From the NCBI RefSeq assembly GCF_030127145.1, contig NZ_CP126158.1, forward strand, positions 310,001-374,000: DNA of 64,000 nucleotides. The letters run 5' to 3'. Under the pieces are notes generated by a model. That model was not told the DNA's origin and made no database searches. It saw only the letters and a list, made by a program, of their open reading frames with translations. The position numbers and the translations under genes were made by a program. Each line of letters begins with the position of its first letter. Within the stretch, counting starts at the first letter, position 1. Of the stretch, positions 1 to 64,000 are shown in pieces. The stretch is from Halobaculum halobium. GTDB lineage: Archaea; Halobacteriota; Halobacteria; Halobacteriales; Haloferacaceae.

Positions 1-1392
1 GAGATTGACCGGGACGGCGTTCCCGATCTGCGCGGTTCGCGACGCCTTCGTGTCGCCAACGAACTCGTAGTCGTCGGGGAAGCCCTGCGCGGCAGCGAGT
101 TCCCGCGGTTGTAGCATCCGATAGCGGAGCCCGAGCCCGAGCGGCGAGAGATCCGGAACGCACAGCGCGTGCCGATCCTTCGTCGTGACCGTCGGGAGCG
201 GCTCGTCGACCGACGCCACGTCGGAGTTGCCGTAGTATTCGACGAAGAACGGCGAGACGAGGTGCCCGTCGTGGTTGCTCGCCGTCACCGTGTGCAGCGG
301 GCGGTCGTCAGCGACGTAGGTCGCGTTCGTGTGCAGGCCACCGCGCGGCAGGTTCCGCGGCTTCACGAACGGCTGCGCCTCGATGAAGTGGATCGCGCCT
401 TTCGTGGCGATCGTCGGCACCGGCTCGCGGTCGGCGTCGAGCGCCCGAGCCTTCGACTGCTGCCCCATCACCATGCGCGTGCCGCCGTCGGCGGCGGTCC
501 CGGTCGACGAAACGAGGAACGGTTCGTCGCGATCGGCGAGCGCGTCGTCAAGATCGTCGACAGGAACGATATCGTCCTGCAGCCGCTCGATGTCGGCCGG
601 CCCGAGGTCGGCGACAACATCGGCGTACTCGGCCACCTCGTCGCTGCAGTGATCGCGAAGTCCCTGCGCGATCCGCTGCATGGTGTTGTTCGAGAGCGGC
701 CGCGAGCGGGTCCAGATCGACGACCCGCGGTCGGTCCAGTCGATGATCTCCGCAGCGGGCCGCCACGGAGCGCGGTCGTCGTCGGGAGCCGGAGCGCGAG
801 CGTGAGTCGGCTCAGGGTGGGTGGCTCGGTGGCCGCGGCGCGCGACGACGAACAACCGCCGGCGTGAGGTCGCGTCACCATAGTCGGCCGCGTTCAGCAC
901 GTCGTGGCTGACCGAGTAGCCGAGCGAGTGGATCACGTTGACCCACGCCTCGAACGTCTCGCCGTTGCGCGTCGGCTGTCCGTCGTCGTCGATCGGTCCC
1001 CAGCTCCGGAGTTCGGGGACGTTCTCGACGAGGACGGCGTCGGGCTGCGTCTTCTGGATCCAGTCGACGACGTGCCACGGCGACGCGCGGCGCTGCTCGG
1101 AGACGGGTTTGCCCCCACGAGCACCGGAGAAGTGCGTACATTCGGGACCGGCGACGAGCAGGTCCACGTCGTCGTCGCCGACGACCCGCGGCGGGTGGAG
1201 TTCCTCGACCTTCGCGTTGTGATGCTCCGCCCACGGGTGATTCTCCCGGTGCGTCGCGATCGCGTCGTCGTCGTGGTTGACCGCGATCAGCCGAACGTCG
1301 TAGCCGAGATCTTCGCATTCGAGCGCGAGCCCGTGAGAGAACCCACCGGCGCCGCAGAACAGGTCGATCGCGGTGAGGCGCGCGTCGGTCAC
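1..1392 (-). CDS. DNA (cytosine-5-)-methyltransferase, 3' end cut by window
   Basis: A C5 DNA methyltransferase that transfers a methyl group from SAM to cytosine. The GTG start overlaps the stop of the upstream gene (GTGA). Motif I DLFCGAGG is at residues 10-17. The catalytic Cys is residue 85 in AGPECTHFSG, with EC in place of the usual PC, a variant I know from viral and plasmid archaeal methylases. VENV follows near residue 122, then the SRRRLFVVARR motif, a target-recognition region and a C-terminal RTAQIGNAVPV motif. 464 residues are visible and probably only a short tail is missing. No restriction endonuclease is seen beside it, so it looks like an orphan methylase carried by the element ending at the tRNA. 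Confidence 0.9.
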   Translation of the reverse strand, partial: MTDARLTAIDLFCGAGGFSHGLALECEDLGYDVRLIAVNHDDDAIATHRENHPWAEHHNAKVEELHPPRVVGDDDVDLLVAGPECTHFSGARGGKPVSEQRRASPWHVVDWIQKTQPDAVLVENVPELRSWGPIDDDGQPTRNGETFEAWVNVIHSLGYSVSHDVLNAADYGDATSRRRLFVVARRGHRATHPEPTHARAPAPDDDRAPWRPAAEIIDWTDRGSSIWTRSRPLSNNTMQRIAQGLRDHCSDEVAEYADVVADLGPADIERLQDDIVPVDDLDDALADRDEPFLVSSTGTAADGGTRMVMGQQSKARALDADREPVPTIATKGAIHFIEAQPFVKPRNLPRGGLHTNATYVADDRPLHTVTASNHDGHLVSPFFVEYYGNSDVASVDEPLPTVTTKDRHALCVPDLSPLGLGLRYRMLQPRELAAAQGFPDDYEFVGDTKASRTAQIGNAVPVNL

Positions 1393-1712
1393 CGCTGCTC
1401 ACCTCCGTCGGTCTCGACGCGATCGGCGCCGTCGACGACCTCGCGCCACCCCTCGACTTCGTCTGCAGGGTCGTAGACGCGAGCGACGACGACCGTCTCG
1501 ATTGACCCGTCGTCGCTCACGTCGATCCGTTCGAGCGTGTTCTCGCCGGTGTGGTCGTAGGAGTGCGAGAACTGCGTGCCGCAGCCGCGACAGACGAGCA
1601 CGTCGTCGCGTTCGTAGTACAGATCGCCGTCGCAGTCGGGATCGGTGCAGCCGCGGAACGCGCCGTCGGAGTAGTTCTCCGCGTCGGCGACGGTGACGAG
1701 CGGGACGTTCAC
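1389..1712 (-). CDS. Small zinc-ribbon protein (107 aa)
   Basis: A small protein whose four cysteines (C22, C27, C41, C44) form a CxxxxC...CxxC zinc ribbon; the C-terminal half is acidic with no recognised domain. It overlaps the preceding zinc-finger gene and the following methyltransferase gene by 4 nt each, so the set is almost certainly co-transcribed with coupled translation. The function is unknown. Such stand-alone ribbons in haloarchaeal mobile elements are usually guessed to bind nucleic acid or protein partners. The cysteine pattern is seen directly; the role is not. Confidence 0.75.
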   Translation of the reverse strand: MNVPLVTVADAENYSDGAFRGCTDPDCDGDLYYERDDVLVCRGCGTQFSHSYDHTGENTLERIDVSDDGSIETVVVARVYDPADEVEGWREVVDGADRVETDGGEQR

Positions 1713-1963
1713 CGTCCGTCACCTCCGTCAGTCCGCGCGGCACCGACGCGCGCGCCCTGGTTGAACGACGACTCGTCGTCGGGGTCGACGTGTGTGTCGA
1801 CGACTTTCCCGGCCGCGGAGCCGCGGCTGATGCGCGGCATCGAGTCGCAGGCGGGACAGCGGTGAACGTCGTTCTGCTCGTCGCCGAAGACGGCGGCGAA
1901 CCGGTCAGTGACGTGCGCCCCGCAGTGGAGGCAACCGGACTCGTCCGACCCGAGGCGCATCAT
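1709..1963 (-). CDS. Small zinc-finger protein (84 aa), DUF7563-like
   Basis: Two CxxC pairs (C11/C14 and C36/C39) flank a segment with VTDRFAAVFGDE, followed by SRGSAAG. This pattern recalls a family of short haloarchaeal proviral proteins (DUF7563, from memory). The ATG at 1961-1963 overlaps the upstream stop (ATGA); a second in-frame ATG lies directly behind it. An upstream extension to 1996 would run through the neighbour and is not needed. Second gene of the four-gene string leading to the methylase. Function unknown; probably a zinc-stabilised nucleic-acid or protein-binding module. Confidence 0.75.
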   Translation of the reverse strand: MMRLGSDESGCLHCGAHVTDRFAAVFGDEQNDVHRCPACDSMPRISRGSAAGKVVDTHVDPDDESSFNQGARVGAARTDGGDGR

Positions 1964-2085
1964 GGGCGACACACCCCGTCGTCGAGCGCCGGGCACTGCT
2001 GCTGTAACGCGCTGATCGGCTCCCCACAGAAGTCGCAGATCGGGGCCGGGAGGCTCTCGGTGTCGAGCCTGAGAGCCTTAGACAT
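1960..2085 (-). CDS. Very small Cys-rich zinc-ribbon protein (41 aa)
   Basis: A 41-residue reading frame starting at ATG 2083-2085 and ending in TGA that overlaps the next start. Cysteines at 17, 20, 31 and 39 (CDFC, then two single Cys) could bind one zinc ion. It is the first gene of the overlapping minus-strand operon. A TATA-like element (TAAATAA read on the minus strand, about 2132-2138) lies between it and the tRNA 3' end, roughly 50 nt upstream, leaving a short leader. The overlap with the next gene and the cysteine spacing are the main support that it is real. Confidence 0.55.
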   Translation of the reverse strand: MSKALRLDTESLPAPICDFCGEPISALQQQCPALDDGVCRP

Positions 2086-2140
2086 AAAGGCCACCCCCGA
2101 AATCGAAGGACAGCGCCGCTTCTGGGGGGTTATTTAGCGA

Positions 2141-2212
2141 TGGACTCGGTGGGATTTGAACCCACGGCCTTTCCCCTGCCAAGGGAACGATCTACCACTG
2201 ATCTACGAGCCC
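2141..2212 (-). tRNA. tRNA-Ala (anticodon GGC)
   Basis: On the minus strand the sequence folds into a standard cloverleaf. The 7-bp acceptor stem GGGCTCG/CGAGTCC contains the alanine identity pair G3:U70, the anticodon stem TTCCC/GGGAA encloses loop TTGGCAG (anticodon GGC), and the T arm carries GGTTCAAATCC. Discriminator A is at 2141 and CCA is not encoded. No intron. The 3' end abuts the putative integrated element, making it a likely attachment site. Confidence 0.96.
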
Positions 2213-2489
2213 TCGCTGCACTTTGCAGTATCGCGGTTCGGTAGTTAAGGGCTTCGACTGCGCCCGTCCGCGAGACGGATCACCACGGTCGAGGCGCGGA
2301 TGGAAAGCCATTAGACGCACGGCCGAGACCGTCTGGATGGGAACAGCACGGCCGCAACTCTGACTCGCCCGCGGTGGGCTTGGGATTGCGGATGTGCCCC
2401 CGTCGGACTGCCCGCTCGCGCCGATGGCGCGCTCGGGAGCGACAGCCGGCGGTGGCTCGCTTTTGCGGCCGACGTTCCAATTTCAGACA

Positions 2490-2963
2490 ATGGCACGAAT
2501 GCACACCCGCCGTCGAGGGTCGTCCGGTTCGGACAACCCCGCGGCAGACGAACCCCCGGAGTGGAGCGACGTCGACGCCGACGACATCGAAGCGCGCGTC
2601 GTCGAACTCGCCGAACAGGGCCACGACCCCAGCGTCATCGGCCTGAAACTGCGCGACGAAGGCGTGAAGGGCACGCCCGTCCCGAACGTGAAGCTCGCGA
2701 CCGGCAAGAAGGTCACCGAGATTCTCGACGAGCACGACGCGGGTACCGACCTGCCCGAGGACCTCCGCAACCTGATGGTCCGCGCCGTCCGGCTGCGCGA
2801 GCACATGGAGGAGAATCAGCAGGACGCGCAGAATAAGCGCGCGCTCCAGAACACCGAGTCGAAGATCCGCCGGCTGGCCGACTACTACCGCGGCGACAAA
2901 CTCGACGAGGACTTCCGGTACAGCTACGACGTCGCCGTCGACCTCCTCGAGGACGACGCGTAA
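2490..2963 (+). CDS. rps15: 30S ribosomal protein S15
   Basis: Small-subunit protein S15 (archaeal/eukaryotic S13e type), 157 aa, binding the central domain of 16S rRNA. The start MARMHTRRRG at 2490 is the usual archaeal S15 N-terminus; the longer frame from 2394 is not conserved-looking and is rejected. The archaeal N-terminal extension (to about residue 70) precedes the conserved core with LRNLMVRAVRLREHMEENQ and the C-terminal IRRLADYYR motif. It heads a co-oriented cluster with the RecJ-like gene (33-bp gap), pcc1 and rps3ae, a conserved haloarchaeal order. Confidence 0.96.
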   Translation: MARMHTRRRGSSGSDNPAADEPPEWSDVDADDIEARVVELAEQGHDPSVIGLKLRDEGVKGTPVPNVKLATGKKVTEILDEHDAGTDLPEDLRNLMVRAVRLREHMEENQQDAQNKRALQNTESKIRRLADYYRGDKLDEDFRYSYDVAVDLLEDDA

Positions 2964-2996
2964 CGACCGCTTCGATCCCACTCACGAGACCCACGA

Positions 2997-4232
2997 ATGT
3001 CCACCGCCGCCGACCCGCCGACAGAGGCCGACCCCGAACGGGTAGCCTCGGCGCTGTCGGCGGCCGAGTTCGTTCGCATTCACCCGCGGCCCACCGGCGA
3101 TGCGGTCGCCGCCGCCGGGGTGCTCGCCCGCGCGCTCGACACGCGCGGCGTTCCGTTCCAGGTTCGCGCCACCCGAGCGGAGGCGGTCCCCGACGGCGAC
3201 GGGACCGCGCTCGCGTTGGGGTGGACCGCGCCGAACGCCACCGGAATCGCGCCCGAGGCCCGACCGGTCTCGGCCGTCGCGGCCGCGGTCGTCGACGCCT
3301 TCGGCGCCGAGCCGGACCCGCTCGTCGGGCTCGCCGGCGTCGTCGCCGCCGGGACCGTCCCGGGCGACGGCGGCAGCGGGAGCCTGCTGGAGGAGGCCCA
3401 GCGCCGTGGAGTCGTCAATCGCCGGCCGGGCGTCGCGGTCCCTACTGCGGACCTCGCTGACGGGCTCGCGCACTCGACGCTGTTCTGGGCGCCGTACTCC
3501 GGCGATCCGGACGCCACGGGCACACTGCTCGCCGATCTCGGTGTCGACACCGCCGTCGGTGAGACAGCCGAAGCCGAGCGCGCTGGCGTCGACGAGGACG
3601 CTCACCGACGCCTGGCCTCGGCGGTCGCGCTTGATTCGACAGCGGACGCGCCCGACAGGGCCGTCTCGGCCGTCGAGCGGGCGCTGCGGCCATACGAGAC
3701 GCCGACCGGTCCGTTCGCGACCCTCGGCGGACACGCTGACGTCCTCTCCGCGCTCGCTCGCGAACGCCCGGGGCTCGGCGTGGCGCTGGCGTTGGGCGCG
3801 GACGTGGCCGACGCGGCGCTGTCGACGTGGCGCGGTCACGCCGAACGCGTTCACGAAGCGCTCGGAGACCCGACGACGGGGCGGTACGACGGCGCGTTCG
3901 TCGCCCGCGTGGAGGCGTCGCCGGCCGCCGCGCCGGCGCTCGTCACCGCCGCGCGACTCGTCCGCGACTTCGCCTCGCCAGAATCCGTCGCGCTCGTCGT
4001 CTCAGACGACGCGGCGGCGGCCGCCGGCGACGGCGCGGTCAACGTGACCGCTGCGTTGCGCGCAGGCGTCGAGGCGACGGCTACCGACGGAACGGACGCC
4101 GCAGCCGGGGACACTGCGGAGTCGTCGGACGACTCCGTTGACGTCTTCGGCGACGACCGCGTCGGCGAGGCGCGGTTCGCCGGCGGCGACGTCCAGGCGT
4201 TCATCGGCGCGTTCAGGGAGGCCCTGCGATGA
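2997..4232 (+). CDS. RecJ/DHH-like protein, catalytically degenerate
   Basis: A 411-aa protein in the position where archaea often carry a RecJ/GAN-type DHH nuclease next to rps15. Fold remnants are visible: GDAVAAAGVLARAL near residues 35-48 corresponds to the usual DxDG-containing first motif, and DPDATGTLLADLG and an SPAAAPALV stretch resemble later parts of the family. The metal-binding DxDG and DHH residues are absent, so nuclease activity is unlikely. It overlaps pcc1 by 4 nt (ATGA). It may be a structural or regulatory paralogue of the GINS-associated nuclease. Family assignment rests on context and weak similarity. Confidence 0.7.
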   Translation: MSTAADPPTEADPERVASALSAAEFVRIHPRPTGDAVAAAGVLARALDTRGVPFQVRATRAEAVPDGDGTALALGWTAPNATGIAPEARPVSAVAAAVVDAFGAEPDPLVGLAGVVAAGTVPGDGGSGSLLEEAQRRGVVNRRPGVAVPTADLADGLAHSTLFWAPYSGDPDATGTLLADLGVDTAVGETAEAERAGVDEDAHRRLASAVALDSTADAPDRAVSAVERALRPYETPTGPFATLGGHADVLSALARERPGLGVALALGADVADAALSTWRGHAERVHEALGDPTTGRYDGAFVARVEASPAAAPALVTAARLVRDFASPESVALVVSDDAAAAAGDGAVNVTAALRAGVEATATDGTDAAAGDTAESSDDSVDVFGDDRVGEARFAGGDVQAFIGAFREALR

Positions 4233-4651
4233 CGGGACCCGCTGGCGACGCGACCGGCGACCTCGCGCGCACCGCGACCGTGAAGACGACGCACGCCGAC
4301 GCCGACGCCGCAGCGACGATCGCTGCGGCCATCTCGCCGGACAACACCGACGACATCCGAACGGAGGCGGACGAAGCGACGGTCGTTACCCGCGTCAGGC
4401 GGGAGACGACCGGCGGCTTCCTCGCCTCGGTGGACGACTATCTCGTGAACCTCGACGTGGCCGACGACGTGGTCTCGGCGGGGAGGGGGCCGGACAGCGA
4501 CGCAGACGACACCACCGGCGCGGACGAGGTCCGCGACGCGAACGACGCGGACGGACTCCGCGACGCAGACGACACGCGCGGCACCGCAGGCACTGCTGAG
4601 ACCGCAGCCGCTGCAGACGCCGCAGACACCGCAGACACACACGACACATGA
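4229..4651 (+). CDS. pcc1: KEOPS complex subunit Pcc1
   Basis: Pcc1 is the dimerising subunit of KEOPS, which makes the t6A modification at position 37 of ANN-decoding tRNAs. Residues 10-80 match the family (ATVKTTHADADAAATIAAAI, then TTGGFLASVDDYLVNLDVAD). The remaining 55 or so residues are an Asp/Ala/Thr-rich tail built from short near-repeats (DAD, ADT) and are not part of the fold; the DNA there is a purine-pyrimidine microsatellite-like run near 4600-4645. The start overlaps the RecJ-like stop (ATGA) and the stop overlaps the rps3ae start, so translation is probably coupled. Confidence 0.9.
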   Translation: MTGPAGDATGDLARTATVKTTHADADAAATIAAAISPDNTDDIRTEADEATVVTRVRRETTGGFLASVDDYLVNLDVADDVVSAGRGPDSDADDTTGADEVRDANDADGLRDADDTRGTAGTAETAAAADAADTADTHDT

Positions 4652-5289
4652 GCGAACGATCAGTCTCACGACAACGACAGGGGAAACGCTGGTACACCGT
4701 CCTCGCGCCCGAACAGTTCGACCGAGCCGAGCTCGGCGACACGATGGCCGAGGAGCCCGAACAGGTCGTCGGCCGCACGGTCGAGACCACGCTCGGCGAG
4801 ATCACCGGTGACCAAGGACAGGACAACGTCAAGCTGACGTTCAAGATCACGGACGTCGGGTCCGACGCGGCCTACACCGAGTTCGTCCAGCACGAGCTCA
4901 CGCGGGACTACCTCCGCTCGATGGTGCGCCGCGGCGCCTCAAAGGTCGACCTGCACATCACCGTGCGCACGACCGACGACTACCGCGTCCGCGTCAGCCC
5001 GGTCGCGTTCACGACGAAGAAGGCCGACCGCTCGCAGGAGCAGGCCATCCGCCAGATCATGATCGACCTGGTCGAGCAGGCCGCCGAGGACCGCTCGTTC
5101 TCGGAGCTCATCGACTCCGTCGTCGAAGGTCGCCTCTCGTCGGCGATCTACGGCGAGGCGAAGACGGTGTATCCGCTTCGCCGCGTCGAGGTCCAGAAGC
5201 TCTCGCTCGAGGCCCGACCCGAGGAGATCGCCGCCGAGGAGGAGGCAGCCGTCGACGTGGACGACGACGACGTCGCAGTCGACGAGTAA
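4648..5289 (+). CDS. rps3ae: 30S ribosomal protein S3Ae
   Basis: Archaeal/eukaryotic small-subunit protein S3Ae (eS1), 213 aa, near the mRNA exit region of the 30S subunit. Family features include KRWYTVLAPEQFDRAELGDT near the N-terminus, a central DLHITVRTTDDYRVRV strand region and the YGEAKTVYPLRRVEVQKL segment near the C-terminus, ending in a haloarchaeal acidic tail. ATGA overlap with pcc1. Last gene of the rps15 cluster; a hairpin followed by a T-rich stretch lies just after it. Confidence 0.96.
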   Translation: MSERSVSRQRQGKRWYTVLAPEQFDRAELGDTMAEEPEQVVGRTVETTLGEITGDQGQDNVKLTFKITDVGSDAAYTEFVQHELTRDYLRSMVRRGASKVDLHITVRTTDDYRVRVSPVAFTTKKADRSQEQAIRQIMIDLVEQAAEDRSFSELIDSVVEGRLSSAIYGEAKTVYPLRRVEVQKLSLEARPEEIAAEEEAAVDVDDDDVAVDE

Positions 5290-5294
5290 CGACC

Positions 5295-5325
5295 GGTCGA
5301 CTGACTCGACCACCCGACGTTCTTT
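5295..5325 (+). terminator. Hairpin plus T-rich tract after rps3ae
   Basis: Six-base arms GGTCGA (5295-5300) and TCGACC (5306-5311) around a 5-nt loop, followed within about 8 nt by GTTCTTT. Six bases after the rps3ae stop. Archaeal termination depends mainly on T-rich tracts, so the role is plausible but not proven. Confidence 0.4.
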
Positions 5326-5424
5326 CGACCGATCACCACCGACAGCGGCGCGCCGGTGGTCCACAGCAAGGCATAACCCGACCACAGCGGCGCATCGCCA
5401 GCCTCCCTCGACGCGTCAGTTGAT

Positions 5425-5607
5425 TCACAGCGTCACGCGACGGGTGATGAGCGCCACGCCCGTCGACCCGCACTCGGGGCACTCGTCGACGACGGCACCG
5501 ACCGAGACCGTCACGCGCTCGCCACAGTCGCGACAGCGGTAGACGTCCGCCCGTTCGGGCGCGATCAGGGACGCGACGCGGTCGACGAGACGCATCGACA
5601 TATCCAT
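5425..5607 (-). CDS. Small haloarchaeal zinc-ribbon protein (60 aa)
   Basis: A 60-residue protein with two CxxC knuckles (C25/C28 in YRCRDCGE and C43/C46 in DECPECGS), an N-terminal amphipathic MRLVDRVASLI segment and a short C-terminal strand. Three in-frame ATGs lie at 5607, 5601 and 5595; the first is used here, and the conserved-looking part begins at MRLVDRV. Single-gene unit between rps3ae and halocyanin, transcribed away from rps3ae. Proteins of this shape are common in haloarchaea and have no assigned role; zinc binding is the only safe prediction. Confidence 0.75.
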   Translation of the reverse strand: MDMSMRLVDRVASLIAPERADVYRCRDCGERVTVSVGAVVDECPECGSTGVALITRRVTL

Positions 5608-5666
5608 GGTACAGATTGGCACGAAACGGTAAACGCCTTGTGTCGGGCGAGCAGGGAACTCGGCTC

Positions 5667-6086
5667 TTAGCCCTCGACGCGGACGACGCCGACCATGCCA
5701 GCCTGTTCGTGGGGGATACAGTAGTACGTGTAGTCGCCGGCGACCTCGAACGTGTGCTCGAAGCGCTCGTTCGCGGAGAGTGCGCCCTCGTTCCCGTCCC
5801 AGGCATCGACCGCGGCCGCCTCGGTGTCGTAGCCGCCGGTGGCGAAGTAGTCGGCCTCCTCGGGGATCTGGTCCGCGTACGCCGTCACCGAGTGGGCGCG
5901 CGTCGAGGTGTTTTCCCAGACCACTGTGTCGCCGACGGACACCGTGATCTCGTACGGGCGAAACGCCTCCGCGGTCATGCCGACGTCGTAGTCGTCACCT
6001 GCGGATCCCGGGAGTACGGCCGCACAGCCGGTCAGCGACAGGGACGCGGCAGTTCCCGCGGTCGCGAGGAAGCGGCGTCGGTCCAT
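5667..6086 (-). CDS. Halocyanin-type blue copper lipoprotein
   Basis: A small periplasm-facing type I copper protein that carries electrons in the haloarchaeal respiratory chain. Residues 3-6 (RRRF) with the following hydrophobic stretch form a Tat signal, and LTGC (Cys21) is a lipobox, so it is probably a lipid-anchored Tat substrate. Copper ligands are visible as His65 (RAHSV), Cys123 and His126 (YYCIPHE) and Met131. The domain spans about residues 35-139, the usual plastocyanin/halocyanin size. A TATA-like element at 6109-6115 (minus strand) lies about 25 nt upstream of the ATG, giving a nearly leaderless transcript divergent from the phospholipid synthase gene. Confidence 0.93.
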   Translation of the reverse strand: MDRRRFLATAGTAASLSLTGCAAVLPGSAGDDYDVGMTAEAFRPYEITVSVGDTVVWENTSTRAHSVTAYADQIPEEADYFATGGYDTEAAAVDAWDGNEGALSANERFEHTFEVAGDYTYYCIPHEQAGMVGVVRVEG

Positions 6087-6108
6087 GGGCGGAGGGTGGG
6101 CCCGGATC

Positions 6109-6115
6109 GATTTAT
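6109..6115 (-). promoter_or_regulatory. TATA box of the halocyanin gene
   Basis: ATAAATC on the minus strand, 23-29 nt upstream of the ATG, in otherwise GC-rich DNA. The spacing is right for a leaderless haloarchaeal transcript. Confidence 0.5.
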
Positions 6116-6180
6116 GGGGATTGGTTCGACCGTCGAATCGGATGGAAAGCCATACGGCGAGCGGTGCCGTCGCCCCGGAT

Positions 6181-6933
6181 ATGACCGACCGGCCGCGCTT
6201 CCTCTCCCGACTCGGGATGGCGGACGCCGTGACCGCCGGGAACGCCGCTCTCGGGACGCTCGCCGCGGCCGCGGTGGCGTTCGATCCGACGCTCGCGGCG
6301 CGGCTGGTCTTGCTCGGGGCGGTCGCCGACGGACTCGACGGGGTGCTCGCGCGCCGCTACGGCGGCACCCCGGTGGGGCCACACCTCGACTCGCTGGCGG
6401 ACGTGGCGTCCTTCGGCGTCGCGCCCGCGCTCATCGTCGCGGCGACGGTGACCGGGGCGTACCCGTTCGCCTCGTCGCCCGTGCTGTTCGCCGCCGGGTT
6501 GCTCGTTCCCGCCGTCTACGTCGCGCTCGCGGTGATCCGCCTGGCGGTCTACACCGTCGAAGACGAGGGGACGAAGACCACCCACGGCGTCCAAACCACG
6601 CTCGCGGCGACCGTGATCGCCGCCTCGGTCCTCGCGGGACTCGACTCGCCGGCGGTGGTGCTCGGGCTGGCGGCCCTCTCGGCGCCGCTGATGGTGACGG
6701 CGATCCGCTATCCCGACCTGCATCCGCAGGACGCGCTCGTGATGGGCGTCGTACAGGCGTTCGCGATAGTCCTCGGCGGAATGGCCGGCGAGTCGTTCGC
6801 GTTCGCGCTGCTGTTTCTCGCGCTCGGCTACCTCGTGCTCGGGCCGCGCTTCTACTGGCGGGACGCGGGCGAAGGCGACGAGGAGCCGTCGGAGCCGACT
6901 CCCTGCGGCGAGGACCGCGAACTCGGCGCGTGA
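6181..6933 (+). CDS. pssA: CDP-alcohol phosphatidyltransferase (probable archaetidylserine synthase)
   Basis: An integral membrane enzyme that swaps CMP on a CDP-activated archaeal lipid for a polar alcohol, probably serine. The signature D50-x2-D53-G54-x2-A57-R58...G66-x3-D70-x3-D74 is intact. About six to eight hydrophobic segments follow (roughly 98-125, 140-160, 165-175, 195-230). The start MTDRPRFLSRLG at 6181 puts the first helix directly before the signature, as in the PssA-like family; the longer frame from 6085 overlaps the halocyanin promoter and is rejected. Serine as the acceptor is inferred from similarity; glycerol phosphate or inositol phosphate are alternatives. Confidence 0.85.
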   Translation: MTDRPRFLSRLGMADAVTAGNAALGTLAAAAVAFDPTLAARLVLLGAVADGLDGVLARRYGGTPVGPHLDSLADVASFGVAPALIVAATVTGAYPFASSPVLFAAGLLVPAVYVALAVIRLAVYTVEDEGTKTTHGVQTTLAATVIAASVLAGLDSPAVVLGLAALSAPLMVTAIRYPDLHPQDALVMGVVQAFAIVLGGMAGESFAFALLFLALGYLVLGPRFYWRDAGEGDEEPSEPTPCGEDRELGA

Positions 6934-7041
6934 GAGCCGGCGGTCATGACTTGGCCGGGACCCCCCGAGACGCACTGAGAGCCGTTGCGAGCGAGCGGCG
7001 CGTTCCGGGAACGGTTTACCCGGGGCCACCAAGACACAGCT

Positions 7042-8322
7042 ATGGAGCCGAGACAGGTCGCCGACCTCTCGCCCGACGAGCGGCGGGCGTTCTTCGAGCG
7101 CGACGCTGGCGTCGACGCGGTGCGTGGTGACGTGCGCGACATCGTCGAACGCGTTCGCGACGAGGGAGACGCCGCCGTCCGGGAGTTCTCTCGCGAGTTC
7201 GACGGCGTCGAGGTGGCGAACATCGACATCACCGACGAGGCCGAACGCGCGGTCGACGTCGTCGACGACGACGTGCTCGCGGCGATCCGCGAGTCGATCG
7301 CGAACGTCCGGGAGTTCCACGAGGCGCAACTCCCGGAAGACTGGACCCGGGAGTTCGACGACGGTCGCGAACTGGGGAAGCGGTATCGGCCCCTCGACCG
7401 AGTCGGAGTGTACGTCCCGGGCGGAACCGCCGCGTACCCCTCGTCGGCGATTATGGGCGTGGTGCCGGCCGAGGTGGCGGGCGTCGAACACGTCGCCGTC
7501 GTGACGCCCCCCGCCGACGAGATCAACCCCGCAACGCTGGCGGCGATCCACGAGGCCGGGGCCGACGCCGTCTACAGCGTGGGCGGCGCGCAAGGGATCG
7601 CCGCGCTTGCGTACGGCACCGAGACGGTGACGCGCGTCCGGAAGATCGTCGGGCCTGGCAACAAGTGGGTCACCGCCGCGAAGGCTGAGGTCCGCGGCGA
7701 CGCGGAGATCGACTTCCTCGCCGGCCCCTCGGAGGTGCTCGTGGTGGCCGACGAGACGGCCGATCCCGCGTCAGTCGCCGCCGACCTGATCGCGCAGGCC
7801 GAGCACGACCCGAACGCTTCGGTCGTGGCGGTGACGGACGACAGGGACACGGCGGAAGCGGTCTGCGACGAGATCAGCGCCCGAGCGCCCGAGCGCGAGC
7901 GGACCGAGACCATCGAAGCCGCGCTCGACAACGACGCATCCGGCGTGCTGGTCGCGCGGTCGATGCCCGAGGCGGTGCTGTTCGCCGAGGAGTACGCGGC
8001 CGAACACCTCTCGATCCAGGCCGACGACGACGAGGCGCTGCTCGACCGGATCTCGAACGTCGGATCGGCGTTCCTCGGGCGGTTCACGCCGGTTGCCGCC
8101 GGGGACTACGCCTCCGGTACGAACCACGTCCTCCCGACGAACGGCGGCGCGAAGGCGTTCGGCGGGCTCTCGACGGACGCGTTCCTCCGGTCGTCGACCG
8201 TCCAACGGCTTTCCCACGCGGGCCTGCGCGACCTCGCCGACACCGTGACGACGCTCGCCGAAGCAGAGGGGCTGGAGGCGCACGCGGCGAGCGTGCTGAC
8301 GCGCTTCGAGGACGAGTCGTAG
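7042..8322 (+). CDS. hisD: Histidinol dehydrogenase
   Basis: Zinc- and NAD-dependent enzyme catalysing the last two oxidations of histidine synthesis, L-histidinol to L-histidine. 426 aa, the normal family length. Visible motifs are YVPGGTAAYPSS (near 116), GAQGIAALAYGT (near 182), KIVGPGN, IDFLAGPSEVLVVAD, QAEHDPNAS with metal-binding residues, and AAEHLSIQ with the catalytic Glu/His pair. A TATA-like TTTACC at 7015-7020, 27 nt before the ATG, suggests a leaderless single-gene transcript. No other his genes are nearby, as is usual in haloarchaea. Confidence 0.97.
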   Translation: MEPRQVADLSPDERRAFFERDAGVDAVRGDVRDIVERVRDEGDAAVREFSREFDGVEVANIDITDEAERAVDVVDDDVLAAIRESIANVREFHEAQLPEDWTREFDDGRELGKRYRPLDRVGVYVPGGTAAYPSSAIMGVVPAEVAGVEHVAVVTPPADEINPATLAAIHEAGADAVYSVGGAQGIAALAYGTETVTRVRKIVGPGNKWVTAAKAEVRGDAEIDFLAGPSEVLVVADETADPASVAADLIAQAEHDPNASVVAVTDDRDTAEAVCDEISARAPERERTETIEAALDNDASGVLVARSMPEAVLFAEEYAAEHLSIQADDDEALLDRISNVGSAFLGRFTPVAAGDYASGTNHVLPTNGGAKAFGGLSTDAFLRSSTVQRLSHAGLRDLADTVTTLAEAEGLEAHAASVLTRFEDES

Positions 8323-8446
8323 CGTCGACACGGCGGGCGGTGGCGCGACCGGGCGGTGGCGAATGCGATCCGCGAGTGACGGCCTGCTCCGGACGGCCGT
8401 CTGAATCGGCGTCAAGGTTTTACCCGAGTACCCGGATCCACTACAC

Positions 8447-8815
8447 ATGAGTACTGACGCGTCCGGAGGAAGCGAGCTCGACGCCGCTGTTACGGTCACG
8501 CCGGCGGCGGCCGAGGAGGCCGTCTCGCTCATGGAGGGTGAGGGCATGGACGTGGACATCGGCGGGCTCCGGCTGTTCGTCCAACAAGGCGGTTGTGCGG
8601 GCCTCTCGTACGGGATGCGGTTCGACACCGAACCCGAGGAGGACGACAGGGTCACCGAACAGCACGGGCTGCGCGTGTTCGTCGACCCGGCGTCGATGAA
8701 CTACATCGGCGGATCGACGCTCGATTACGAGTCCGGGTTGCAGGCGGCGGGCTTCAACGTCGAGAACCCGAACATCGAGGCCGAATGCGGCTGCGGCGAG
8801 TCGTTCCGTACCTGA
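8447..8815 (+). CDS. A-type iron-sulfur carrier (HesB/IscA/ErpA family)
   Basis: Carries nascent Fe-S clusters to apoproteins in the cytoplasm. 122 aa with the three family cysteines: Cys50 in QQGGCAGLSYG, and Cys114 and Cys116 in the C-terminal CGCGESF motif. The conserved FVDPASMNYIGGSTLDY stretch lies between them. A TTTTACC element about 30 nt upstream fits a leaderless promoter. No SUF or ISC genes adjoin it; the neighbours are hisD and a CxxC protein. The exact target proteins cannot be told from sequence. Confidence 0.93.
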   Translation: MSTDASGGSELDAAVTVTPAAAEEAVSLMEGEGMDVDIGGLRLFVQQGGCAGLSYGMRFDTEPEEDDRVTEQHGLRVFVDPASMNYIGGSTLDYESGLQAAGFNVENPNIEAECGCGESFRT

Positions 8816-8929
8816 TCGGCGGCGTCACGGTCACATCCCTGCGGCGCATCGGTCCCCGTTATTGTGGGTTACCGCACGCGGGTCGGCTCGACCCAGACTG
8901 TTTAACAGCGAGCGTCGCCTCCGTCGAAT

Positions 8930-9172
8930 ATGAATCTCGACGTCGTCGAAACGGCCGCCGGCGAGCTGTACGTCGACCCGGCAGGCGGAGAGCGCGGGTC
9001 GAAGGCGCCGTTCTATCACGTGTACGCCGACGAGGCCGGTGAGACCAGGTGGGGCTACTTCTGTGGGAACTGTGAGACGGTGAACAACGCGATGGACTCG
9101 ATGGGTCGCATCGAGTGCAACGAGTGCGGGAACATCCGCAAACCAGACGAGTGGGACGCCGCACACGAGTAG
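8930..9172 (+). CDS. Haloarchaeal CxxC protein (DUF5816-like)
   Basis: An 80-aa protein with a single zinc-ribbon-like site: Cys45/Cys48 (YFCGNCET) and Cys63/Cys66 (IECNECGN). The N-terminal half has YVDPAGGERGSKAPFYHVY, which I recall from a haloarchaea-specific family (DUF5816). TTTAAC about 30 nt before the ATG suggests its own promoter. Its stop codon is the first base pairs of a 77-bp tandem repeat. Function unknown. Confidence 0.8.
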   Translation: MNLDVVETAAGELYVDPAGGERGSKAPFYHVYADEAGETRWGYFCGNCETVNNAMDSMGRIECNECGNIRKPDEWDAAHE

Positions 9173-9316
9173 CGTCGTCGAGCGACCGTCGGGAGCGAGA
9201 CGACGGCAGGCGGCGGAGCAGTCTCGTACCGCTCCGCCCAGAAAGAAAGCGTCGTCGAGCGACCGTCGGGAGCGAGACGACGGCAGGCGGCGGAGCAGTC
9301 TCGTACCGCTCCGCCC
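9171..9316 (+). repeat. 77-bp tandem direct repeat, two copies
   Basis: Copy 1 starts at 9171 and copy 2 at 9248; they match essentially exactly over about 70 nt. A degenerate third start (AGCGCGGTCGAGCG) follows at about 9325. Within each copy CGTCGTC and GACGACG form an inverted repeat around GAGCGACCGTCGGGAGCGA, so the RNA could form a hairpin. The first copy begins inside the stop codon of the upstream gene. No open frame of haloarchaeal character is present. Confidence 0.9.
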
Positions 9317-9428
9317 GGAAGGAGAGCGCGGTCGAGCGGATCGACCGGGGGAGAGCGGACGCCCCTGAAGCGGCGGTCGCCGGCTCCCTGCCGCGGCTAC
9401 TAAGTCCCGTCCGGTCGCAGCCCGGGGC

Positions 9429-10034
9429 ATGTCGACCGATCTCCTCCTGCAGTCGCCCGGCGGACTCGTCGCCGAAGCGCTGAACCGCTTCGTGACCGAT
9501 ATCACCGAGGCCCTCCCGGACATCATCGCCGGGCTCGTCTTCTTGATCCTCGCCGCCGTCGGCGTGAAGCTGATCATGACGGTCGTGCGCGCGGCGTTGC
9601 GGCGGACGGTCCCGGGTGAGTCGCCGGTGTACCGGCAGTTCGTCGCGACGATCGTCGCCGTGTTCCTGTGGTTCGGAATCGGGCTGTCGTTCCTGTCGAT
9701 CGTGGGCCTCGACGGCATCGCCACGTCGCTGGGGACCGCCGCGGGCTTTCTCGCGCTCGGCGTCTCGTACGCCACCTCGAATATGATCGCCGACGCGGTC
9801 GCCGGCGTGTACCTCCTTCGCGACCGCGACTTCAACCCCGGGGACACGGTCGATATCGGCGGCACGACCGGCGTCGTGCAGTCGATCGAACTGCGCAAGA
9901 CCCGCCTCACGGTCGACGACGACACCGTCGTGCGCGGTAACGCCGAAATCGAAAAGAAGTGGACGAAAAAGGACGACGCGACGGACAACGACGGTCCCGA
10001 CGGTGCCGACGCGGCCGCCGACAGTGCCACATAG
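9429..10034 (+). CDS. Small MscS-type mechanosensitive channel protein
   Basis: A 201-aa membrane protein with three hydrophobic segments (about 30-50, 72-92, 97-118). The last matches the MscS pore helix region (SLGTAAGFLALGVSYATSNMIADAVAGVYLL), followed by the small beta domain FNPGDTVDIGGTTGVVQSIELRKTRL with the family's GDxVxIxGxxGxVxxI pattern. It is shorter than bacterial MscS and lacks the large C-terminal alpha/beta domain, ending in an acidic tail, so it is a minimal channel. It probably helps release pressure on osmotic downshock. Single gene. Confidence 0.85.
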   Translation: MSTDLLLQSPGGLVAEALNRFVTDITEALPDIIAGLVFLILAAVGVKLIMTVVRAALRRTVPGESPVYRQFVATIVAVFLWFGIGLSFLSIVGLDGIATSLGTAAGFLALGVSYATSNMIADAVAGVYLLRDRDFNPGDTVDIGGTTGVVQSIELRKTRLTVDDDTVVRGNAEIEKKWTKKDDATDNDGPDGADAAADSAT

Positions 10035-10098
10035 TACCGTGTCACGCATTCTGCCGCGGGTTTAAATCCGATGGGGCGGTACTGGGTAGTGAGTAGTA

Positions 10099-11133
10099 AT
10101 GTTCGTCGGACACGCGCTCGTGGCGTTCGCCATCGTCGCGCTCGTCGCTCGCCGGAGCGGCCTCGCACCCGAGCGGGCGCTCACGGCCGGCGTCGTCGCG
10201 GGGGCGTTCGCCGCTGCGCCCGACGTCGACATCGGCTACGCGCTCGTCGGCGTCGCAGCCGGCGTGAGCGGGGGCGCCGGGGCGCTCGGGCTCGCCGAGT
10301 CGTTCTGGTCGACCGGTAACGTCGTCCACCGCGCCGTCACTCACTCGCTGGTGACGGCGCCCGTCGTGGCGGGTGTCGCGGCGGCGTGGGTGTACGGGCG
10401 GACGGACGCGCGAGCCATCTCGTTGGCGCTGGCGGCTGGACTCGTCGCGGTCGTCGCGACCGTCGGCGGGGCCCTCTCGGCGGTCGTGACGCTGGCGTTC
10501 GTCGCGACTGCGCTCGCGCTGGCTGCGGTCGTTCGCCGACGAACCGATCTGACGCCGCGCGCGACGTTCACGCTCGCGCTCGCCGGGCTCGTCTCACACC
10601 CGTTCGGGGACGTGCTTACCGGGGAGCCGCCGGCGCTGCTGTACCCCCTCGGCACCGAGGTGCTCTCCGCCCGCGTCGCGCTGTCGGCCGATCCGACGCT
10701 ACACCTACTGGGAGCGTTCGCGGTCGAGCTCGCGACGATCTGGGCGGCAGCAATCGTGTGGATCCGACTGCGTGCGGAGCGCGACGGACGCCTCGTCGGC
10801 ACGGATCAAACCGGACGCGTCGGTCCACGACTCCGCGACCGGCTCGATCCGCGCGCGCTCGCCGGCGCGGGCTATGCCGCGAGTGCGTTCGTCATCCCCG
10901 CGCCGACGCTGGACCTCTCGTATCCGTTCGTGTTCTCGGTGCTTGCTGTTGGCGCGGTCGCGGTCGTCCCGATTCGAATACGGCGACGGGGCAGCTGGCG
11001 CGAGCGCGGCCGGACGCCCCTGGCTCCCGAACTCGCGGCGCCGGGCGTCGAGCGCACGCTCGTCACCGCGTTGACCGCGGTGTCGCTCGCGGCCGGTGCG
11101 TACCTGCTCGCGTACCTCGCGGGAGTCGCCTGA
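10099..11133 (+). CDS. Membrane-bound metal-dependent hydrolase (YdjM/DUF457 family)
   Basis: A 344-aa membrane protein with about eight hydrophobic segments. The family's metal site is visible in FVGHALVAFA near the start, APDVDIGYAL near residue 37, and the NVVHRAVTHSLV box near residue 75 (HR..TH), with a later SHPFGDVLTG. Members are predicted metal-dependent hydrolases of unknown substrate; bacterial YdjM is LexA-regulated. A TTTAAAT element about 35 nt upstream may be the TATA box. The next two genes are also membrane proteins. Confidence 0.8.
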   Translation: MFVGHALVAFAIVALVARRSGLAPERALTAGVVAGAFAAAPDVDIGYALVGVAAGVSGGAGALGLAESFWSTGNVVHRAVTHSLVTAPVVAGVAAAWVYGRTDARAISLALAAGLVAVVATVGGALSAVVTLAFVATALALAAVVRRRTDLTPRATFTLALAGLVSHPFGDVLTGEPPALLYPLGTEVLSARVALSADPTLHLLGAFAVELATIWAAAIVWIRLRAERDGRLVGTDQTGRVGPRLRDRLDPRALAGAGYAASAFVIPAPTLDLSYPFVFSVLAVGAVAVVPIRIRRRGSWRERGRTPLAPELAAPGVERTLVTALTAVSLAAGAYLLAYLAGVA

Positions 11134-11198
11134 GGCGGTCTCTCCACTCGCGAGCGGCCGGCGGGCGAGAGGGGACCGTTTTTACTCGTCCCCGTCGC

Positions 11199-11849
11199 AT
11201 GTCCGACTCGATGACAGAGTCCAGCCTTCGCGCCGTCGTCAGCCAGCGCCGGCCGAACGCGATCTTGGGATGGACGATCCTCGCGTTCGTCACCGCGGTC
11301 GCACTGGGCGAACTGATCGGTGGTGAGCGAGTGTGGGGGGCTTTCGTTCTGGTGGTCGTCGCCATCGCGGTTGTCCCACCCGGGGCGTTTCGTGACGCGA
11401 CGGCGATGCTTCCGTGGGAAGTGATCGCGCTGGCGTCGCTGCCCGCGGTCGCTCGCGCGTTCATCGCCGGCCAGACAGTCGGCGGAGTGACGTTCTCCGG
11501 ACGGGTGACGACGTACCTCGCGGTGGCGACCGTCGCGCTGATCGTCGCCGTCGAGATGGACGTGTTCACGCCGGTCCGCATGAGCCACTCCTTCGCCGTC
11601 TTCTTCGTCACGGTGGCGACGATGGCCGCTGCGGGAGTGTGGGCCGTTGCCCGGTACGCCGCCGACACGCTCCTCGGAACGGGGTACCTGTTGGACGGTC
11701 GCTCGGAGCACGTCGTCGAGACCGCCCTGATGTGGGACTTCGTCGCCGCGACGATCGCGGGCGTGCTCGCGGGCCTGCTGTTCGAGTACTACTTCCGGCG
11801 TCGCGCCCGGGGTCGTCGTCGTGTCGACGTGGAGGTGTCGGGAGCGTGA
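11199..11849 (+). CDS. Multi-spanning membrane protein, unknown function (216 aa)
   Basis: About six hydrophobic segments (roughly 25-45, 48-65, 75-90, 100-118, 125-145, 180-200) and an Arg-rich C-terminus. I do not recognise the family with confidence. A downstream ATG at 11211 (MTESS) is an alternative start. It overlaps the next membrane protein gene by GTGA, so the two are translationally coupled and probably form or serve one complex. Charged residues inside the membrane region are few, arguing against a transporter with a clear ion path. Confidence 0.75.
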   Translation: MSDSMTESSLRAVVSQRRPNAILGWTILAFVTAVALGELIGGERVWGAFVLVVVAIAVVPPGAFRDATAMLPWEVIALASLPAVARAFIAGQTVGGVTFSGRVTTYLAVATVALIVAVEMDVFTPVRMSHSFAVFFVTVATMAAAGVWAVARYAADTLLGTGYLLDGRSEHVVETALMWDFVAATIAGVLAGLLFEYYFRRRARGRRRVDVEVSGA

Positions 11850-12520
11850 GGATCCGCGACAAACTCGGCGTGTCCGCCCGCCGACAGCGGCAGATCACGA
11901 GAGCGATGCAGACGCTGCTCCTCGTGTTTCTCGGGATCGGCATCGAACGCGGGTCGACTGGCGTCGTCGTCAACGGGGTCGTCGCGCTCGCGGTGACGTT
12001 CCTCCCGGCGGCGCTGGAACGGGAGTACGACTTACCGATGGACGCCGGGCTGACGCTGTGGATCACGTCTGCGGTGTTCCTCCACGCGCTCGGGGTTGCC
12101 GGCGTTCCCGGGGTGACGGGGAACCTCTATGCGGACGGGAGCCCGATCCCCTTCTGGGACCACATCACCCACGCGCTGTCGGCCTCGGTCGTCGCGGCCG
12201 TCGGCTACACCGTCGCCCGCGCGATCGACGAGCACTCGGAGGCGGTGTATCTCCCGCCCCGGTTCATGTTCGTGTTCATCCTGCTGTTCGTCGCCGCGTT
12301 CGGCGTGTTCTGGGAGGTGCTGGAGTTCGGGATCACCGAGATCGCCGCCGTGCTCGGGACCGGAACCGTGCTCACGCAGTACGGACTCGAGGACACTATC
12401 CTGGACCTGGTGTTCGACCTCGTCGGCGGGGTGATCGTCGCCGTCTGGGGCACCGCCCACCTCACAGACGTCGCGGGTGCCGTCACCGAACGGCTACAGG
12501 GGCGGCGCGGGACGCAGTGA
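11846..12520 (+). CDS. Multi-spanning membrane protein, coupled to upstream gene (224 aa)
   Basis: Starts at a GTG overlapping the previous stop (GTGA). About six hydrophobic segments, with an [12 protein letters not shown] motif near residue 102 and an [14 protein letters not shown] motif near residue 150. The His/Asp and Glu pairs inside helices, plus a later [13 protein letters not shown] stretch, resemble small membrane proteins annotated as YjdF/DUF2238-like, but I am not certain. The buried His, Asp and Glu suggest metal binding or proton handling. Partner of the upstream gene. Confidence 0.75.
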
Positions 12521-12602
12521 GCGGACGCGAGGTGCACGCGGCGCGGTGAGAGGCGGGATCGCGGGTACTTTTTTCACCTCACGCGGCGAGCGATCGTGTG
12601 AG

Positions 12603-12803
12603 ATGGTCTTCAAGAAGATCACGCTGGTCGGTCGGAGCACAGAGAGTTTTGACGCGGCGACGGACGACGCCATCGACCGCGCAGAGGAGACGCTCGACGA
12701 GGTGCACTGGGTCGAGGTGACCGAGTTCGGCGTCGAGGTCGCCTCCGTAGAGGGACGAGAGTACCAGGCGGAAGTCGAGGTCGCGTTCGAACTGCAGGGC
12801 TGA
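12603..12803 (+). CDS. Dodecin
   Basis: A 66-aa flavin-binding protein that forms hollow dodecamers. In Halobacterium, dodecin stores riboflavin and protects cells from its photochemistry. The whole fold is visible: [11 protein letters not shown] strand, [17 protein letters not shown] helix, [13 protein letters not shown] with the flavin-stacking Trp near residue 36, and [11 protein letters not shown]. The ATG at 12603 is preceded by a T-rich ACTTTTTTCA about 30 nt upstream, probably its TATA element. Longer upstream frames are not part of it. Confidence 0.96.
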
Positions 12804-12817
12804 GGAGCCGACGCGGC

Positions 12818-13867
12818 TCAGCGTTCCGTGGGTCCCCCGCCGCCGTCGACCGCGTCGGCGTCGGACGCGCGGTGAGAGTCGTGAGTCGCACGCTCGTGTG
12901 AGACAGACGCCTCGTCGCGCATCGTCATCTGGGCGACGCCGCTGGTGTCGTCGAACACGAGGTGGCTGTGGGGGTAGGCGAACTCCACGTCGATGGAGTC
13001 GTCGTCTTCGAGGATGTCCCAGACGGCGGTCTGCACCTGCGAGCGGACGGTCAGCGGCTTGTACGGGTTCTTGGCCCAGTAGCGAAGGGTGAGCTCGACG
13101 CCGTGGTCCCCGAAGCTGTCGATGTAACAGGTGGGCCGTGCGGGGTACCGCGCGACGCCGATCCGGATGTCGGGCCCGCCTTCGATCACCGTCTCACAGG
13201 AGGCGGCCGCGCGTTCGATCAGCGATTGGGCGCGTTCGACGTCCGACTCGTAGGTGATGAGGACTGGCAGCGAGAGGCGCGTGCGCTCGTCCTCCGCAGA
13301 GAGGTTCGTGACTCGGTGATCGCGGATGTAGGAGTTCGGGATCACCTCGAAGGTGTTGTCGACGGTGAACACCTTCGTGTACCGGAGGGTGACGTCGTCG
13401 ACGAAGCCCCGGGTCCCGTCGGGGAGCTCGACCATGTCCCCGATCTCGAACGGCTGGTCCGCCAGCACGAACACGCCGCTGATGATCGACCCCACGATCG
13501 GCGCGAGGACGACACCGACCACCGCCGAGAACACCGTCACCGAGAGGACGATGTTCCCCAGTTCCACGCCGGCGGCGCTGAGACCGGCGGCGCCGAACAG
13601 CAGGATGACCAGCAGTCGGACTCCCCTGAGTACGACGTGGGCGACCGACTCGCGGGCGAACCGGCGGGCGACAGGTCGCCCGAGCAGGCGGAGCGCGTAC
13701 GTGGAGATGACCGTGCCGAGCGCGAGAAACAGGATGACGACGGCGATGGCGACTCCGGGAACGGCGAGCGCCGACTGATAGGCGTCAGCTATCCCGTCCA
13801 ACAGGTTCGCGACGGCCGTCGCGAGTGGCGCCGCGCTCGCGAACGCCGCGGTCGTTCCCGGGTACAT
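12818..13867 (-). CDS. MscS-type mechanosensitive ion channel
   Basis: A 349-aa channel with an N-terminal extra helix, three core transmembrane helices (about 30-55, 75-95, 105-125), the pore-lining region VGVVLAPIVGSIISGVFVLAD, the beta domain FEIGDMVELPDGTRGFVDDVTLRYTK, and the C-terminal alpha/beta domain through about residue 300. ATG 13867 (MYPGTTAAF) is chosen because the 14 upstream residues to 13909 carry no family similarity. It is one of three MscS-like genes in the window and by layout the most complete with the one at 51663. It probably guards against hypo-osmotic shock. Confidence 0.92.
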   Translation of the reverse strand: MYPGTTAAFASAAPLATAVANLLDGIADAYQSALAVPGVAIAVVILFLALGTVISTYALRLLGRPVARRFARESVAHVVLRGVRLLVILLFGAAGLSAAGVELGNIVLSVTVFSAVVGVVLAPIVGSIISGVFVLADQPFEIGDMVELPDGTRGFVDDVTLRYTKVFTVDNTFEVIPNSYIRDHRVTNLSAEDERTRLSLPVLITYESDVERAQSLIERAAASCETVIEGGPDIRIGVARYPARPTCYIDSFGDHGVELTLRYWAKNPYKPLTVRSQVQTAVWDILEDDDSIDVEFAYPHSHLVFDDTSGVAQMTMRDEASVSHERATHDSHRASDADAVDGGGGPTER

Positions 13868-13998
13868 ACCGCGGGCGTCGGTGCCGGTCCGAAAAAGCGT
13901 TCCCCTCACGCGGTCACCCGACTGCCGTCCGTGTCGCCGAACCCCGTCCGGGCGGAGTGCCCGGTACTGCTAACACGGGATCGCCCGTACTGAGGGAC

Positions 13999-14862
13999 AT
14001 GAACAGTTCAGCCGAGCACACGACGTTCCACGTCGCGACCGAGCGCGAACCCGCAAGCACCGTCATCGCGGGCTTCTCACAGTTCGGGCTCGCGGGCTTG
14101 ACCGCCGTAGATTTCCTCGTTGACCACCTCGAACTCGAACAGACGGGTCACTTACGGGCCGACGGGCTGCCCACGATCACGCCGTTCGAAAACGGGCGAC
14201 CGCGGTATCCGACGCGACTGTTCTCGCGCGACGACCTCGACGTGACGATCCTCGTTGGCGAGCTGTTGGTCCCCAACTCGCTTGCGGAACCGTTCTCGCG
14301 GGCGATCCTCGACTGGACCGAGCGCGCGAGCGTCGACGAGATCGCCGTTCTGTCAGGGGCGCCGTTTCCGCACGGCCCGGCCGAACACAACGCGTTCTAC
14401 ATCGCCAGCGACGACTACCGGGCAGTACACTTCCCCGACGACGACCCCGACACGCCGCCAGCGGACGTCCGCGAAGGCGAGCCAGTCGACGCCGACGCGA
14501 CGACTACAGCAACCACCGCCGACACGGACCACCACGGGGAGACTGTCGACGCTGCGTCCACAGGCGGTATTCGACCGATGGCGAACGGATTTCTCGACGG
14601 GACGAACGCCGCGTTGATGGCTCGGTCGATGGAGTCGGACCTCCGCGGGTGCGTGTACGTCACGCCCGTCCACGCTCAGATCCCGGACGTCGACGCGGCG
14701 GTCCGGCTCGTTGGAGCGGTCGAGGAAACGTACGGGCTCGGCGTTGACACCGGGCCACTCGAGGCGTTCGCACACCAGGTGGCCGAGCACTACCAGACCC
14801 TCGCCGACCGGCTCAAGGAACACGCTGAGGAGGAACAACCCTCCGACCGGATGTACATGTAG
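13999..14862 (+). CDS. PAC2-family proteasome assembly chaperone homologue
   Basis: A 287-aa PAC2-domain protein related to archaeal PbaA/PbaB and eukaryotic PAC2, which assist 20S proteasome assembly. Family features include the N-terminal GFSQFGLAGLTAVDFLVDHL, the LVGELLVP segment and IAVLSGAPFP. An Asp/Thr-rich insertion lies near 160-190. The C-terminus ends in RMYM, so the penultimate Tyr preceded by a hydrophobic residue is a match to the HbYX motif that docks into pockets of the proteasome alpha ring. Single gene; the function is inferred from the family and the tail. Confidence 0.82.
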   Translation: MNSSAEHTTFHVATEREPASTVIAGFSQFGLAGLTAVDFLVDHLELEQTGHLRADGLPTITPFENGRPRYPTRLFSRDDLDVTILVGELLVPNSLAEPFSRAILDWTERASVDEIAVLSGAPFPHGPAEHNAFYIASDDYRAVHFPDDDPDTPPADVREGEPVDADATTTATTADTDHHGETVDAASTGGIRPMANGFLDGTNAALMARSMESDLRGCVYVTPVHAQIPDVDAAVRLVGAVEETYGLGVDTGPLEAFAHQVAEHYQTLADRLKEHAEEEQPSDRMYM

Positions 14863-14902
14863 CTCCCGGAGGGGGCGTGTCGACCCGAGCGAGCACGGGA
14901 GA

Positions 14903-14924
14903 TACCCCGTTTCGAAAACGGGTA
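14903..14924 (+). other. Near-perfect inverted repeat upstream of trmB
   Basis: TACCC and GGGTA bracket CGTTTCGAAAACG, giving a 22-nt palindrome with one mismatch. It lies between the PAC2 gene and the trmB start and could be a terminator hairpin for the former or part of the latter's control region. Confidence 0.4.
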
Positions 14925-14925
14925 C

Positions 14926-14941
14926 TACTCGGTCGTCAGTA
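14926..14941 (+). promoter_or_regulatory. Candidate TrmB operator (TACT-N8-AGTA)
   Basis: TACT, eight bases, AGTA: a palindrome matching all but one position of the published Halobacterium TrmB site TACT-N7-8-GAGTA (here CAGTA). It starts 48 nt before the trmB ATG and abuts GTAAAACC, the likely TATA region, which would place a bound TrmB where it blocks its own promoter. Confidence 0.55.
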
Positions 14942-14973
14942 AAACCCTTACGCGCGGGTGCTAACAGGGACGT

Positions 14974-16011
14974 ATGACCGACGACCTCAGGACGACGATG
15001 GAGCGAGTGGGCGAGCGGTTCAACCTCGGGGAGTACGAGATCGAGGCGTATCTCGCGGTGTTGGAGCACGGCGAGCTCACGGCCTCGGAGATCGCCAGCG
15101 AGACGGACATCCCGCAGCCGCGTGTGTACGACACGGTCCGCAGCCTCTCGGACCGCGGGCTGGTGGAGCTGCGCGAGTCGCGCCCGATGAAGATCGTCGC
15201 CGTCGATCCCGACGAGGCGTTCGGCGACATCCGCTCGTCGCTCTCGGAGATGGTCGACGAACTGGAAGCGCGCTACACCGCCCCGACGCGGGACACCGAG
15301 GCGGTGTCGCTGGTGAAGTCGCGCTCGACGATCCTCCGCTACCTCGAGGAGGTGATCGAGTCGGCCGAGTACGAACTCGCCGTCTCACTGACCCCGGATC
15401 TGTTGCGTCGCTTCCGCGGGGCGCTGGAACAGCGCGTCGACGACGGCGTCGCCGTCGAGCTACTCGTGACGCCGGCGTCGCGGGCGCCTTCGACCGCGGA
15501 GTTCGACTACGACGCGGTCGCGACCGAGACGCGCAGCCGACGCGGCATCACGACGCCCGTCATCGCGGTCGCCGACGGCGAGTACTCGGTGTACGCGACT
15601 CAAGACGCCCTCCGAGACGACCGCGACCGCTACGGCGTCATCTTCAATCGATCGGCGCTCGGCTTCCTCGTGAGCGGCTTCTTCGGCACCGTCCTGTGGT
15701 CCACGTCCGATGTCGTCGCGGCGGACGGCGAAGAGCGGCCGTTCCCCCGCACCTACGCGTCCATCCGCCGGGCAGTGAAGGACATCCACGAGGTCGGCGG
15801 CGACTTCGAGGCGGCTATCACCGGTCGAGACGTGGAGACCGGAAACGAGATCCGCGTCGAAGGGCCCGTCATCGACTACGAGTACGACGCCTCCGAGCAG
15901 GTCGCTTCGTTCACGGTGAACGACCCCGAGGGCGGTCGTGTGAGCGTCGGCGGCCTCGTCGCAGCCTTCGAGGACGTCGAGGGCCAAGAAATCGAACTGC
16001 GGCGCCGGTGA
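14974..16011 (+). CDS. trmB: TrmB-family sugar-responsive transcriptional regulator
   Basis: A 345-aa regulator with an N-terminal winged helix (about 15-80: [20 protein letters not shown] and [18 protein letters not shown]) and a C-terminal TrmB effector domain (about 105-340) including [20 protein letters not shown]. Length and domain order match Halobacterium TrmB, which switches gluconeogenic and glycolytic genes with glucose. A TACT-N8-AGTA palindrome overlaps its promoter, consistent with autoregulation. Orthology to the global regulator is likely, but haloarchaea have several TrmB paralogues, so the target set is not certain. Confidence 0.88.
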
Positions 16012-16112
16012 GGCGCTGACCGGGCACCGTGGGCGCTGCGAACGGTATACCGCGCGGCGTCGGCTACGGCCGGAGGAAAACCACAAGTACGTCGATAGCG
16101 ACGTGTCACCCG

Positions 16113-16277
16113 ATGGATCTTTCCTGGTCATCGCTGTCAGACGATATCGCCCCGTCGACCGTCCTCGTCTTCGGCTTCCTGCTGTTCGTGTTCCCGGAGC
16201 CGGCGACCTCGGCGTTCGGCGCCGGGTTGCTGTTGCTGGGTGCCGCGTGGTGGTTCTACGAGTGGGATCGCCCCTGA
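16113..16277 (+). CDS. Small two-helix membrane protein (54 aa)
   Basis: Two hydrophobic segments (about 17-27 and 34-48) separated by FPEPATSAF, ending WWFYEWDRP. ATG at 16113; a CCACAAG to ATAGCG region upstream has no clear TATA. Lies alone between trmB and a convergent aminopeptidase gene. Not recognised as a named family; the aromatic C-terminus suggests membrane-interface anchoring. Confidence 0.6.
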   Translation: MDLSWSSLSDDIAPSTVLVFGFLLFVFPEPATSAFGAGLLLLGAAWWFYEWDRP

Positions 16278-16333
16278 CCGGCCTCGGCGGGGAGCCGCTC
16301 GACGCCGCGACGGAGTGACGGAGGCCCCGTGGG

Positions 16334-17398
16334 TCAGATATCGACCGCGAACGGCGAGTACGCGGGTGCGCGGGCCGCCATCGCGCCGAAGAGGTCCGCG
16401 ACGGCGACGAGATCCGCGGTGTCGATCACCTCGACGGGCGTGTGCATGTAGCGGTTCGGGATGCCGACGTTCAGCGAGGGGATCCCCCCGCGGCTGGTGA
16501 AGAACGCGTCTGCGTCCGTCCCGGTTCGGATGCCCGACGCCTGTAGTTGGTAGGTGATCTCGTCGGCGTCGGCGGCCGCCCGCGCCAACTCGACCACGCG
16601 GGGGTGGTTCGCGGAGCCGCGGGCGACGACCGGTCCGGCGCCGAGTTCGACCGGCCCTCGGTACTCGTCGTTCACGTCCGGGTTGTCTGTCGCGTGGGTC
16701 ACGTCGGCGGCGACCGCCACGTCGGGGTCGAGGTCGAAGCCGATCATCTCCGCGCCGTTGAGCCCGATCTCCTCTTGGACGGTCGAGACGGCGTACACCG
16801 TCGCGTCGACGTCCGCCTCGACCGCCCGACGGAGCCCCTCGGCGACGGCCCACGTGCCTACTCGGTTGTCCATCCCGCGCGCCGAGAGCCGGTCGCCGGT
16901 GAGTTCGTGGACCGTCGAGGAGAACGTCACCGGGTCCCCGACCTCGACCAGTTCCCGGGCCGCCGCCTCGTCGGCTGCGCCGACGTCGACGAACTGCTCG
17001 GCCACGTCCTCGATCTCGTCGTCCGCGCGGTCGCGGAGGTGGATCGCGGTCTGGCCGATCACGCCCTGCACGGGACCCCCGTCGGCGTGGACCGTGACGT
17101 GTTGCCCCTTCGAGACGGTCCGGTCGGACCCACCAACGCGGGTGAGTCTGAGGAACCCGTCATCGGTTATCCGCCGCACCATGAATCCGATCTCGTCGGC
17201 GTGGCCGGTGAAGGCGATCCGCGGGCCGTCACCGCTCCCCTCGTGGACGGCGACCGCGTTGCCGTAGGCGTCGGTCCACACGTCGTCGGCGAACTGCCGG
17301 ACGTAGTCGACCCAGACGCGCTGGCCGTCGGTTTCGAACCCCGAGGGGGACGGGGTAGTGAGAAGGTCGTCGAGGAACGCCCGGCGGCTGGAATCCAT
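16334..17398 (-). CDS. M42-family aminopeptidase (tetrahedral aminopeptidase-like)
   Basis: A 354-aa two-metal cytoplasmic aminopeptidase that trims peptides released by the proteasome. Metal and catalytic residues are visible in order: His66/Asp68 (FTGHADEIGF), the bridging Asp in ARGMDNRVGTWA (near 180), catalytic Glu-Glu in STVQEEIGLNGAE (near 211), Asp in AADVTHATDNPD and the C-terminal ligand His in YMHTPVEVIDT (near 320). One of two M42 genes here, 3.5 kb apart in the same orientation. Some M42 proteins are annotated endoglucanase, but the metal motifs support a peptidase. Confidence 0.93.
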   Translation of the reverse strand: MDSSRRAFLDDLLTTPSPSGFETDGQRVWVDYVRQFADDVWTDAYGNAVAVHEGSGDGPRIAFTGHADEIGFMVRRITDDGFLRLTRVGGSDRTVSKGQHVTVHADGGPVQGVIGQTAIHLRDRADDEIEDVAEQFVDVGAADEAAARELVEVGDPVTFSSTVHELTGDRLSARGMDNRVGTWAVAEGLRRAVEADVDATVYAVSTVQEEIGLNGAEMIGFDLDPDVAVAADVTHATDNPDVNDEYRGPVELGAGPVVARGSANHPRVVELARAAADADEITYQLQASGIRTGTDADAFFTSRGGIPSLNVGIPNRYMHTPVEVIDTADLVAVADLFGAMAARAPAYSPFAVDI

Positions 17399-17526
17399 AT
17401 GGGGTGTCCGGGCGGCCTCGCCAAAGAAGGGTCCGGTCGCTGCTATCGGACCGACGGCGGAACCGTCGCGTCGCGGTCTCCGCCTCCATCCAAACCACTA
17501 ACAAGTCTCCGAAAGAATCTCTCTGT

Positions 17527-17802
17527 ATGGCAGACATCACGATGTTCGAGCTGCACTTCCACGAATCGCTCGGCCTCGGTGGCGTCGGATCGGACGGCGG
17601 GCCGGCGATCGACTCGGAGGCGACCGAAGAGCCGGACGCGGGAGCAGACGAGGACGCCTCGTCGGGACCGGGGATCGGTGGCGTCGTCGCCGGATTGGTT
17701 GCCGTGGCGCTGCTCGTCCTCCTCGGCGTCGGCGTGAAGAAACTGCTGAGCGACGACCTGGATCCGATCGAGGAGCTCGAGAACCTCGACGAAGAGTCCT
17801 GA
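17527..17802 (+). CDS. Single-pass membrane protein, haloarchaeal, unknown function (91 aa)
   Basis: N-terminal ADITMFELHFHESL, an acidic Gly-rich linker (20-48), one transmembrane helix (about 50-69, GVVAGLVAVALLVLLGVGV) and an acidic tail. ATG 17527 is the first in frame and follows an A/T-rich patch (CACTAACAAGTCTCCGAAAG). Transcribed divergently from the M42 peptidase at 16334-17398 and convergent with the AstE-like gene. No signal peptide with cleavage site. Function unknown. Confidence 0.65.
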   Translation: MADITMFELHFHESLGLGGVGSDGGPAIDSEATEEPDAGADEDASSGPGIGGVVAGLVAVALLVLLGVGVKKLLSDDLDPIEELENLDEES

Positions 17803-17832
17803 ACCGCTCCAGCGGTCCCGCCGGGCGACCGG

Positions 17833-18684
17833 CTACGCCAGTCGGTCGCCGAGGGAACCGACGCGGTCGGCCGCGTACCCGAACAGGTCCTCGTAGCCGT
17901 ACGGGGACATCAACGCCGGGTAGAACGACTCGTCGGCAGTGAACACCTCGCCGTCGGCGGCGGCGAAGCGCTCGCCGACGGCCACCTCGGAGAAGTTCTC
18001 GACGAAGACTTCGTACTCGTCGGCCGCGGGCTTGGGCACCGGATCGAGGAGCTTGAACACCTTGACGGTCGCGCCCCGATCGGGGCATCGCCCGGCGGCG
18101 GGCGTGCCCCCGTCGACGGCTGGCTCAGTCTCCGCGGTCGGATCTGCCGGGAGCGCGCCTGTCGCGGCGAGGAACGCACGGATGAGTCGGTACCCGTTCT
18201 CCGCCGCCGCATCGGTTCCCTGGAGTCCGCACTCGACTTCGATGGTGTGCGGGTGCTGGATGAGGCGCCCCTCGGCGAGTCCTTCGGTCTCCAAGAGCGT
18301 TGATACGTCGAGGTGCGGAACGATGGCGCGGGTGATCTCGTCGGTCGTCTCGGCGACGGCGAACGGCTCTGCGGTCGACTGTGTCGAGTGGAGCGCGAGC
18401 ACCGTACAGCCCTCGAGTTCGGCCATGAGGTGGTGCGCGAGCTGCGACTCGTGGGTGTCGCCGTTCGGGTCACCGGGGAACGCGCGGTTCAGGTCCTCCT
18501 CGGTGTAGCGGACGCCCGCCTCGAGCGCCTCCTCGTTGGCGACGATCAGCCTCACCGGGCGCTCCACGTCGGGGTCCGCCGCGATCAGCCGGTCGACCGC
18601 GCGCGGCCCGCACGGCTCGTCGCCGTGGATCCCGGCGACGACGGCCACCTCGGGAACGCCGTCTCCGAGCTGGTGAACTTGCAT
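17833..18684 (-). CDS. Succinylglutamate desuccinylase/aspartoacylase-family deacylase
   Basis: A zinc carboxypeptidase-fold (M14-like) amide hydrolase of the AstE/AspA family, 283 aa. Zinc ligands His20 and Glu23 sit in AVVAGIHGDEPCG, the third ligand His in VLALHSTQSTAEPF (near 98), and LNRAFPGD carries the substrate-binding Arg. ATG 18684 (MQVHQLGDGV) is used because the fold begins there; the frame to 18762 is Arg-rich and not family-like. It lies between two M42 peptidase genes in the same orientation, so a role in peptide or N-acyl amino acid turnover is likely. The acyl group is not predictable. Confidence 0.85.
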   Translation of the reverse strand: MQVHQLGDGVPEVAVVAGIHGDEPCGPRAVDRLIAADPDVERPVRLIVANEEALEAGVRYTEEDLNRAFPGDPNGDTHESQLAHHLMAELEGCTVLALHSTQSTAEPFAVAETTDEITRAIVPHLDVSTLLETEGLAEGRLIQHPHTIEVECGLQGTDAAAENGYRLIRAFLAATGALPADPTAETEPAVDGGTPAAGRCPDRGATVKVFKLLDPVPKPAADEYEVFVENFSEVAVGERFAAADGEVFTADESFYPALMSPYGYEDLFGYAADRVGSLGDRLA

Positions 18685-18765
18685 ACCGATGGTGGATCCG
18701 GGACGCATTTGAGCGACGCGGTTCCGGAGCCGTCTCACCGGAGGCCGGGGGGCCCGTCGCACACG

Positions 18766-19803
18766 TCACCGGCTCGCGAGGCCCGTCGGTCCCGCCTCGG
18801 CGGCCGCGACGAGCAGGTCGACCGTCGCCGCGAGGTCGTCGACGTGTGCCGTCTCGACGGTCGAGTGGTGGTACCGGACCGGGATCGAGACGGCGCCGAC
18901 GGGCGTCGACCCCGCGGCGGTCTGGAGCGCACCGGTGTCGGTGCCGATGTTCGCGGCGACCTCGCGTTGGAAGGGTACGCCCCGCTCGCCAGCGAGCGCT
19001 TCGAGTCGCCGGACGACCGCCGGCGTCGGCACCACGGTCGCGTCCTTGCGCTTGATCGCGACGCCGTCGCCGAGCGTCGTCACGCGCTCGGCGGCGTCGA
19101 CGCCGGGGACTGCGCGCTCGAGCGTCCCGTCGACCGCGATCGCGACATCGGGCGCGACGTCGACGGCGACGCCCTCGGCGCCGCGGAGGCCCACTTCCTC
19201 CTGCGTGGTCGCGACGTAGTGGACCGTCGCGTCGGGATCGGCGCGCGCGGCCGCCCGAAGCACGGCCCAGACGCCCGCGCGGTCGTCGAGCGCCTTCCCG
19301 CTCACGCACTCGCCGATTCGCTCCGTGGGCGCGCGCATCGTCACCACGTCGCCGACGGCGACGCGCGCTCGCGCCGTCTCGGCGTCGAGGCCGAGGTCTA
19401 TCGCGACGTCCTCAACGGCCTGTTCGGACTCGGTGTCGCGGACGTGGGCCGGAATCGCGCCGATGACGCCGTCGAGCGGATCGTCGCCGTCGGCGGCGTG
19501 GACGCGCACGCGGGCGGAGCGGAGGATCTCCGGGTTCCACCCGCCGAGGGGGCTGACGCGGACGAAGCCCTCGTCGTCGACGTGGCGGACCATGAACCCG
19601 ATCTCGTCCATGTGTGCGGCGATCAGGAGTTCCGGCGCGTCCTCGGCGCCATCGACGGTGCCGACGACGTTACCCATGGCGTCGGTCCGCACGCGGTCGA
19701 CGTGGCGGTCGAGCGCTCGCGTGACGACGTCTCGGGGTTCCCGCTCGTACCCGACGGCGCCGTGCGACTGGGTGAGCTCCGCGAGGAGGTCGAATCCGTC
19801 CAT
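18766..19803 (-). CDS. M42-family aminopeptidase, second copy
   Basis: A 345-aa M42 peptidase with the full metal set: AAHMDEIGFMV (near 68), ALDDRAGVWA (near 172), TTQEEVGLRGAE (near 203), AIAVDGTLE and HHSTVETAHV near 317. It differs widely from the copy at 16334 outside the motifs, so substrate range probably differs. Located 81 nt upstream of the AstE-like gene and 93 nt downstream of a DUF309 gene, all minus strand, suggesting a common transcription unit for amino-acyl or peptide trimming. Confidence 0.93.
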   Translation of the reverse strand: MDGFDLLAELTQSHGAVGYEREPRDVVTRALDRHVDRVRTDAMGNVVGTVDGAEDAPELLIAAHMDEIGFMVRHVDDEGFVRVSPLGGWNPEILRSARVRVHAADGDDPLDGVIGAIPAHVRDTESEQAVEDVAIDLGLDAETARARVAVGDVVTMRAPTERIGECVSGKALDDRAGVWAVLRAAARADPDATVHYVATTQEEVGLRGAEGVAVDVAPDVAIAVDGTLERAVPGVDAAERVTTLGDGVAIKRKDATVVPTPAVVRRLEALAGERGVPFQREVAANIGTDTGALQTAAGSTPVGAVSIPVRYHHSTVETAHVDDLAATVDLLVAAAEAGPTGLASR

Positions 19804-19896
19804 GGCTGTCGGTCTGTGCGCGCGGCGAAAAGGACGGGGGTCCCGGTGCTTCGAGAGGGTGCTCGCAGCCCGTCGGTCCCGGACGAACGCGTCAGG

Positions 19897-20382
19897 TCAG
19901 TGATCGAGCGACTCGACGTACTCGTAGTCGGCGTCGTAGGCGGTGACCCGCTGGCCGTCGAGTTCGATCCGCCAGCCGTCCAGTACGGCGGCGTCGTCGA
20001 GCGCGAGCCGGAGCGTCTCGCGCACGTCGCCGACGTCGACGCCGTAGAAGTCGCCCGGGACGCCGTGGAGGTACTGCAGCGCGGTCTCGAAGAGGCTGCG
20101 CATGCCTCCGTCGTCCTCGAAGTCGACGTGTTTGTACGCGCCGGCCGCGACCTGCACCATCCCGTGGAGGAACGCGCTCTCGACGGAGCCGCCGCCGTAG
20201 TTGTACCACTCGTCCTCGAAGCAGTCGTGCGATTCGTGGTAGTCGCCCGCGTTGAACAGCCTGACGCCGTGCTCTGTCGCACGGCGGAGGGTCGCGTGCT
20301 CCCAGACGCGCTCGTCGGCGCGCCACCCTGTGGGGTCGCCCAGCGGCGGCGCGACGCTCAGATCGCGCGTGTGGTCGTCCAT
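19897..20382 (-). CDS. DUF309-family protein
   Basis: A 161-aa helical protein with the DUF309 signature [20 protein letters not shown] (about 38-57) followed by [15 protein letters not shown]. The family has a conserved His/Glu cluster (HESHDxFExxW) that could bind metal. ATG 20382 begins MDDHTRDLS; the longer frame overlaps a plus-strand gene and is rejected. First gene of the minus-strand row leading to the M42 and AstE-like genes. The family has no established biochemical role. Confidence 0.85.
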
Positions 20383-20485
20383 GTCGACGTGTGGGCGGGC
20401 GGCGTCCGTAACTCCGTCGTCCGCACCGGCGGGATCCACCTCGGCGAACGGTTTACCACCGACGGTGCCGTATCGTCGTCCGTCG

Positions 20486-20767
20486 ATGTCCTTCCTGCGA
20501 CGAGTGACGGCGTGGGCGCGGTCCAGCAGTCGACGGCTCAGGGACGACGCGACCCGCACGTGGCGCGTGTTGAGCGACCCCGGGGCGCGACCGGCCCTGC
20601 TGTACGCGATCGCGCTCGCGGCCGCGGCGGCGAGCTTCCTGCTGTTCCTCACGGGCGACGGCGGGTCGCCCGACGGTATCGAGTTCGGACTGCTGTTGGG
20701 CTCGTTCGGCACCGTGTTGTACATGTCGCTGCGACAGGCGGGGACGGCGCCGAGACGGGGACGGTGA
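20486..20767 (+). CDS. Small two-helix membrane protein (93 aa)
   Basis: A basic amphipathic N-terminus ([20 protein letters not shown]), then two transmembrane segments (about 37-56 and 67-82), with an Arg-rich C-terminus. ATG 20486; a GGTTTACC element about 35 nt upstream may be the TATA box. It lies divergent to the DUF309 gene and upstream of tRNA-Leu. Not recognised; the basic ends suggest a cytoplasm-in topology for both termini. Confidence 0.65.
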
Positions 20768-20852
20768 TAGAGACCACCCACGCGACGGTGCCCGTCTCCG
20801 CCGGCGAAAACCGGAGCATTAACCCACGGGGGAACCCTTCCGGCGAGTGCGT

Positions 20853-20936
20853 GCGAGGGTAGCCAAGCCTGGAAACGGCGGCGGACTCAAGATCCGCTCC
20901 TGTAGAGGTCCAAGGGTTCAAATCCCTTCCCTCGCA
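20853..20936 (+). tRNA. tRNA-Leu (anticodon CAA)
   Basis: 84-nt cloverleaf: acceptor GCGAGGG/CCCTCGC, D arm with TAGCCAAGCCTGG, anticodon stem GCGGA/TCCGC around CTCAAGA (anticodon CAA), a long variable arm (TCCTGTAGAGGTCC) typical of class II leucine tRNA, T loop GGTTCAAATCC and discriminator A. CCA not encoded and no intron. Confidence 0.96.
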
Positions 20937-21072
20937 TCGCCGGGGAGTATCCCCGTGATGCGGAAGACGCTCACGGAGCGCTCTTCCCTCGCAAAACTCA
21001 CTTCGCACACGGAATACCGCCGAGCCGACGCTCCACCGACGTCGAAGGGGCCGCGGAGAACAGGGTCGGGCG

Positions 21073-21324
21073 TTACTCGCCGCCGTCGGTCGCGACGCCG
21101 AGCAGTTCGTCGGCGACGCGACCGGCCTCGGTGGGATCAGGTCGCGCGCCGTCGCGGACCTCCTCGCCGAGGACGGCCGCGAGATCGGCCACGTCGTCGC
21201 CGTCCCCGGCAGCGTGGACGCGTTCGAACGCCGGACGGTAGCCGGCCGCACAGCGTCGGCCGCCGTCGGTCGTCGTCGCGTCGATGACGTACTCGATCTG
21301 TCTGACCGCCTCGCCTGGGCGCAT
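21073..21324 (-). CDS. Conserved-looking haloarchaeal hypothetical protein (83 aa)
   Basis: An acidic all-helical protein beginning MRPGEAVRQIEYVIDATTTD, without Cys motifs, signal or membrane segment. Haloarchaeal codon use and acidic composition support a real gene; GACTTAAGAC about 25-30 nt upstream may be its TATA element. Stands between tRNA-Leu and another small minus-strand gene. Not recognised as a named family. Confidence 0.65.
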   Translation of the reverse strand: MRPGEAVRQIEYVIDATTTDGGRRCAAGYRPAFERVHAAGDGDDVADLAAVLGEEVRDGARPDPTEAGRVADELLGVATDGGE

Positions 21325-21472
21325 GGATGATACACCAACGTACTGCGTCTTAAGTCCGGTCTGAGTCGCTTTCGAGTAAACAGTCGTCGCGGCCGCTCCG
21401 GGCCGATATCGGCGGATGGCGCCGAAGAGATACTCGCGTTCGAGTAGTCGGTCTCACAGCCGGGTCGAGCCG

Positions 21473-21790
21473 TTACGGAAGGCGCCTGCGCATCGCGTCG
21501 AGGTACTCGGCGGCGACCGTCGGATCGTCTGCAGCGAGATCGACCACGCGGTCACAGCCGTGGATCAGCTGCTGGGCCCGGCGGCGGTCGGACAGCTTGT
21601 TTCGGGCGACCGTTCGCACCGTCTCGACGGCGGCGACAGCATCTTCCGGGCGACCCTCACGGACGGCGACGCGAGCCGACTCGACCAGCTGCGTCAGCAC
21701 CGACTCGGCGTCCGCAGGGATATCACCGGGATCAACGGCTGCCGGGAGTTCTGCCGGCTCGCTCGCGTCGTCCTCGTGGTCGTCGGGCAC
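21473..21790 (-). CDS. Haloarchaeal conserved protein (105 aa), unknown function
   Basis: An acidic helical protein with LTQLVESARVAVREGRPEDA, VETVRTVARNKL, RRAQQLIHGCDRVVDL and a final AAEYLDAMRRRL. I recall similar haloarchaea-only proteins of this length, possibly DUF8101. The GTG at 21788-21790 is chosen because a TTTTATTC element lies about 25-30 nt upstream, fitting a leaderless start; the very long frame continuing to 23365 is antisense to other genes and spurious. Function unknown. Confidence 0.7.
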   Translation of the reverse strand: MPDDHEDDASEPAELPAAVDPGDIPADAESVLTQLVESARVAVREGRPEDAVAAVETVRTVARNKLSDRRRAQQLIHGCDRVVDLAADDPTVAAEYLDAMRRRLP

Positions 21791-21946
21791 GATTAAGCGG
21801 TACTCGTACGGGAGAATAAAACTCTCGCGGGAGCCGATGCGCGACGAGTCTACGGGCGAGCCGACGCGTACCGTCCCCTGGACCGCGGCCGGGGCTCGGG
21901 ACCGAGAACCGACGGCTATTCCGGGGTAGTGTCCGAGGACGTGGGC

Positions 21947-22768
21947 ATGACAGCGAACGATTCGCACGGCGCGGGCGAACGGGTGGCGGTCGCCGAGGCT
22001 GCCGCGCGGGCCGGGTCCGAGGTCGCGGGCGGGCGGTTCCGCGACGGGATCGACGTAGAGCACAAGGACGGGAAGACGGACGTGGTGACGGAAGCCGACC
22101 GGGCGAGCCAACGGGCCGTCATCGAGCGGATCCGGGAGACGTTCCCCGACGACGCGATCGTCGGCGAGGAGGAGGACGAGCTGAAGACGGTGCCCGATAG
22201 CGGCGCCGCGTGGGTTATCGACCCGATCGACGGGACGAACAACTACGTCCGCGACATCCGGGCGTTCGCGACGGCGGTCGCGGCGGTCGTCGACGGCGAG
22301 CCCGTCGCGGCCGCGAACGCGCTGCCCGCGATGGACGACGTGTACGTCGCCGACGCCGACGCCACGTACCGAAACGGAGCGCGGGTGACCGTCAGCGACC
22401 GCACGGACCCGGAGACGGCGGCGGCGACGCCGACAGTCTGGTGGGACTTCGACGCCCGCGACGAGTACGCCCGCGCGTGCGCCGAGATCGTGGAACGCTT
22501 CGGCGACATGCGACGGTTCGGTTCCGCGCAGGTGACGCTCGCGATGGTCGCCGAGGGCGCGCTCGACGCGACGATCACGAACGTCGACTGTAACCCGTGG
22601 GACACGGTCGCCGGCGTCCACATGGTTCGCGTCGCCGGCGGGACGGTGACGGATCTCGACGGCGACCCGTGGCGCCACGACTCGGTCGGCCTGGTCGCCT
22701 CGAACGGCGGCGTGCACGACGAGGCGCTCGCGGCGGCGCGAGCGGTTCGGTCTGCCGGCGAGGAGTAG
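21947..22768 (+). CDS. Inositol monophosphatase-family phosphatase
   Basis: A Mg-dependent phosphatase of the IMPase/FBPase superfamily, 273 aa. Motifs are KTDVVTEADRASQ (near 49), the metal ligands in IVGEEEDE (near 78), WVIDPIDGTNNYV (near 96) and NPWDTVAGVHMVRVAGG (near 218). Archaeal members dephosphorylate inositol-1-phosphate and often fructose-1,6-bisphosphate. ATG 21947 (MTANDSHGAG) is preferred over the in-frame GTG at 21929. It precedes an Lrp-type regulator in the same direction but with its own 69-nt gap. Confidence 0.9.
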   Translation: MTANDSHGAGERVAVAEAAARAGSEVAGGRFRDGIDVEHKDGKTDVVTEADRASQRAVIERIRETFPDDAIVGEEEDELKTVPDSGAAWVIDPIDGTNNYVRDIRAFATAVAAVVDGEPVAAANALPAMDDVYVADADATYRNGARVTVSDRTDPETAAATPTVWWDFDARDEYARACAEIVERFGDMRRFGSAQVTLAMVAEGALDATITNVDCNPWDTVAGVHMVRVAGGTVTDLDGDPWRHDSVGLVASNGGVHDEALAAARAVRSAGEE

Positions 22769-22837
22769 CCCGTCGGGTCGGACGGCGCCGGTCACGCGAA
22801 CCCAAACCGCAAAGGTCCCGAGGCGGCAGATGCCGCT

Positions 22838-23287
22838 ATGGAACTCGACGACACCGACCGCGAGATCCTCCGGATCCTCCAGGAGGACGCGCGGACGCCC
22901 TTCAGCGAGGTCGCGCGCCGCATCGACATGTCGAGCGCGACGGTCCACGACCGCGTCTCGCGCATGGAGGAGGCAGGCGTCCTGACGGGGTACCGTGCGG
23001 AGGTCGACCCCAAGGCGCTCGGCTACGGCGTCTCCGCGTTCGTCGGCCTCCGGGTGCGACAGGGACACGAGGAGGAGGCGCTCGAGACGCTGCGAGCGGT
23101 CGAGGGCGTGCGCGAGGTTCACCTCACGACCGGCGAGTACGACGTGATGATGCGCGTGTACGCCGAGTCGACCGACGACCTGCGCGACCTGATGTTCGGC
23201 CAGATCGCGACGATGGACGGGTTCGACCGCTCGCAGACGATGGTGATCCTCGGGACGGACTACGAGGAGTCGGGCGTCCCGATCTGA
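22838..23287 (+). CDS. Lrp/AsnC-family transcriptional regulator
   Basis: A 149-aa regulator with an N-terminal helix-turn-helix (about 5-55: DDTDREILRILQED, SEVARRIDMSSATVHDRVSRM) and a C-terminal RAM/AsnC ligand domain (about 65-145), including VHLTTGEYDVMMRVYA. Such proteins form dimers to octamers that respond to amino acids. Leaderless-type spacing: CCAAACCGCAAAGG upstream has no strong TATA. The target genes cannot be told; the adjacent phosphatase and HD genes are candidates by proximity only. Confidence 0.92.
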   Translation: MELDDTDREILRILQEDARTPFSEVARRIDMSSATVHDRVSRMEEAGVLTGYRAEVDPKALGYGVSAFVGLRVRQGHEEEALETLRAVEGVREVHLTTGEYDVMMRVYAESTDDLRDLMFGQIATMDGFDRSQTMVILGTDYEESGVPI

Positions 23288-23415
23288 GCCCGCGCCAGGT
23301 GTCCGTCGCCGACTCGCGTCGCCACCGCTGTCGAGACTGATGCGGAACGCTCCGGGCTCGAACACGACACCGACAGCACTACACCGCGAAGCCCCGCCAG
23401 TACCACCACCTGAGT

Positions 23416-24591
23416 ATGAAGGCGATCAAGGACAGCGTCCACGGCTACATCACCCTGGACCCCGTCGCGCAGGATCTCCTCGACACGCGCGCCCTCCAGC
23501 GCCTGCGTCACATCAAGCAGCTCTCGACCGTCCGGCTCGTCTACCCCTCCGCCTCCCACACCCGGTTCGAGCACTCGCTGGGCGTGTATCACCTGGCCGA
23601 CAGGGCGCTCGAACACCTCGGCGTCGACGACGACCGGGCCCGACATCTCCGCGCCGCGGCGCTCTTGCACGACGTGGGGCACGGCCCGTACGGTCACCAA
23701 ACCGAGGAGGTGATCCGCCGCCGTACCGGCGTCGACCACGACGAGATCGGCGACCTCCTCGGCGACACCGACGCCGGCGACGTGCTCCGCGAGCACGGCA
23801 TCTCGGTCGACCGCGTCGCCGCGATCGTCCGCGGCGAGGGCGAGTTGGGACAGCTCGTCTCGGGGGAATTAGACGTGGACCGGATGGACTACCTCGTGCG
23901 CGACGCCCACCACACCGGCGTCCCCTACGGCACCATCGACCACGAGCGCCTCGTCCGCGAACTCACGTATCAAGACGGTTCGCTCGTGCTCGCCGAGGGG
24001 AACGTCCAGACCGCCGAGTCGCTCCTGCTCGCCAGAGCCCTCATGGACGCGACCGTCTATCGGCACCACGTCTCCCGCGTCGCGGGCGCGATGCTGGAGC
24101 GGGCCTCGGAGCGACTGCTCGAAGTCGACGCCGGCATCGACGCGCAGCAATTCAGTCGGATGGCCGACCACGACCTGCTCGTCGCGCTGCGCGAGCACGT
24201 GCCGGCGCTCGGGGAACGGATCGAGTACCGCGACCTCTACAAGCGCGCGATCTGGGCGGACCTGTCGGCGACGCCAGCGGACGTGGTCGACCTCGACCGC
24301 GTCGGCGAGCGCACGGCAGCACGCGAGATCGCTGCCCACGCCGGCGTCGACGAGCGCGAGGTGATCGTCGACGTGCCCGGCCGACCCACGTTCACCGAGG
24401 CCGGCAGCCGCGTCGTCGTCGACGGCGTCCCCCAACGCCTGGAGGACGCCTCGGAACTCGTTTCGGGGCTGCGGGCGGCCCAGCGCGCGGGCTGGCGGAT
24501 GGGCGTGTACGCGCCCGCCGAGCACACCGAGGCCGTCGCCGCGGCCGCAGCAGACGTACTCGGCGTGCGCGCGGGGCCGATCCGGGACTAA
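23416..24591 (+). CDS. HD-domain phosphohydrolase, copy 1
   Basis: A 391-aa HD-superfamily enzyme of the dNTPase-like group. It starts KAIKDSVHGYITLDP, the family's N-terminal signature. The metal site is His53 (RFEHSLGVYHL), His85-Asp86 (LLHDVGHGPYGH) and a later Asp in DVDRMDYLVRDAHHTG (near 155). The C-terminal third is a less conserved helical and beta region. Known members hydrolyse dNTPs or other nucleotides, but the substrate here is unknown. A paralogue lies 0.9 kb downstream, separated by a convergent lipoprotein gene, and shares near-identical DNA blocks. Confidence 0.88.
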   Translation: MKAIKDSVHGYITLDPVAQDLLDTRALQRLRHIKQLSTVRLVYPSASHTRFEHSLGVYHLADRALEHLGVDDDRARHLRAAALLHDVGHGPYGHQTEEVIRRRTGVDHDEIGDLLGDTDAGDVLREHGISVDRVAAIVRGEGELGQLVSGELDVDRMDYLVRDAHHTGVPYGTIDHERLVRELTYQDGSLVLAEGNVQTAESLLLARALMDATVYRHHVSRVAGAMLERASERLLEVDAGIDAQQFSRMADHDLLVALREHVPALGERIEYRDLYKRAIWADLSATPADVVDLDRVGERTAAREIAAHAGVDEREVIVDVPGRPTFTEAGSRVVVDGVPQRLEDASELVSGLRAAQRAGWRMGVYAPAEHTEAVAAAAADVLGVRAGPIRD

Positions 24592-24655
24592 TCCGGGCGG
24601 GATCTGAGCGAACGGAACCTGTGCGAACGAGATCGATCCGGGGTCGGTGCGAGCG

Positions 24656-25396
24656 TCAGTTCGTCGCCGACTCCGCCTCCGACAGCCACGACGGCTCGTC
24701 GACGGTGGTTGATCCCACGTCCTCGTAGGTACTCGTCAGCGTGAGCCGCGTCGGGTCACCGAACCCCTCGACGACGAGTTCGTAGCTGACGCGCTTGACC
24801 AATCCGTCGGCGCGGACGTACACTTGGATGGTCGCCTCGGTGGAGTCGGCCTCGGCCAGCGTCTCGCCGATCGGTCCGACCGCCGACTCGTTCAGCGTCG
24901 TGAGGTTCGCCTCGTACACGTACGTCTCCTCGCCGTCCACCTGCGCGGTGCCGTTCGCCGAGAAGTTGAACCCCGACGAGAGCTCGGTCAACGTCGGCGT
25001 CGCGAACGCGTCGGCGCCCGGAATGGACTCGTTGTCCGCGCGCTCGTACCGGATCGTGTTCCCCGCCTGCGTGCGGACGTACGGCCGGTCGTCGCTCGGG
25101 TGATACACCGAGACGCTCCCGTCGCCGGTCTCCTGTGTCACCAGGTACGTCTCGGGGTCGGTTTCGACTGCGGCTGTCACGTTGCTCGTGAGGTCGACGA
25201 AGCTCCCGTTCACCGACACGGTCTGCGTGTAGGTGTAGCTCCCCGCGTCACGAAGCGCATCCTCGTGGCCGGCCTCGACTTCCTCGGCGGTCGGTGCGCC
25301 CTCGTACGGGGCTCCGCCGGCGGTACAGCCGGCGAGCGCGACGAGGAGGGCCAGTGCCGCAGCTATCCAGAGGGACCGTCGTGTGCCTGCTCCCAT
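24656..25396 (-). CDS. Haloarchaeal lipoprotein, LolA/DUF7537-like
   Basis: A 246-aa secreted lipoprotein: basic MGAGTRRS, hydrophobic stretch and lipobox ALAGC (Cys23). The mature part is rich in Tyr/Thr/Glu beta strands and aligns by eye with haloarchaeal outer-surface proteins resembling LolA-type beta folds (DUF7537, from memory). ATG 25396 gives a normal signal length; the frame to 25480 would bury the signal. It is encoded between, and opposite to, the two HD genes, so the HD pair is not an operon. Function unknown. Confidence 0.78.
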   Translation of the reverse strand: MGAGTRRSLWIAAALALLVALAGCTAGGAPYEGAPTAEEVEAGHEDALRDAGSYTYTQTVSVNGSFVDLTSNVTAAVETDPETYLVTQETGDGSVSVYHPSDDRPYVRTQAGNTIRYERADNESIPGADAFATPTLTELSSGFNFSANGTAQVDGEETYVYEANLTTLNESAVGPIGETLAEADSTEATIQVYVRADGLVKRVSYELVVEGFGDPTRLTLTSTYEDVGSTTVDEPSWLSEAESATN

Positions 25397-25513
25397 GGAC
25401 TCGGCGTGCGGGGGACACGGAATGTGCTTTCCGGTCGCGTTCGACCCGAGAGCGCGGGCCGGGACGCTCGAATCGCCCACAGTTTATCAACGATGCCGGC
25501 GAATCGCCGGGAA

Positions 25514-26761
25514 ATGACGACGATCAAAGACTCCGTCCACGACCACATCTCCGTGGACGGCGTCGCCGCGGATCTCCTAGACACGGGGCCCGTCCAGCGG
25601 CTCCGACGGGTCGCCCAACTCGGGACGGTGAAGCTGGTGTATCCCTCGGCGAATCACACCCGCTTCGAGCACTCGCTGGGCGTGTATCACCTCGCCGACC
25701 GCGCGCTCGACTCGCTGGGCGTCGGGGGCGTCGAGGCCGAGCGCGTCCGCGCCGCCGCCCTCCTCCACGACGTCGGTCACGCGCCGTTCTCCCACAACGT
25801 CGAGGAGCTGCTTCACCGCCACACGGGCCTGTATCACGACGACGTGACGGACCTGCTCGTCGACACCGAGGTCGGCGACGTGCTCCGCGAGTACGACCTC
25901 GACCCCGAACGCGTGGCCGGACTCATCGCCGGCGAGGGACAGTACGGACAGCTCGTCTCGGGGGAGTTGGACGTGGACCGGATGGACTACCTCGTGCGCG
26001 ACGCCCACCACACCGGCGTCCCCTACGGCACTATCGACCACGAGCGCCTCGTCCGCGAACTGACGTTCGCCGACGGCGACCTCGTGCTCGACGAGGGGAA
26101 CGTCCAGACCGCCGAGTCGCTGTTGATGGCGCGCGCGCTGATGACGCCGACGGTGTACGCTCACCCGGTCGCCCGGATCTCCAAGGCGATGCTCCGGCGC
26201 GCCACCGAGCGCCTGCTGGCGACCCCGGACATCTCCGCCGAGCGCGTCCGCCGGATGGACGACTACGACCTGATCAGCGCCCTGCGGATGACACCCGAGA
26301 CGGACGCGTTCGCGGAACGCTACGACCGCCGCGACCTGTTCAAGCGCGCCGTGTGGGCCGAGTACGACGACACGCCGGCGTCGCTTCGAGACGCCGACCA
26401 CGGGACGATCCGGGAGCTCGAGGCCGACATCGCCGAGCGCGCAGCCGTCGATCCGTCTGCGGTCGTGCTCGACGTGCCGTCGGCGCCGGCGATGACGGAG
26501 TCGACTTCCGAAGTGCTCGTCGGCGGCGAGGTCCGACGGTTGGGCGACCACTCGCCGCTCGTGACCGCCCTGCGGACCGCTCAAGAGCAGCAGTGGCGCA
26601 TGGGCGTGTACACCGTCGCCGACGCGACTGACCGCGTCGGGAAGGCGACCGTCGACGTGCTCGGTCTGGACATCGAGGGAACGCTCGTGTCGGACGTGCG
26701 CCGGCGCGTCCACGTGACGCTGGACGAGTTCGAGTCGGACGCCACGGGGGCAGGCGAATGA
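25514..26761 (+). CDS. HD-domain phosphohydrolase, copy 2
   Basis: A 415-aa paralogue of the HD protein at 23416. It starts MTTIKDSVHDHISVDG; the metal residues sit in RFEHSLGVYHL, LLHDVGHAPFSHN and DVDRMDYLVRDAHHTG. ATG 25514 begins the conserved region, and an AGTTTATCAA element about 30 nt upstream is a good TATA box. The stop overlaps the amidohydrolase start (ATGA), linking it to nucleobase-type deaminase chemistry, which hints that both act in nucleotide salvage or clean-up. Substrate unproven. Confidence 0.88.
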   Translation: MTTIKDSVHDHISVDGVAADLLDTGPVQRLRRVAQLGTVKLVYPSANHTRFEHSLGVYHLADRALDSLGVGGVEAERVRAAALLHDVGHAPFSHNVEELLHRHTGLYHDDVTDLLVDTEVGDVLREYDLDPERVAGLIAGEGQYGQLVSGELDVDRMDYLVRDAHHTGVPYGTIDHERLVRELTFADGDLVLDEGNVQTAESLLMARALMTPTVYAHPVARISKAMLRRATERLLATPDISAERVRRMDDYDLISALRMTPETDAFAERYDRRDLFKRAVWAEYDDTPASLRDADHGTIRELEADIAERAAVDPSAVVLDVPSAPAMTESTSEVLVGGEVRRLGDHSPLVTALRTAQEQQWRMGVYTVADATDRVGKATVDVLGLDIEGTLVSDVRRRVHVTLDEFESDATGAGE

Positions 26762-27828
26762 GCCGCGATACCGGACGGGCTGGCGCCGACGGTCCCGCAG
26801 CCGGCGCCGCCACCTACGAGGGAACGATCCTCGTCGGTCGCGACTTCGAGGCCGTCGAGGGTCGGGTCGTCGTCGAGGGGGGAACGATCGCGGCTATCGA
26901 GGAGGCATCCGTCGCGAGCGACGACATCCTCTGCCCGGCGTTCGTGAACGCCCACACCCACATCGGGGACTCGGTGGCGAAAGAAGCCGGGCGCGGGCTG
27001 GACCTCGACGAGCTCGTGGCGCCGCCGGACGGACTCAAACACCGCATCCTCCGGAGCACGAACACCGAGGAGAAGATCGCCGCGATGCGCCGCTCGCTGC
27101 GGTACATGCACGCGACCGGGACGACCGCCCACGTCGAGTTCCGCGAGGGCGGCGTCGCCGGCGTCGAGGCGATCGAGGCCGCCGTCGACGGGCTCCCGAT
27201 CGACTCGGTCGTGCTCGGCCGCGAAACCGCCGACGCGATGGAGCACCCGTTCGCCGCCGGCTTCGGCGCCAGCGGCGCCCGCGACGACGACTTCGCCGCC
27301 GAGCGCAACGCGACCCGCCGCGCGGGAAAGCTGTTCGGCATCCACGCCGGCGAGCGCGACTCGCTGGACGTGGCAGCGGCGATGGACCTCGATCCGGACC
27401 ACATCGTCCACATGGTCCACCCGGACGAGACGCACCTCGACCGGCTCGCGGACGCCGAGTGGCCGATCGTCGTCTGCCCGCGCTCGAACCTCGTCACCGG
27501 CGTCGGCGTCCCGCCGCTGCGCGACCTGCTCGACCGGACGACCGTCGCGCTCGGCACCGACAACGTGATGCTCAACAGCCCCTCGATGTTCCGCGAGATG
27601 GAGTTCGCGACGAAGCTCACCGACGCCTCCGCAGTCGAGGTGTTGCGGATGGCGACGGTCAACGGCGCCGAGATCGCCGGGCTGGACTGCGGGGTGATCG
27701 CGGAGGGGCGACCCGCGCGTCTGCTCGTCCTCGACGGCGACACGGACAATCTCAGCGGCGTGCGCGACCCCGTCCGCGCGGTCGTCCGGCGGGCGGGCGA
27801 GGGCGACGTGAAGGCGGTCGTTCCGTAG
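26758..27828 (+). CDS. Amidohydrolase-family protein (deaminase-like)
   Basis: A 356-aa metal-dependent hydrolase of the cytosine deaminase/TrzA-like branch. Metal ligands His66 and His68 are in NAHTHIGD, a further His in GIHAGERD (near 197), a HMVHPDETH stretch, and the catalytic Asp in LGTDNVMLNSPSMF (near 261). The N- and C-terminal beta-sandwich parts are present (ILVGRDFEAVEGRVVVEGG; GRPARLLVLDGD). Overlaps the HD gene by ATGA. Likely substrates are nucleobases, aminohydrolysed purines or related cyclic amidines; not determinable here. Confidence 0.85.
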   Translation: MSRDTGRAGADGPAAGAATYEGTILVGRDFEAVEGRVVVEGGTIAAIEEASVASDDILCPAFVNAHTHIGDSVAKEAGRGLDLDELVAPPDGLKHRILRSTNTEEKIAAMRRSLRYMHATGTTAHVEFREGGVAGVEAIEAAVDGLPIDSVVLGRETADAMEHPFAAGFGASGARDDDFAAERNATRRAGKLFGIHAGERDSLDVAAAMDLDPDHIVHMVHPDETHLDRLADAEWPIVVCPRSNLVTGVGVPPLRDLLDRTTVALGTDNVMLNSPSMFREMEFATKLTDASAVEVLRMATVNGAEIAGLDCGVIAEGRPARLLVLDGDTDNLSGVRDPVRAVVRRAGEGDVKAVVP

Positions 27829-27917
27829 CCCGCCAGCGGCGACTCCTCCACCCTCGTGGCGGACCCGTCCGCCGTAACGCCGACACGCCCAAACCCCAGC
27901 GGGTCGTCGCCATCGGC

Positions 27918-28325
27918 ATGGATCTCGACGACCTCCCCTCACCGGGGACGACGCTGCGCCACGAGCGGACGTTCACCGTCGAGGAGGTGCAGGCGTTCGC
28001 CGACCTCTCGGAGGACCGCGGCGAGCACCACGAGCGGCCCGACGACGACGGGCGCCTGCTCGTTCACGGCCTGCTGACGGCGACGATGCCGACGAAGATC
28101 GGCGGCGACCTCGACGTGCTCGCGCGGACGATGGAGTTCGACTTCCACCGGCCCGTCTACACCGACCAACGGATCGTCTGTGAGGTCACCCTCGACACCG
28201 TCGACCGCGCCGACGACACCGACGACGAGGCCGACAGCGCGGAGGTCGAAGCGGACGTCGTCTGTCACCGCGACGGCGGCGAGATCGTGCTCACCGGCGG
28301 ATTCGAAGGCGTCGTCCTGGGGTAG
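27918..28325 (+). CDS. MaoC/hot-dog-fold dehydratase-like protein
   Basis: A 135-aa single hot-dog domain: SPGTTLRHERTFTVEEVQAFADLSED is the MaoC-like strand-helix start, with a VHGLLTATMPTKIGG segment (central hot-dog helix) and FDFHRPVYTDQRIVCEVTL. Classical MaoC hydratases have an Asp/His pair in the D-x4-H-x5-A motif; here that region is SEDRGEHHERP, so activity may be altered. A separate promoter is likely (90-bp gap). It could be a thioesterase or an acyl-CoA hydratase relative; the substrate is unknown. Confidence 0.75.
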   Translation: MDLDDLPSPGTTLRHERTFTVEEVQAFADLSEDRGEHHERPDDDGRLLVHGLLTATMPTKIGGDLDVLARTMEFDFHRPVYTDQRIVCEVTLDTVDRADDTDDEADSAEVEADVVCHRDGGEIVLTGGFEGVVLG

Positions 28326-28326
28326 C

Positions 28327-28363
28327 GGGGCCAGCGGTTCGGGGCCAGCGGTTCGGGACCAGC
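28327..28363 (+). repeat. 14-bp tandem repeat, about 2.6 copies
   Basis: GGGGCCAGCGGTTC occurs at 28327 and again at 28341, followed by a partial GGGACCAGCC. It lies in the 112-nt gap after the hot-dog gene. No coding or hairpin role is apparent. Confidence 0.8.
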
Positions 28364-28437
28364 CACGTCAGTTCCCGCCGGGTGACGCCGGCGTCACCGA
28401 CGCGCGCTTTGATGAGACGGGGTGTCCTTGTCCCGTC

Positions 28438-28632
28438 ATGGCCTGCCCGCACCTCGAGTACCGCGAGTCAGACGGCGATCGGTCGTTCGACACCGCACGC
28501 GCGTTCTGCACCGTCGCCGGCGAGTTCGTCCAGCCGGTTCACGCCGACATCTGCAACGAGCGGTACGGGCTCGATCCCGAGTCGGACTGCGAGATACTCC
28601 GCGAGCACGCGGGGACGGAGTGGGACGAATGA
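28438..28632 (+). CDS. Small four-cysteine haloarchaeal protein (64 aa)
   Basis: A 64-aa protein starting MACPHLEYRE with Cys3, Cys24, Cys39 and Cys51 spread through the chain (ACPHLEYR, RAFCTVA, ADICNERYGL, SDCEILREH). The spacing is not a classical zinc ribbon and could hold a metal or Fe-S cluster. ATG 28438; the longer frame upstream crosses repeats. Its stop overlaps the start of the BKACE gene (ATGA), so the two are translationally coupled. I recall similar Cys proteins as widely conserved in haloarchaea, without an assigned function. Confidence 0.75.
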   Translation: MACPHLEYRESDGDRSFDTARAFCTVAGEFVQPVHADICNERYGLDPESDCEILREHAGTEWDE

Positions 28633-29474
28633 CGTACGAGGAGTACCTCGACGGCAAGCCCGTCGTCGTCACCGCCGCGCTGACGGGCGGGATTCAGGGA
28701 AAAGAGGCGCATCCCGGTCTGCCCGAGACGCCCGCGGAGATCGCCGAGGCGGCGGCCGACGCGGAGGCCGCGGGCGCGGCAGTGGTCCACCTGCACGCCC
28801 GCCAAGACAACGGCGAACGCGCGTTCTCGACCGAGCGGTTTCAGGCGGTGACCGACGCCGTGCGCGACGCGACCGAGGATGTCGTGATCCAGCACTCGAC
28901 CGGCGGCACCGCCGCGCCCGACGCGCTCCGAGCGGAGCCGCTGCGGACCGACCCGGCCCCGGAGATGGCGAGCCTCGACATGGGGCCGATGAACCGCGGG
29001 CGCCGCCTGACGAGCGAGAACACCCGTGACACGATCGACGGCCTGCACGCCGAGATGCGCGAGCGGGGGATCACGCCGGAACTGGAGGTGTTCAACAACG
29101 GGCACCTCAACGAGGCGTTCCGGATCCTCGACGACCTCGACGACCCGCCGTACCTCAATCTGATCTTCGGTCCCGGAACCCTCGCGCCGCCGTCGCCCGC
29201 GAACCTCCAGCGAATGGTCGACCAGCTGCCCGAGCGCGCGGAGTTCAACGTCATCGGCTTCGGCCCGCATCAGCTTCCGCTGACCACTCAGTCGATGATC
29301 CTGGGAGGCCACGTTCGGGTCGGTCTCGAGGACAACAGCTATCTCCGGAAGGGGGAATTGGCGACGAACGAGGCGCTCGTCGAGCGAGCGGCCCGGATTG
29401 CGGCGGAGCTCGGCCGACCGGTCGCGTCGCCGGCGGAGGCGCGGGAGCTGCTCGGGGTCGAGTCGCGGCGGTGA
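28629..29474 (+). CDS. BKACE-family beta-keto acid cleavage enzyme (DUF849)
   Basis: A 281-aa TIM-barrel zinc enzyme of the family that includes 3-keto-5-aminohexanoate cleavage enzyme, which condenses a beta-keto acid with acetyl-CoA to give acetoacetate and a new CoA ester. Zinc ligands His54 and His56 are in VVHLHARQDNG. Other motifs are IQHSTGG, ASLDMGPMN, EVFNNGHL, LNLIFGPG, GFGPHQLP and VRVGLEDN near the C-terminus. ATG 28629 overlaps the small Cys gene. The family is specificity-diverse; the keto acid substrate cannot be predicted. Confidence 0.9.
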   Translation: MTYEEYLDGKPVVVTAALTGGIQGKEAHPGLPETPAEIAEAAADAEAAGAAVVHLHARQDNGERAFSTERFQAVTDAVRDATEDVVIQHSTGGTAAPDALRAEPLRTDPAPEMASLDMGPMNRGRRLTSENTRDTIDGLHAEMRERGITPELEVFNNGHLNEAFRILDDLDDPPYLNLIFGPGTLAPPSPANLQRMVDQLPERAEFNVIGFGPHQLPLTTQSMILGGHVRVGLEDNSYLRKGELATNEALVERAARIAAELGRPVASPAEARELLGVESRR

Positions 29475-29483
29475 GCGTGGGGC

Positions 29484-29984
29484 TCAGACGACGAAGACGA
29501 GCACGAGGAACCCCGCGAGTATCGACAGCGTGAGAACGAACTGCGCGGCGGAGGACGCGAGCAGTCCGACGACGGTGTAGGCCGACGCGCGGACCGCCGC
29601 CGCGGGCTCTTTCCCGGCGTACAGCTCGGCCCCGACGACTGCGAGGGCCGTTCCCACGATGATGCCGAGGGGACCGAGCACGAACAACAGTGCCAGCGAC
29701 GCGACCGCCGCGACGAGTACGGTCGACGTCTCGGCGCCCCCGGCCTTCGAGGCGAGCGCGCCCCCGAGGTGTTCGACGGCGAACGCGGTGGCGCCGACGA
29801 TCACGAACAGGACGATCCACCCGACGCCGAGCGGGTGCGCCGTCGACGGCGCGAACCAGGCATACGTTAAGACGCCGGCCACAGAGAGCGGACCCGCGGG
29901 GACCAGCGGGAGCACGCTCCCGAAGACGCCGGCGACCAACAGGAGGAGGGAACCGGCGATCACGGGGTCGACCATAGGGAGCAT
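29484..29984 (-). CDS. DUF456-family membrane protein
   Basis: A membrane protein with five to six helices (about 6-25, 30-50, 55-75, 83-118, 130-165). The family's Gly-rich helix motifs are seen in LGPLGIIVGTALAVVGAELYAGK and near-repeats of GxxxG. ATGs at 29984 and 29975 are both possible; the N-terminal extension to 30053 is Arg/Ala-rich and rejected. It converges with the BKACE gene, ten bases apart. Function unknown. Confidence 0.8.
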   Translation of the reverse strand: MLPMVDPVIAGSLLLLVAGVFGSVLPLVPAGPLSVAGVLTYAWFAPSTAHPLGVGWIVLFVIVGATAFAVEHLGGALASKAGGAETSTVLVAAVASLALLFVLGPLGIIVGTALAVVGAELYAGKEPAAAVRASAYTVVGLLASSAAQFVLTLSILAGFLVLVFVV

Positions 29985-30101
29985 CAGTCGTCCAACCGCA
30001 TAAGCACCGTCGCCTCCGGGACGCGCGCTCGCCGCGGCGCTCGGACGGCTCACCGGGCGGCGTTGAGCGCTGCGAACGGCTGCCGGGGCCCGGCGCGAAC
30101 G

Positions 30102-32598
30102 TCACTCGTACCGCTCGCGCTCGGCGAACGCCACCTCGTCGCCGTACCGGTCGACGAGCGGCTGGAACGCGCGGCCGAGGGTTCGCATACACTCGGCGGT
30201 CGAGACGTAGCCGAGCTCGTCGGCGACGGTCTCCCACTCGTGTGCCTGGAGTACTTTTCGGACGAGGAGTCGCTCCTCGCGCGCCGAGAGGTCGACCGCT
30301 CGATCGCGGGCCCGCTCGCTCCCCGCTCTCGTGTTCGAGACTTCCGTCCAGTCAGCACCGCTGTCGAGCAGGTGCGCGAGCGCGAGCTGACGGAACGGCC
30401 GCGGCGCCGCGTCCGCGAGCCCGGGGCCGTACGCCGCCGCAACGGTCAGGCGCCACTCGTAGGCGCTGCAGTCGACGACGGAGTGGCCGGCGGCGTCGCA
30501 GGCGGCGAGCGCCGCTCGGACCACGTCCGGGTCGAGGTCCGAGAGCGCGTCCGAGAACACCGCGCCGATGCGCTCGCGGAACCAGCGACCGTGGCGGCGC
30601 GCGAGCGCGCGGCCCTCGTCGCTCGTCGGCCGGAGCATGAGCGCCGAGTGCTCGCCGCTTGCGGCGTTGCGAGTCGTCGCGAGGTGGACCGTCCGATAGC
30701 CGTTTTCGGCCCAGAAGTCGAGCAGGTCGGGCGTCGCGCCGAACCCCGTTCCGAGGTAGTCGACCCCGTCGCCAGTCTCCGATTCGATCTCGCCCAACAG
30801 CAGCGAGCCGAGCCCGCGACGTCTGACGGCGTGGTGGGTCGCGATGCGCATGACCCGGTGGCCGACCGGCGCGGCCGCCTCGGGGTCGCGGAGCTGACTC
30901 GTCAGGACGTCCGGGAGCATGTTCCCGCGGACGCGCTCGCCGTCGTACATCGCCTCACGGGTCGCGGCGTCCAAGCCCCCCTCGCGGGCGAGCAGCGCGA
31001 CCGAGACGACGTGTCCACCGTAGGTGAGCGCGCGGAGCGAGAGGTTCGGCGCGTCCAGCAGGCGCGCGAGGTCGTCCGGCTCGGTCCGGTAGTGTGCGAG
31101 CACGAGCAGGCCGAACGCCTCCCCGAGGAGGTGTTCGTCGGCGAGGAGGTCGTCGGGGTCGAGCGCCCGGTAGTCGACGGTCTCTGGCGTCGCGTCGGCG
31201 ACCGCGGCGTCCACCGTGGGCCGGGCGTCGAGCATGAGCGCGCGGAACGCCCACCCTTCGACCGGGTCGCCGCGGGCGTACCGAATGGGGTCGTCCATCC
31301 GCACGTCGGTCACCCGCCGGTCCGCCTCCTCCAACCGGCCGCGGAACCGGACGGAGAACCCCGGCCCGCGCCCTCGTAGCCGTGAACGGTGGTGACGAAC
31401 GCCGCCGCGGGCGCGTCCAGCAGCCCGGCCAGCAGGCGGACCGGGAGCGCGGCCGCCTCGTCGGCGATGACGACGTCCGCGTCGCCGGCGGCGTCGACCG
31501 CCTCGGCCGGCGGGAGAAAGCGGATCCGACCACCTCCGTCCGCGTCACCGGCGCCGTCGGCCGCTCTCGAGGGGACGATGCGTCGCTGCTCGTCGACCGC
31601 GAGCGACGTGTCCAGATCGGCCAGGAGCGCACGCGCCCGATCGAACAGCGCGCTCGCCCCGCTGAACGACGGCGAGGTCACCAGCACGTCCCGACCCTCG
31701 ACCGCGAGGCTCGCCGCGGCGATGCCGGCGGCGCTGGATTTCCCGCGGCCTCGGTCGGCCTCGACGACCACCGCCTCGGGGCGATCGTCGGTCGCTCCCC
31801 CAGGCGCTCCAGCGCGGAGAGCGCGCGCGACTGGTCCCGGGTCAGGCACGACTCGTACGCGACGGCGGGAAAGCCGGCATCGGTCGGGGTCCTCGGCTCC
31901 GTGGCGGGTGGCGGCGCATCGGCGCCGGTCAGGCCGTCGCGTTCGATCTCGTCCGGACCGCCGGCGGCGTCTCGATCTGGGCCGTCCTCCCGATCGGCCC
32001 CGTCGTCGCGGTGGTCGTCAGTCTCGTCGTCGGTGTTCTCGTCGTCGCCGGCGTCGGTATCCCCGTCGGAGTCATCCGTCCCGCCGTCGCCGTCGTCATC
32101 GGCTGCGCCGACCGCGACGATCGCGACGCCCGGGTGCCGGCGGAGGGTGTCGACGAGTCGGGTCCGAAACCGTCCGGAGACGTCGTCGATGCCGAACGGC
32201 GGGACCGCGAGCGACTCGTCGAAGGCGTCGCGGCGGTCGGGCCACTCCGAGAGCGGCGGCGCGAGGAGGACGTACAGGCCGCCGCCGTCGACGGCGCCGA
32301 CGGACTGGCCGACGGCGTTCGGCGAGAACTCCGCGAACGCGTCCAGAAGGACGGCCTGCCGCGTGGTCCCGAGCAGCCGAGCGGCGTGTTTTGGCCGGTG
32401 GCGCTCGAACCGGATCCCCTCGCGCGTCGAGAGGAGCGCGACCTCCTCGTCGGGGAGTTCGGCGGCCTCGACGACGGTGAAGGCGGCGTCGAGACAGTCG
32501 TCGCGCTCGCCGTGAAGCACGAGCAGGCGTCGCTGGTCGGTCCGGCGCGCTTCCGCGCGGAGGTCGGCCGCGAGCGTCGCGAGCGCGTCGCGTGTCAC
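30102..32598 (-). pseudogene. tmcA: tRNA(Met) cytidine acetyltransferase TmcA, split by two -1 frameshifts
   Basis: TmcA uses ATP and acetyl-CoA to acetylate C34 of elongator tRNA-Met and, in archaea, also rRNA. Three consecutive frames cover the protein. The N-terminal part (32598 to about 31800) has a long Asp-rich insert. The middle frame has the Walker A EADRGRGKSSAAG and DEAAALP. The last frame has IRYARGDP, the GNAT-type HHAVRRRGLGSLLL and the C-terminal helical domain. Each break falls at a C run on the plus strand (31797-31801, 31359-31362). Adding one C at each restores 833 codons with canonical joins such as GRGFSVRF. It is either a recent pseudogene or, more likely, two sequencing errors in an intact gene. 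Confidence 0.88.
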
Positions 32599-32702
32599 GC
32601 CGTGATGTCCTCGGGCCGGGGGCTTGCGCGTTTCGACCGCAGCCGCCGACGGGTCTCGACGCGCATCGCCAGCCTCTCGTCGCCGTCGGCGGGACTACCG
32701 GT

Positions 32703-33377
32703 ATGCACCCGACCGATCTCACCCGGCGCATCGAGCCCGGCATGCCCGTCTACCCGGGCGACCCCGGCGTCTCAGCCGAGTCGACCGCGACGATGGACGC
32801 GGAGGGCTACCGCGTTACCCGGCTGTCGTTCACGACCCACGTCGGCACGCACATCGACGCGCCGGCGCACATGGAGCCCGACGGCGCGACCCTCGACGAG
32901 TACGAAATCGCGGACTTCCGGTTCGATGCCCGGCTGGTGGACCTCGCCGGCGAGGGCGACGAGGGCGGACTCGACGCCCGAGCACCGATCACGCCGTCGG
33001 CGCTCCCCGACGACGCCGGAGGTGCGGACATGCTCGTCCTCCGAACCGGCTGGGGAGGGTACTGGGGCGACGAACGCTACTTCGATCACCCGTACCTGAC
33101 GTCGGCAGCGGCTCGGCACGTCGCGGGCCTGGACTGTGCAGTCGGCCTCGACACGATCAACCCCGATCCGACACCCACGGCACAAGCGAGCGACGACGAA
33201 CCGGACGGCGTCCCGGCACACCGCGAACTGCTCGGCTCGGGTCGATTCATCGTCGAGAATCTCGATCTCGGTGGCGACCTCCCGGAGCGGTTCACGCTTC
33301 GCGCGTACCCGCTCCGGGTCGACGCTGACGGGGCGCCCGTCCGGGCGGTCGCCGAGAGGGTGCCGGAGCCGCGCTGA
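32703..33377 (+). CDS. Cyclase-family hydrolase (kynurenine formamidase-like)
   Basis: A 224-aa metal-dependent hydrolase of the Cyclase superfamily. The metal motif [11 protein letters not shown] (His-x-Gly-Thr-His-x-Asp-x-Pro-x-His, near residue 47) is intact. Further family features are [13 protein letters not shown] at the start, [16 protein letters not shown], and [10 protein letters not shown]. Relatives open N-formylkynurenine or other cyclic or formylated amides. ATG 32703 follows a short gap after tmcA, transcribed divergently from it. Substrate not assigned; no tryptophan-degradation genes adjoin it. Confidence 0.88.
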
Positions 33378-33465
33378 ACGGCGTCGACCCCGTGCAGTCC
33401 TCCGATCGGAGAGTGCCGGCACCTGCCGTGGGCCGGCCTCACACGGCCGCGAAGCATTGAACACG

Positions 33466-33471
33466 TTTATA
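33466..33471 (+). promoter_or_regulatory. TATA box of the rpl7ae operon
   Basis: TTTATA 33466-33471 in GC-rich DNA. The expected transcription start lies near 33492-33496, about 90 nt before the L7Ae ATG, so this operon has a real 5' leader, unlike most haloarchaeal genes. Confidence 0.7.
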
Positions 33472-33489
33472 CGGCCTTCCCGATTACGG

Positions 33490-33585
33490 ATGGAGTACGA
33501 CCTGCTCGGGGTCGTGACCCGCTCCGTCGTCAGGGACTTACGACCGGCGGAGGTGTCGAGCCACCGAGCGGGAAGCCACACAACA
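33490..33585 (+). other. Structured 5' leader of rpl7ae
   Basis: A leader of about 95 nt. GGTCGT (33510-33515) pairs with ACGACC (33540-33545), and an inner CCC/GGG pair (33518-33520, 33533-33535) is separated by an asymmetric internal loop. It also contains an in-frame ATG at 33490 that would extend L7Ae by 32 residues, probably not used since it sits at or before the start of the transcript. L7Ae is known to regulate its own mRNA in Sulfolobus; a classical K-turn with tandem GA pairs is not evident here. Confidence 0.45.
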
Positions 33586-33948
33586 ATGTCAGTCTACGTC
33601 GACTACGAGACCCCTGCGGACCTCGCGGAGCGAAGCCTCGACGCGCTCGAGGTCGCCCGCGACACCGGCATCGTGAAGAAAGGAACCAACGAGACGACCA
33701 AGGCGGTCGAGCGCGGCAACGCCAAGCTCGTGTACATCGCCGAGGACGTCGAGCCCGAAGAGATCGTCATGCACCTCCCCGAACTCTGCGAGGAGAAGGG
33801 CATCGCCTACGTCTTCATCGAGACGCAGGACGATGTCGGCCACGCCGCCGGCCTCGAGGTCGGCTCCGCGGCCGCCGCCGTCACCGAGACGGGCGACGCC
33901 GAGGAGGACATCGACGACATCGCCGGGAAGGTCGAGGAACTGCGGTAA
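33586..33948 (+). CDS. rpl7ae: 50S ribosomal protein L7Ae
   Basis: 120-aa K-turn-binding protein shared by the ribosome, C/D and H/ACA RNPs and archaeal RNase P. Recognisable features are [41 protein letters not shown] split across the RNA-binding face (GTNETTK near 33-39), [12 protein letters not shown] and a conserved LGxxxG-like [13 protein letters not shown] 33586 gives the standard length. First gene of the rpl7ae-rps28e-rpl24e-ndk operon, a classic archaeal order, with a 6-nt gap to rps28e. Confidence 0.96.
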
Positions 33949-33954
33949 GCCACC

Positions 33955-34179
33955 ATGTCCGCTGAAGAGCAAGAGAGCGGCTCCACGCCCGCCGAGGTCG
34001 TCGAGATCGTCGGCAAGACCGGGATGCACGGCGAGGCCATGCAGGTCAAGTGCCGCATCCAAGAGGGCGAAAACCAGGGCCGCATCATCACGCGGAACGT
34101 CCTGGGTCCCGTCCGGATGGGGGACATCCTCCAGCTGCGCGAGACTCAGCGCGACGCCGACTCCATCGGAGGTCAGTAA
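33955..34179 (+). CDS. rps28e: 30S ribosomal protein S28e
   Basis: A 74-aa small-subunit protein near the mRNA exit and E site. The OB-like fold is visible as [43 protein letters not shown] and the characteristic ending LRETQRDAD. Located 6 nt after rpl7ae and 4 nt before rpl24e, so cotranscribed with both. Confidence 0.96.
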
Positions 34180-34183
34180 GCCA

Positions 34184-34360
34184 ATGCCCCAGCAACGAGA
34201 CTGTGACTACTGCGGCGCCGACATCGAGCCCGGCACGGGCACGATGTTCGTCAGCGTCGACGGCAGCGTCACGCACTTCTGTTCGGCCAAGTGCGAGAAG
34301 AATGCGGATCTGGGTCGCGAAGCGCGCGACCTTGACTGGACGGCGGAGGGACGCGAGTGA
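34184..34360 (+). CDS. rpl24e: 50S ribosomal protein L24e
   Basis: A 58-aa zinc-ribbon ribosomal protein: Cys7 and Cys10 ([11 protein letters not shown]) and Cys32 and Cys36 ([10 protein letters not shown]) bind one zinc. The [13 protein letters not shown] segment is the family core. The ndk GTG overlaps its stop (GTGA), linking translation. Confidence 0.95.
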
Positions 34361-34830
34361 GCGAACACGACGAGCGGACGTTCGTGATGGTGAAGCCCGA
34401 CGGCGTCCAGCGCGGGCTCATCGGGGACGTCGTCTCCCGCTTCGAGCAGCGCGGCCTGAAGCTCGTCGGCGCGAAGTTCATGCAGATCGACGAGGATCTG
34501 GCCCACGAGCACTACGGCGAGCACGAGGGGAAGCCGTTTTTCGAGGGCCTCGTCGAGTTCATCACCTCCGGCCCCGTCTTCGCGATGGTGTGGGAGGGCG
34601 CCGACGCGACCGCGCAGGTCCGGGCGATGATGGGCGAGACCGACCCCGCCGACTCCGCCCCGGGCACGATCCGCGGCGACTTCGGCCTCGATCTCGGCCA
34701 CAACGTCATCCACGGCTCCGACCACGAGGACGAGGGCGCCAACGAGCGCGAGATCGCCCTCTTCTTCGACGAGGACGAGCTCGTCGACTGGGACCTCGAC
34801 GCGGCGTCGTGGGTCTACGAGGACGAATAG
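34357..34830 (+). CDS. ndk: Nucleoside diphosphate kinase
   Basis: Transfers the gamma-phosphate of ATP to NDPs through a phospho-histidine, balancing NTP and dNTP pools. 157 aa, normal length. The active-site His is in [10 protein letters not shown] (near 121), and [23 protein letters not shown] is the N-terminal nucleotide-binding segment. GTG start overlapping rpl24e by GTGA. The ribosomal-protein neighbours are a conserved archaeal arrangement. Confidence 0.97.
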
Positions 34831-34894
34831 CGCTCTCACGCACGGGCGCCGACCGCCCGCGGTTCTTTTGCGCGTCCGACACGTACCGCCGCAC

Positions 34895-35161
34895 GTGAAG
34901 CGACAGGCATCCTCACTCACGACGGTCGTGTTCGGTCTCGCCGGGTTCGCGTTCCCGGAACGTACCATCGACTACGCGAAGCAGCTGTTCCTCGCGGGCT
35001 ACGAGAACCCGGAGGATCTGGAGCCGAGCGACTGGTACGTCTCGCTCACCCGGTGGGGCTCGCTGCTCGTCGCCGTCGGCGCTCTGCTCGAGTTCGTCAT
35101 CGACCGCCGGGACGCCGCGACGGAACCGGCCGGAGAAGACGCCGACGACGGCGACGAGTAG
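34895..35161 (+). CDS. Small haloarchaeal membrane protein (88 aa)
   Basis: GTG start at 34895 (MKRQASSLTTVVFGLAGFAF). Hydrophobic segments about 8-20 and 52-68 flank a soluble PERTIDYAKQLFLAGYENPEDLEPSDWYVSLTR loop, which looks conserved (split here: ERTIDYAKQLFLAGYEN). The acidic tail is typical. A TTCTTTTG element about 28 nt upstream may be the promoter. Not recognised; likely inserted in the membrane with both ends cytoplasmic. Confidence 0.65.
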   Translation: MKRQASSLTTVVFGLAGFAFPERTIDYAKQLFLAGYENPEDLEPSDWYVSLTRWGSLLVAVGALLEFVIDRRDAATEPAGEDADDGDE

Positions 35162-35181
35162 CCCCGACGCCGGCGGCGCGC

Positions 35182-35682
35182 TCAGTCGAGCCGCTCGCTC
35201 GTCTCCGCGTACCGCTCCCCGAGCGCCGTGTAGTGGGCGGCGGCCGCCCGCGTCGGCGGATCCTCCAACTCCGTCTTCGGCTCGGCCGGCACACCCGCCA
35301 CGAGCGTCCGCGGCGGTATCTCCGTCCCCTCGGTGACAACTGCGCCGGCGCCGACGACCGCCTCCTCGCCGACGCGTGCGTCGTCGAGGACGACCGCGTT
35401 CATGCCGACGAGCGCGCCCTCGGCGACGGTCGCGGCGTGGACGACAGCGCTGTGGCCGACCGTCACTTCCGGTTCGAGGACGGCGTCCTCGTGGAGCACC
35501 GCGCCGTCTTGCACGTTCGACTCGCGCCCGACGACGATCCGACCGTGGTCGCCGCGCAGTGTCGCGTTCGGCCAGACGCTCGCGCCCGCGCGCAGCTCCA
35601 CGTCGCCGATGACGACGGCCGCCTCGTCGACGTACGCCGAGTCGGCGACGTCCGGCTCCGTCCCGTCGAAGGATCTGATCAC
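35182..35682 (-). CDS. Gamma-carbonic-anhydrase-like left-handed beta-helix protein
   Basis: A 166-aa hexapeptide-repeat (LbetaH) protein. Turns such as [22 protein letters not shown] and [18 protein letters not shown] have the family's repeat period, and the metal histidines are in LRGDHGR, VLHED and VGHSAVVH. The C-terminal [10 protein letters not shown] helix is typical. GTG start 35680-35682 (MIRSFDG) is chosen since the ATG at 35684-35686 is in another frame. It may be a carbonic anhydrase or an acyltransferase-fold relative; the zinc His set favours the former. Divergent from cofD. Confidence 0.85.
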
Positions 35683-35788
35683 GCATGTCGGTGCGCGGCT
35701 CCGCCGCTTGAAGCTGTGGGGGCGTCGACCCGACGGACCGAACGATCCCAACGACAGCATACAAGCCCGCCGGCGTGCAAGCGCGGGC

Positions 35789-36781
35789 ATGGTCACGTTC
35801 CTCGCCGGCGGCACCGGCACGCCGAAGCTCCTCGACGGCGCCGCGGGCGTGTTCGCACCCGCCGAAACGACCGTCGTCGGGAACACCGGCGACGACGTGG
35901 AACTCGGCGGGCACCTCGTGTGCCCAGACATCGACACAGTCCTGTTCCACGGCGGCGGCGTCCTCGACACGGAGCGGTGGTGGGGGATCGCCGGCGACAC
36001 GACCGAGACCAACGAGGAACTCGACCGTCTCGCCGACGCCGCGGGACTGGACGGCGGTCCCCGCTACCTCCCCGACGAGGCGCAGATCACCGGGCGCGAA
36101 CTCGCTCGCTGGCGCCGGTTCTCGGGGGTCGCAGAGTTCATGGAGATCGGCGACCGCGACCGGGCGGTCCACGTCACTCGCACCTCGCTGCTCGACGAGG
36201 GGCGCTCGCTCACCGAGGTCACCCGGACGCTCGCGGACGCCTTCGGGCTCGACGTCGACCTGATCCCGATGAGCGACGATCCCGTCGCAACGATCGTCCA
36301 CACCGAGGACGGCTCCATGCACTTTCAGGAGTACTGGGTCGCGAACCGAGGGCAACCCGCTGTCGAGGACGTTGAGTTCCGCGGGAGCGACGCCGCGACG
36401 GCGACCGAGGCGGTCCGTACCGCACTCCGCGACGAGGTAGTGATCGGCCCCTCGAACCCGGTGACGAGCATCGGCCCGATGCTCGCGCTCGACGGCGTCC
36501 GGGAGGCGCTCGCGGAGACGACCGTCGTCGCCGTCTCGCCGTTCGTCGAGGACCGCGTGTTCTCCGGTCCGGCCGCCGACCTCATGCGCGGCGTCGGTCG
36601 CGATCCGAGCACCGCGGGCGTCGCCGACGCGTATCCGTTCGCCGACGCGTTCGTGCTGGACGACGAGGACGACACCGACCTCGATCGGCCGGTCGTCCGC
36701 ACCGACACGCGGATCGACGGCGCCGCCGACGCGGAGCGCGTCGCACGCGCCTGTCGGGAGGCGCTGGAGGTGGCTGAGTGA
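35789..36781 (+). CDS. cofD: 2-phospho-L-lactate transferase (CofD)
   Basis: Transfers the phosphoenolpyruvyl or lactyl-phosphate moiety from its GPP-activated form to Fo in coenzyme F420 synthesis. 330 aa. Motifs are [15 protein letters not shown] at the N-terminus, [14 protein letters not shown] (near 30), [21 protein letters not shown] and [16 protein letters not shown] (near 218). Start ATG 35789 is clear. Its stop overlaps the GTG of a Dus-like gene, followed by a CitG-like gene and DUF447, each also overlapping. F420 serves dehydrogenases and photolyase in haloarchaea. Confidence 0.95.
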
Positions 36782-37703
36782 CCGGGCCCGTCGCCGGCGA
36801 CCACCGCGGCGGAGAGAACGGCGGCGCCAACGGCGGGGAGAACAGCGGCGACAGTGGCGACGACGAACGCGCCGCTCGCTCGGCGTCGGCCGCCGACCTC
36901 GGAATCGACCCCCGCTCGCGCTCGCGAGCCTCTCCGGCGACTCGGATGCCGACTGGGCTCGCGCCGGCGACGACGACGCCGGCGCGGCGTTCCTCGGGGG
37001 AATCGCGCTCGACAGCGAGAGCCGGGAGGCCGCGCGCGCGATGGTCGCCGACCGCGATCGAACGGAGTTCCTCCCCGGGGATCCCCTCGCGTGGATCGGC
37101 GATACACTCGACGCGGTCGCGGACGCGGACCTCCGCCCCGGCGTGAACGTCCGCGCGACGAGCGCGTCGGCGATCCGCGACGCGGCCGCCGTCTGCGCCG
37201 AGCGCGACGCGATGCTCGAGGTGAATGCGCACTGCCGTCAGGCGGAGCTGTGTGCCGTCGGCTGCGGCGAGACGCTGCTGTCCGACACCGAGCGCCTGTC
37301 CGAGTACGTCGCCGCGGCGGCCGAGACCGGCGCCGACGTGAGCGTGAAGGTGCGCGCGGAGGTCCGCGGCGTCGACCTCGCGGACACGGCGCGGGCGGTC
37401 TCCGACGCGGGCGCCGACGCGATCCACGTGGACGCGATGGACTCCGAAGCGGTCGTGAGAGCAGTGAAACGCGCGGCCCCCGAGTTGGTCGTGATCGCGA
37501 ACAACGGGGTTCGCGACCGGGCGACCGTTCGAGAGTACCTCGCGAACGGCGCTGACGCGGTCAGCGTCGGCCGCCCGAGCGACGACGAACGGGTGCTCCG
37601 GCGCGTGTGCGCGGCCGTCCGCGAGCGGACCGAGGACGATGCGTCTGCAGACGGCAGTCGGTCAGTCGACGGCGACGCCGAGCGCCCGGAGGTGCCGCGG
37701 TGA
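36778..37703 (+). pseudogene. tRNA-dihydrouridine synthase-like FMN/TIM-barrel gene with one -1 frameshift
   Basis: A Dus-like flavin TIM barrel (NAHCRQAELCAVGCGETLL near its middle, VKVRAEV, HVDAMDSEAVVRAV, and the phosphate-binding IANNGVRDRATV with GADAVSVGR). The frame from the GTG at 36778, which overlaps the cofD stop, runs through DDERAARSASAADLGIDP, but the conserved PLALASLSGDSDADWARAGDD lies in a second frame from 36912. The shift is at a C5 run (36909-36913); one more C would give a 309-codon gene. In the second frame the first possible start is ATG 37041, in mid-barrel. So the gene is either broken or misread by one base. Substrate unproven. Confidence 0.85.
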
Positions 37704-38593
37704 CCGACGCGAGGACCGGCCGGGCTCGCCGTCGTCGCGGCCCGGCGGCCAACGCCGAGTTGGCCCTCCTGCTGGAGGTCGCCGGGACGCCGAAGCCGGG
37801 GAACGTCGACCGCGCGCGCGACCTCGCGGATCTCCGGTTCGAACAGTTCCTCGCGGGTGCGGTCGGCGCCCGGCCGGGACTGGCGCGCGCGGCCGCCAGC
37901 GACGCGGTCGGCGACGCGTTCGAGACGGCGGTCGCCGGGATGAGCGAACAGTCGGGCGGAAACACGCAGTTCGGCTGTCTCCTCCTGTTGACGCCGCTCG
38001 TGCGCGCGGCGGCGGCCGATGACCGCGCGCTCTCGCCCGACGGCGTATCCGCGGTCTGTGAATCGACGACCGTCGATGACGCCGCCGGCTTCTACCGGGC
38101 GTTCGAGCACGTCGACGTGGCGGTCACCGACCCGCCCGAGGGGATGGACGCGCTCGACGTTCGCCGCGGCGCCGACGCGGTCCCGGAACTCCGCGAGCGC
38201 GGGCTGACGTTGTTCGACATGCTGCACGAGTCGGCCGCGCCGATCGACAATCGGGGGACGCCCGGCGACGCAAACGCTCACGAGTGGGTCGAGGGGTTCC
38301 CGCGGACGTTCCGCGCGGCCGACGCGATCCGCGCGGACGACGGACCTGTCTCGGACCGCGCGGCGCGGGCGTTTCTCGACCTGCTCGCGGAGGCCGAGGA
38401 CACGCTCGTCCGGACGCAACACGGCCCAGAGGTCGCTCGTGAGGTGTGCGATCGCGCGGCGTCGATCGAGTCGGTCGAGGAGGCGGACGCGTGGGGAGAC
38501 GAGTTGGTCGAGCGCGGGATCAACCCCGGGACGACCGCCGACGTCACGGCCGCGGCGCTGTTCGTCGCGCTCGAACGCGGGGTGGCGGTGTGA
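37700..38593 (+). CDS. Triphosphoribosyl-dephospho-CoA synthase family protein (CitG/MdcB-like)
   Basis: A 297-aa protein of the CitG/MdcB family, which attaches ribose-triphosphate to dephospho-CoA to build citrate lyase and malonate decarboxylase prosthetic groups. Visible motifs are LLLEVAGTPKPGNVDRARD (near 27), EQSGGNTQFGCLLLLTPL and the C-terminal GINPGTTADVTAAALFVA. Haloarchaea lack citrate lyase, so another role is implied. GTG start overlaps the Dus-like stop; the stop overlaps DUF447. Family members are also found with methanopterin-linked genes, so a role in cofactor synthesis is a reasonable guess. Confidence 0.85.
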   Translation: MTDARTGRARRRRGPAANAELALLLEVAGTPKPGNVDRARDLADLRFEQFLAGAVGARPGLARAAASDAVGDAFETAVAGMSEQSGGNTQFGCLLLLTPLVRAAAADDRALSPDGVSAVCESTTVDDAAGFYRAFEHVDVAVTDPPEGMDALDVRRGADAVPELRERGLTLFDMLHESAAPIDNRGTPGDANAHEWVEGFPRTFRAADAIRADDGPVSDRAARAFLDLLAEAEDTLVRTQHGPEVAREVCDRAASIESVEEADAWGDELVERGINPGTTADVTAAALFVALERGVAV

Positions 38594-39258
38594 ACGATCG
38601 CGGGCCCGGCTCCGAGTCCGACCGGGAGAACCCCGCCGACGGCGGCGACGACGCGACGGCCGACTGGCCCGTCGACCTCGCTGGCGTCACCGAGTCGGTG
38701 GTCGCGACGCTCGGCCCGAATGGGCTGTGGAACCTCGCGGCGCTCGGCCTCCACGCGCCCGAACGCGACGGCCGCGACCCAGACGCGCCGGTGCGCGCGC
38801 GGACGTGGGGACGCACCCGAACGTGGCGAAACTTCACCGAACGCGGCGGCGGCGTCGTCCAGTTCGTCGCCGACCCGCGCGATTTCGTCGACGCCGCGGC
38901 CACGGTGCGCGAAGCGGAGCGCCCCGTCCTCGGGTCGGCGGACGCGTGGGCCGAGGTGACCGTCGAACGCGTCGACGACGGCGAGCGCGGCGGGACGGAG
39001 TGGGTCGACTGGCACCTGCGGGTGGCGGACGCGGCCGTCGAGCGGACGGCCGTTCGGACGATCAACCGCGGATTCGGCGCCGTGATCGATGCCACGGTCG
39101 CCGTCTCCCGGCTCGACGTGCCGGCCTACGACACCGAGGAACTGCTGGCGCGGCTGGCGTACTTCGCGGACGTGGTCGAGCGGTGCGGCGGGCCCGCCGA
39201 GCGCGAGGCGTTCGACCGGCTGCGCGAAGTGAGCGGGTGGGACGACCGCGGTCGCTGA
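38590..39258 (+). CDS. DUF447-family protein
   Basis: A 222-aa protein with SVVATLGPNGLWNLAALGLH (near 38), TWGRTRTWRNFTERGGGVVQFVADP and GTEWVDWHLRVADAAVERTAVRTINRGFGAVIDA split over the split-barrel fold. DUF447 resembles flavin-reductase-like FMN-binding proteins. The GTG overlaps the CitG-like stop. Last gene of the cofD set. The family occurs in archaea and methylotrophs near pterin-cofactor genes, which suggests but does not prove a reductase role in F420 or a related cofactor pathway. Confidence 0.8.
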   Translation: MNDRGPGSESDRENPADGGDDATADWPVDLAGVTESVVATLGPNGLWNLAALGLHAPERDGRDPDAPVRARTWGRTRTWRNFTERGGGVVQFVADPRDFVDAAATVREAERPVLGSADAWAEVTVERVDDGERGGTEWVDWHLRVADAAVERTAVRTINRGFGAVIDATVAVSRLDVPAYDTEELLARLAYFADVVERCGGPAEREAFDRLREVSGWDDRGR

Positions 39259-39375
39259 GCGGAGCCGGACCGCGGTCACCGAGCGGATTTGGACCGCGGC
39301 GGCGCGGAGCGGCGAGTAGCGACGAAGCCGCCCCGGAACGAACGCTTTTAGTTCGCGTTTCCTGTACCGTTGCGC

Positions 39376-39570
39376 ATGGCGATCAAACCGAAGTACGTCA
39401 AGCAGCTGGCGACGCTGCTCCTGGAGAAGTACCCGCAGTCGTTCAACACCGACTTCGAGACGAACAAAGAGAACGTCACGAAGCTGACCAACGTGGAGTC
39501 CAAGGGCGTCCGCAACCGCATCGCGGGCTACATCACGCGAAAGAAGGCCAGCAGCGCGGCGTCGGCGTAA
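39376..39570 (+). CDS. rps17e: 30S ribosomal protein S17e
   Basis: A 64-aa archaeal/eukaryotic small-subunit protein. The sequence IKPKYVKQLATLLLEKYPQ and KLTNVESKGVRNRIAGYITRK is the standard S17e. A CTTTTAGTT element about 25 nt before the ATG is its own promoter, inside an inverted repeat CGAAC/GTTCG (39343-39358). It follows DUF447 by 117 bp and so is probably separately transcribed. Confidence 0.96.
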   Translation: MAIKPKYVKQLATLLLEKYPQSFNTDFETNKENVTKLTNVESKGVRNRIAGYITRKKASSAASA

Positions 39571-39666
39571 CCGAGTCTCTGAGTTCTCGCGCGGACCGAC
39601 CCCCCGAGCGGCGGCGCCGGCGCACGCAACCGACAGGTTGAACGACGCGGGCCGCCCGTCCCCGAT

Positions 39667-40770
39667 ATGTCGAGTTCATCGTTCGCGGACCGGCTGGGAA
39701 CGTCGCCCGAGGCGGCGTACCTCGGGGGCGTCCTCGCGGCCGTCGTCGCGATCGCCGCGGCCGCGCTCGCGTTCCCGGAGGCGGTGTACGACGGGTTCAT
39801 CTGGCACTACTTCTGGGGGCCGGTGCAAGCGGACGCCAACTCCGCGGTCTGTGCAATCCGGCCCGGCAGCACCGTCGAGTATCTCTACTCCAGTGCGGAG
39901 TGTTCGGCCGCCGCGGAACCGGTCGCGTACCCGGGCTACACGCTGGTGTCGGAGGTCGGGTACGTCGTCATCCTGCTGGTCGCGCTCGCGGGCGTCTCGC
40001 TGCTGCTTCGCCGGCTGGACATCGCCCGGACGACCGACTTCTTCCTCGCGCTCGTCCCGCTGTTCGTCTTCGGTGGAGCCCTGCGCGTCGTCGAGGACGC
40101 CGACAACGCGATGTCAGACGCGCTGTTCCCGTACCCGTGGGACACGCTGATCATCAGCCCGTTCATCTACTTCACCGTCTTCGGGATCACGCTTGCGCTC
40201 GTCGTCGCGGCCGTCTGGCTGGCCGGCAGCGGGGTGGTCGACAGCATCGAGCGCCCGATCCTCCTGTCGGGCATCGCGCTCAACGTCGTCACGATCGGCT
40301 TTCTCGCCGCGCTCGCGATGACCCCGGGGAACCCGGTCACGTTCTACCCGCAGGTGATCGGCGTCATCCTCGTCGGCACCGCGGTCTCGACGGCGGCGAC
40401 GTGGTACGCGACGAAGGCGTGGATCCCGTGGGTTCACTCGGGCACTGGCACGGCCGGGGTCGTCGTCCTCGCGGCCCACGCGCTCGACGGCGTCGCGAAC
40501 GTCGTCGGTCTCGACTACATGGTCGCGCTCGGCGCCGGCCCGAACCTCGTTCCGAAACACCCCGTCAACCAGTTCGTCGTCGACACCGCCGGCGCCGCGT
40601 GGCCGTTCCTCGTCGTGAAACTCGTCGCCGCCGTGTTCGTGCTCGCCATCTTCGAGGAGGAACTGTTCGAGGAGTCGCCGCGCTATGCGGTCCTACTGCT
40701 CATCGCGGTGACGGCGGTCGGAATGGGCCCCGGGACGCGGGACATGCTGCGCGCGACGTTCGGGATCTGA
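39667..40770 (+). CDS. DUF63-family membrane protein
   Basis: A 367-aa archaeal membrane protein with about ten hydrophobic segments. DUF63 features include the [15 protein letters not shown] loop near residue 38, VVEDADNAM near 140, [31 protein letters not shown] (near 280) and the [21 protein letters not shown]-terminus. Conserved His/Asp/Glu at helix ends suggest a metal site. ATG 39667 follows the conserved start. The family is archaea-wide with no known function. Convergent with an NTF2-like gene. Confidence 0.85.
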
Positions 40771-40800
40771 GGCCAGGCAGCGAGCCCCGATGGGGCCGGG

Positions 40801-41172
40801 TCAGTTCTTCGGCGTTACGACCGCGGCGAGCGTCTGCGTCTCGATCGTCTCGTCGCGGACGTGGAACGTGTCGGTCGCGAATTCGTAGGTGTTGTCCGGC
40901 GTCTCCGCGTGCCAGACGATGTACGCGATGTCGTCCTCGACGACCTGCTCGTCCAGGTGGAAGTCGACCCCCTCCTGTTCGAACTCCGCGAACAGCCCCT
41001 CGAACAGACTCCGGATCTCGTCGAGGCCGCGGAACGTCCCGCTCGTGTTCGTGACGACGACGGAGTCGTCGTCGTAGTCCGCCAGCACCTCCTCCATGTT
41101 CTGGTTCGCGAACGCGTCCAGGTGGTGGTCGAGAACCGATTCGGTCGCCGCCGATGGGCTCGTGGATGCCAT
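40801..41172 (-). CDS. NTF2/SnoaL-like domain protein (123 aa)
   Basis: A single cone-shaped NTF2-like domain: ESVLDHHLDAFANQNMEEVLADYDDDSVV start helix, GLDEIRSLFEGLFAEFEQEG and the strands HLDEQVVEDDIAYIVWHAET and YEFATDTFHVRDETIETQTL. The internal pocket could bind a small ligand or act as an isomerase. ATGs at 41187 and 41172 are alternatives. Lies upstream of nothing obvious; converges with the DUF63 gene and is separated from pccA by 115 bp. Function unknown. Confidence 0.8.
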   Translation of the reverse strand: MASTSPSAATESVLDHHLDAFANQNMEEVLADYDDDSVVVTNTSGTFRGLDEIRSLFEGLFAEFEQEGVDFHLDEQVVEDDIAYIVWHAETPDNTYEFATDTFHVRDETIETQTLAAVVTPKN

Positions 41173-41288
41173 GGGAGATCGGTTCATCGGTTCGACAGCA
41201 ACGGGGAACTGCGTATCGTCAGAAAACAGTCGATTGTGTGTGGGATGTGTCGGGGCGGTCCCGAGCAGCGTGCGGCGTCGGTTCGCGG

Positions 41289-43154
41289 TTACTCCAGCAC
41301 GACGAGCACGTCGCCCATGTCGACGGAGTCGCCCTCGCCGACGAGCACCTGGCTCACGACGCCGCCCTTGTCGGCGACCACGTCGTTCTCCATCTTCATC
41401 GCCTCCAGCACGCACACCACGTCGCCGGCCGCGACCTCCTCGCCCTCCTCGACGTCGACCGAGAGGATCGTGCCCTGCATCTCGGCGGCGATCGCCTCGC
41501 CGTCGCCCTCGACGACGACCTCGTCGTCGCCGTCGTCCGCTTCGGCCACGTCGGGGCGCTCCATTCGACCGGCGCCCGCGCTGCCGCCGTTCGGCGTCGG
41601 AATCGCCGGCGCGCCGCGCTCCTCGAGACTCACCTCGAAGCGCTTGCCGTTCACCTCGACGGTGAACTCGCGCTCGGTCGACTCCTCGTCGTCGGCGTGG
41701 GATTCGCCCGCGGCATCGCCGGTTCCCCACCGCTCCTGTGCCTCCGCGAACGCAGAGCGGTCGGCCTCCTCGTCGAGGTACTTCGTCGTGTGGGTGCCCC
41801 CGACGAAGCGGTCGTCGGTGAGCATCAGCCGGTGGAACGGCACGATCGTGACGACGCCCTCGATGTCGTATTCAGCGAGCGCGCGCCGGGAGCGGGCGAT
41901 GCACTCCTCGCGGTCGGAGGCGTGGACGATCAGCTTCGCGATCATCGAGTCGTAGTCGGTCACGAGGTCGTCGCCCTGGCGGAGGGCGTCGTCCATGCGG
42001 ACGCCGATGCCGCCCGGCGGGTCGTACGTCTCGAGGCTCCCCTCGTTCGCGGGCGCGAAGTCGTTCGCGGCGTTCTCCGCGTTGATGCGGAACTCCATCG
42101 CGTGGCCCTCCAGTTCCACGTCGTCCTGCGAGAAGCCGATCTCCTCGCCGGCGGCGACGCGGAGCTGTTCTTTCACGATGTCGATGCCCGTCAGCTCCTC
42201 GGTGACGGTGTGCTCGACCTGGATCCGAGTGTTGACCTCGAGGAAGTAGAAGTTCGTCTCCGGCCCGAGCACCTCGCCGTCCTCGCGGTCGGTGTCCTCC
42301 TCCACGAGGAACTCGACCGTGCCGGCGTTGGTGTAATCCGCCGCGCGGACCCCGCGGCGGGCGGCCTCGCCGATCTGCTCGCGCAGGTCGTCCGACAGCG
42401 CCGGCGACGGCCCCTCCTCGATGACCTTCTGGTGGCGCCGCTGGAGCGAGCAGTCGCGCTCGCCGAGGTGGCGGACGTTGCCGTGGTGGTCGGCGACGAT
42501 CTGGACCTCGATGTGGCGCGGGTTCTCCAGATACCGCTCCAGGTACACCGAGTCGTTCGAGAAGTACGCCTCCCCCTCGCGCTTGGCCGACTCGAGTTGG
42601 TCGGCTGCCTCGGCTTCGCCTTCGACGACTTTCATGCCGCGGCCGCCGCCGCCGCCCTCCGCTTTGATCGCGACGGGGTAGCCGTACTCGTCCCCGAAGT
42701 CGGTGACCTCCTCGGCCTCCGTGACGGGGTCGGTCGTCCCGGGGACGATGGGCACATCCGCCTCGGACATGATCGTCCGGGCTTTCGTCTTCTCGCCGAG
42801 CGACTCCATCGCCTCGCTATCCGGGCCGACCCACGTGATTCCCTCGGCCTCGCCGACCTTCGCGGCGAAGTCGGCGTTCTCCGCGAGGAAGCCGTAGCCG
42901 GGGTGGATCGCGTCCGCGCCGGCCTTGCGCGCGGCCTCGACGATCGCGTCCTGATCGAGGTACGAGTCGGCCGCGCGCGCCGGGCCGACGTTGTACGCCT
43001 CGTCGGCATAGCGGACGTGGCCGCCGTGTTTGTCGGCCTCGGAGTACACCGCGACCGTGTCGATGCCGAGTTCCTCGCAGGCGCGCATCACGCGCACCGC
43101 GATTTCGCCGCGGTTGGCGACGAGCACTTTGTCGAACCCCTGGGTTTCGGTCAT
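41289..43154 (-). CDS. pccA: Acyl-CoA (propionyl-/acetyl-CoA) carboxylase, biotin carboxylase and BCCP subunit
   Basis: A 621-aa fused subunit: biotin carboxylase (about 1-450) with ATP-grasp motifs [48 protein letters not shown]; then a linker rich in acidic residues; then the biotinyl domain (about 545-621) with EAMKMEND whose Lys carries biotin. It carboxylates biotin with bicarbonate and ATP. Third gene of pccB-pccX-pccA, with a 150-bp gap after pccX. In Haloferax mediterranei this enzyme acts as propionyl-CoA carboxylase supplying methylmalonyl-CoA; acetyl-CoA activity is also possible. Confidence 0.95.
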
Positions 43155-43304
43155 TCTTGCGAAGTCGTTCCGCAGGCCGTCTACTCAAACCGTCGGTTCC
43201 AGATCGGCCGCGGGCCGATCGCAGCCGCCGCTCGCCGGATAACTACTCGGGCTTGAGTACGAATCTTCGCCGGAGCCGGCGGCAGTCAGCCGTGGACCGC
43301 CGCC

Positions 43305-43583
43305 TCAAAAGCGGTCCGCGCGGCCGCTCGCGGTCCACGCGTCCGTGGGAGCGCCCCGAGGGACGCGCGCGCCGCGACCGCCGAGGGCGTCGAGTCGCCC
43401 CGCGAACGCCCAGCGCTTGCCGTCCCAGGTGTCTTCGGCGTCGCCCTCGGCTGCCGCGGCCGCCGCCGCCTCCGAGTCGCGGACGTGCGCACCGACGGCC
43501 GCGAGGATGGCGGCCGCCTCCTCGTCGTCGGCGTCGTCCGGGAGCGTCAGGCGTTCTGCGACCGAGGAGTCGTCGTTCGTCAT
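43305..43583 (-). CDS. pccX: Small epsilon-like subunit of acyl-CoA carboxylase (PccX/AccE-like)
   Basis: A 92-aa protein between pccB and pccA. The C-terminal [18 protein letters not shown] is the AccE-type motif, and the acidic Ala-rich N-terminus precedes it. In Haloferax mediterranei the corresponding small subunit PccX is required for full propionyl-CoA carboxylase activity. Start 43583 lies one base after the pccB stop, so it belongs to the pccB transcript. Shared position and motif make the assignment fairly safe. Confidence 0.88.
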
Positions 43584-43584
43584 C

Positions 43585-45135
43585 TCAGATCGGGATGTTG
43601 CCGTGCTTCTTGTCTGGGAGCGAGTCGCGCTTCGACAGCAGCATCTCCAGGTCGTCGATGAGACGCGGGCGCGTCTCCGTCGGTTCGATCACGTCGTCGA
43701 GGAACCCCTTGTCGGCCGCGGTGTAGGGGTTGGCGAACTCCTCGCGGTACTCGTCGATCAGCTCCTGGCGCTTCGCCTCCGGGTCGTCGGCGTCGGCGAG
43801 TTCGTCGTCGTAGAGGATGTTCACCGCGCCCTTGGGACCCATCACGGCGATCTCGGCGGTCGGCCACGCGTAGTTCACGTCGCCGCCGATGTGCTTGGAG
43901 GCCATCACGTCGTACGCCCCGCCGTACGCCTTGCGCGTGATGAGCGTCAACAGCGGGACGGTCGCCTCGGAGTACGCGTACAGCAGCTTCGCGCCGTGGC
44001 GGATGATCCCCTCGTGCTCCTGGTCCGTTCCGGGCATGAACCCGGGCACGTCGACGAACGTGACGATCGGGACGTTGAACGCGTCACAGAAGCGGACGAA
44101 GCGCGCGCCCTTCTCGGAGGACTCGATGTCGAGGGTGCCGGCGTTGACGCGGGGCTGATTGGCGACGATGCCGACCGAATGGCCGTCGAGGCGCGCGAAG
44201 CCGGTGACGATGTTCTTCGCGAAGTCGGCGTGCGTCTCGAAGAACGACCCCTCGTCGACGACGCGGTCGACGACGTTCGTGATGTCGTACGGCTTGCGCG
44301 GCTGATCGGGAACGATCTCCGTCAGTTCCTCGTCGCGACGGTCGCGGTCGTCCCACGGCTCGACGCGCGGGGGATCCTCGACGTTGTTCTGCGGGAGGTA
44401 CGACAGCAGGCGGCGCATGTCGTCGAGCGCCTCCTCCTCGGAGTCTTCTGCGAAGTGCGCGACGCCGGACGTCGAGGCGTGGGTCTGTGCGCCGCCGAGC
44501 TCCTCGAAGCTCACTTCCTCGCCCGTGACGGTCTTGATGACTTCCGGGCCGGTGATGAACATGTGGCTGGACTCCTTCACCATGAAGACGAAGTCCGTGA
44601 TGGCCGGGGAGTACACCGCGCCGCCGGCACAGGGACCCATGATCCCCGAGAGCTGCGGGATGACGCCGGAGGCCTCGGTGTTGCGGCGGAAGATCTCTGC
44701 GTAGCCGGCGAGCGAGCCGACGCCCTCCTGGATCCGCGCGCCAGCGGAGTCGTTGAGGCCGACGACGGGCGCGCCAACGTCCATCGCCTTGTCCATCACC
44801 TTACACACCTTCTCCGCGAACACCTCACCGAGCGAGCCGCCGAAGACGGTGAAGTCGTGGGCGAACACGAACGTCTTGCGCCCGTTGACCTCGCCGTAGC
44901 CCGTGACGACGCCGTCGCCCGGGATCTGTTTCTCCTCCATCCCGAACGTGTGGGTGTCGTGGGTGCGGAACTGGTCGAACTCGTGGAACGTGTCGTCGTC
45001 GAGGAAGTAGTCGATGCGCTCGCGCGCGGTCATTTTCCCCTTCTCGTGTTGGCGCTCGATACGGGCCTCGCCGCCCCCCTTCTCGGCGTCCGCGCGCTTC
45101 TCGCGCAGTTCCTCGATGCGGTCCTCCATCGTCAC
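43585..45135 (-). CDS. pccB: Acyl-CoA carboxylase, carboxyltransferase subunit (PccB)
   Basis: A 516-aa carboxyltransferase with two crotonase-like domains. Features include the acyl-CoA-binding [20 protein letters not shown] stretch, [38 protein letters not shown], and the biotin-binding [17 protein letters not shown] with [13 protein letters not shown] and [15 protein letters not shown]. It moves CO2 from carboxybiotin to propionyl- or acetyl-CoA. First gene of pccB-pccX-pccA. Confidence 0.95.
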
Positions 45136-45213
45136 GGCCGGTCACCTCGGGTCACAGCGGTCATTCGTTGCCGTCAGGTGCGACCACGCGCCCCTTAGGG
45201 GTTCCGTAACGGG

Positions 45214-46227
45214 CTACGGTTCCTCGGGCTCCTCACGGGCGGCCCGATTCAAGACCGTCTCGATCCGATCCCGGGTGATCTCGACGCGAGCGCCGACCTC
45301 TCCGGCTGCGACCGCGCCGCAGGCGTTCGCGACCGCCAGCGCACGCTTCAGGGTCCCCCCGTCGAGCCGTGCGGCGAGAAAGCCGGCCGCGAAGGCGTCG
45401 CCCGCGCCCGTCGTGTCGACCACGTCGGCGTCGAAGCCGTCGTGGGTGTGCGTCAGGTCCGCGGCGCGGTCGTGCGCCTCCGACCCGTCGCCGCCGTGGG
45501 TGACGACGAGCGTCGCGTCCGCCCGGAGCGCGCCGTATCGAGTTGCGCCGTCCTCGTCCACGTCGAGCAGCGCGGCCGCCTCTCGCCGGTTGCAGAAGAC
45601 AACGTCCGCCAGCGACAGCGCCTCGGTGAAGTCACGCTGGGCGAACTGGCGGCCGGGAGCGACGCTGACGGTGGCGCCGAGTTCTCGCGCACGCCTCGCG
45701 AGCGCGCCCGCGACCTCGGGGGGCTGGTTCGTCAGGTGGACGTGGTCGGTGTCGGCCGTCAGCGCGTCCGGCGGGAGGGCGTCGGCGGTGAACGCCTCGT
45801 TGGCGCCCTCGTTCGACAGCACCATCACCTCGCCGTCTGCGTCCACGATCAGGTACTTCACCGCCGTCTCCCCCTCGGCCTCGACGAGGTGCGTTCGCAC
45901 GCCCGCCCGCGACAGGTCCCGGCCGGCGAGCGTTCCCGACTCGTCGGCGCCGACCGAGCCGAACAGCGACGCGTCGAGGTCCAAGCCGGCGAGCACGGCG
46001 GCGACGTTGGCGGCGCTCCCTCCGCCGGCCTGGTGGCGCCGGCGGATCTTCACCTCGCCGTCGGGTGCCGGAAGCCGGTCGACGATGAGCGTCACGTCCC
46101 AGTTCACGTGGCCGACACACAGCACGCTCGGGCGATCGGACGACCGAGCGCCGTCGCTCGCGGGATCGGGGCCGTCGCGGTCGGCGTGGCTCGCGCTGTC
46201 ACCGCCGCTGCGGTCGTCACCGCTCAT
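45214..46227 (-). CDS. PfkB-family kinase (candidate ribose-1-phosphate kinase)
   Basis: A 337-aa ribokinase-fold sugar or nucleoside kinase. Family hallmarks are CVGHVNWDVTLIVDRLP, the AGGGSAANVAAVLAGL glycine motif, and the ATP/catalytic DTTGAGDAFAAGFLAA with the base Asp. A Ser/Asp-rich tail of about 30 residues precedes the fold. The start overlaps the stop of the R15P isomerase gene (ATGA), so the two are coupled. A kinase making ribose-1,5-bisphosphate from ribose-1-phosphate beside the isomerase fits the haloarchaeal pentose bisphosphate pathway; generic nucleoside kinase activity is the alternative. Confidence 0.88.
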   Translation of the reverse strand: MSGDDRSGGDSASHADRDGPDPASDGARSSDRPSVLCVGHVNWDVTLIVDRLPAPDGEVKIRRRHQAGGGSAANVAAVLAGLDLDASLFGSVGADESGTLAGRDLSRAGVRTHLVEAEGETAVKYLIVDADGEVMVLSNEGANEAFTADALPPDALTADTDHVHLTNQPPEVAGALARRARELGATVSVAPGRQFAQRDFTEALSLADVVFCNRREAAALLDVDEDGATRYGALRADATLVVTHGGDGSEAHDRAADLTHTHDGFDADVVDTTGAGDAFAAGFLAARLDGGTLKRALAVANACGAVAAGEVGARVEITRDRIETVLNRAAREEPEEP

Positions 46228-47225
46228 GCGGTCGGCCCCGACTCGTCCGATCCCGCCTCGGCGGGCCCCTCCCAGGGCCGGTCTGCGCTCTCGCCGAACA
46301 GTTCGCGCATCAGCGTGACGATGCTCTCGGGCGGGAACTGGCCCGACTCGGTGACGATGGCGTCGACGTACCGCGGCGGCGTCACGTCGAAGGCGGGGTT
46401 CTCGACGGTGATGTCGCCGATGTCGGCGCGCGAAGCTTCGTCGATGACCTCCGCCTCGTCGCGCATCTCGATCTCCACGGTGTGGCCGGTGAGCGTGTCC
46501 GGGTGGAGCTTGATCGTCTGGGCCGCGACCATGATCGGGACGCCACGCTCGCGGGCGTTGACGGCGAGCCCGGAGGTGCCGATCTTGTTGACGACGCCGC
46601 CGTCGGCGGCGATGGAGTCGGCGCCGACGAGCACGTGGTCTGCGTCGTCCAAGTATCGGCGGGCCGCCGAGTCGACGACGAGGGTCACGTCGACACCCAA
46701 CTCGCGCAGTTGGCTCGCGGTGATGTGCCCCTGGTTTCGCGGGCGCGTCTCTTTGACGATCGCCGAGATGTCCTTGCCCTGCTCGACGGCCGCCTCGACG
46801 CACGCGAGCGCGTCCGTCGAGTGACAGTGGGTCATCACCGTGTCGCCGTCGCGAAGGCGGTTTGCGCCGACGCGACCGAGGTCGTTCTGTGCGCGGTCGA
46901 GCCGGTCGACGAACGCGCTCACCGCCGCGAGCACGGAGTCGCGGAGGGCCTCCACGTCGTCGCCCTCCATGCGACCGAGCGTGTACCGGAGCGCGTTCGG
47001 CAGCGACACCGCCGTCGGGCGGGTGTCGTACAGTCGGCGGCCGGCGCGCCGCATCGCCCGCTCGAACTCCGCGGGCGTGGCGGACTCCGTCGCCGCCTCG
47101 CGCGCCTGTGTCGCGAGCGCGTCGGCCGCGGCGCGCGCGATGGTCGCGGCGCCGCGGATCTCCATCGAGGCGATGTCGTCGGCGGTGGACTCGACCGCGT
47201 CCGAGCGCGGAGGGTCGCTGGTCAT
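46224..47225 (-). CDS. Ribose-1,5-bisphosphate isomerase (eIF2B-related family)
   Basis: A 333-aa Rossmann-type sugar-phosphate isomerase of the eIF2B alpha/beta/delta-like group. It has the N-terminal MEIRGAATIARAAADAL, TVMTHCHSTDALACVEAA (catalytic Cys near residue 134), VKETRPRNQGHITA, HVLVGADSIAADGGVVNKIGTS (Asp-containing nucleotide and substrate site), and PAFDVTPPRYVDAIVTESG. In archaea this enzyme makes ribulose-1,5-bisphosphate from ribose-1,5-bisphosphate in nucleoside degradation. It is coupled to a PfkB kinase. No RuBisCO gene is seen in this window. Confidence 0.88.
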   Translation of the reverse strand: MTSDPPRSDAVESTADDIASMEIRGAATIARAAADALATQAREAATESATPAEFERAMRRAGRRLYDTRPTAVSLPNALRYTLGRMEGDDVEALRDSVLAAVSAFVDRLDRAQNDLGRVGANRLRDGDTVMTHCHSTDALACVEAAVEQGKDISAIVKETRPRNQGHITASQLRELGVDVTLVVDSAARRYLDDADHVLVGADSIAADGGVVNKIGTSGLAVNARERGVPIMVAAQTIKLHPDTLTGHTVEIEMRDEAEVIDEASRADIGDITVENPAFDVTPPRYVDAIVTESGQFPPESIVTLMRELFGESADRPWEGPAEAGSDESGPTA

Positions 47226-47301
47226 GCCCCCTCCGTTAGCGGCGGTGGGTTATCAGTTGTCGGGTACGCGAGCCAATCGACAGCGACGGCGACGGCCTCG
47301 C

Positions 47302-48039
47302 TCACGGGCCGTCGGAGAGGAACCGCTCTGCGGCGGCGAGACAGTCGGGCTCGTCGGCGACCGCCGAAAAGCCCTCGACCAGCCGCGCGCGCTCGTCGGG
47401 GTCGCTGGTCGCCGCGCGGACGTACCGCTTCACCAGCGCGACCGACGGCGCAGGCGCGGAACGAACTGCCTCGACCAGCTCCTCGACGGCGTCGTCCAGC
47501 TCCGCGTCGTCGACCACTCGGTTGCACAGCCCCCACTCGCGGGCCGTCGCAGCGTCGATCGGGTCGCCGGTGAGCGCGAGTTCGAGCAGTCGCTTGCGCC
47601 CGCAGGCCTCGCCGACGCGCGCGACGGCGTACGGCGGGTACGCGCCGATCGTCGCCTCCGGGAGCGCGAACGTCGCGTCCGCGGTCGCGACCGCCAGGTC
47701 CGCGGCGGCGACGAGCTCGAAGCCGCCGCCGTAGGCCGGGCCGTCGACGGCGGCGATCACCGGGACGTCGACCTGCTCGGGGCCGAACAAGGCGTCGTAC
47801 AGTCGGGTTGCGAGCGTCGCCGGCGCGACGTCGTCCCCCAGCCCCGCGACCGAGGCGATGTCGTCGCCGGCGCAGAAGGCGTCGCCGGCGCCGCGGAGCA
47901 CGACGACGCGCGCCTCCTCGGCGCCGCGATCGAGCGCCTCGCGGAACTCGGCGAGGCCGTCGAGCGTCAGGGCGTTACGCTTCTCCGGGCGGTCGAACGT
48001 CACCGTCGCGACCGCGCCGGTCGAGTCGTAGCGGATCAC
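47302..48039 (-). CDS. Enoyl-CoA hydratase/isomerase family protein
   Basis: A 245-aa crotonase-fold protein: VTFDRPEKRNALTLDGLAEF start, the oxyanion-hole GDAFCAGDDIASV (near 54), AVDGPAYGGGFELVAAADLAV (near 100) and the substrate Glu region FALPEATIGAYPPYA. The second catalytic Glu of classical hydratases lies in the PEATIG position. Haloarchaea carry several such genes; substrate specificity is not readable. Neighbours are not beta-oxidation genes. Confidence 0.92.
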   Translation of the reverse strand: MIRYDSTGAVATVTFDRPEKRNALTLDGLAEFREALDRGAEEARVVVLRGAGDAFCAGDDIASVAGLGDDVAPATLATRLYDALFGPEQVDVPVIAAVDGPAYGGGFELVAAADLAVATADATFALPEATIGAYPPYAVARVGEACGRKRLLELALTGDPIDAATAREWGLCNRVVDDAELDDAVEELVEAVRSAPAPSVALVKRYVRAATSDPDERARLVEGFSAVADEPDCLAAAERFLSDGP

Positions 48040-48108
48040 GGCCGGTGGTTCAGTCAGTCGGATGATAAAATCGGGGGCGGTCGACTCGACCGCGCCGAAC
48101 CGGGCGGC

Positions 48109-48642
48109 TCAGGCCCGTCGGCGGCGTGCGAGGCCGGCCGCGACGGCCAGCGCGGACACGGCCAGCCCCGCGCCGAATCCGGCACCGGTCGTCTCCGTCT
48201 GTGTGGCGGTCTCGGAGGGCGTGGCAGTCACGGGCTCGTCCTCGGGGACGACCCGTCCGGTCGCCTCGGTGATCGTGGTCCCATTGTGGCTGACGGTCAC
48301 CGAGAAGTGATTGCCGGGCGATTGCCCCGAGAGGTCGAATTCCGCGGCGAACGTCCCGTCTTGCGCGACCGTCGCGTCAGCGCTCTTGAAGAACCGCGGG
48401 GACGTGTCACCGGCGGACTGCACGCGAACGCTCACGGTCGAGCCCGCGTCCAATTCGCCCGCGGTTCCGCGGACGGTCGCGCCCTCGACGGCGTGGACGC
48501 GAACGGTGTCGTTTACCGTCGACAGCGACGCGTCGTCCGCGGCGGCGACCGTCGGGGCGAACCCGCCGACCGCGAGTCCGCCGACGGCGAGTAGCAGCGT
48601 CGCAGCAACAGCCAGTCGTCTGATCGTGGAGGGCGTCTTCAT
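48109..48642 (-). CDS. Secreted surface protein with PGF-CTERM-like C-terminus (177 aa)
   Basis: A Sec signal (MKTPSTIRRLAVAATLLLAVGG, split at residues 1-34) is followed by an Ig-like beta domain with VRVHAVEGATVRGTAGELD and a Thr/Glu-rich linker (about 134-152). The C-terminus GFGAGLAVSALAVAAGLARRRR resembles PGF-CTERM signals that archaeosortase A removes while attaching a lipid; the canonical PGF triplet appears as AGF. So the product is probably an S-layer-associated lipid-anchored protein. GTTTACC about 30 nt upstream is a likely TATA element. Confidence 0.78.
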   Translation of the reverse strand: MKTPSTIRRLAVAATLLLAVGGLAVGGFAPTVAAADDASLSTVNDTVRVHAVEGATVRGTAGELDAGSTVSVRVQSAGDTSPRFFKSADATVAQDGTFAAEFDLSGQSPGNHFSVTVSHNGTTITEATGRVVPEDEPVTATPSETATQTETTGAGFGAGLAVSALAVAAGLARRRRA

Positions 48643-48807
48643 GCACTCGATCGATAGACGAGTCGGGAGGTAAACACGACGGAGACCAAAAGAGCGATTT
48701 TCGTTAGACGGCGACGCTGCGCGGGGCCCGCCGAACGACGTCCCCCGAGGTCCCGATCCGTCCCCCCGAGTCGCTCGGCTTCGCCTCTCGCCTCGCGGTT
48801 TTCATGT

Positions 48808-48831
48808 GCGGCGCGTCAGCGAGCGCGCCGC
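48808..48831 (-). terminator. GC hairpin after metE
   Basis: Perfect 8-bp arms GCGGCGCG and CGCGCCGC around an 8-nt loop, lying 16 nt past the stop of the minus-strand methionine synthase gene. It is followed on the minus strand by CACATGAAAACC, so the T-tract is weak. Confidence 0.35.
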
Positions 48832-48846
48832 CGCCTTTCGGTCGCC

Positions 48847-49929
48847 TCAGTCGTCCGCGGGCGCGACGCTCTCGACCGCGGGAACATCGATTTCGCCCGC
48901 GTCGAGTTCCGCCTCGACCTCGCGAGCGGCCTGCACGAGGTTCTCCATCTTGCCGTAGGCGGCCTCCCGGGGGAGCAGCTTCAGCCCGCAGTCGGGGCTG
49001 ACGGTGAGCTTCTCCGGGGGCACGACCTTCAGACCCTGTTTGATGTTCTCTTTGATCTCCTCGACGGATTCGACCTCGGCGACGTGCGCGTCGACGACGC
49101 CGAGCGCCAGATCGGGCGCGAACTCGCCGTCCGCGAACGTCTCGATCTGCTCGTAGTCGTCGTTGCACAGCTCCACGTCGAACTCGTCGATCGGGTACTC
49201 GTTGATCTCGGGGTAGACGCGCGAGTAGTCGCCGTAACAGACGTGGAGGCCGATGCGAACCTCGTCGTCGATGTCGCTGACGATGCGCTCCAGACACTCG
49301 CCGACGATGGCGTGGTCGTCCGGCGTCGTCGCCAGCGCGGGCTCGTCGATCTGGATGTAGCGGGCGCCGGCCTCGACGAGCTTCTCGATCTCCTCGTTCA
49401 CCAGGTCGGCCAGGTCGTACGCGAGCGCCTCGTCGTCGTCGTACGCCTCGTTGAACGCCCAGTTCGCGAGCGTGTACGGGCCGGTGATCGGCACCTTCAC
49501 CGGACGCGACGCCACGTCGTCGACGAACTCGAACTCGTCGACCAGCCACGGCTCGTCGTACTCGACGCCCTCGACGACCGACGGCTTGTCGAAGTAGTTG
49601 TGGCCCCACACCTTCACGGGCCCGTTGAACTCGTAGCCGTCGATGCGCTCGGCGAAGAACTCCACCATCTCCTCGCGGCGCATCTCGCCGTCGACCACGG
49701 TGTCGAGGCCGGCGCGCTCGTGCTCGTGGGTGATGACGCGGCAGGCGTCGTCGGTGGCCTCTTCCCACTCCGATTCGCCGAATGGGTGGTCGTCGTCCTC
49801 GAAGTGGTCGCGCGCGCGGTTCAGCCACTTGGGCTTCGGGTACGAGCCGACGACCGTCGTCAGCAGGAAGTGGTCGCTGTCGTGGTTCTCGGGACGGAAC
49901 TGCTCGCGGTTCTCGGGGTTCCGGCTCAT
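48847..49929 (-). CDS. Methionine synthase, catalytic (MetE C-terminal) subunit
   Basis: A 360-aa TIM-barrel corresponding to the C-terminal half of cobalamin-independent methionine synthase. Zinc ligands are His and Cys in RIGLHVCYGDYSRVYPE (near 245), Glu in ELCNDDYEQ and the Cys in TVSPDCGLKLLP (near 320). It methylates homocysteine; the methyl donor in haloarchaea may be a reduced-folate or other carrier. ATG 49929 overlaps the upstream partner by ATGA. The N-terminal-like half is the separate gene at 49926, so the enzyme is split. Confidence 0.9.
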   Translation of the reverse strand: MSRNPENREQFRPENHDSDHFLLTTVVGSYPKPKWLNRARDHFEDDDHPFGESEWEEATDDACRVITHEHERAGLDTVVDGEMRREEMVEFFAERIDGYEFNGPVKVWGHNYFDKPSVVEGVEYDEPWLVDEFEFVDDVASRPVKVPITGPYTLANWAFNEAYDDDEALAYDLADLVNEEIEKLVEAGARYIQIDEPALATTPDDHAIVGECLERIVSDIDDEVRIGLHVCYGDYSRVYPEINEYPIDEFDVELCNDDYEQIETFADGEFAPDLALGVVDAHVAEVESVEEIKENIKQGLKVVPPEKLTVSPDCGLKLLPREAAYGKMENLVQAAREVEAELDAGEIDVPAVESVAPADD

Positions 49930-50960
49930 GCTTCCACCTCCGTCTCCGCGACGTCCGCGTCGCCCGCGGCGATATCGGCCGCCTCGGCGAGCACCGAGAG
50001 CTTCGCCTGATGTTTGTTCACCGGGAGATAGAACGGCTCGGTGTTGGTGGTGACGTACGTCGTGTCGAAGTCCTGGGCCGGGATCTGGTCGTGAACCCAG
50101 TCGACGCGCTCGGCGACCGTCTCGGCGTCTTCGACCAGCGTATTCTGCCCGTCGACGAGCCCGAGCGCGATGTCGTCGGTCGTGCCGAGTTCGTTGATGC
50201 ACTCCAGATTCGCCTCGCGGTCGGCGGCGACGAAGTCGAAGCCGACGGCGTCCACGTCCGCGTCCATGAGGTGCGCGTAGGCCGTCTCCTCGAAGGCCTC
50301 CCAGTACGTCTGGACGACCACGTCGGCGTCGGTCGCGCCGGCGACGCGGTCGATCGTCTCGCTCGCGAGTTCGTTCAGGTCGTCGCCCGGCGCGTTCGTC
50401 ACGTAGGAGGGTTCGAGCAGGAACAGCGTCTCGTGGGCCGGGAACGCCTCGGCCTCGCCGGCGAGGAAGTCGCCGACGGCGTCGAGGAACTCGGCCTCGT
50501 CGCCGTAGTGCTCGTCGGTGGCGAGGTCCGCGAGGGTGTACGGTCCCGGGAGGACGGCCTGGAGCGCGTCGTCGTCGCCGAGGAGCGCCGTGGCTCCGTC
50601 CAGTTCGTCGGCCACGTCGCCGGAGGCCGTGAGATCGCCGACGACGCGCGGGTCGCGGTAGAAGTTGTTGTTGTCGTAATAGCGGACGATCCCGCCGGTC
50701 TCCACGTTGTCGTGGACGGTGAGCGGGTGTGCGAGCATGTCGTCCCAGCGACCCTGTCCCTCGACGGTCCGGTCGAGGCCGGCGTCGCGCTGGTCGGCGA
50801 CGAACTCCGCGCGCACGTCGTCGTACGCGTCGGCGACGGCGACGCCCTCGTCGCCGTCGATGAGGTCGTGCTTCTGGTGGCCTTTCAGGTCCGAGAGGTT
50901 CTCTTTCGCCCAGTCCGGAAGCGGGTACAACCCCGGTGTGGTGGCGACTACGTCAGTCAT
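49926..50960 (-). CDS. Methionine synthase, N-terminal-like companion subunit
   Basis: A 344-aa MetE-like TIM-barrel starting MTDVVATTPGLYPLPDWAK. It keeps fold features (LPGPYTLADLATDEHYGD near 138, LFLLEPSYVTNAPGDDLNELASETID and YVTTNTEPFYLPVN) but not the full zinc ligand set, so it is probably the non-catalytic partner of the gene it overlaps. In Haloferax and relatives both genes are needed for methionine synthesis, to my recollection. TATTATGC about 25-32 nt upstream is the promoter. First gene of the pair. Confidence 0.85.
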   Translation of the reverse strand: MTDVVATTPGLYPLPDWAKENLSDLKGHQKHDLIDGDEGVAVADAYDDVRAEFVADQRDAGLDRTVEGQGRWDDMLAHPLTVHDNVETGGIVRYYDNNNFYRDPRVVGDLTASGDVADELDGATALLGDDDALQAVLPGPYTLADLATDEHYGDEAEFLDAVGDFLAGEAEAFPAHETLFLLEPSYVTNAPGDDLNELASETIDRVAGATDADVVVQTYWEAFEETAYAHLMDADVDAVGFDFVAADREANLECINELGTTDDIALGLVDGQNTLVEDAETVAERVDWVHDQIPAQDFDTTYVTTNTEPFYLPVNKHQAKLSVLAEAADIAAGDADVAETEVEA

Positions 50961-50984
50961 CGCTAGTCGCTACGAAATGCCGAC

Positions 50985-50992
50985 GCATAATA
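50985..50992 (-). promoter_or_regulatory. TATA box of the methionine synthase pair
   Basis: TATTATGC on the minus strand, 25-32 nt upstream of ATG 50960, inside a 55-nt AT-rich island (about 50985-51022), unusual for this GC-rich region. Confidence 0.55.
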
Positions 50993-51019
50993 CTTCTTGT
51001 TCGATTAAATGTTTGGTAG

Positions 51020-51670
51020 TTATTCCTTGCTGAGCCGGTGTCGAAGGGCGAGAATCGACAGCGACTCGAACGGGTACGATTCCTCGGCGACCGTTTCCGC
51101 GTGCAAGCCGCGATCGACGGCGTACTCGACCACGTCGGCGAACCCCGTCAGCGAGGAGACGAGCAGGAGCGCGACGCCGTCGGTCGCGAGCGCCCGCGGG
51201 AGGTCGTCGAGGAAGGGCTCGATGAGCTCGCGGCCGGACTCACCGCCCGACAGCGCCACCTCCTGCCAGTCGTCCCACTCGTTGTCCGGGTCCGTCGGGA
51301 GATACGGCGGGTTGAACAGGACCGTATCGAGCGACCCGTCGCCGAAGGATCCGAGGAGGTCACCGCGAACGGCCTCCACGCCGCGGTCTCGGGCCCGTCG
51401 GCACGCGTGGGGGTTCACGTCGCTGCCGATCACTCGGTCGGCATCGCCCTCAGTCAGGACCCGCTCGGCGACCCACCCCGAGCCAGTACCGACCTCGAGG
51501 GTAACCCCGCGAGCGTGCTCGACGGCCGCCTCCGCGAGCAAGCCGGAATCCTCCGCCGGGGCGTACACGGGGGCGTCGAGGCCGCGGCGCGCCGCGAGGG
51601 CGTCGCGAGTGGTCGCCGGATCGGGAGGGGAAGCACCGTCGGATCCCGGGTCCTCACCAGCGTCAGGCAT
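51020..51670 (-). CDS. HemK2/Mtq2-type protein-glutamine methyltransferase
   Basis: A 216-aa class I SAM methyltransferase of the HemK/Mtq2 branch: SAM-binding LEVGTGSGWVAERVL (near 57), second Asp motif VIGSDVNPHACRRA and the catalytic LFNPPYLPT (near 120). Members methylate the GGQ glutamine of release factors; the partner here would be aRF1. ATG 51670 is preferred because the frame to 51745 lies inside the MscS gene. It overlaps that gene's stop by 8 nt and is the last gene of the rpl21e cluster. Confidence 0.88.
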   Translation of the reverse strand: MPDAGEDPGSDGASPPDPATTRDALAARRGLDAPVYAPAEDSGLLAEAAVEHARGVTLEVGTGSGWVAERVLTEGDADRVIGSDVNPHACRRARDRGVEAVRGDLLGSFGDGSLDTVLFNPPYLPTDPDNEWDDWQEVALSGGESGRELIEPFLDDLPRALATDGVALLLVSSLTGFADVVEYAVDRGLHAETVAEESYPFESLSILALRHRLSKE

Positions 51671-52904
51671 CGGTCGTTCCTCCGGTGCCACCGGCGTCGT
51701 CGTCGCCGTCGCGGTCGGACTCGGATCCGTGGCTGTGGTCCGCATCCGCGGTCGAGAACGGCCCGGATTCGGACCGACCAGACAGCTCCCGCTGCGGGAA
51801 CGGGATCTTGATTCCTGCGTCGTCGAACGCCCGCTTGACCGCGAGCGTCACCCGAGTCCGGGCCTTCCACATCTTGCGGGCGCTGGGGTTGCTGATGTAG
51901 AAGCGGAGCCGCATGCCGATCGCGGAGTCTTCGAACCCCGTGAGTACCGCGTGGGGCTCCGGCGGCGACAACACGAGGTTGTGGTCGTTCATCGCCTCCT
52001 CGGCGACGTCGATCGCCTCGTCGAGATCCGTGCTATAGTCGAGCGCCACGTCCACGTTCAGGCGGAGTCGGCCTTTCCGCGAGCGGTTCACCACCTCGGT
52101 ATCGGTGACGATGTCGTTCGGGACCATCACGTACTCGTCGTCGAACGTCCGGATCCGGGTGTTGACGATCGTGATGTCGGTGACGATCCCCTCCTGGTCG
52201 CCGATGACGACCCAGTCGCCAAGTTCGAACGGCCGGGAGAACAGCACGACGAATCCCGCGAGCACGGCGCCGAGCGTCTGTCTCGCCGCAAGCCCGAGCA
52301 CGATGCCGGCGAATCCGGCGCCGACCAGGAGGTTCCCCGGGTTGACGCCCCAGACCGTGAAGACGACCAACAGCGCGATCGCGTACACCGCCACTTGGAC
52401 GACGTGGTGGGCGATCTCGGTCTGATGCTCCGACAGCGCGTTCTGCTCGCGGCCGACGTTCCGGATCGTCCGCTTCGTCACGCGCGTCAGCAGGATCGAA
52501 CCGATCAGGATCCCGATCGACAGGGCCGTCCGTGCCACGTTGCGGCCGTTGAACACCGTCTCCGGCACCGCTTCCCCGACCAGCGAGACCCCTCCCCAGA
52601 CGATCACCACGAACAGGCCGAACGTGACGCCGGCGGTCGTGACGACCACCGCCTGCGCGGACTCGACGGCCAGCGAGTGGCCGTCGAGCCGCTCTTTGAG
52701 CGCGGGACCAGTCCAGCGAACCGCCGAGACGATCGCCGCGAGAAGCCCGGCGGCGACGACCGTCGCCGCGATCCGCGCGCCTGGCGTCGACGTGACCGAC
52801 TGGACCCACGAGATCACGTCAGCGACGACCGTCATCGTCGTCTCGAGAGCGGGTGTGGCGACCATCGCCGCCGCCGCGGCGAGCACTGATCCCGTCCCCG
52901 TCAC
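51663..52904 (-). CDS. MscS-type mechanosensitive ion channel (413 aa)
   Basis: Larger MscS homologue: five hydrophobic segments (about 12-35, 45-65, 82-105, 125-145, 165-185 and the pore helix to 225), with GIVLGLAARQTLGAVLAGFVVLFSRP as the pore, then FELGDWVVIGDQEGIVTDITIVNTRI and the alpha/beta domain to about residue 355, and a His/Asp-rich acidic tail. Overlaps rsmA by ATGA and hemK2 by 8 nt, so it is expressed with translation and rRNA-modification genes. It likely acts in osmotic protection. Confidence 0.92.
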   Translation of the reverse strand: MTGTGSVLAAAAAMVATPALETTMTVVADVISWVQSVTSTPGARIAATVVAAGLLAAIVSAVRWTGPALKERLDGHSLAVESAQAVVVTTAGVTFGLFVVIVWGGVSLVGEAVPETVFNGRNVARTALSIGILIGSILLTRVTKRTIRNVGREQNALSEHQTEIAHHVVQVAVYAIALLVVFTVWGVNPGNLLVGAGFAGIVLGLAARQTLGAVLAGFVVLFSRPFELGDWVVIGDQEGIVTDITIVNTRIRTFDDEYVMVPNDIVTDTEVVNRSRKGRLRLNVDVALDYSTDLDEAIDVAEEAMNDHNLVLSPPEPHAVLTGFEDSAIGMRLRFYISNPSARKMWKARTRVTLAVKRAFDDAGIKIPFPQRELSGRSESGPFSTADADHSHGSESDRDGDDDAGGTGGTTDA

Positions 52905-53761
52905 TGTCCCGGTCCGATAGCGCTCGTCTCGCGGGCCAACTCAGTCAACGACGCGAACGCCGCCGGCGGCAGGTCGCCGGGTCGCTTCGAGAGCGTGTCC
53001 TCGTCGGCCGCGTCGACGACCGCGTCGGCCTCCTGCAGCCCCGAGATGTGCGCCGTGTTCCGGATCGCGTTGCGGACCGTCTTGCGCCGCTGCGTGAACA
53101 GCGCCTTGACGAACCGGAGGAAGAACGCCTCGTCGCCGACCTCGTAAGACGGGTCGCGTGGCACACAGCGGACGACTGCGCTGTCGACGCGCGGCTGCGG
53201 GTCGAACGCCTCCGGGGGGACGCGCTCGACGATCTCGACGTCCGCGTAGTGCTGTGCGGACACGGAGAGCCGGCCGTACTCGGAGGTCCCCGACTCGGCG
53301 ACCATTCGGTCGGCGAACTCCGCCTGAAACATCAACACCAGCGGTCGCCCGAGCGGGAGTAGCCGGAAGGCGACCTCCGAGGAGACGCCGTACGGGAGGT
53401 TCGAGACGGACGCGGTGAACCGCGGAAGGTCGACCTCGAGGGCGTCGCCTTCGATCACCTCGAGTGCGCCGTCGGCGACGGCGTCAGCGAACTCCTCGCG
53501 GAGAAAGGCCGCGAGTTCGCGGTCGCGTTCGACGACGGCGACGCGGTCGCCGGCGGCGAGCAGGCGGTCGGTGAGCGCGCCGGTCCCGCCGCCGATCTCG
53601 AGGAGGCGCGAGCGGTCGGTCCCCTCTGGGAGGTAGTCTGGGAGCCGGTCGAGCACGCGGTCGTCGACGAGGAAATGCTGGTCGCGGTCGGGGTCGCCGC
53701 GGACCCCCGCGCGCCGCCGGAGGTCGTCCGGATCGCGGAACTCCGGGGTAGCGTCGGTCAT
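52901..53761 (-). CDS. rsmA: 16S rRNA dimethyladenosine transferase (RsmA/KsgA)
   Basis: A 286-aa enzyme that dimethylates two adjacent adenosines in helix 45 at the 3' end of 16S rRNA. Motifs are DQHFLVDDRVLDRL (N-terminal), EIGGGTGALTDRLLAAGD, VEGD-type VIEGDALEVDLP and the catalytic SNLPYGVSSEVAFRLL (near 122), then a C-terminal helical domain. ATG 53761 (MTDATPEF) is used; the extension to 53800 is not conserved-looking. Third-to-last gene of the rpl21e-rpoF-DUF655-rsmA block. Confidence 0.95.
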   Translation of the reverse strand: MTDATPEFRDPDDLRRRAGVRGDPDRDQHFLVDDRVLDRLPDYLPEGTDRSRLLEIGGGTGALTDRLLAAGDRVAVVERDRELAAFLREEFADAVADGALEVIEGDALEVDLPRFTASVSNLPYGVSSEVAFRLLPLGRPLVLMFQAEFADRMVAESGTSEYGRLSVSAQHYADVEIVERVPPEAFDPQPRVDSAVVRCVPRDPSYEVGDEAFFLRFVKALFTQRRKTVRNAIRNTAHISGLQEADAVVDAADEDTLSKRPGDLPPAAFASLTELARETSAIGPGQ

Positions 53762-53848
53762 TACTCCCAGTTGACCGTCGGCGGCGGTAAATCCGTCCAT
53801 TCGGTCCGAACGACCGATCGCGCCCGGCGAAGGTGGCTGTGGGTCGGA

Positions 53849-54493
53849 CTACTTGTTCGCCGTCGGGGCGTCGACGCCGACGAAGATTCGGTACTTCAGG
53901 TCGTCGTCGCGGAGTTCCTCCATCACGCGTTCGACGAGCTTCTCCTTCGGACTGTGGAGCCCGGACACACGCTCGTCGAGGTCGTCGAACGACTCGAAGG
54001 GGCCCCGCTTGCGCGCGTCGAGGATGTTGTTCCGCAGTTTCTTGCCGATCCCGGGGAGGAGGTTGAGCTGGTGGAGCCGCAGCGAGATCGGCTCTGCGTC
54101 GTTGTAGAAGTCGACGAACCGACGCTCGTTCGTCTCGATGACCTCCTCGACCACGTACGTCAGTTCCTGGCGGGCGCCGCGGTTGAGGTCGTCGTAGTCG
54201 ACCCGGCGTGCGCGCTTGATCCCTGGCGCGGTCTCGGGTTCGATCTGAACGAGGTCGTCGATGCCGAACTCGGCGTCGTCGGTCAGTTCGAACTCGAACA
54301 GCCGGAAGTCCCGCTCGCCGAGTCCGTACGCGACCGCGGGCCGACGGTGCTGGGGGCGGTCGTCGTCGGCGCGGCCGTGCGGGAGGTACTCGAGGACGTA
54401 CGCGTGGACGGCGCCGTCGTCTGTGGCCTCGGCGGCGTCTCCGGACGCGTCGGGCGGATCGCTTGCCGGCGCAGAATCGCGTTCGTCGTTCAT
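53849..54493 (-). CDS. DUF655-family protein
   Basis: A 214-aa archaeal protein. After an acidic N-terminus, the DUF655 core begins VHAYVLEYLPHGR (near 29), continues YGLGERDFRLFEFELTDD, and ends in a helix-hairpin-helix segment LHQLNLLPGIGKKLRNNILDARKRGPF (near 140-166) typical of nucleic-acid binding. Conserved in archaea between rpoF and ksgA, as here. A role in RNA or DNA binding is likely, but no activity is established. Confidence 0.9.
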   Translation of the reverse strand: MNDERDSAPASDPPDASGDAAEATDDGAVHAYVLEYLPHGRADDDRPQHRRPAVAYGLGERDFRLFEFELTDDAEFGIDDLVQIEPETAPGIKRARRVDYDDLNRGARQELTYVVEEVIETNERRFVDFYNDAEPISLRLHQLNLLPGIGKKLRNNILDARKRGPFESFDDLDERVSGLHSPKEKLVERVMEELRDDDLKYRIFVGVDAPTANK

Positions 54494-54591
54494 GCGATGC
54501 GATAGGTTGGCGGAGGTGATAAAAGGTCGTCGCCGTCGCCGCGTTCCAGCGACCGCGCGGGCGACGACGCGTCGCCGAGTCGGAGACCGCG

Positions 54592-54948
54592 TTACGCGTA
54601 CTTCGCGACGACGTCGAGGATCGCGTCGAGTTCGTCCCCGTCGAGCGCGTAGCGCTCCTGGGCGTACACGGCGCGGACCTCCGTTCGGTCGCGCGGGAGG
54701 AGGTCGGCGATCTTGTAGGCTTGCGGCTCGTCGACCTTCTCCAACTCGAGCAGCTCTTCGACGAGTTCCAGTGACTCGTCGGGGTCGAGGAAGGCGAACC
54801 GGTTGACGTGGTCAACAGCGCGCGCGAGTTCGTAGCGCATCTCGCGGTCCTCGTCGGTCGCGCGATCGGCCTCGATGGCGCTGAGCAGTTCCTTCGCCTG
54901 TGAGACGGTCAGGAACTCCTCGCTCAGCTTCTCCTTGAAGATCGTCAT
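54592..54948 (-). CDS. rpoF: DNA-directed RNA polymerase subunit F (Rpb4-like)
   Basis: A 118-aa stalk subunit of archaeal RNA polymerase that pairs with RpoE and helps initiation and transcript grip. It has the Rpb4 helices: EFLTVSQAKELLSAIE, MRYELARAVDHVNRFAFLDPDESLELVEELLEL (split across two helices) and a C-terminal LDAILDVVAKY. ATG 54948 is 5 nt after the rpl21e stop, so it is cotranscribed. Confidence 0.93.
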   Translation of the reverse strand: MTIFKEKLSEEFLTVSQAKELLSAIEADRATDEDREMRYELARAVDHVNRFAFLDPDESLELVEELLELEKVDEPQAYKIADLLPRDRTEVRAVYAQERYALDGDELDAILDVVAKYA

Positions 54949-54953
54949 CGGGT

Positions 54954-55247
54954 CTACTCGGTCTGCGCCTTCAGGTGCGCGGGCTTGGCGAGGATCGTCT
55001 TGGTCTTGCCGCCGTCGACGATCTCGACTTTGACCGCGGCGCCCTGCATGCCGACCACGGTTCCGGTGTGGCCGTTGAAGCGAGCGTGGAAGCGGCCGTC
55101 GTTGACCGACGGGTCCAGCTTCAGGTGAACCTTCTGTCCCTCGTCGAACTCGGCGATCGCGCGCTGGGGCGGCGAGGTGCCGCGGTCGCGGGGGTCGTTC
55201 GAGAGTTTTCCGCGTGTACCGTGAAGGGGTCCGTTTGAACTCGGCAT
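54954..55247 (-). CDS. rpl21e: 50S ribosomal protein L21e
   Basis: A 97-aa archaeal/eukaryotic large-subunit protein: [40 protein letters not shown] and [21 protein letters not shown] are standard L21e. ATG 55247 is the normal start; the frame to 55490 is not. Heads the minus-strand block that ends with hemK2. A TTTATACCC-like element about 25-30 nt upstream (CCGCGGGTATAAATGG on the plus strand, near 55276-55285) is a good TATA box. Confidence 0.95.
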
Positions 55248-55456
55248 AGTCGTGCGCACGTCTTCTCTTGTCGCGGGTATAAATGGTGCGTTCCGCGGGC
55301 AGGGTGGTGCTCGGTCACACGCCCGGGACGTGATCGATCTGACTCCACAAGAGGGGTGGTCTCCGAAATCAAGAAACCGGGTACGCCGACGCCGGCGGCG
55401 ACGAAAAGCGTGGAGCGATCGCTGGCAGTTCCCGCAAGCGAGGAGGCCCAGGAAGG

Positions 55457-56467
55457 TTACGCGCCGATGTACTCCTCGTTGATCTCCCACTCGCCGCGGT
55501 CGTTCTCGACGAGGTACTCCCCGTAGTACGGCACGCGGTCGTCGACGACCGTGCGGAACGACTCGCGGATCTCGGATCTCGTCATCTCGCCCATCGACTT
55601 CAGGTCGTCGTTGCGGTTGAGACAGCCCTTCAGGTATCCCTCGTGAGTGACGCGAACGCGGCCGCAGTTGGCGCAGAAGTCGTCGTTCTCGACGGGATCG
55701 ACGATCTCCACCATCCCGAGTCCGGCGGCGTCGGGGTCGTCTGGGCTGGCCGCGTCGGCGTCGCCGACGTAGTAGCGCTTGCGGTCGTGCATCTCTCGGT
55801 GTTCGACGCGGACGGCGATGTCAGAGAGCCAGTCGTGGACGCGCTGGATGTCGATGTTCCACTCGGGCTTTCCTGTCAGCTCTGGCATGTACTCGATGAG
55901 CTGGAGCTGGAGCCCGTCGTTCTCCGCGACGTGCTCGACCATCCCCTCGACGTAGCCGGCGGTGTGTTCGAACACGACCATGTTCAGCTTCACCGGGGCG
56001 AGCCCGGCGTCGACGGCGCAGCGAACGCCCTCCAGCACCTGCTCGTAGGCCCCGGACTTCGTGACCTCCGCGAACGCCTCGGGGTCGAGCGCGTCCTGAG
56101 AGACGTTCACCCGGTTAAGCCCGGCGTCGACGAGGTCTTCTGCACGACCGGGCAGGAAGGTGCCGTTCGTCGTCATCGAGGTCTCCATGGAGTCGGGCGT
56201 CCGTCGGATGATCTCCTCCAGATCGTCTCGCAACATCGGCTCGCCGCCGGTGAACTTCACCGCGTCGACGCCGAACTCGGCGGCGACCTCCAGAACGCGA
56301 ACCACGTCGTCGGTCGACATCTCGTCGTCCTGGGCGTCCATCGGCCCGCGCGTGTCGCCCAGCCCCTCGTTGTGGCAGTAGACGCAATCGAAGTTGCACC
56401 GGTCGGTGAGCGAGACGCGCACTCCGGTTACTTCCCGCCCGAAGTCGTCGACCAGCGGTGTCGGCAT
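55457..56467 (-). CDS. moaA: GTP 3',8-cyclase MoaA
   Basis: First enzyme of molybdopterin synthesis, a radical-SAM protein that rearranges GTP to 3',8-cyclo-GTP. 336 aa. The N-terminal Fe4S4 site is [12 protein letters not shown] (near 22-33), with [10 protein letters not shown] (near 68) and TTNGT; the C-terminal cluster is in [23 protein letters not shown] 56467 is used; the frame to 56566 is within the AT-rich promoter. Divergent from mrp with a palindrome-rich gap. Confidence 0.93.
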
Positions 56468-56522
56468 TATGTAGCATTCTTCGTTCGCGCGTACTTGAAC
56501 GTATGGGACGATCGGGACAAAT

Positions 56523-56564
56523 AGTAACTGGAACAAGTTACTCTCGTAGTATCTAAATAGATAC
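56523..56564. promoter_or_regulatory. Two perfect palindromes in the moaA/mrp divergent promoter
   Basis: AGTAACT (56523-56529) and AGTTACT (56536-56542) form 7-bp arms around GGAACA; just beyond, GTATCTA-AA-TAGATAC (56549-56564) is a 16-bp palindrome. Both lie between the divergent starts at 56467 and 56637 in AT-rich DNA, the right place for TATA elements and a dimeric regulator. Confidence 0.6.
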
Positions 56565-56636
56565 ATCGATCCCCTTTGGCCCGCGCTGAATTTCCCCGTG
56601 GGAAACCCTTATTCGGAGCGCTCGCCGACGGCACCT

Positions 56637-57710
56637 ATGGACGAAGCCGCCGTACGCGAGCGACTCGAGGGCGTCGAGGACCCGGACCTCGGGACAGACA
56701 TCGTCTCGCTCGGCCTGGTGAACGCGGTACAGGTCGACGACGAGGACGGCGTGATCCGCGTGTCGCTGGCGCTGGGGGCGCCGTACGCGCCCAACGAGAC
56801 GGCGATCGCGGAGGGCGTCCGCGACGCGCTGGCCGACACGGAGTACGCGCTCGACATCTCCGCGAACGTCGAGTCGGACCTCTCGGCCGGCGAGGAGGTG
56901 CTCCCGAACGTGAAGAACGTCATCGCCGTCGCTTCCGGGAAGGGCGGCGTCGGCAAGTCGACGGTCGCGGTGAACCTCGCGGCGGGCCTGTCACAGCTCG
57001 GCGCCCGGGTCGGGCTGTTCGACGCGGACATCTACGGGCCGAACGTCCCCCGGATGGTCGACGCCGACGAAGCGCCGCGAGCGACCGACCAGGACACCAT
57101 CGTGCCGCCCCAGAAGTTCGGGATGAAGCTGATGAGCATGGCGTTCCTCGTCGGCGAGGACGACCCGGTCATCTGGCGCGGTCCCATGGTGCACAAGCTG
57201 CTCACACAGCTGGTCGAGGACGTCGAGTGGGGCGCGCTCGATTACCTCGTGCTCGACCTGCCGCCGGGCACCGGGGACACGCAGCTCACCATCCTCCAGA
57301 CGCTGCCGCTCACCGGCGCGGTGATCGTCACGACACCCGAGGACGTCGCGCTCGACGACGCGAACAAGGGGCTCCGGATGTTCGGCAAGCACGACACGAA
57401 CGTGCTCGGCATCGTCGAGAACATGTCGGGGTTCGTCTGCCCCGACTGCGGCGGCGAACACGAGATCTTCGGCAAGGGCGGCGGCAAGCAGTTCGCCGCC
57501 GACAACGACCTCCCGTTCCTCGGGGGCATCCCGCTGGACCCGTCCGTCCGCGCCGGCGGCGACGGCGGCGAGCCGATCGTCCTCGACGACGAGCCGGGCG
57601 AGGTGGGCGACGCGTTCAAACTCGTCACCGAGAACGTCGCCAACAACGTCGGCGTGGTGCGACGGCAGACGGTCAGTCAGCGCGCCCAGCAGAACTCCCC
57701 CACGCAGTAA
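56637..57710 (+). CDS. Mrp/NBP35-family P-loop ATPase (iron-sulfur carrier)
   Basis: A 357-aa Mrp/ApbC-type ATPase that binds and transfers Fe-S clusters. N-terminal MIP18/DUF59-like domain (about 1-85, LEGVEDPDLGTDIVSLGL), then the Walker A SGKGGVGKSTVAVNLA (near 102), DADIYGPNVPRM, the PPGTGDTQLT switch and the CPDCGGEHEIFGKGGG pair of Cys (CxxC near 269) that holds the bridging cluster. ATG 56637. Divergent from moaA, itself an Fe-S enzyme. Confidence 0.93.
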   Translation: MDEAAVRERLEGVEDPDLGTDIVSLGLVNAVQVDDEDGVIRVSLALGAPYAPNETAIAEGVRDALADTEYALDISANVESDLSAGEEVLPNVKNVIAVASGKGGVGKSTVAVNLAAGLSQLGARVGLFDADIYGPNVPRMVDADEAPRATDQDTIVPPQKFGMKLMSMAFLVGEDDPVIWRGPMVHKLLTQLVEDVEWGALDYLVLDLPPGTGDTQLTILQTLPLTGAVIVTTPEDVALDDANKGLRMFGKHDTNVLGIVENMSGFVCPDCGGEHEIFGKGGGKQFAADNDLPFLGGIPLDPSVRAGGDGGEPIVLDDEPGEVGDAFKLVTENVANNVGVVRRQTVSQRAQQNSPTQ

Positions 57711-57811
57711 CGCGAACCTCCGCTGCGCCACGGGACGGCAGCACACACCGCTTTTCACGAGCTCCGATCGAGTCGCAAAGGGCTTAGCCGGGGGCGCACC
57801 CAACCCGAGGT

Positions 57812-58111
57812 ATGCCCGACGACGAGGACGCGCGCCTCCCGGAGGCTCCCGGGGAGGACGATGATTCAAACTGGCAGCTGGCCCCCGACTCCGAAGCGGA
57901 GTTCGCTGCCGACGCGGAGGCAAGGCGGTTCCTCCGCGCGGTCGCCGAGGACGTGCGCGGCGACTCCGGCGAGTCGAAGCAGCTCTCCGCGATACTCTAT
58001 CGCGTCTCGGACCTGTACGACGCCGACGAGGACACCTCGCCCGAAGAGATCTACCTGAACGTCAGGCGGATCATGCAGATCAAAGAGCGCGGCGGGTTGA
58101 AGCGGGAGTGA
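57812..58111 (+). CDS. Haloarchaeal conserved hypothetical protein (99 aa)
   Basis: An acidic N-terminal half (PDDEDARLPEAPGEDDDSN) then a helical RRFLRAVAEDVRGDSGESKQL, LYRVSDLYDADEDTSPEEIYLNVRRI and a Lys/Arg-rich end. No Cys, signal or membrane segment. ATG 57812 is preceded by AAAGGGCTTAGCCGG about 30 nt upstream. Similar short acidic proteins are, to my recollection, conserved in haloarchaea without function. Confidence 0.7.
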   Translation: MPDDEDARLPEAPGEDDDSNWQLAPDSEAEFAADAEARRFLRAVAEDVRGDSGESKQLSAILYRVSDLYDADEDTSPEEIYLNVRRIMQIKERGGLKRE

Positions 58112-58283
58112 GATCGGCTGCGGTCGCGGTCACGGTGCGGAAATCACAGTAGCTGTTCCGTGACTGAGGGGTGAGGAAGTCAGTCCGAACGAACGGCGCT
58201 GTTGGCGTCATCAGACGGCTTCGGCGCCAGAGTAGCGGCCCACAGAGTACGAATCCGACAGCATACAACGAGTTTTGACGGGA

Positions 58284-58304
58284 TCGCGCGTCTTCGGCGC
58301 GCGA
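58284..58304 (-). terminator. Hairpin between the 99-aa gene and cdc48
   Basis: Perfect 7-bp arms TCGCGCG (58284-58290) and CGCGCGA (58298-58304) around TCTTCGG, 19 nt after the cdc48 stop on the minus strand, and able to serve the plus-strand gene ending at 58111 as well. No strong T-tract. Confidence 0.35.
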
Positions 58305-58322
58305 GGACCCGGTACACGACGT

Positions 58323-60584
58323 TTACTGGAACGTCCGTCCCAGCTCGGTCTCCTGCTCGTCGCGCGCCTCGCGGTTCTGGAACCGCTGTTCGACCTCTTC
58401 GTAGCGCTGTCTGGTCTCCTCGGTGACCGAGGGGTTCACCTCGTCGAGTGCGTCCTCGAAGTGTGCCATCGTCACGCGGACGTTGCCGACGGAGTCGTCG
58501 ACCTCCTCCGGGGAGACCGACTGGATGAACTCCCGTGAGGCGTTCATCGACGCCTCCCGCGAGACCGCCTCGATGTCGGCGCCGACGTACCCCTCGGTAC
58601 GGCGCGCGAGCGCGTCGAGGTCGACGTCGTCGGCCAGCGGCTTGTGCTCGGTGTGGACCCCGAAGATCTTGCGGCGTCCCTCCTCGTCGGGGACGGGCAC
58701 GTGGACGTGGCGGTCGAGCCGACCCGGGCGAAGCAGCGCGTTGTCGATGAGGTCCGGGCGGTTCGTCGTCGCGATGACGACCACGTCCTCCAGGGTCTCC
58801 AGCCCGTCCAACTCGGTGAGCAGCTGCGAGACGACGCGCTCGGAGACGCCGGAGTCGCCGGAGTTGCGTCCGCGCTCGGTCGCGATCGCGTCGATCTCAT
58901 CGAAGAAGATGATGGTCGGCGCGTTCTCGCGGGCCTTGCTGAAGACCTCGCGGACGCCCTTCTCGGACTCGCCCACGTACTTGTTCAGCAGTTCCGGCCC
59001 CTTCACGGAGATGAAGTTGGTCTCGGACTCGTTGGCGACGGCCTTCGCGAGCAGCGTCTTCCCCGTCCCTGGCGGGCCGTACATCAGGACGCCCTTCGCG
59101 GACTCCATGTCCATCGCCTCGAACACCTCGGGGTAGTCGAGCGGCCACTGGATCGTCTCGCGGAGGCGTTCTTTGGTCCCCTCGAGCCCGCCGACGTCCC
59201 CCCACGTGACGTCGGGGACCTCGACGAAGACCTCGCGAAGCGCGGAGGGTTCGATCCCCTTTAGCGCCTCTTTCATGTCCGCCCCGGTCACCTGGATCGA
59301 CTCCAACACCTCGGCGTCGATCTCGTCGTCCTCGAGGTCGATCTGCGGGCGGATACGCCGCAGCGAGTTCATCCCCGCCTCCTTCGCGAGGCTCTCCAGG
59401 TCGGCGCCGACGAACCCGTGGGTCGTCTCGGCGTACTCGTCGATGTCGACGTCGTCGGACAGCGGCATGTTCCGCGTGTGGACCTGCAGGATCTCCTTGC
59501 GGCCGTCCCGGTCCGGGACGCCGACCTCGATCTCGCGGTCGAAGCGGCCGCCGCGCCGGAGCGCGGGGTCGATCGCGTCCACGCGGTTGGTCGCGCCGAT
59601 GACGACGACCTCGCCGCGCTCCTCGAGCCCGTCCATCAGCGAGAGCAGCTGGGCCACGACGCGGCGCTCCACGTCGCCGCCGGCCTCCTCGCGCTTGGGC
59701 GCGATGGAGTCGAGCTCGTCCATGAAGACGATCGCGGGGGCGTTCTCCGCCGCCTCCTCGAACACCTCACGGAGTTGCTCCTCGCTCTCTCCGTAGTACT
59801 TCGACATGATCTCGGGGCCCGAGAGCGTCTGGAAGTGCGCGTCGATCTCGTTGGCGACGGCCTTCGCGATCAGCGTCTTGCCGGTTCCAGGCGGCCCGTG
59901 CAGGAGGACCCCCTTCGGCGGCTCGATGCCGAGCCGCTTGAACAGCTCCGGGTGACGCATCGGCAGCTCGATCATCTCGCGGACCTGTTCGAGCTCGTCG
60001 TCGAGCCCGCCGATGTCCTCGTAGGTCACGTCGGGAGTCTCCGCCCCAGCCGCGGCCGTGTCCTCGGCGATCTGCTCGGCCGGCTTCTCGGAGATCTCCA
60101 CTTCGGTGGAGTCGGTGATGACGACGGTTCCCGAGGGGTTCGTCGAGGCGATCTTGAGCGGCACCGCCTGGGACCCACCGCCCATCAGGCCTAAGCCGAG
60201 CGGGAACCGGATCGTCTGTCCCTGCGTCACGGGCTGACCGGAGAGCTTGTCTCGGATGATCGAACCGATGTTGCCGCGGATCCCGAACTGCTGGGGAAGG
60301 GCGATCGTGATCCGCTCTGCGGGCTCGACGTCGGCGGGCTCGACCGCCACGCGGTCGTCGATGCCGACGCCCGCCTCCTGACGGAGTTGCCCGTCGATGC
60401 GGATGACGCCCGTGTTATCGTCCTCGGGATAGCCCGGCCACACGCGGGCGATCCCGGTCGAGTCGCCATCGATACGGATGTAATCGCCGCCCGAGAGGTC
60501 GAGTTCGTCGGCGGCGACGCGGTCGATCGCCGCGAGCCGGCGCCCCGCGTCCTTCTGTTTGAGGGGTTTGACCGTGAGCTTCAT
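58323..60584 (-). CDS. CDC48/p97-family AAA ATPase
   Basis: A 753-aa double-ring unfoldase that extracts and unfolds proteins, likely feeding the proteasome. N-domain (about 1-185), D1 (about 200-455) and D2 (about 475-735) with two Walker A motifs [20 protein letters not shown] and [20 protein letters not shown], and Walker [14 protein letters not shown] and [13 protein letters not shown]. The sensor and arginine-finger regions are intact ([33 protein letters not shown]). Start ATG overlaps the upstream small gene by ATGA, so the two are cotranscribed. The C-terminus lacks an obvious HbYX tail. Confidence 0.96.
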
Positions 60585-60835
60585 GCGTTGATCCCGATCG
60601 TGAGTACGGCGTTCTCGATGTCAACACTTGCGGCCGAGCCGGGGAGTTCGAACTCGAACTCCTCGTCCGCTCGACCGTCTTCGCGGGCGATCACGACGAT
60701 CGCGGTCCCGTCGACCGTATCGACGGTCACGTCCTCGTCGGCGGCGTTCAGGTCCGCCGCGATGACCGTCCCGTCGTCGTAGTCGTACCGGCGGAGGAAC
60801 CGTTCGCGCCGGTCGACGGTGTTGTGTTGGTTCAT
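60581..60835 (-). CDS. Small Hsp20-like protein preceding cdc48 (84 aa), DUF7127-like
   Basis: An 84-aa protein with an N-terminal [22 protein letters not shown] and a beta-rich [40 protein letters not shown], which resembles the C-terminal edge of an alpha-crystallin/Hsp20 fold; I recall this as the haloarchaeal DUF7127. Too short for a complete Hsp20. It heads the cdc48 transcript, with the strong TATA TTTATATA 30-37 nt upstream. It may be an adaptor or regulator of CDC48; that is inference from coupling. Confidence 0.8.
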
Positions 60836-60864
60836 TTGTGCTAACTACAAGTAATCGATATAAC

Positions 60865-60872
60865 TATATAAA
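60865..60872 (-). promoter_or_regulatory. Strong TATA box of the small gene-cdc48 transcript
   Basis: TTTATATA read on the minus strand, 30-37 nt upstream of ATG 60835, in a 35-nt AT-rich patch. This is the most canonical TATA element in the window. Confidence 0.75.
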
Positions 60873-61005
60873 TGTGTCGCTGGTGAATCGAAGGAGGGAG
60901 CGGCGTGATTAACTGTACGGTCGAGTTGCAGTTCACAGTTTCGGCCGTCGCGATCATCGCAACCGCCCCGGCCGATTTATGCTCCCGCCCCCGCGAAGTT
61001 CCGAT

Positions 61006-61776
61006 ATGAACACAGCGGAACACCACGGTCGAGAAACGACGTATCGGACCCGCGGCGCGGCGGCCGACGGTCCGGGGCTGTTGTGCGTGCACGGGAGCGG
61101 GGGAACCAAAGACATCTGGACGAGCCAATCGCGGCTCGCGGATCGGACGCCGGTGACGGCACTCGACCTCAGCGGCCACGGCGACAGCGACGACGTGGAG
61201 GCCGAGCCCGGCCCGGAGGCACTGGAAGCGTACGCCGACGACGTGGTCGCGGTCACCGAGGCGACCGACGCGTCGGTGATGGTCGGCAACTCGCTCGGCG
61301 GCGCGGTCGCGATGTGGGTGGCGCTCGAGCGCGACCTGTCACTCGACGGTCTCATCCTCACGGGCACCGGCGCGAAGCTCACCGTGCTCGACGACCTGCT
61401 CGTGTGGCTCCGGGACGATTTCGACCGCGCCGTCGAGTTCCTTCACGGGGCCGACCGGCTGTTCCACGACGCCGACGAGGAGACGCTCGCCCGCTCGCGT
61501 GCGGCGATGCGCGAGGCCGGCCGGGCCGTCGTCGAGCGCGACTTCCGGACCAGTCACGAGTTCGACGTTCGGGATCGCCTCGGTGAGATCCAAGAGCCGG
61601 TGCTGGCCGTCGTGGGCGAGCACGACGGGCTCACGCCGCCGCAGTATCACGAATACCTCGCCGACGAACTGCCGAACGGCGAGGTGGCCGTGCTCGACGA
61701 CGCCGCACACCTGGCGATGATCGAACAACCGGACGCGTTCAACGACGCGGTCGCGTCGTTCCTCGACGAACTGTAG
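61006..61776 (+). CDS. Alpha/beta hydrolase
   Basis: A 256-aa alpha/beta hydrolase fold enzyme. The nucleophile Ser is in GNSLGGAVAMW (near 98), the acid Asp in VGEHDGLTPPQY (near 207) and the His in DDAAHLAMIEQPD (near 235); the oxyanion motif is CVHGSGGTKDIW near 28. ATG 61006 follows a GATTTATGC element about 30 nt upstream (leaderless type). Substrate unknown; esterase, lipase or haloperoxidase-like roles fit equally. Confidence 0.9.
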   Translation: MNTAEHHGRETTYRTRGAAADGPGLLCVHGSGGTKDIWTSQSRLADRTPVTALDLSGHGDSDDVEAEPGPEALEAYADDVVAVTEATDASVMVGNSLGGAVAMWVALERDLSLDGLILTGTGAKLTVLDDLLVWLRDDFDRAVEFLHGADRLFHDADEETLARSRAAMREAGRAVVERDFRTSHEFDVRDRLGEIQEPVLAVVGEHDGLTPPQYHEYLADELPNGEVAVLDDAAHLAMIEQPDAFNDAVASFLDEL

Positions 61777-61978
61777 CACCGGCTCGACGGAGCAGGCTGG
61801 AGTGGCGTTTCAGTTCGCTCCCTCCACCCCGGGAGTCGAGCGGCGAACGTTCAAATGCGATGCCGGCACCAGCACCGCCGTGCCGAACTGAGACGCTCGG
61901 GTCGTTCAGCGGGTGTGCGACTCACCGACTCGAGTGCAGCGCGAGTCGCCTGTAAGCCACCGACGGAACCCGGCGGCG

Positions 61979-62791
61979 TCAGTACACGTCGTCGACGTCG
62001 TCTTCGACGTGACTGTGCTCCTCCGCGGGGAATGTTCCCGTTTCGACCTCGCGCTTGTACGCCTCGACGGCCGACGCCATCTCGCCCCGGAGATCTGCGT
62101 ACTGCTTCGAGAACGGGGGCGACCACTCGTCGAGCCCGAGCACGTCGGTGATCACGAGCACCTGGCCGTCGGTCTCGGAACCGGCGCCGATACCGATCGT
62201 CGGGACGTCGAGCGCCTCAGTGATCTGGGCGGCGAGGTTCGCAGGGACGTGTTCGAGCACGAGCGAGAACGCGCCGGCATCCTCGTGGTCGTTCGCCAAC
62301 TCCAGCAGCCGCTCGGCCGCCTCTGGGTCGGTTCCCTGCCGCTGATAGCCGCCGAGTTGGTTCACGTGCTGCGGAGTCAGACCGAGATGCGCCATTACCG
62401 GAATTCCGAGTTCGGTGAGTCTCCGGGTCAGTTCGACCGTGTGGGGGCCTGACTCGATCTTCACGGCGTCGGCGTCCGCCTCTTTCAGCATGCGCCCGGC
62501 GTGCTCGATGCTCTCGGCCTCGTCGACGCCGAACGAGAGGAACGGCATGTCCGCGACGACGAGCGCGTCGTCGGTCGCACGAGCGACGGCAGCGGTCCGA
62601 CTCTGCACCTCGGCGAGCGTGACGGGCAGTGTCGAGTCGTGGCCCAGCACCGCGTTCCCCATCGAGTCGCCGACGAGGATCACGTCGATCCCGGCGTCGT
62701 CGATGACCGCGGCCGTCGGCGCGTCGTACGCCGTCAGCATCGTGATGGGGTCGTCGCCCGCCCGATCTCGGAGGTCGCGCGTCGTAACCAT
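61979..62791 (-). CDS. panB: 3-methyl-2-oxobutanoate hydroxymethyltransferase
   Basis: Adds a hydroxymethyl group from methylene-tetrahydrofolate (or an archaeal carrier) to alpha-ketoisovalerate, making ketopantoate for CoA synthesis. 270 aa TIM-barrel: LTAYDAPTAAVIDDAGIDVILVGDSMGNAVLG (metal Asp in GDSMG), VVADMPFLSFGV, AVKIESGPHTVELT, VMAHLGLTPQHVNQLGGYQRQG and the C-terminal GIGAGSETDGQVLVITDVLG, split at turns. ATG 62791. The ending EEHSHVEDDVDDVY is a haloarchaeal acidic tail. Confidence 0.95.
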   Translation of the reverse strand: MVTTRDLRDRAGDDPITMLTAYDAPTAAVIDDAGIDVILVGDSMGNAVLGHDSTLPVTLAEVQSRTAAVARATDDALVVADMPFLSFGVDEAESIEHAGRMLKEADADAVKIESGPHTVELTRRLTELGIPVMAHLGLTPQHVNQLGGYQRQGTDPEAAERLLELANDHEDAGAFSLVLEHVPANLAAQITEALDVPTIGIGAGSETDGQVLVITDVLGLDEWSPPFSKQYADLRGEMASAVEAYKREVETGTFPAEEHSHVEDDVDDVY

Positions 62792-63114
62792 GGCCGGTGG
62801 GAAGGCACGTGGCCCGATTAATCCGACTGTTCTGGACCGCGGTGGGTACCGAACGAGATACCGACGGCGAAACCGGTATCGCTGCGAGAGCGGGCGTCCT
62901 AGCCAGTGCGCGATCGGAGACCGAGTACTCCCGCCGGTGGTCGGCGTCGCCCTCGTGGTCGCGGTGCTCATCGCGACGATCGTGGGATCACCGGGCGGAC
63001 GCTGCTCGTCTCCGAGGTGACCGTCCCGGAACAGCCGGCGAACGTGGGCCGCTGACTCGCCGTATCTGCGGCCGAAACCGACACGGCTTACCCGGTCGCC
63101 CCGAACGGGGAAGC
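62792..63114 (+). other. Gene-free stretch with a pilin-like hydrophobic remnant
   Basis: No normal gene is seen in 323 nt. One plus-strand frame ending TGA at 63018-63020 reads GDRVLPPVVGVALVVAVLIA (62916-62975) then TIVGS, which resembles the N-terminal region of haloarchaeal type IV pilins (R-x-x-SPVVGVxLMVAxTVILA). No good start codon or downstream pilin body is present, so a decayed pilin fragment is possible. GTTTACC-like promoter elements are absent. Confidence 0.3.
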
Positions 63115-63351
63115 GTGCCCGAGCGCATCGAGTCCACCGATCCCGAGGGGGTCGATTACGGGTGGGTGATGCAGATGACGTTCGTCGTCACGGTGACCGC
63201 CGGCGCCGTGCTCGTGGCGGCGCTGTCGGCGTTCGTGACGCTCCCGACTTGGGGCGCGCGCGCGAGTTTCGCCGTCCGAGTCGGCGCCGTGATCTGGATC
63301 GTGACTGCACTGGCAGCCTACTACTACGAGAAGAACGTCCGAGCCGAGTGA
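63115..63351 (+). CDS. DUF5822-like small membrane protein (78 aa)
   Basis: GTG start at 63115 (MPERIESTDPEGVDYGWVMQ). Two transmembrane segments (about 20-42 and 53-70) with a LPTWGARASFAVRVGA loop. I recall nearly identical haloarchaeal proteins as DUF5822. CGGCTTACCC about 28 nt upstream may be the TATA region. Function unknown. Confidence 0.75.
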   Translation: MPERIESTDPEGVDYGWVMQMTFVVTVTAGAVLVAALSAFVTLPTWGARASFAVRVGAVIWIVTALAAYYYEKNVRAE

Positions 63352-63375
63352 GCCGCAGCGGTGCCTTCGGCGACG

Positions 63376-63903
63376 CTACACCCACCGGAAGTCGACACCG
63401 GCGCGTCGCGCGGTCACCGCGTCGCGCTCGGAGTCGCCGACGAACAGCGCTCGGTCAGGTTCCGCACTCAGGTCCTGCAGCGTCGCCACCAGCGGCTCGG
63501 GATCGGGCTTGTACGTCGCTACCGAGTCGCGACCGACGACGGCGCCGACGTGGGGAGTCAGGTCGTGACGATCGAGCGCGGTCCGACAGGCGGCCTCACA
63601 GTTGAGCGAACAGACGCCGGTCGGCACCGACAGCGGGAGGTGATCGGCGTGCGGGAGGCGCGTCGACGCCGCGGCGCCCCGGGTCTCGTGGTCGGCGAGC
63701 ACCGCCTCTAATTCCGAGCGGAGGCCGGCGGCGTCGGCCCGCTCCAGGAGCCCCCACAGGTCCGCGCCGTCGGCGTCCCGGCCGTTGCGCTCGAACAGCC
63801 CGATCGCATCGCGTGCGGCGGCCTCCCAGTCGACTACGAGGTCAACGAGGGTTCCGTCGAGGTCGAAGACGACCGCGTCGTATCCCGTATACTCATCGGT
63901 CAC
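63376..63903 (-). CDS. HAD-family phosphatase
   Basis: A 175-aa haloacid-dehalogenase fold hydrolase: motif I VVFDLDGTLVDLVVDW with the two catalytic Asp (near 12-16), motif II Ser/Thr in VPTGVCSLN, Lys in TYKPDPEPL, and motif IV LFVGDSERDAVTARRAGVDF (near 155). The cap is short (C1 type), consistent with a phosphoglycolate phosphatase-like enzyme; substrate uncertain. Ends 3' next to DUF5822 (convergent); the acyl-CoA dehydrogenase lies upstream on the same strand with no overlap. Confidence 0.85.
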   Translation of the reverse strand: MTDEYTGYDAVVFDLDGTLVDLVVDWEAAARDAIGLFERNGRDADGADLWGLLERADAAGLRSELEAVLADHETRGAAASTRLPHADHLPLSVPTGVCSLNCEAACRTALDRHDLTPHVGAVVGRDSVATYKPDPEPLVATLQDLSAEPDRALFVGDSERDAVTARRAGVDFRWV

Positions 63904-63907
63904 TGGA

Positions 63908-64000
63908 CTACAACAGCTCCCGGGCGATGATCGTCTTCTGGATCTCGGTCGTTCCCTCGTAGATGGTCGTGATCTTCGAATCCCGGTAGAGCCGCTCCAC
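63908..64000 (-). CDS. Acyl-CoA dehydrogenase, C-terminal fragment (cut by window end)
   Basis: The last 30 residues of an acyl-CoA dehydrogenase are visible: VERLYRDSKITTIYEGTTEI, then QKTIIAREL and the TAG stop. The RDSKITTIYEGTTEIQ motif is diagnostic of the C-terminal helical domain near the FAD and catalytic site. The gene runs on past base 64000 toward higher coordinates and is upstream of the HAD gene by 4 nt. Confidence 0.85.
   Translation of the reverse strand: MERLYRDSKITTIYEGTTEIQKTIIARELL

Follow-up and report, generated by a model that had tools for sequence, protein, structure and literature searches.

A CitG-like protein and a predicted DUF447 flavoprotein encoded behind cofD in haloarchaea may derive from a methanopterin biosynthesis operon

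Introduction

Directly behind the cofD gene of F420 synthesis, the haloarchaeon Halobaculum halobium carries genes for a CitG-like protein and a DUF447 protein, which raises the question of which cofactor these two proteins serve. In the CitG/CitX system, an alpha-ribosyl bond is formed from ATP, and the triphosphate that is left then drives the next coupling. A bond of the same kind occurs in methanopterin, where an alpha-ribofuranosyl phosphate sits on an aryl-ribitol. RFAP synthase is the first methanopterin enzyme; to our knowledge, no enzyme has been assigned to the ribosylation step. A CitG relative that is confined to tetrahydromethanopterin (H4MPT) contexts would thus be a candidate for the ribosylation of methanopterin.

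Results

The window, that is, the whole stretch of DNA analysed, comprises 64,000 nucleotides of the H. halobium genome (NZ_CP126158.1, positions 310,001 to 374,000). Within it, four genes lie on the plus strand: cofD, encoding the 2-phospho-L-lactate transferase of F420 synthesis (35789..36781, 330 aa), a gene for a Dus-like TIM barrel (36778..37703), the CitG-like gene (37700..38593, 297 aa) and the DUF447 gene (38590..39258, 222 aa). They are joined by three GTGA overlaps at 36778, 37700 and 38590, in agreement with the junctions given in a preliminary description of this DNA. CofD passes the TIGR01819 equivalog with 386 bits (cut-off 257). The barrel matches Dus (PF01207) with 29 bits and the archaeal MJ0144-type model TIGR00736 with 125 bits, which is below the cut-off of 218.7. 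Its frame, opened by the GTG at 36778, breaks near 36910-36914, where a congeneric genome (G212) reads GACCCGCCGCTCG and the window reads GACCCCCGCTCG, one base being deleted in the window. On the 3' side of the break, the shifted frame is open and conserved with respect to the congeneric genome, and the frameshift could reflect either an error in sequencing or a mutation of very recent date. The same pair of genomes indicates purifying selection, with dN/dS values of about 0.19 for cofD, 0.29 for the Dus-like gene, 0.20 for the CitG-like gene and 0.28 for the DUF447 gene.

The CitG-like protein is a member of PF01874 (202 bits) and keeps the core residues of CitG and MdcB (KPG, NT..G, D234 and PG..AD), as would a genuine CitG/MdcB that makes the prosthetic group of an acyl carrier protein. 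Such an identity is contradicted by the equivalog scores, which amount to 28 bits for MdcB (TIGR03132, cut-off 282) and to 19 bits for CitG (TIGR03125, cut-off 272), and by a tree of 66 CitG-family proteins. Indeed, the five CitG/MdcB-type proteins in this tree, four of them validated against NCBIfam, split off as a clade of their own (support 100/99), and the haloarchaeal proteins form a single clade (98/93) inside the archaeal H4MPT-type branch. In the alignment, all eight haloarchaeal sequences have the clade-specific residues N35, D127 and N275, at positions where CitG and MdcB mostly have L, V and S. The structural model of the window protein (pLDDT 92) matches 3h9p from Archaeoglobus. 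A true CitG/MdcB identity was thus rejected on equivalog score and tree, and we regard it as barely credible.

The DUF447 protein carries both Pfam domains of its family (PF04289/PF20766), DUF447_N with 66 bits and DUF447_C with 70 bits, and its model (pLDDT 90) matches the FMN-bound structures 2iml (Z 22.0) and 2nr4 (Z 21.8). The split-barrel fold together with the two domains places it among the DUF447 FMN flavoproteins, and it is predicted from the model to be an FMN split-barrel oxidoreductase. In most haloarchaea, the family motif NAAPMG is changed to N.AALG.

The position of the pair had led to the proposal that it is coupled to F420 synthesis and might modify or recycle F420. The overlap of the genes with cofD in the window, which resembles that of an operon, and their closeness to cofD in most haloarchaea would suit this idea. 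The linkage extends beyond the genus: by a count made by eye, some 124 of 142 haloarchaea have CitG within about 5 kb of cofD. The exceptions come mostly from one family (f4), in many members of which the closeness is lost, and include G134. The distribution of the genes, however, does not bear out the coupling, which fails the check put forward together with it. The pair occurs without CofD in methylotroph-type bacteria, since all 24 genomes taken from the bacterial DUF447 set contain CitG and none contains CofD, and in Sulfolobus acidocaldarius, which has CitG and DUF447 and no CofD match. Conversely, three haloarchaea have lost the pair and keep CofD and the Dus-like barrel. The pair also lies away from cofD in G134 and in the methanogen locus examined (L052), where cofD was not seen next to CitG.

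DUF447 was detected in 140 of 148 Halobacteriota genomes and in four of 14 control genomes (Methanocaldococcus jannaschii, Haloferax volcanii, Sulfolobus acidocaldarius and Methanosarcina acetivorans). Exactly these four controls have the RFAP-synthase subfamily TIGR00144, CitG is found in the four and in E. coli, and H. volcanii contains homologues of CitG, DUF447 and RFAP synthase alike. Three of these controls have a CofD above the cut-off and the fourth, S. acidocaldarius, has no CofD match, so that the DUF447 profile tracks RFAP synthase and not CofD. Modification of F420 by the pair was rejected on this distribution relative to CofD and appears to us very improbable. Of the earlier suggestion that the pair makes or recycles a related cofactor or else modifies F420, the related cofactor, as distinct from a service to citrate lyase, fits the data, and the modification of F420 does not. 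For Sulfolobus, work cited in PMC3261824 describes, as reported there, a modified folate with an aminophenyl-tetrahydroxypentane unit, which is a methanopterin-type side chain.

The gene neighbourhoods outside the haloarchaea point in the same direction as the controls. DUF447 sequences taken from all groups gave an alignment of too great a diversity for scanning, and the GTDB genomes were scanned with bacterial DUF447 only; the best 80 matches are thus all proteobacterial. H4MPT/methanofuran genes, one or more per locus, occur within 10 kb in every one of these best 80 loci, which are mostly from methylotrophs (MfnB in 74, DUF6513 in 66, AfpA in 39), and CofD is found in none of the 80. On a plasmid of Azospirillum oryzae, CitG and DUF447 lie within a complete H4MPT/methanofuran cluster, which includes fae, mch, mtdB, RFAP synthase and formyltransferase/hydrolase (fhc) subunits as well as dihydroneopterin aldolase, an AfpA-type flavoprotein, DUF6513 and MfnB. 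Among 30 non-haloarchaeal archaeal DUF447 loci, 27 have CitG within flanks of 1.5 kb, and at least 15 have parts of a barrel protein upstream of CitG. Methanogens such as those represented by G061 and L052 show the order barrel-CitG-DUF447.

In the methanogen G061, the homologue of the barrel is fused to a TIGR03277 methan_mark_9 domain (168 bits), and the haloarchaeal Dus-like barrel is related to the N-terminal half of the methanogenesis marker 9 proteins. None of the haloarchaeal barrels scanned matched the Cys-rich C-terminal marker 9 domain (TIGR03277). In the three haloarchaea that lost the pair, the locus still reads cofD and then barrel, and the role of the barrel thus seems to be separate from that of the pair.

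The pattern of gene loss ties the pair to RFAP synthase. Among 145 haloarchaeal genomes, CofD and the H4MPT-type C1 enzyme Mch are present in all 145, CitG and DUF447 in 142 each, and an RFAP-synthase homologue in 141. Three genomes (G008, G060 and G119) lack CitG, DUF447 and RFAP synthase altogether, and in one further genome (G245) the pair is present and RFAP synthase alone was not detected. As G008 and G060 belong to one genus and the sampled members of the genus of G119 otherwise keep the genes, two loss events can be counted. The joint loss of CitG and DUF447 is cheap because the two genes are adjacent. In the window genome, by contrast, RFAP synthase (C1:1255983) lies about 0.9 Mb from the pair (C1:347745), and its loss together with the pair is therefore not explained by one deletion. 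If losses were independent, the chance that both pair-less lineages fall among the three without RFAP synthase would be about 3e-4 by our own arithmetic. This co-loss indicates that the pair is tied to RFAP synthase rather than to F420.

The RFAP-synthase homologue of the window genome scores 144 bits against a subfamily cut-off of 113.5, and the one homologue tested with the equivalog NF040726 (from G217) reached 177 bits, under the cut-off of 328. Haloarchaeal homologues keep R26, nearly all of those aligned have the HVGLGSGTQ (PRPP) loop, and D19 is replaced by N. In the Methanothermobacter enzyme, changing R26 to alanine abolishes activity, and changing D19 to N leaves partial activity (PMC6787355). 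In five haloarchaea, the neighbours of the homologue include no pathway gene common to them. According to PMC8305020, haloarchaea have exchanged methanopterin for folate as their C1 carrier and possess no methanopterin-specific enzymes, and the assignment of HVO_2628 as RFAP synthase is doubtful; the comparative sequence evidence presented here argues against this last doubt. In parallel, a large FolCP-type folate DHPS is present in all 47 haloarchaea tested, and folate is thus presumably also made. A complementary pattern, in which folP would be lost where the module is kept, was accordingly not found. A second DHPS occurs in 43 of the 47 and is not in step with the pair: G134 and G174 have retained the pair but lack this enzyme, G119 has the enzyme although the pair is gone, and these three genomes weaken its candidacy as a fixed partner of the module. 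The DHPS-like enzyme of methanopterin makers (DUF6513/TIGR00284) exceeded its cut-off in none of the 47.

Some of these features would be expected if the module had been inherited from methanopterin makers and then repurposed, with the RFAP-synthase homologue, the CitG-like protein and DUF447 making another ribosylated compound, such as a modified folate or an unknown cofactor. These are the N in place of D19 in RFAP synthase, the altered DUF447 motif in most haloarchaea, the missing DUF6513 enzyme and the persistence of Mch in the three genomes that lack the module, which implies that Mch is independent of the module product. The CitG signature residues, however, are fully conserved, and the three genes still travel together, so that we hold repurposing to be rather unlikely.

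Discussion

Collectively, these data very probably move the CitG-like protein and DUF447 into the protein families and the pathway of H4MPT biosynthesis, as judged from sequence comparison. With markedly less assurance, the pair can be considered the haloarchaeal survivor of an H4MPT biosynthesis operon, so that a methanopterin-like pterin would probably be made as a C1 carrier beside folate. A search among freely accessible papers found none joining CitG or DUF447 with methanopterin, and the retention and co-loss in haloarchaea of these genes of known kind appear to have gone unnoticed so far.

For a methanopterin-like product, the following route may be envisaged, in which the exact reactions of the CitG-like protein and DUF447 have at best an equal chance of being right. 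RFAP synthase would join a benzoate to PRPP, and a DHPS would couple the resulting product to the pterin. DUF447, with its FMN, would then carry out a reductive step, which, as our guess, converts the aryl ribofuranose into the aryl ribitol by ring opening. The CitG-like protein would move an alpha-5-(tri)phosphoribosyl group from ATP onto a ribitol hydroxyl, as CitG does onto dephospho-CoA, and the activated phosphate left by this reaction would serve the coupling that follows. F420, to whose synthesis the adjacent cofD belongs, would act as hydride partner in the C1 pathway (Mer) rather than as a substrate of the pair. Since Mer uses F420 as its hydride carrier, such a route accords with the place of cofD in front of the pair; the locus numbers of cofE and mer in H. 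volcanii are adjacent (HVO_1936 and HVO_1937; PMC8305020).

The task of DUF447 could also differ from the one just outlined, in that it may perform another reductive step, either the reduction of the pterin ring or a flavin/F420-coupled reaction, the role of the CitG-like protein being unchanged. Split-barrel flavoproteins are versatile, and no gene for DmrX/AfpA was found in the haloarchaeal loci examined. The AfpA family comprises the dihydromethanopterin reductases DmrX/DmrB (PMC6193120), and an AfpA homologue adjoins DUF447 in nine archaeal loci. As DmrX/AfpA coexists with DUF447 in methanogens and in many methylotrophs, DUF447 needs another job there, most likely not the reduction of the pterin ring, and we consider this variant possible but doubtful.

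The module is kept in about 97% of the sampled haloarchaea and is lost as a unit together with its unlinked first enzyme, which would mean that the switch from methanopterin to folate is incomplete or that a second pterin exists. A methanopterin-like product would contradict the published absence of methanopterin-specific enzymes from haloarchaea. In its widest form, for which the odds seem to us slightly unfavourable, the proposal is that most haloarchaea have a second, methanopterin-type C1 carrier with an aryl-ribitol and alpha-ribosyl-phosphate side chain, and that the CitG-like protein is the missing methanopterin glycosyltransferase in archaea and methylotrophic bacteria alike. The CitG-like protein also represents a concrete candidate, with precedent chemistry, for the ribosylation of methanopterin, and Haloferax volcanii is genetically tractable.

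Comparison with Known Systems

The CitG/MdcB triphosphoribosyl-dephospho-CoA synthases have the Pfam family, the core residues and the fold in common with the CitG-like protein, which differs from them in its separate clade, in N35, D127 and N275, and in scores far below the equivalog cut-offs. The solved DUF447 proteins from Archaeoglobus (2iml) and Methanosarcina (MM1853, 2nr4) and MTH_863 (2ptf) all contain FMN and share 23-28% identity with the window protein; 2ptf matches the window model over a shorter stretch (Z 14.7). In the H4MPT islands of methylotrophs (orf19-orf20-afpA-orf21-orf22 and related; PMC3615186, PMC5020050), CitG-type and DUF447 genes stand among mch, RFAP synthase, fae, AfpA and MfnB, whereas the haloarchaeal pair stands behind cofD, without DUF6513, AfpA, MfnB or formyltransferase genes alongside. 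The methanogen operon, which consists of the marker 9/Dus-like barrel, CitG, DUF447 and a DmrX/AfpA homologue, has the same order of barrel, CitG and DUF447 as the haloarchaeal one, while the latter has cofD in front and shows neither the Cys-rich domain of marker 9 nor a DmrX neighbour.

The Dus-like barrel and the CitG-DUF447 pair

In genomes that have lost both the CitG-like and DUF447 genes, the Dus-like TIM barrel gene still directly follows cofD (loci L040, L041 and L042), and as this order is retained after their loss, the role of the barrel is independent of the pair. In genome G018 (locus L045) and, as judged by coordinates, in G193, the CitG gene directly follows cofD with no barrel in between. 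Within the window, the Dus-like gene lacks one base at 36905-36920 compared with the congener G212, which may reflect a sequencing error, since the listed completeness of this genome (95.2%) is below that of its congeners.

Most haloarchaea also carry a second dihydropteroate-synthase paralogue (e.g., L038:8935-10080), whose roughly 120 additional C-terminal residues matched no Pfam family.

Genomic surroundings

Divergent from cofD, a gamma-carbonic-anhydrase-like hexapeptide protein is encoded on the minus strand (35182-35685), while downstream of the operon a plus-strand gene from 39376 onward encodes a protein starting with MAIKPKYVK. The latter gene resembles the one that comes after DUF447, with an annotation as ribosomal protein S17e, on the 987-kb Natrinema thermotolerans plasmid CP031304.1 (L059), where cofD, barrel, CitG, DUF447 and S17e lie in near-chromosomal order. 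The arrangement with such a gene behind the operon is seen again in locus L047.

Comparison with known proteins

The methanogen barrel (L052:7886-9031) is fused to a methanogenesis marker 9 domain, whereas haloarchaea retain the barrel alone. The haloarchaeal protein contains two motifs that are reminiscent of Dus enzymes, one with a cysteine (AHCRQ) and one with a lysine (VKVR).
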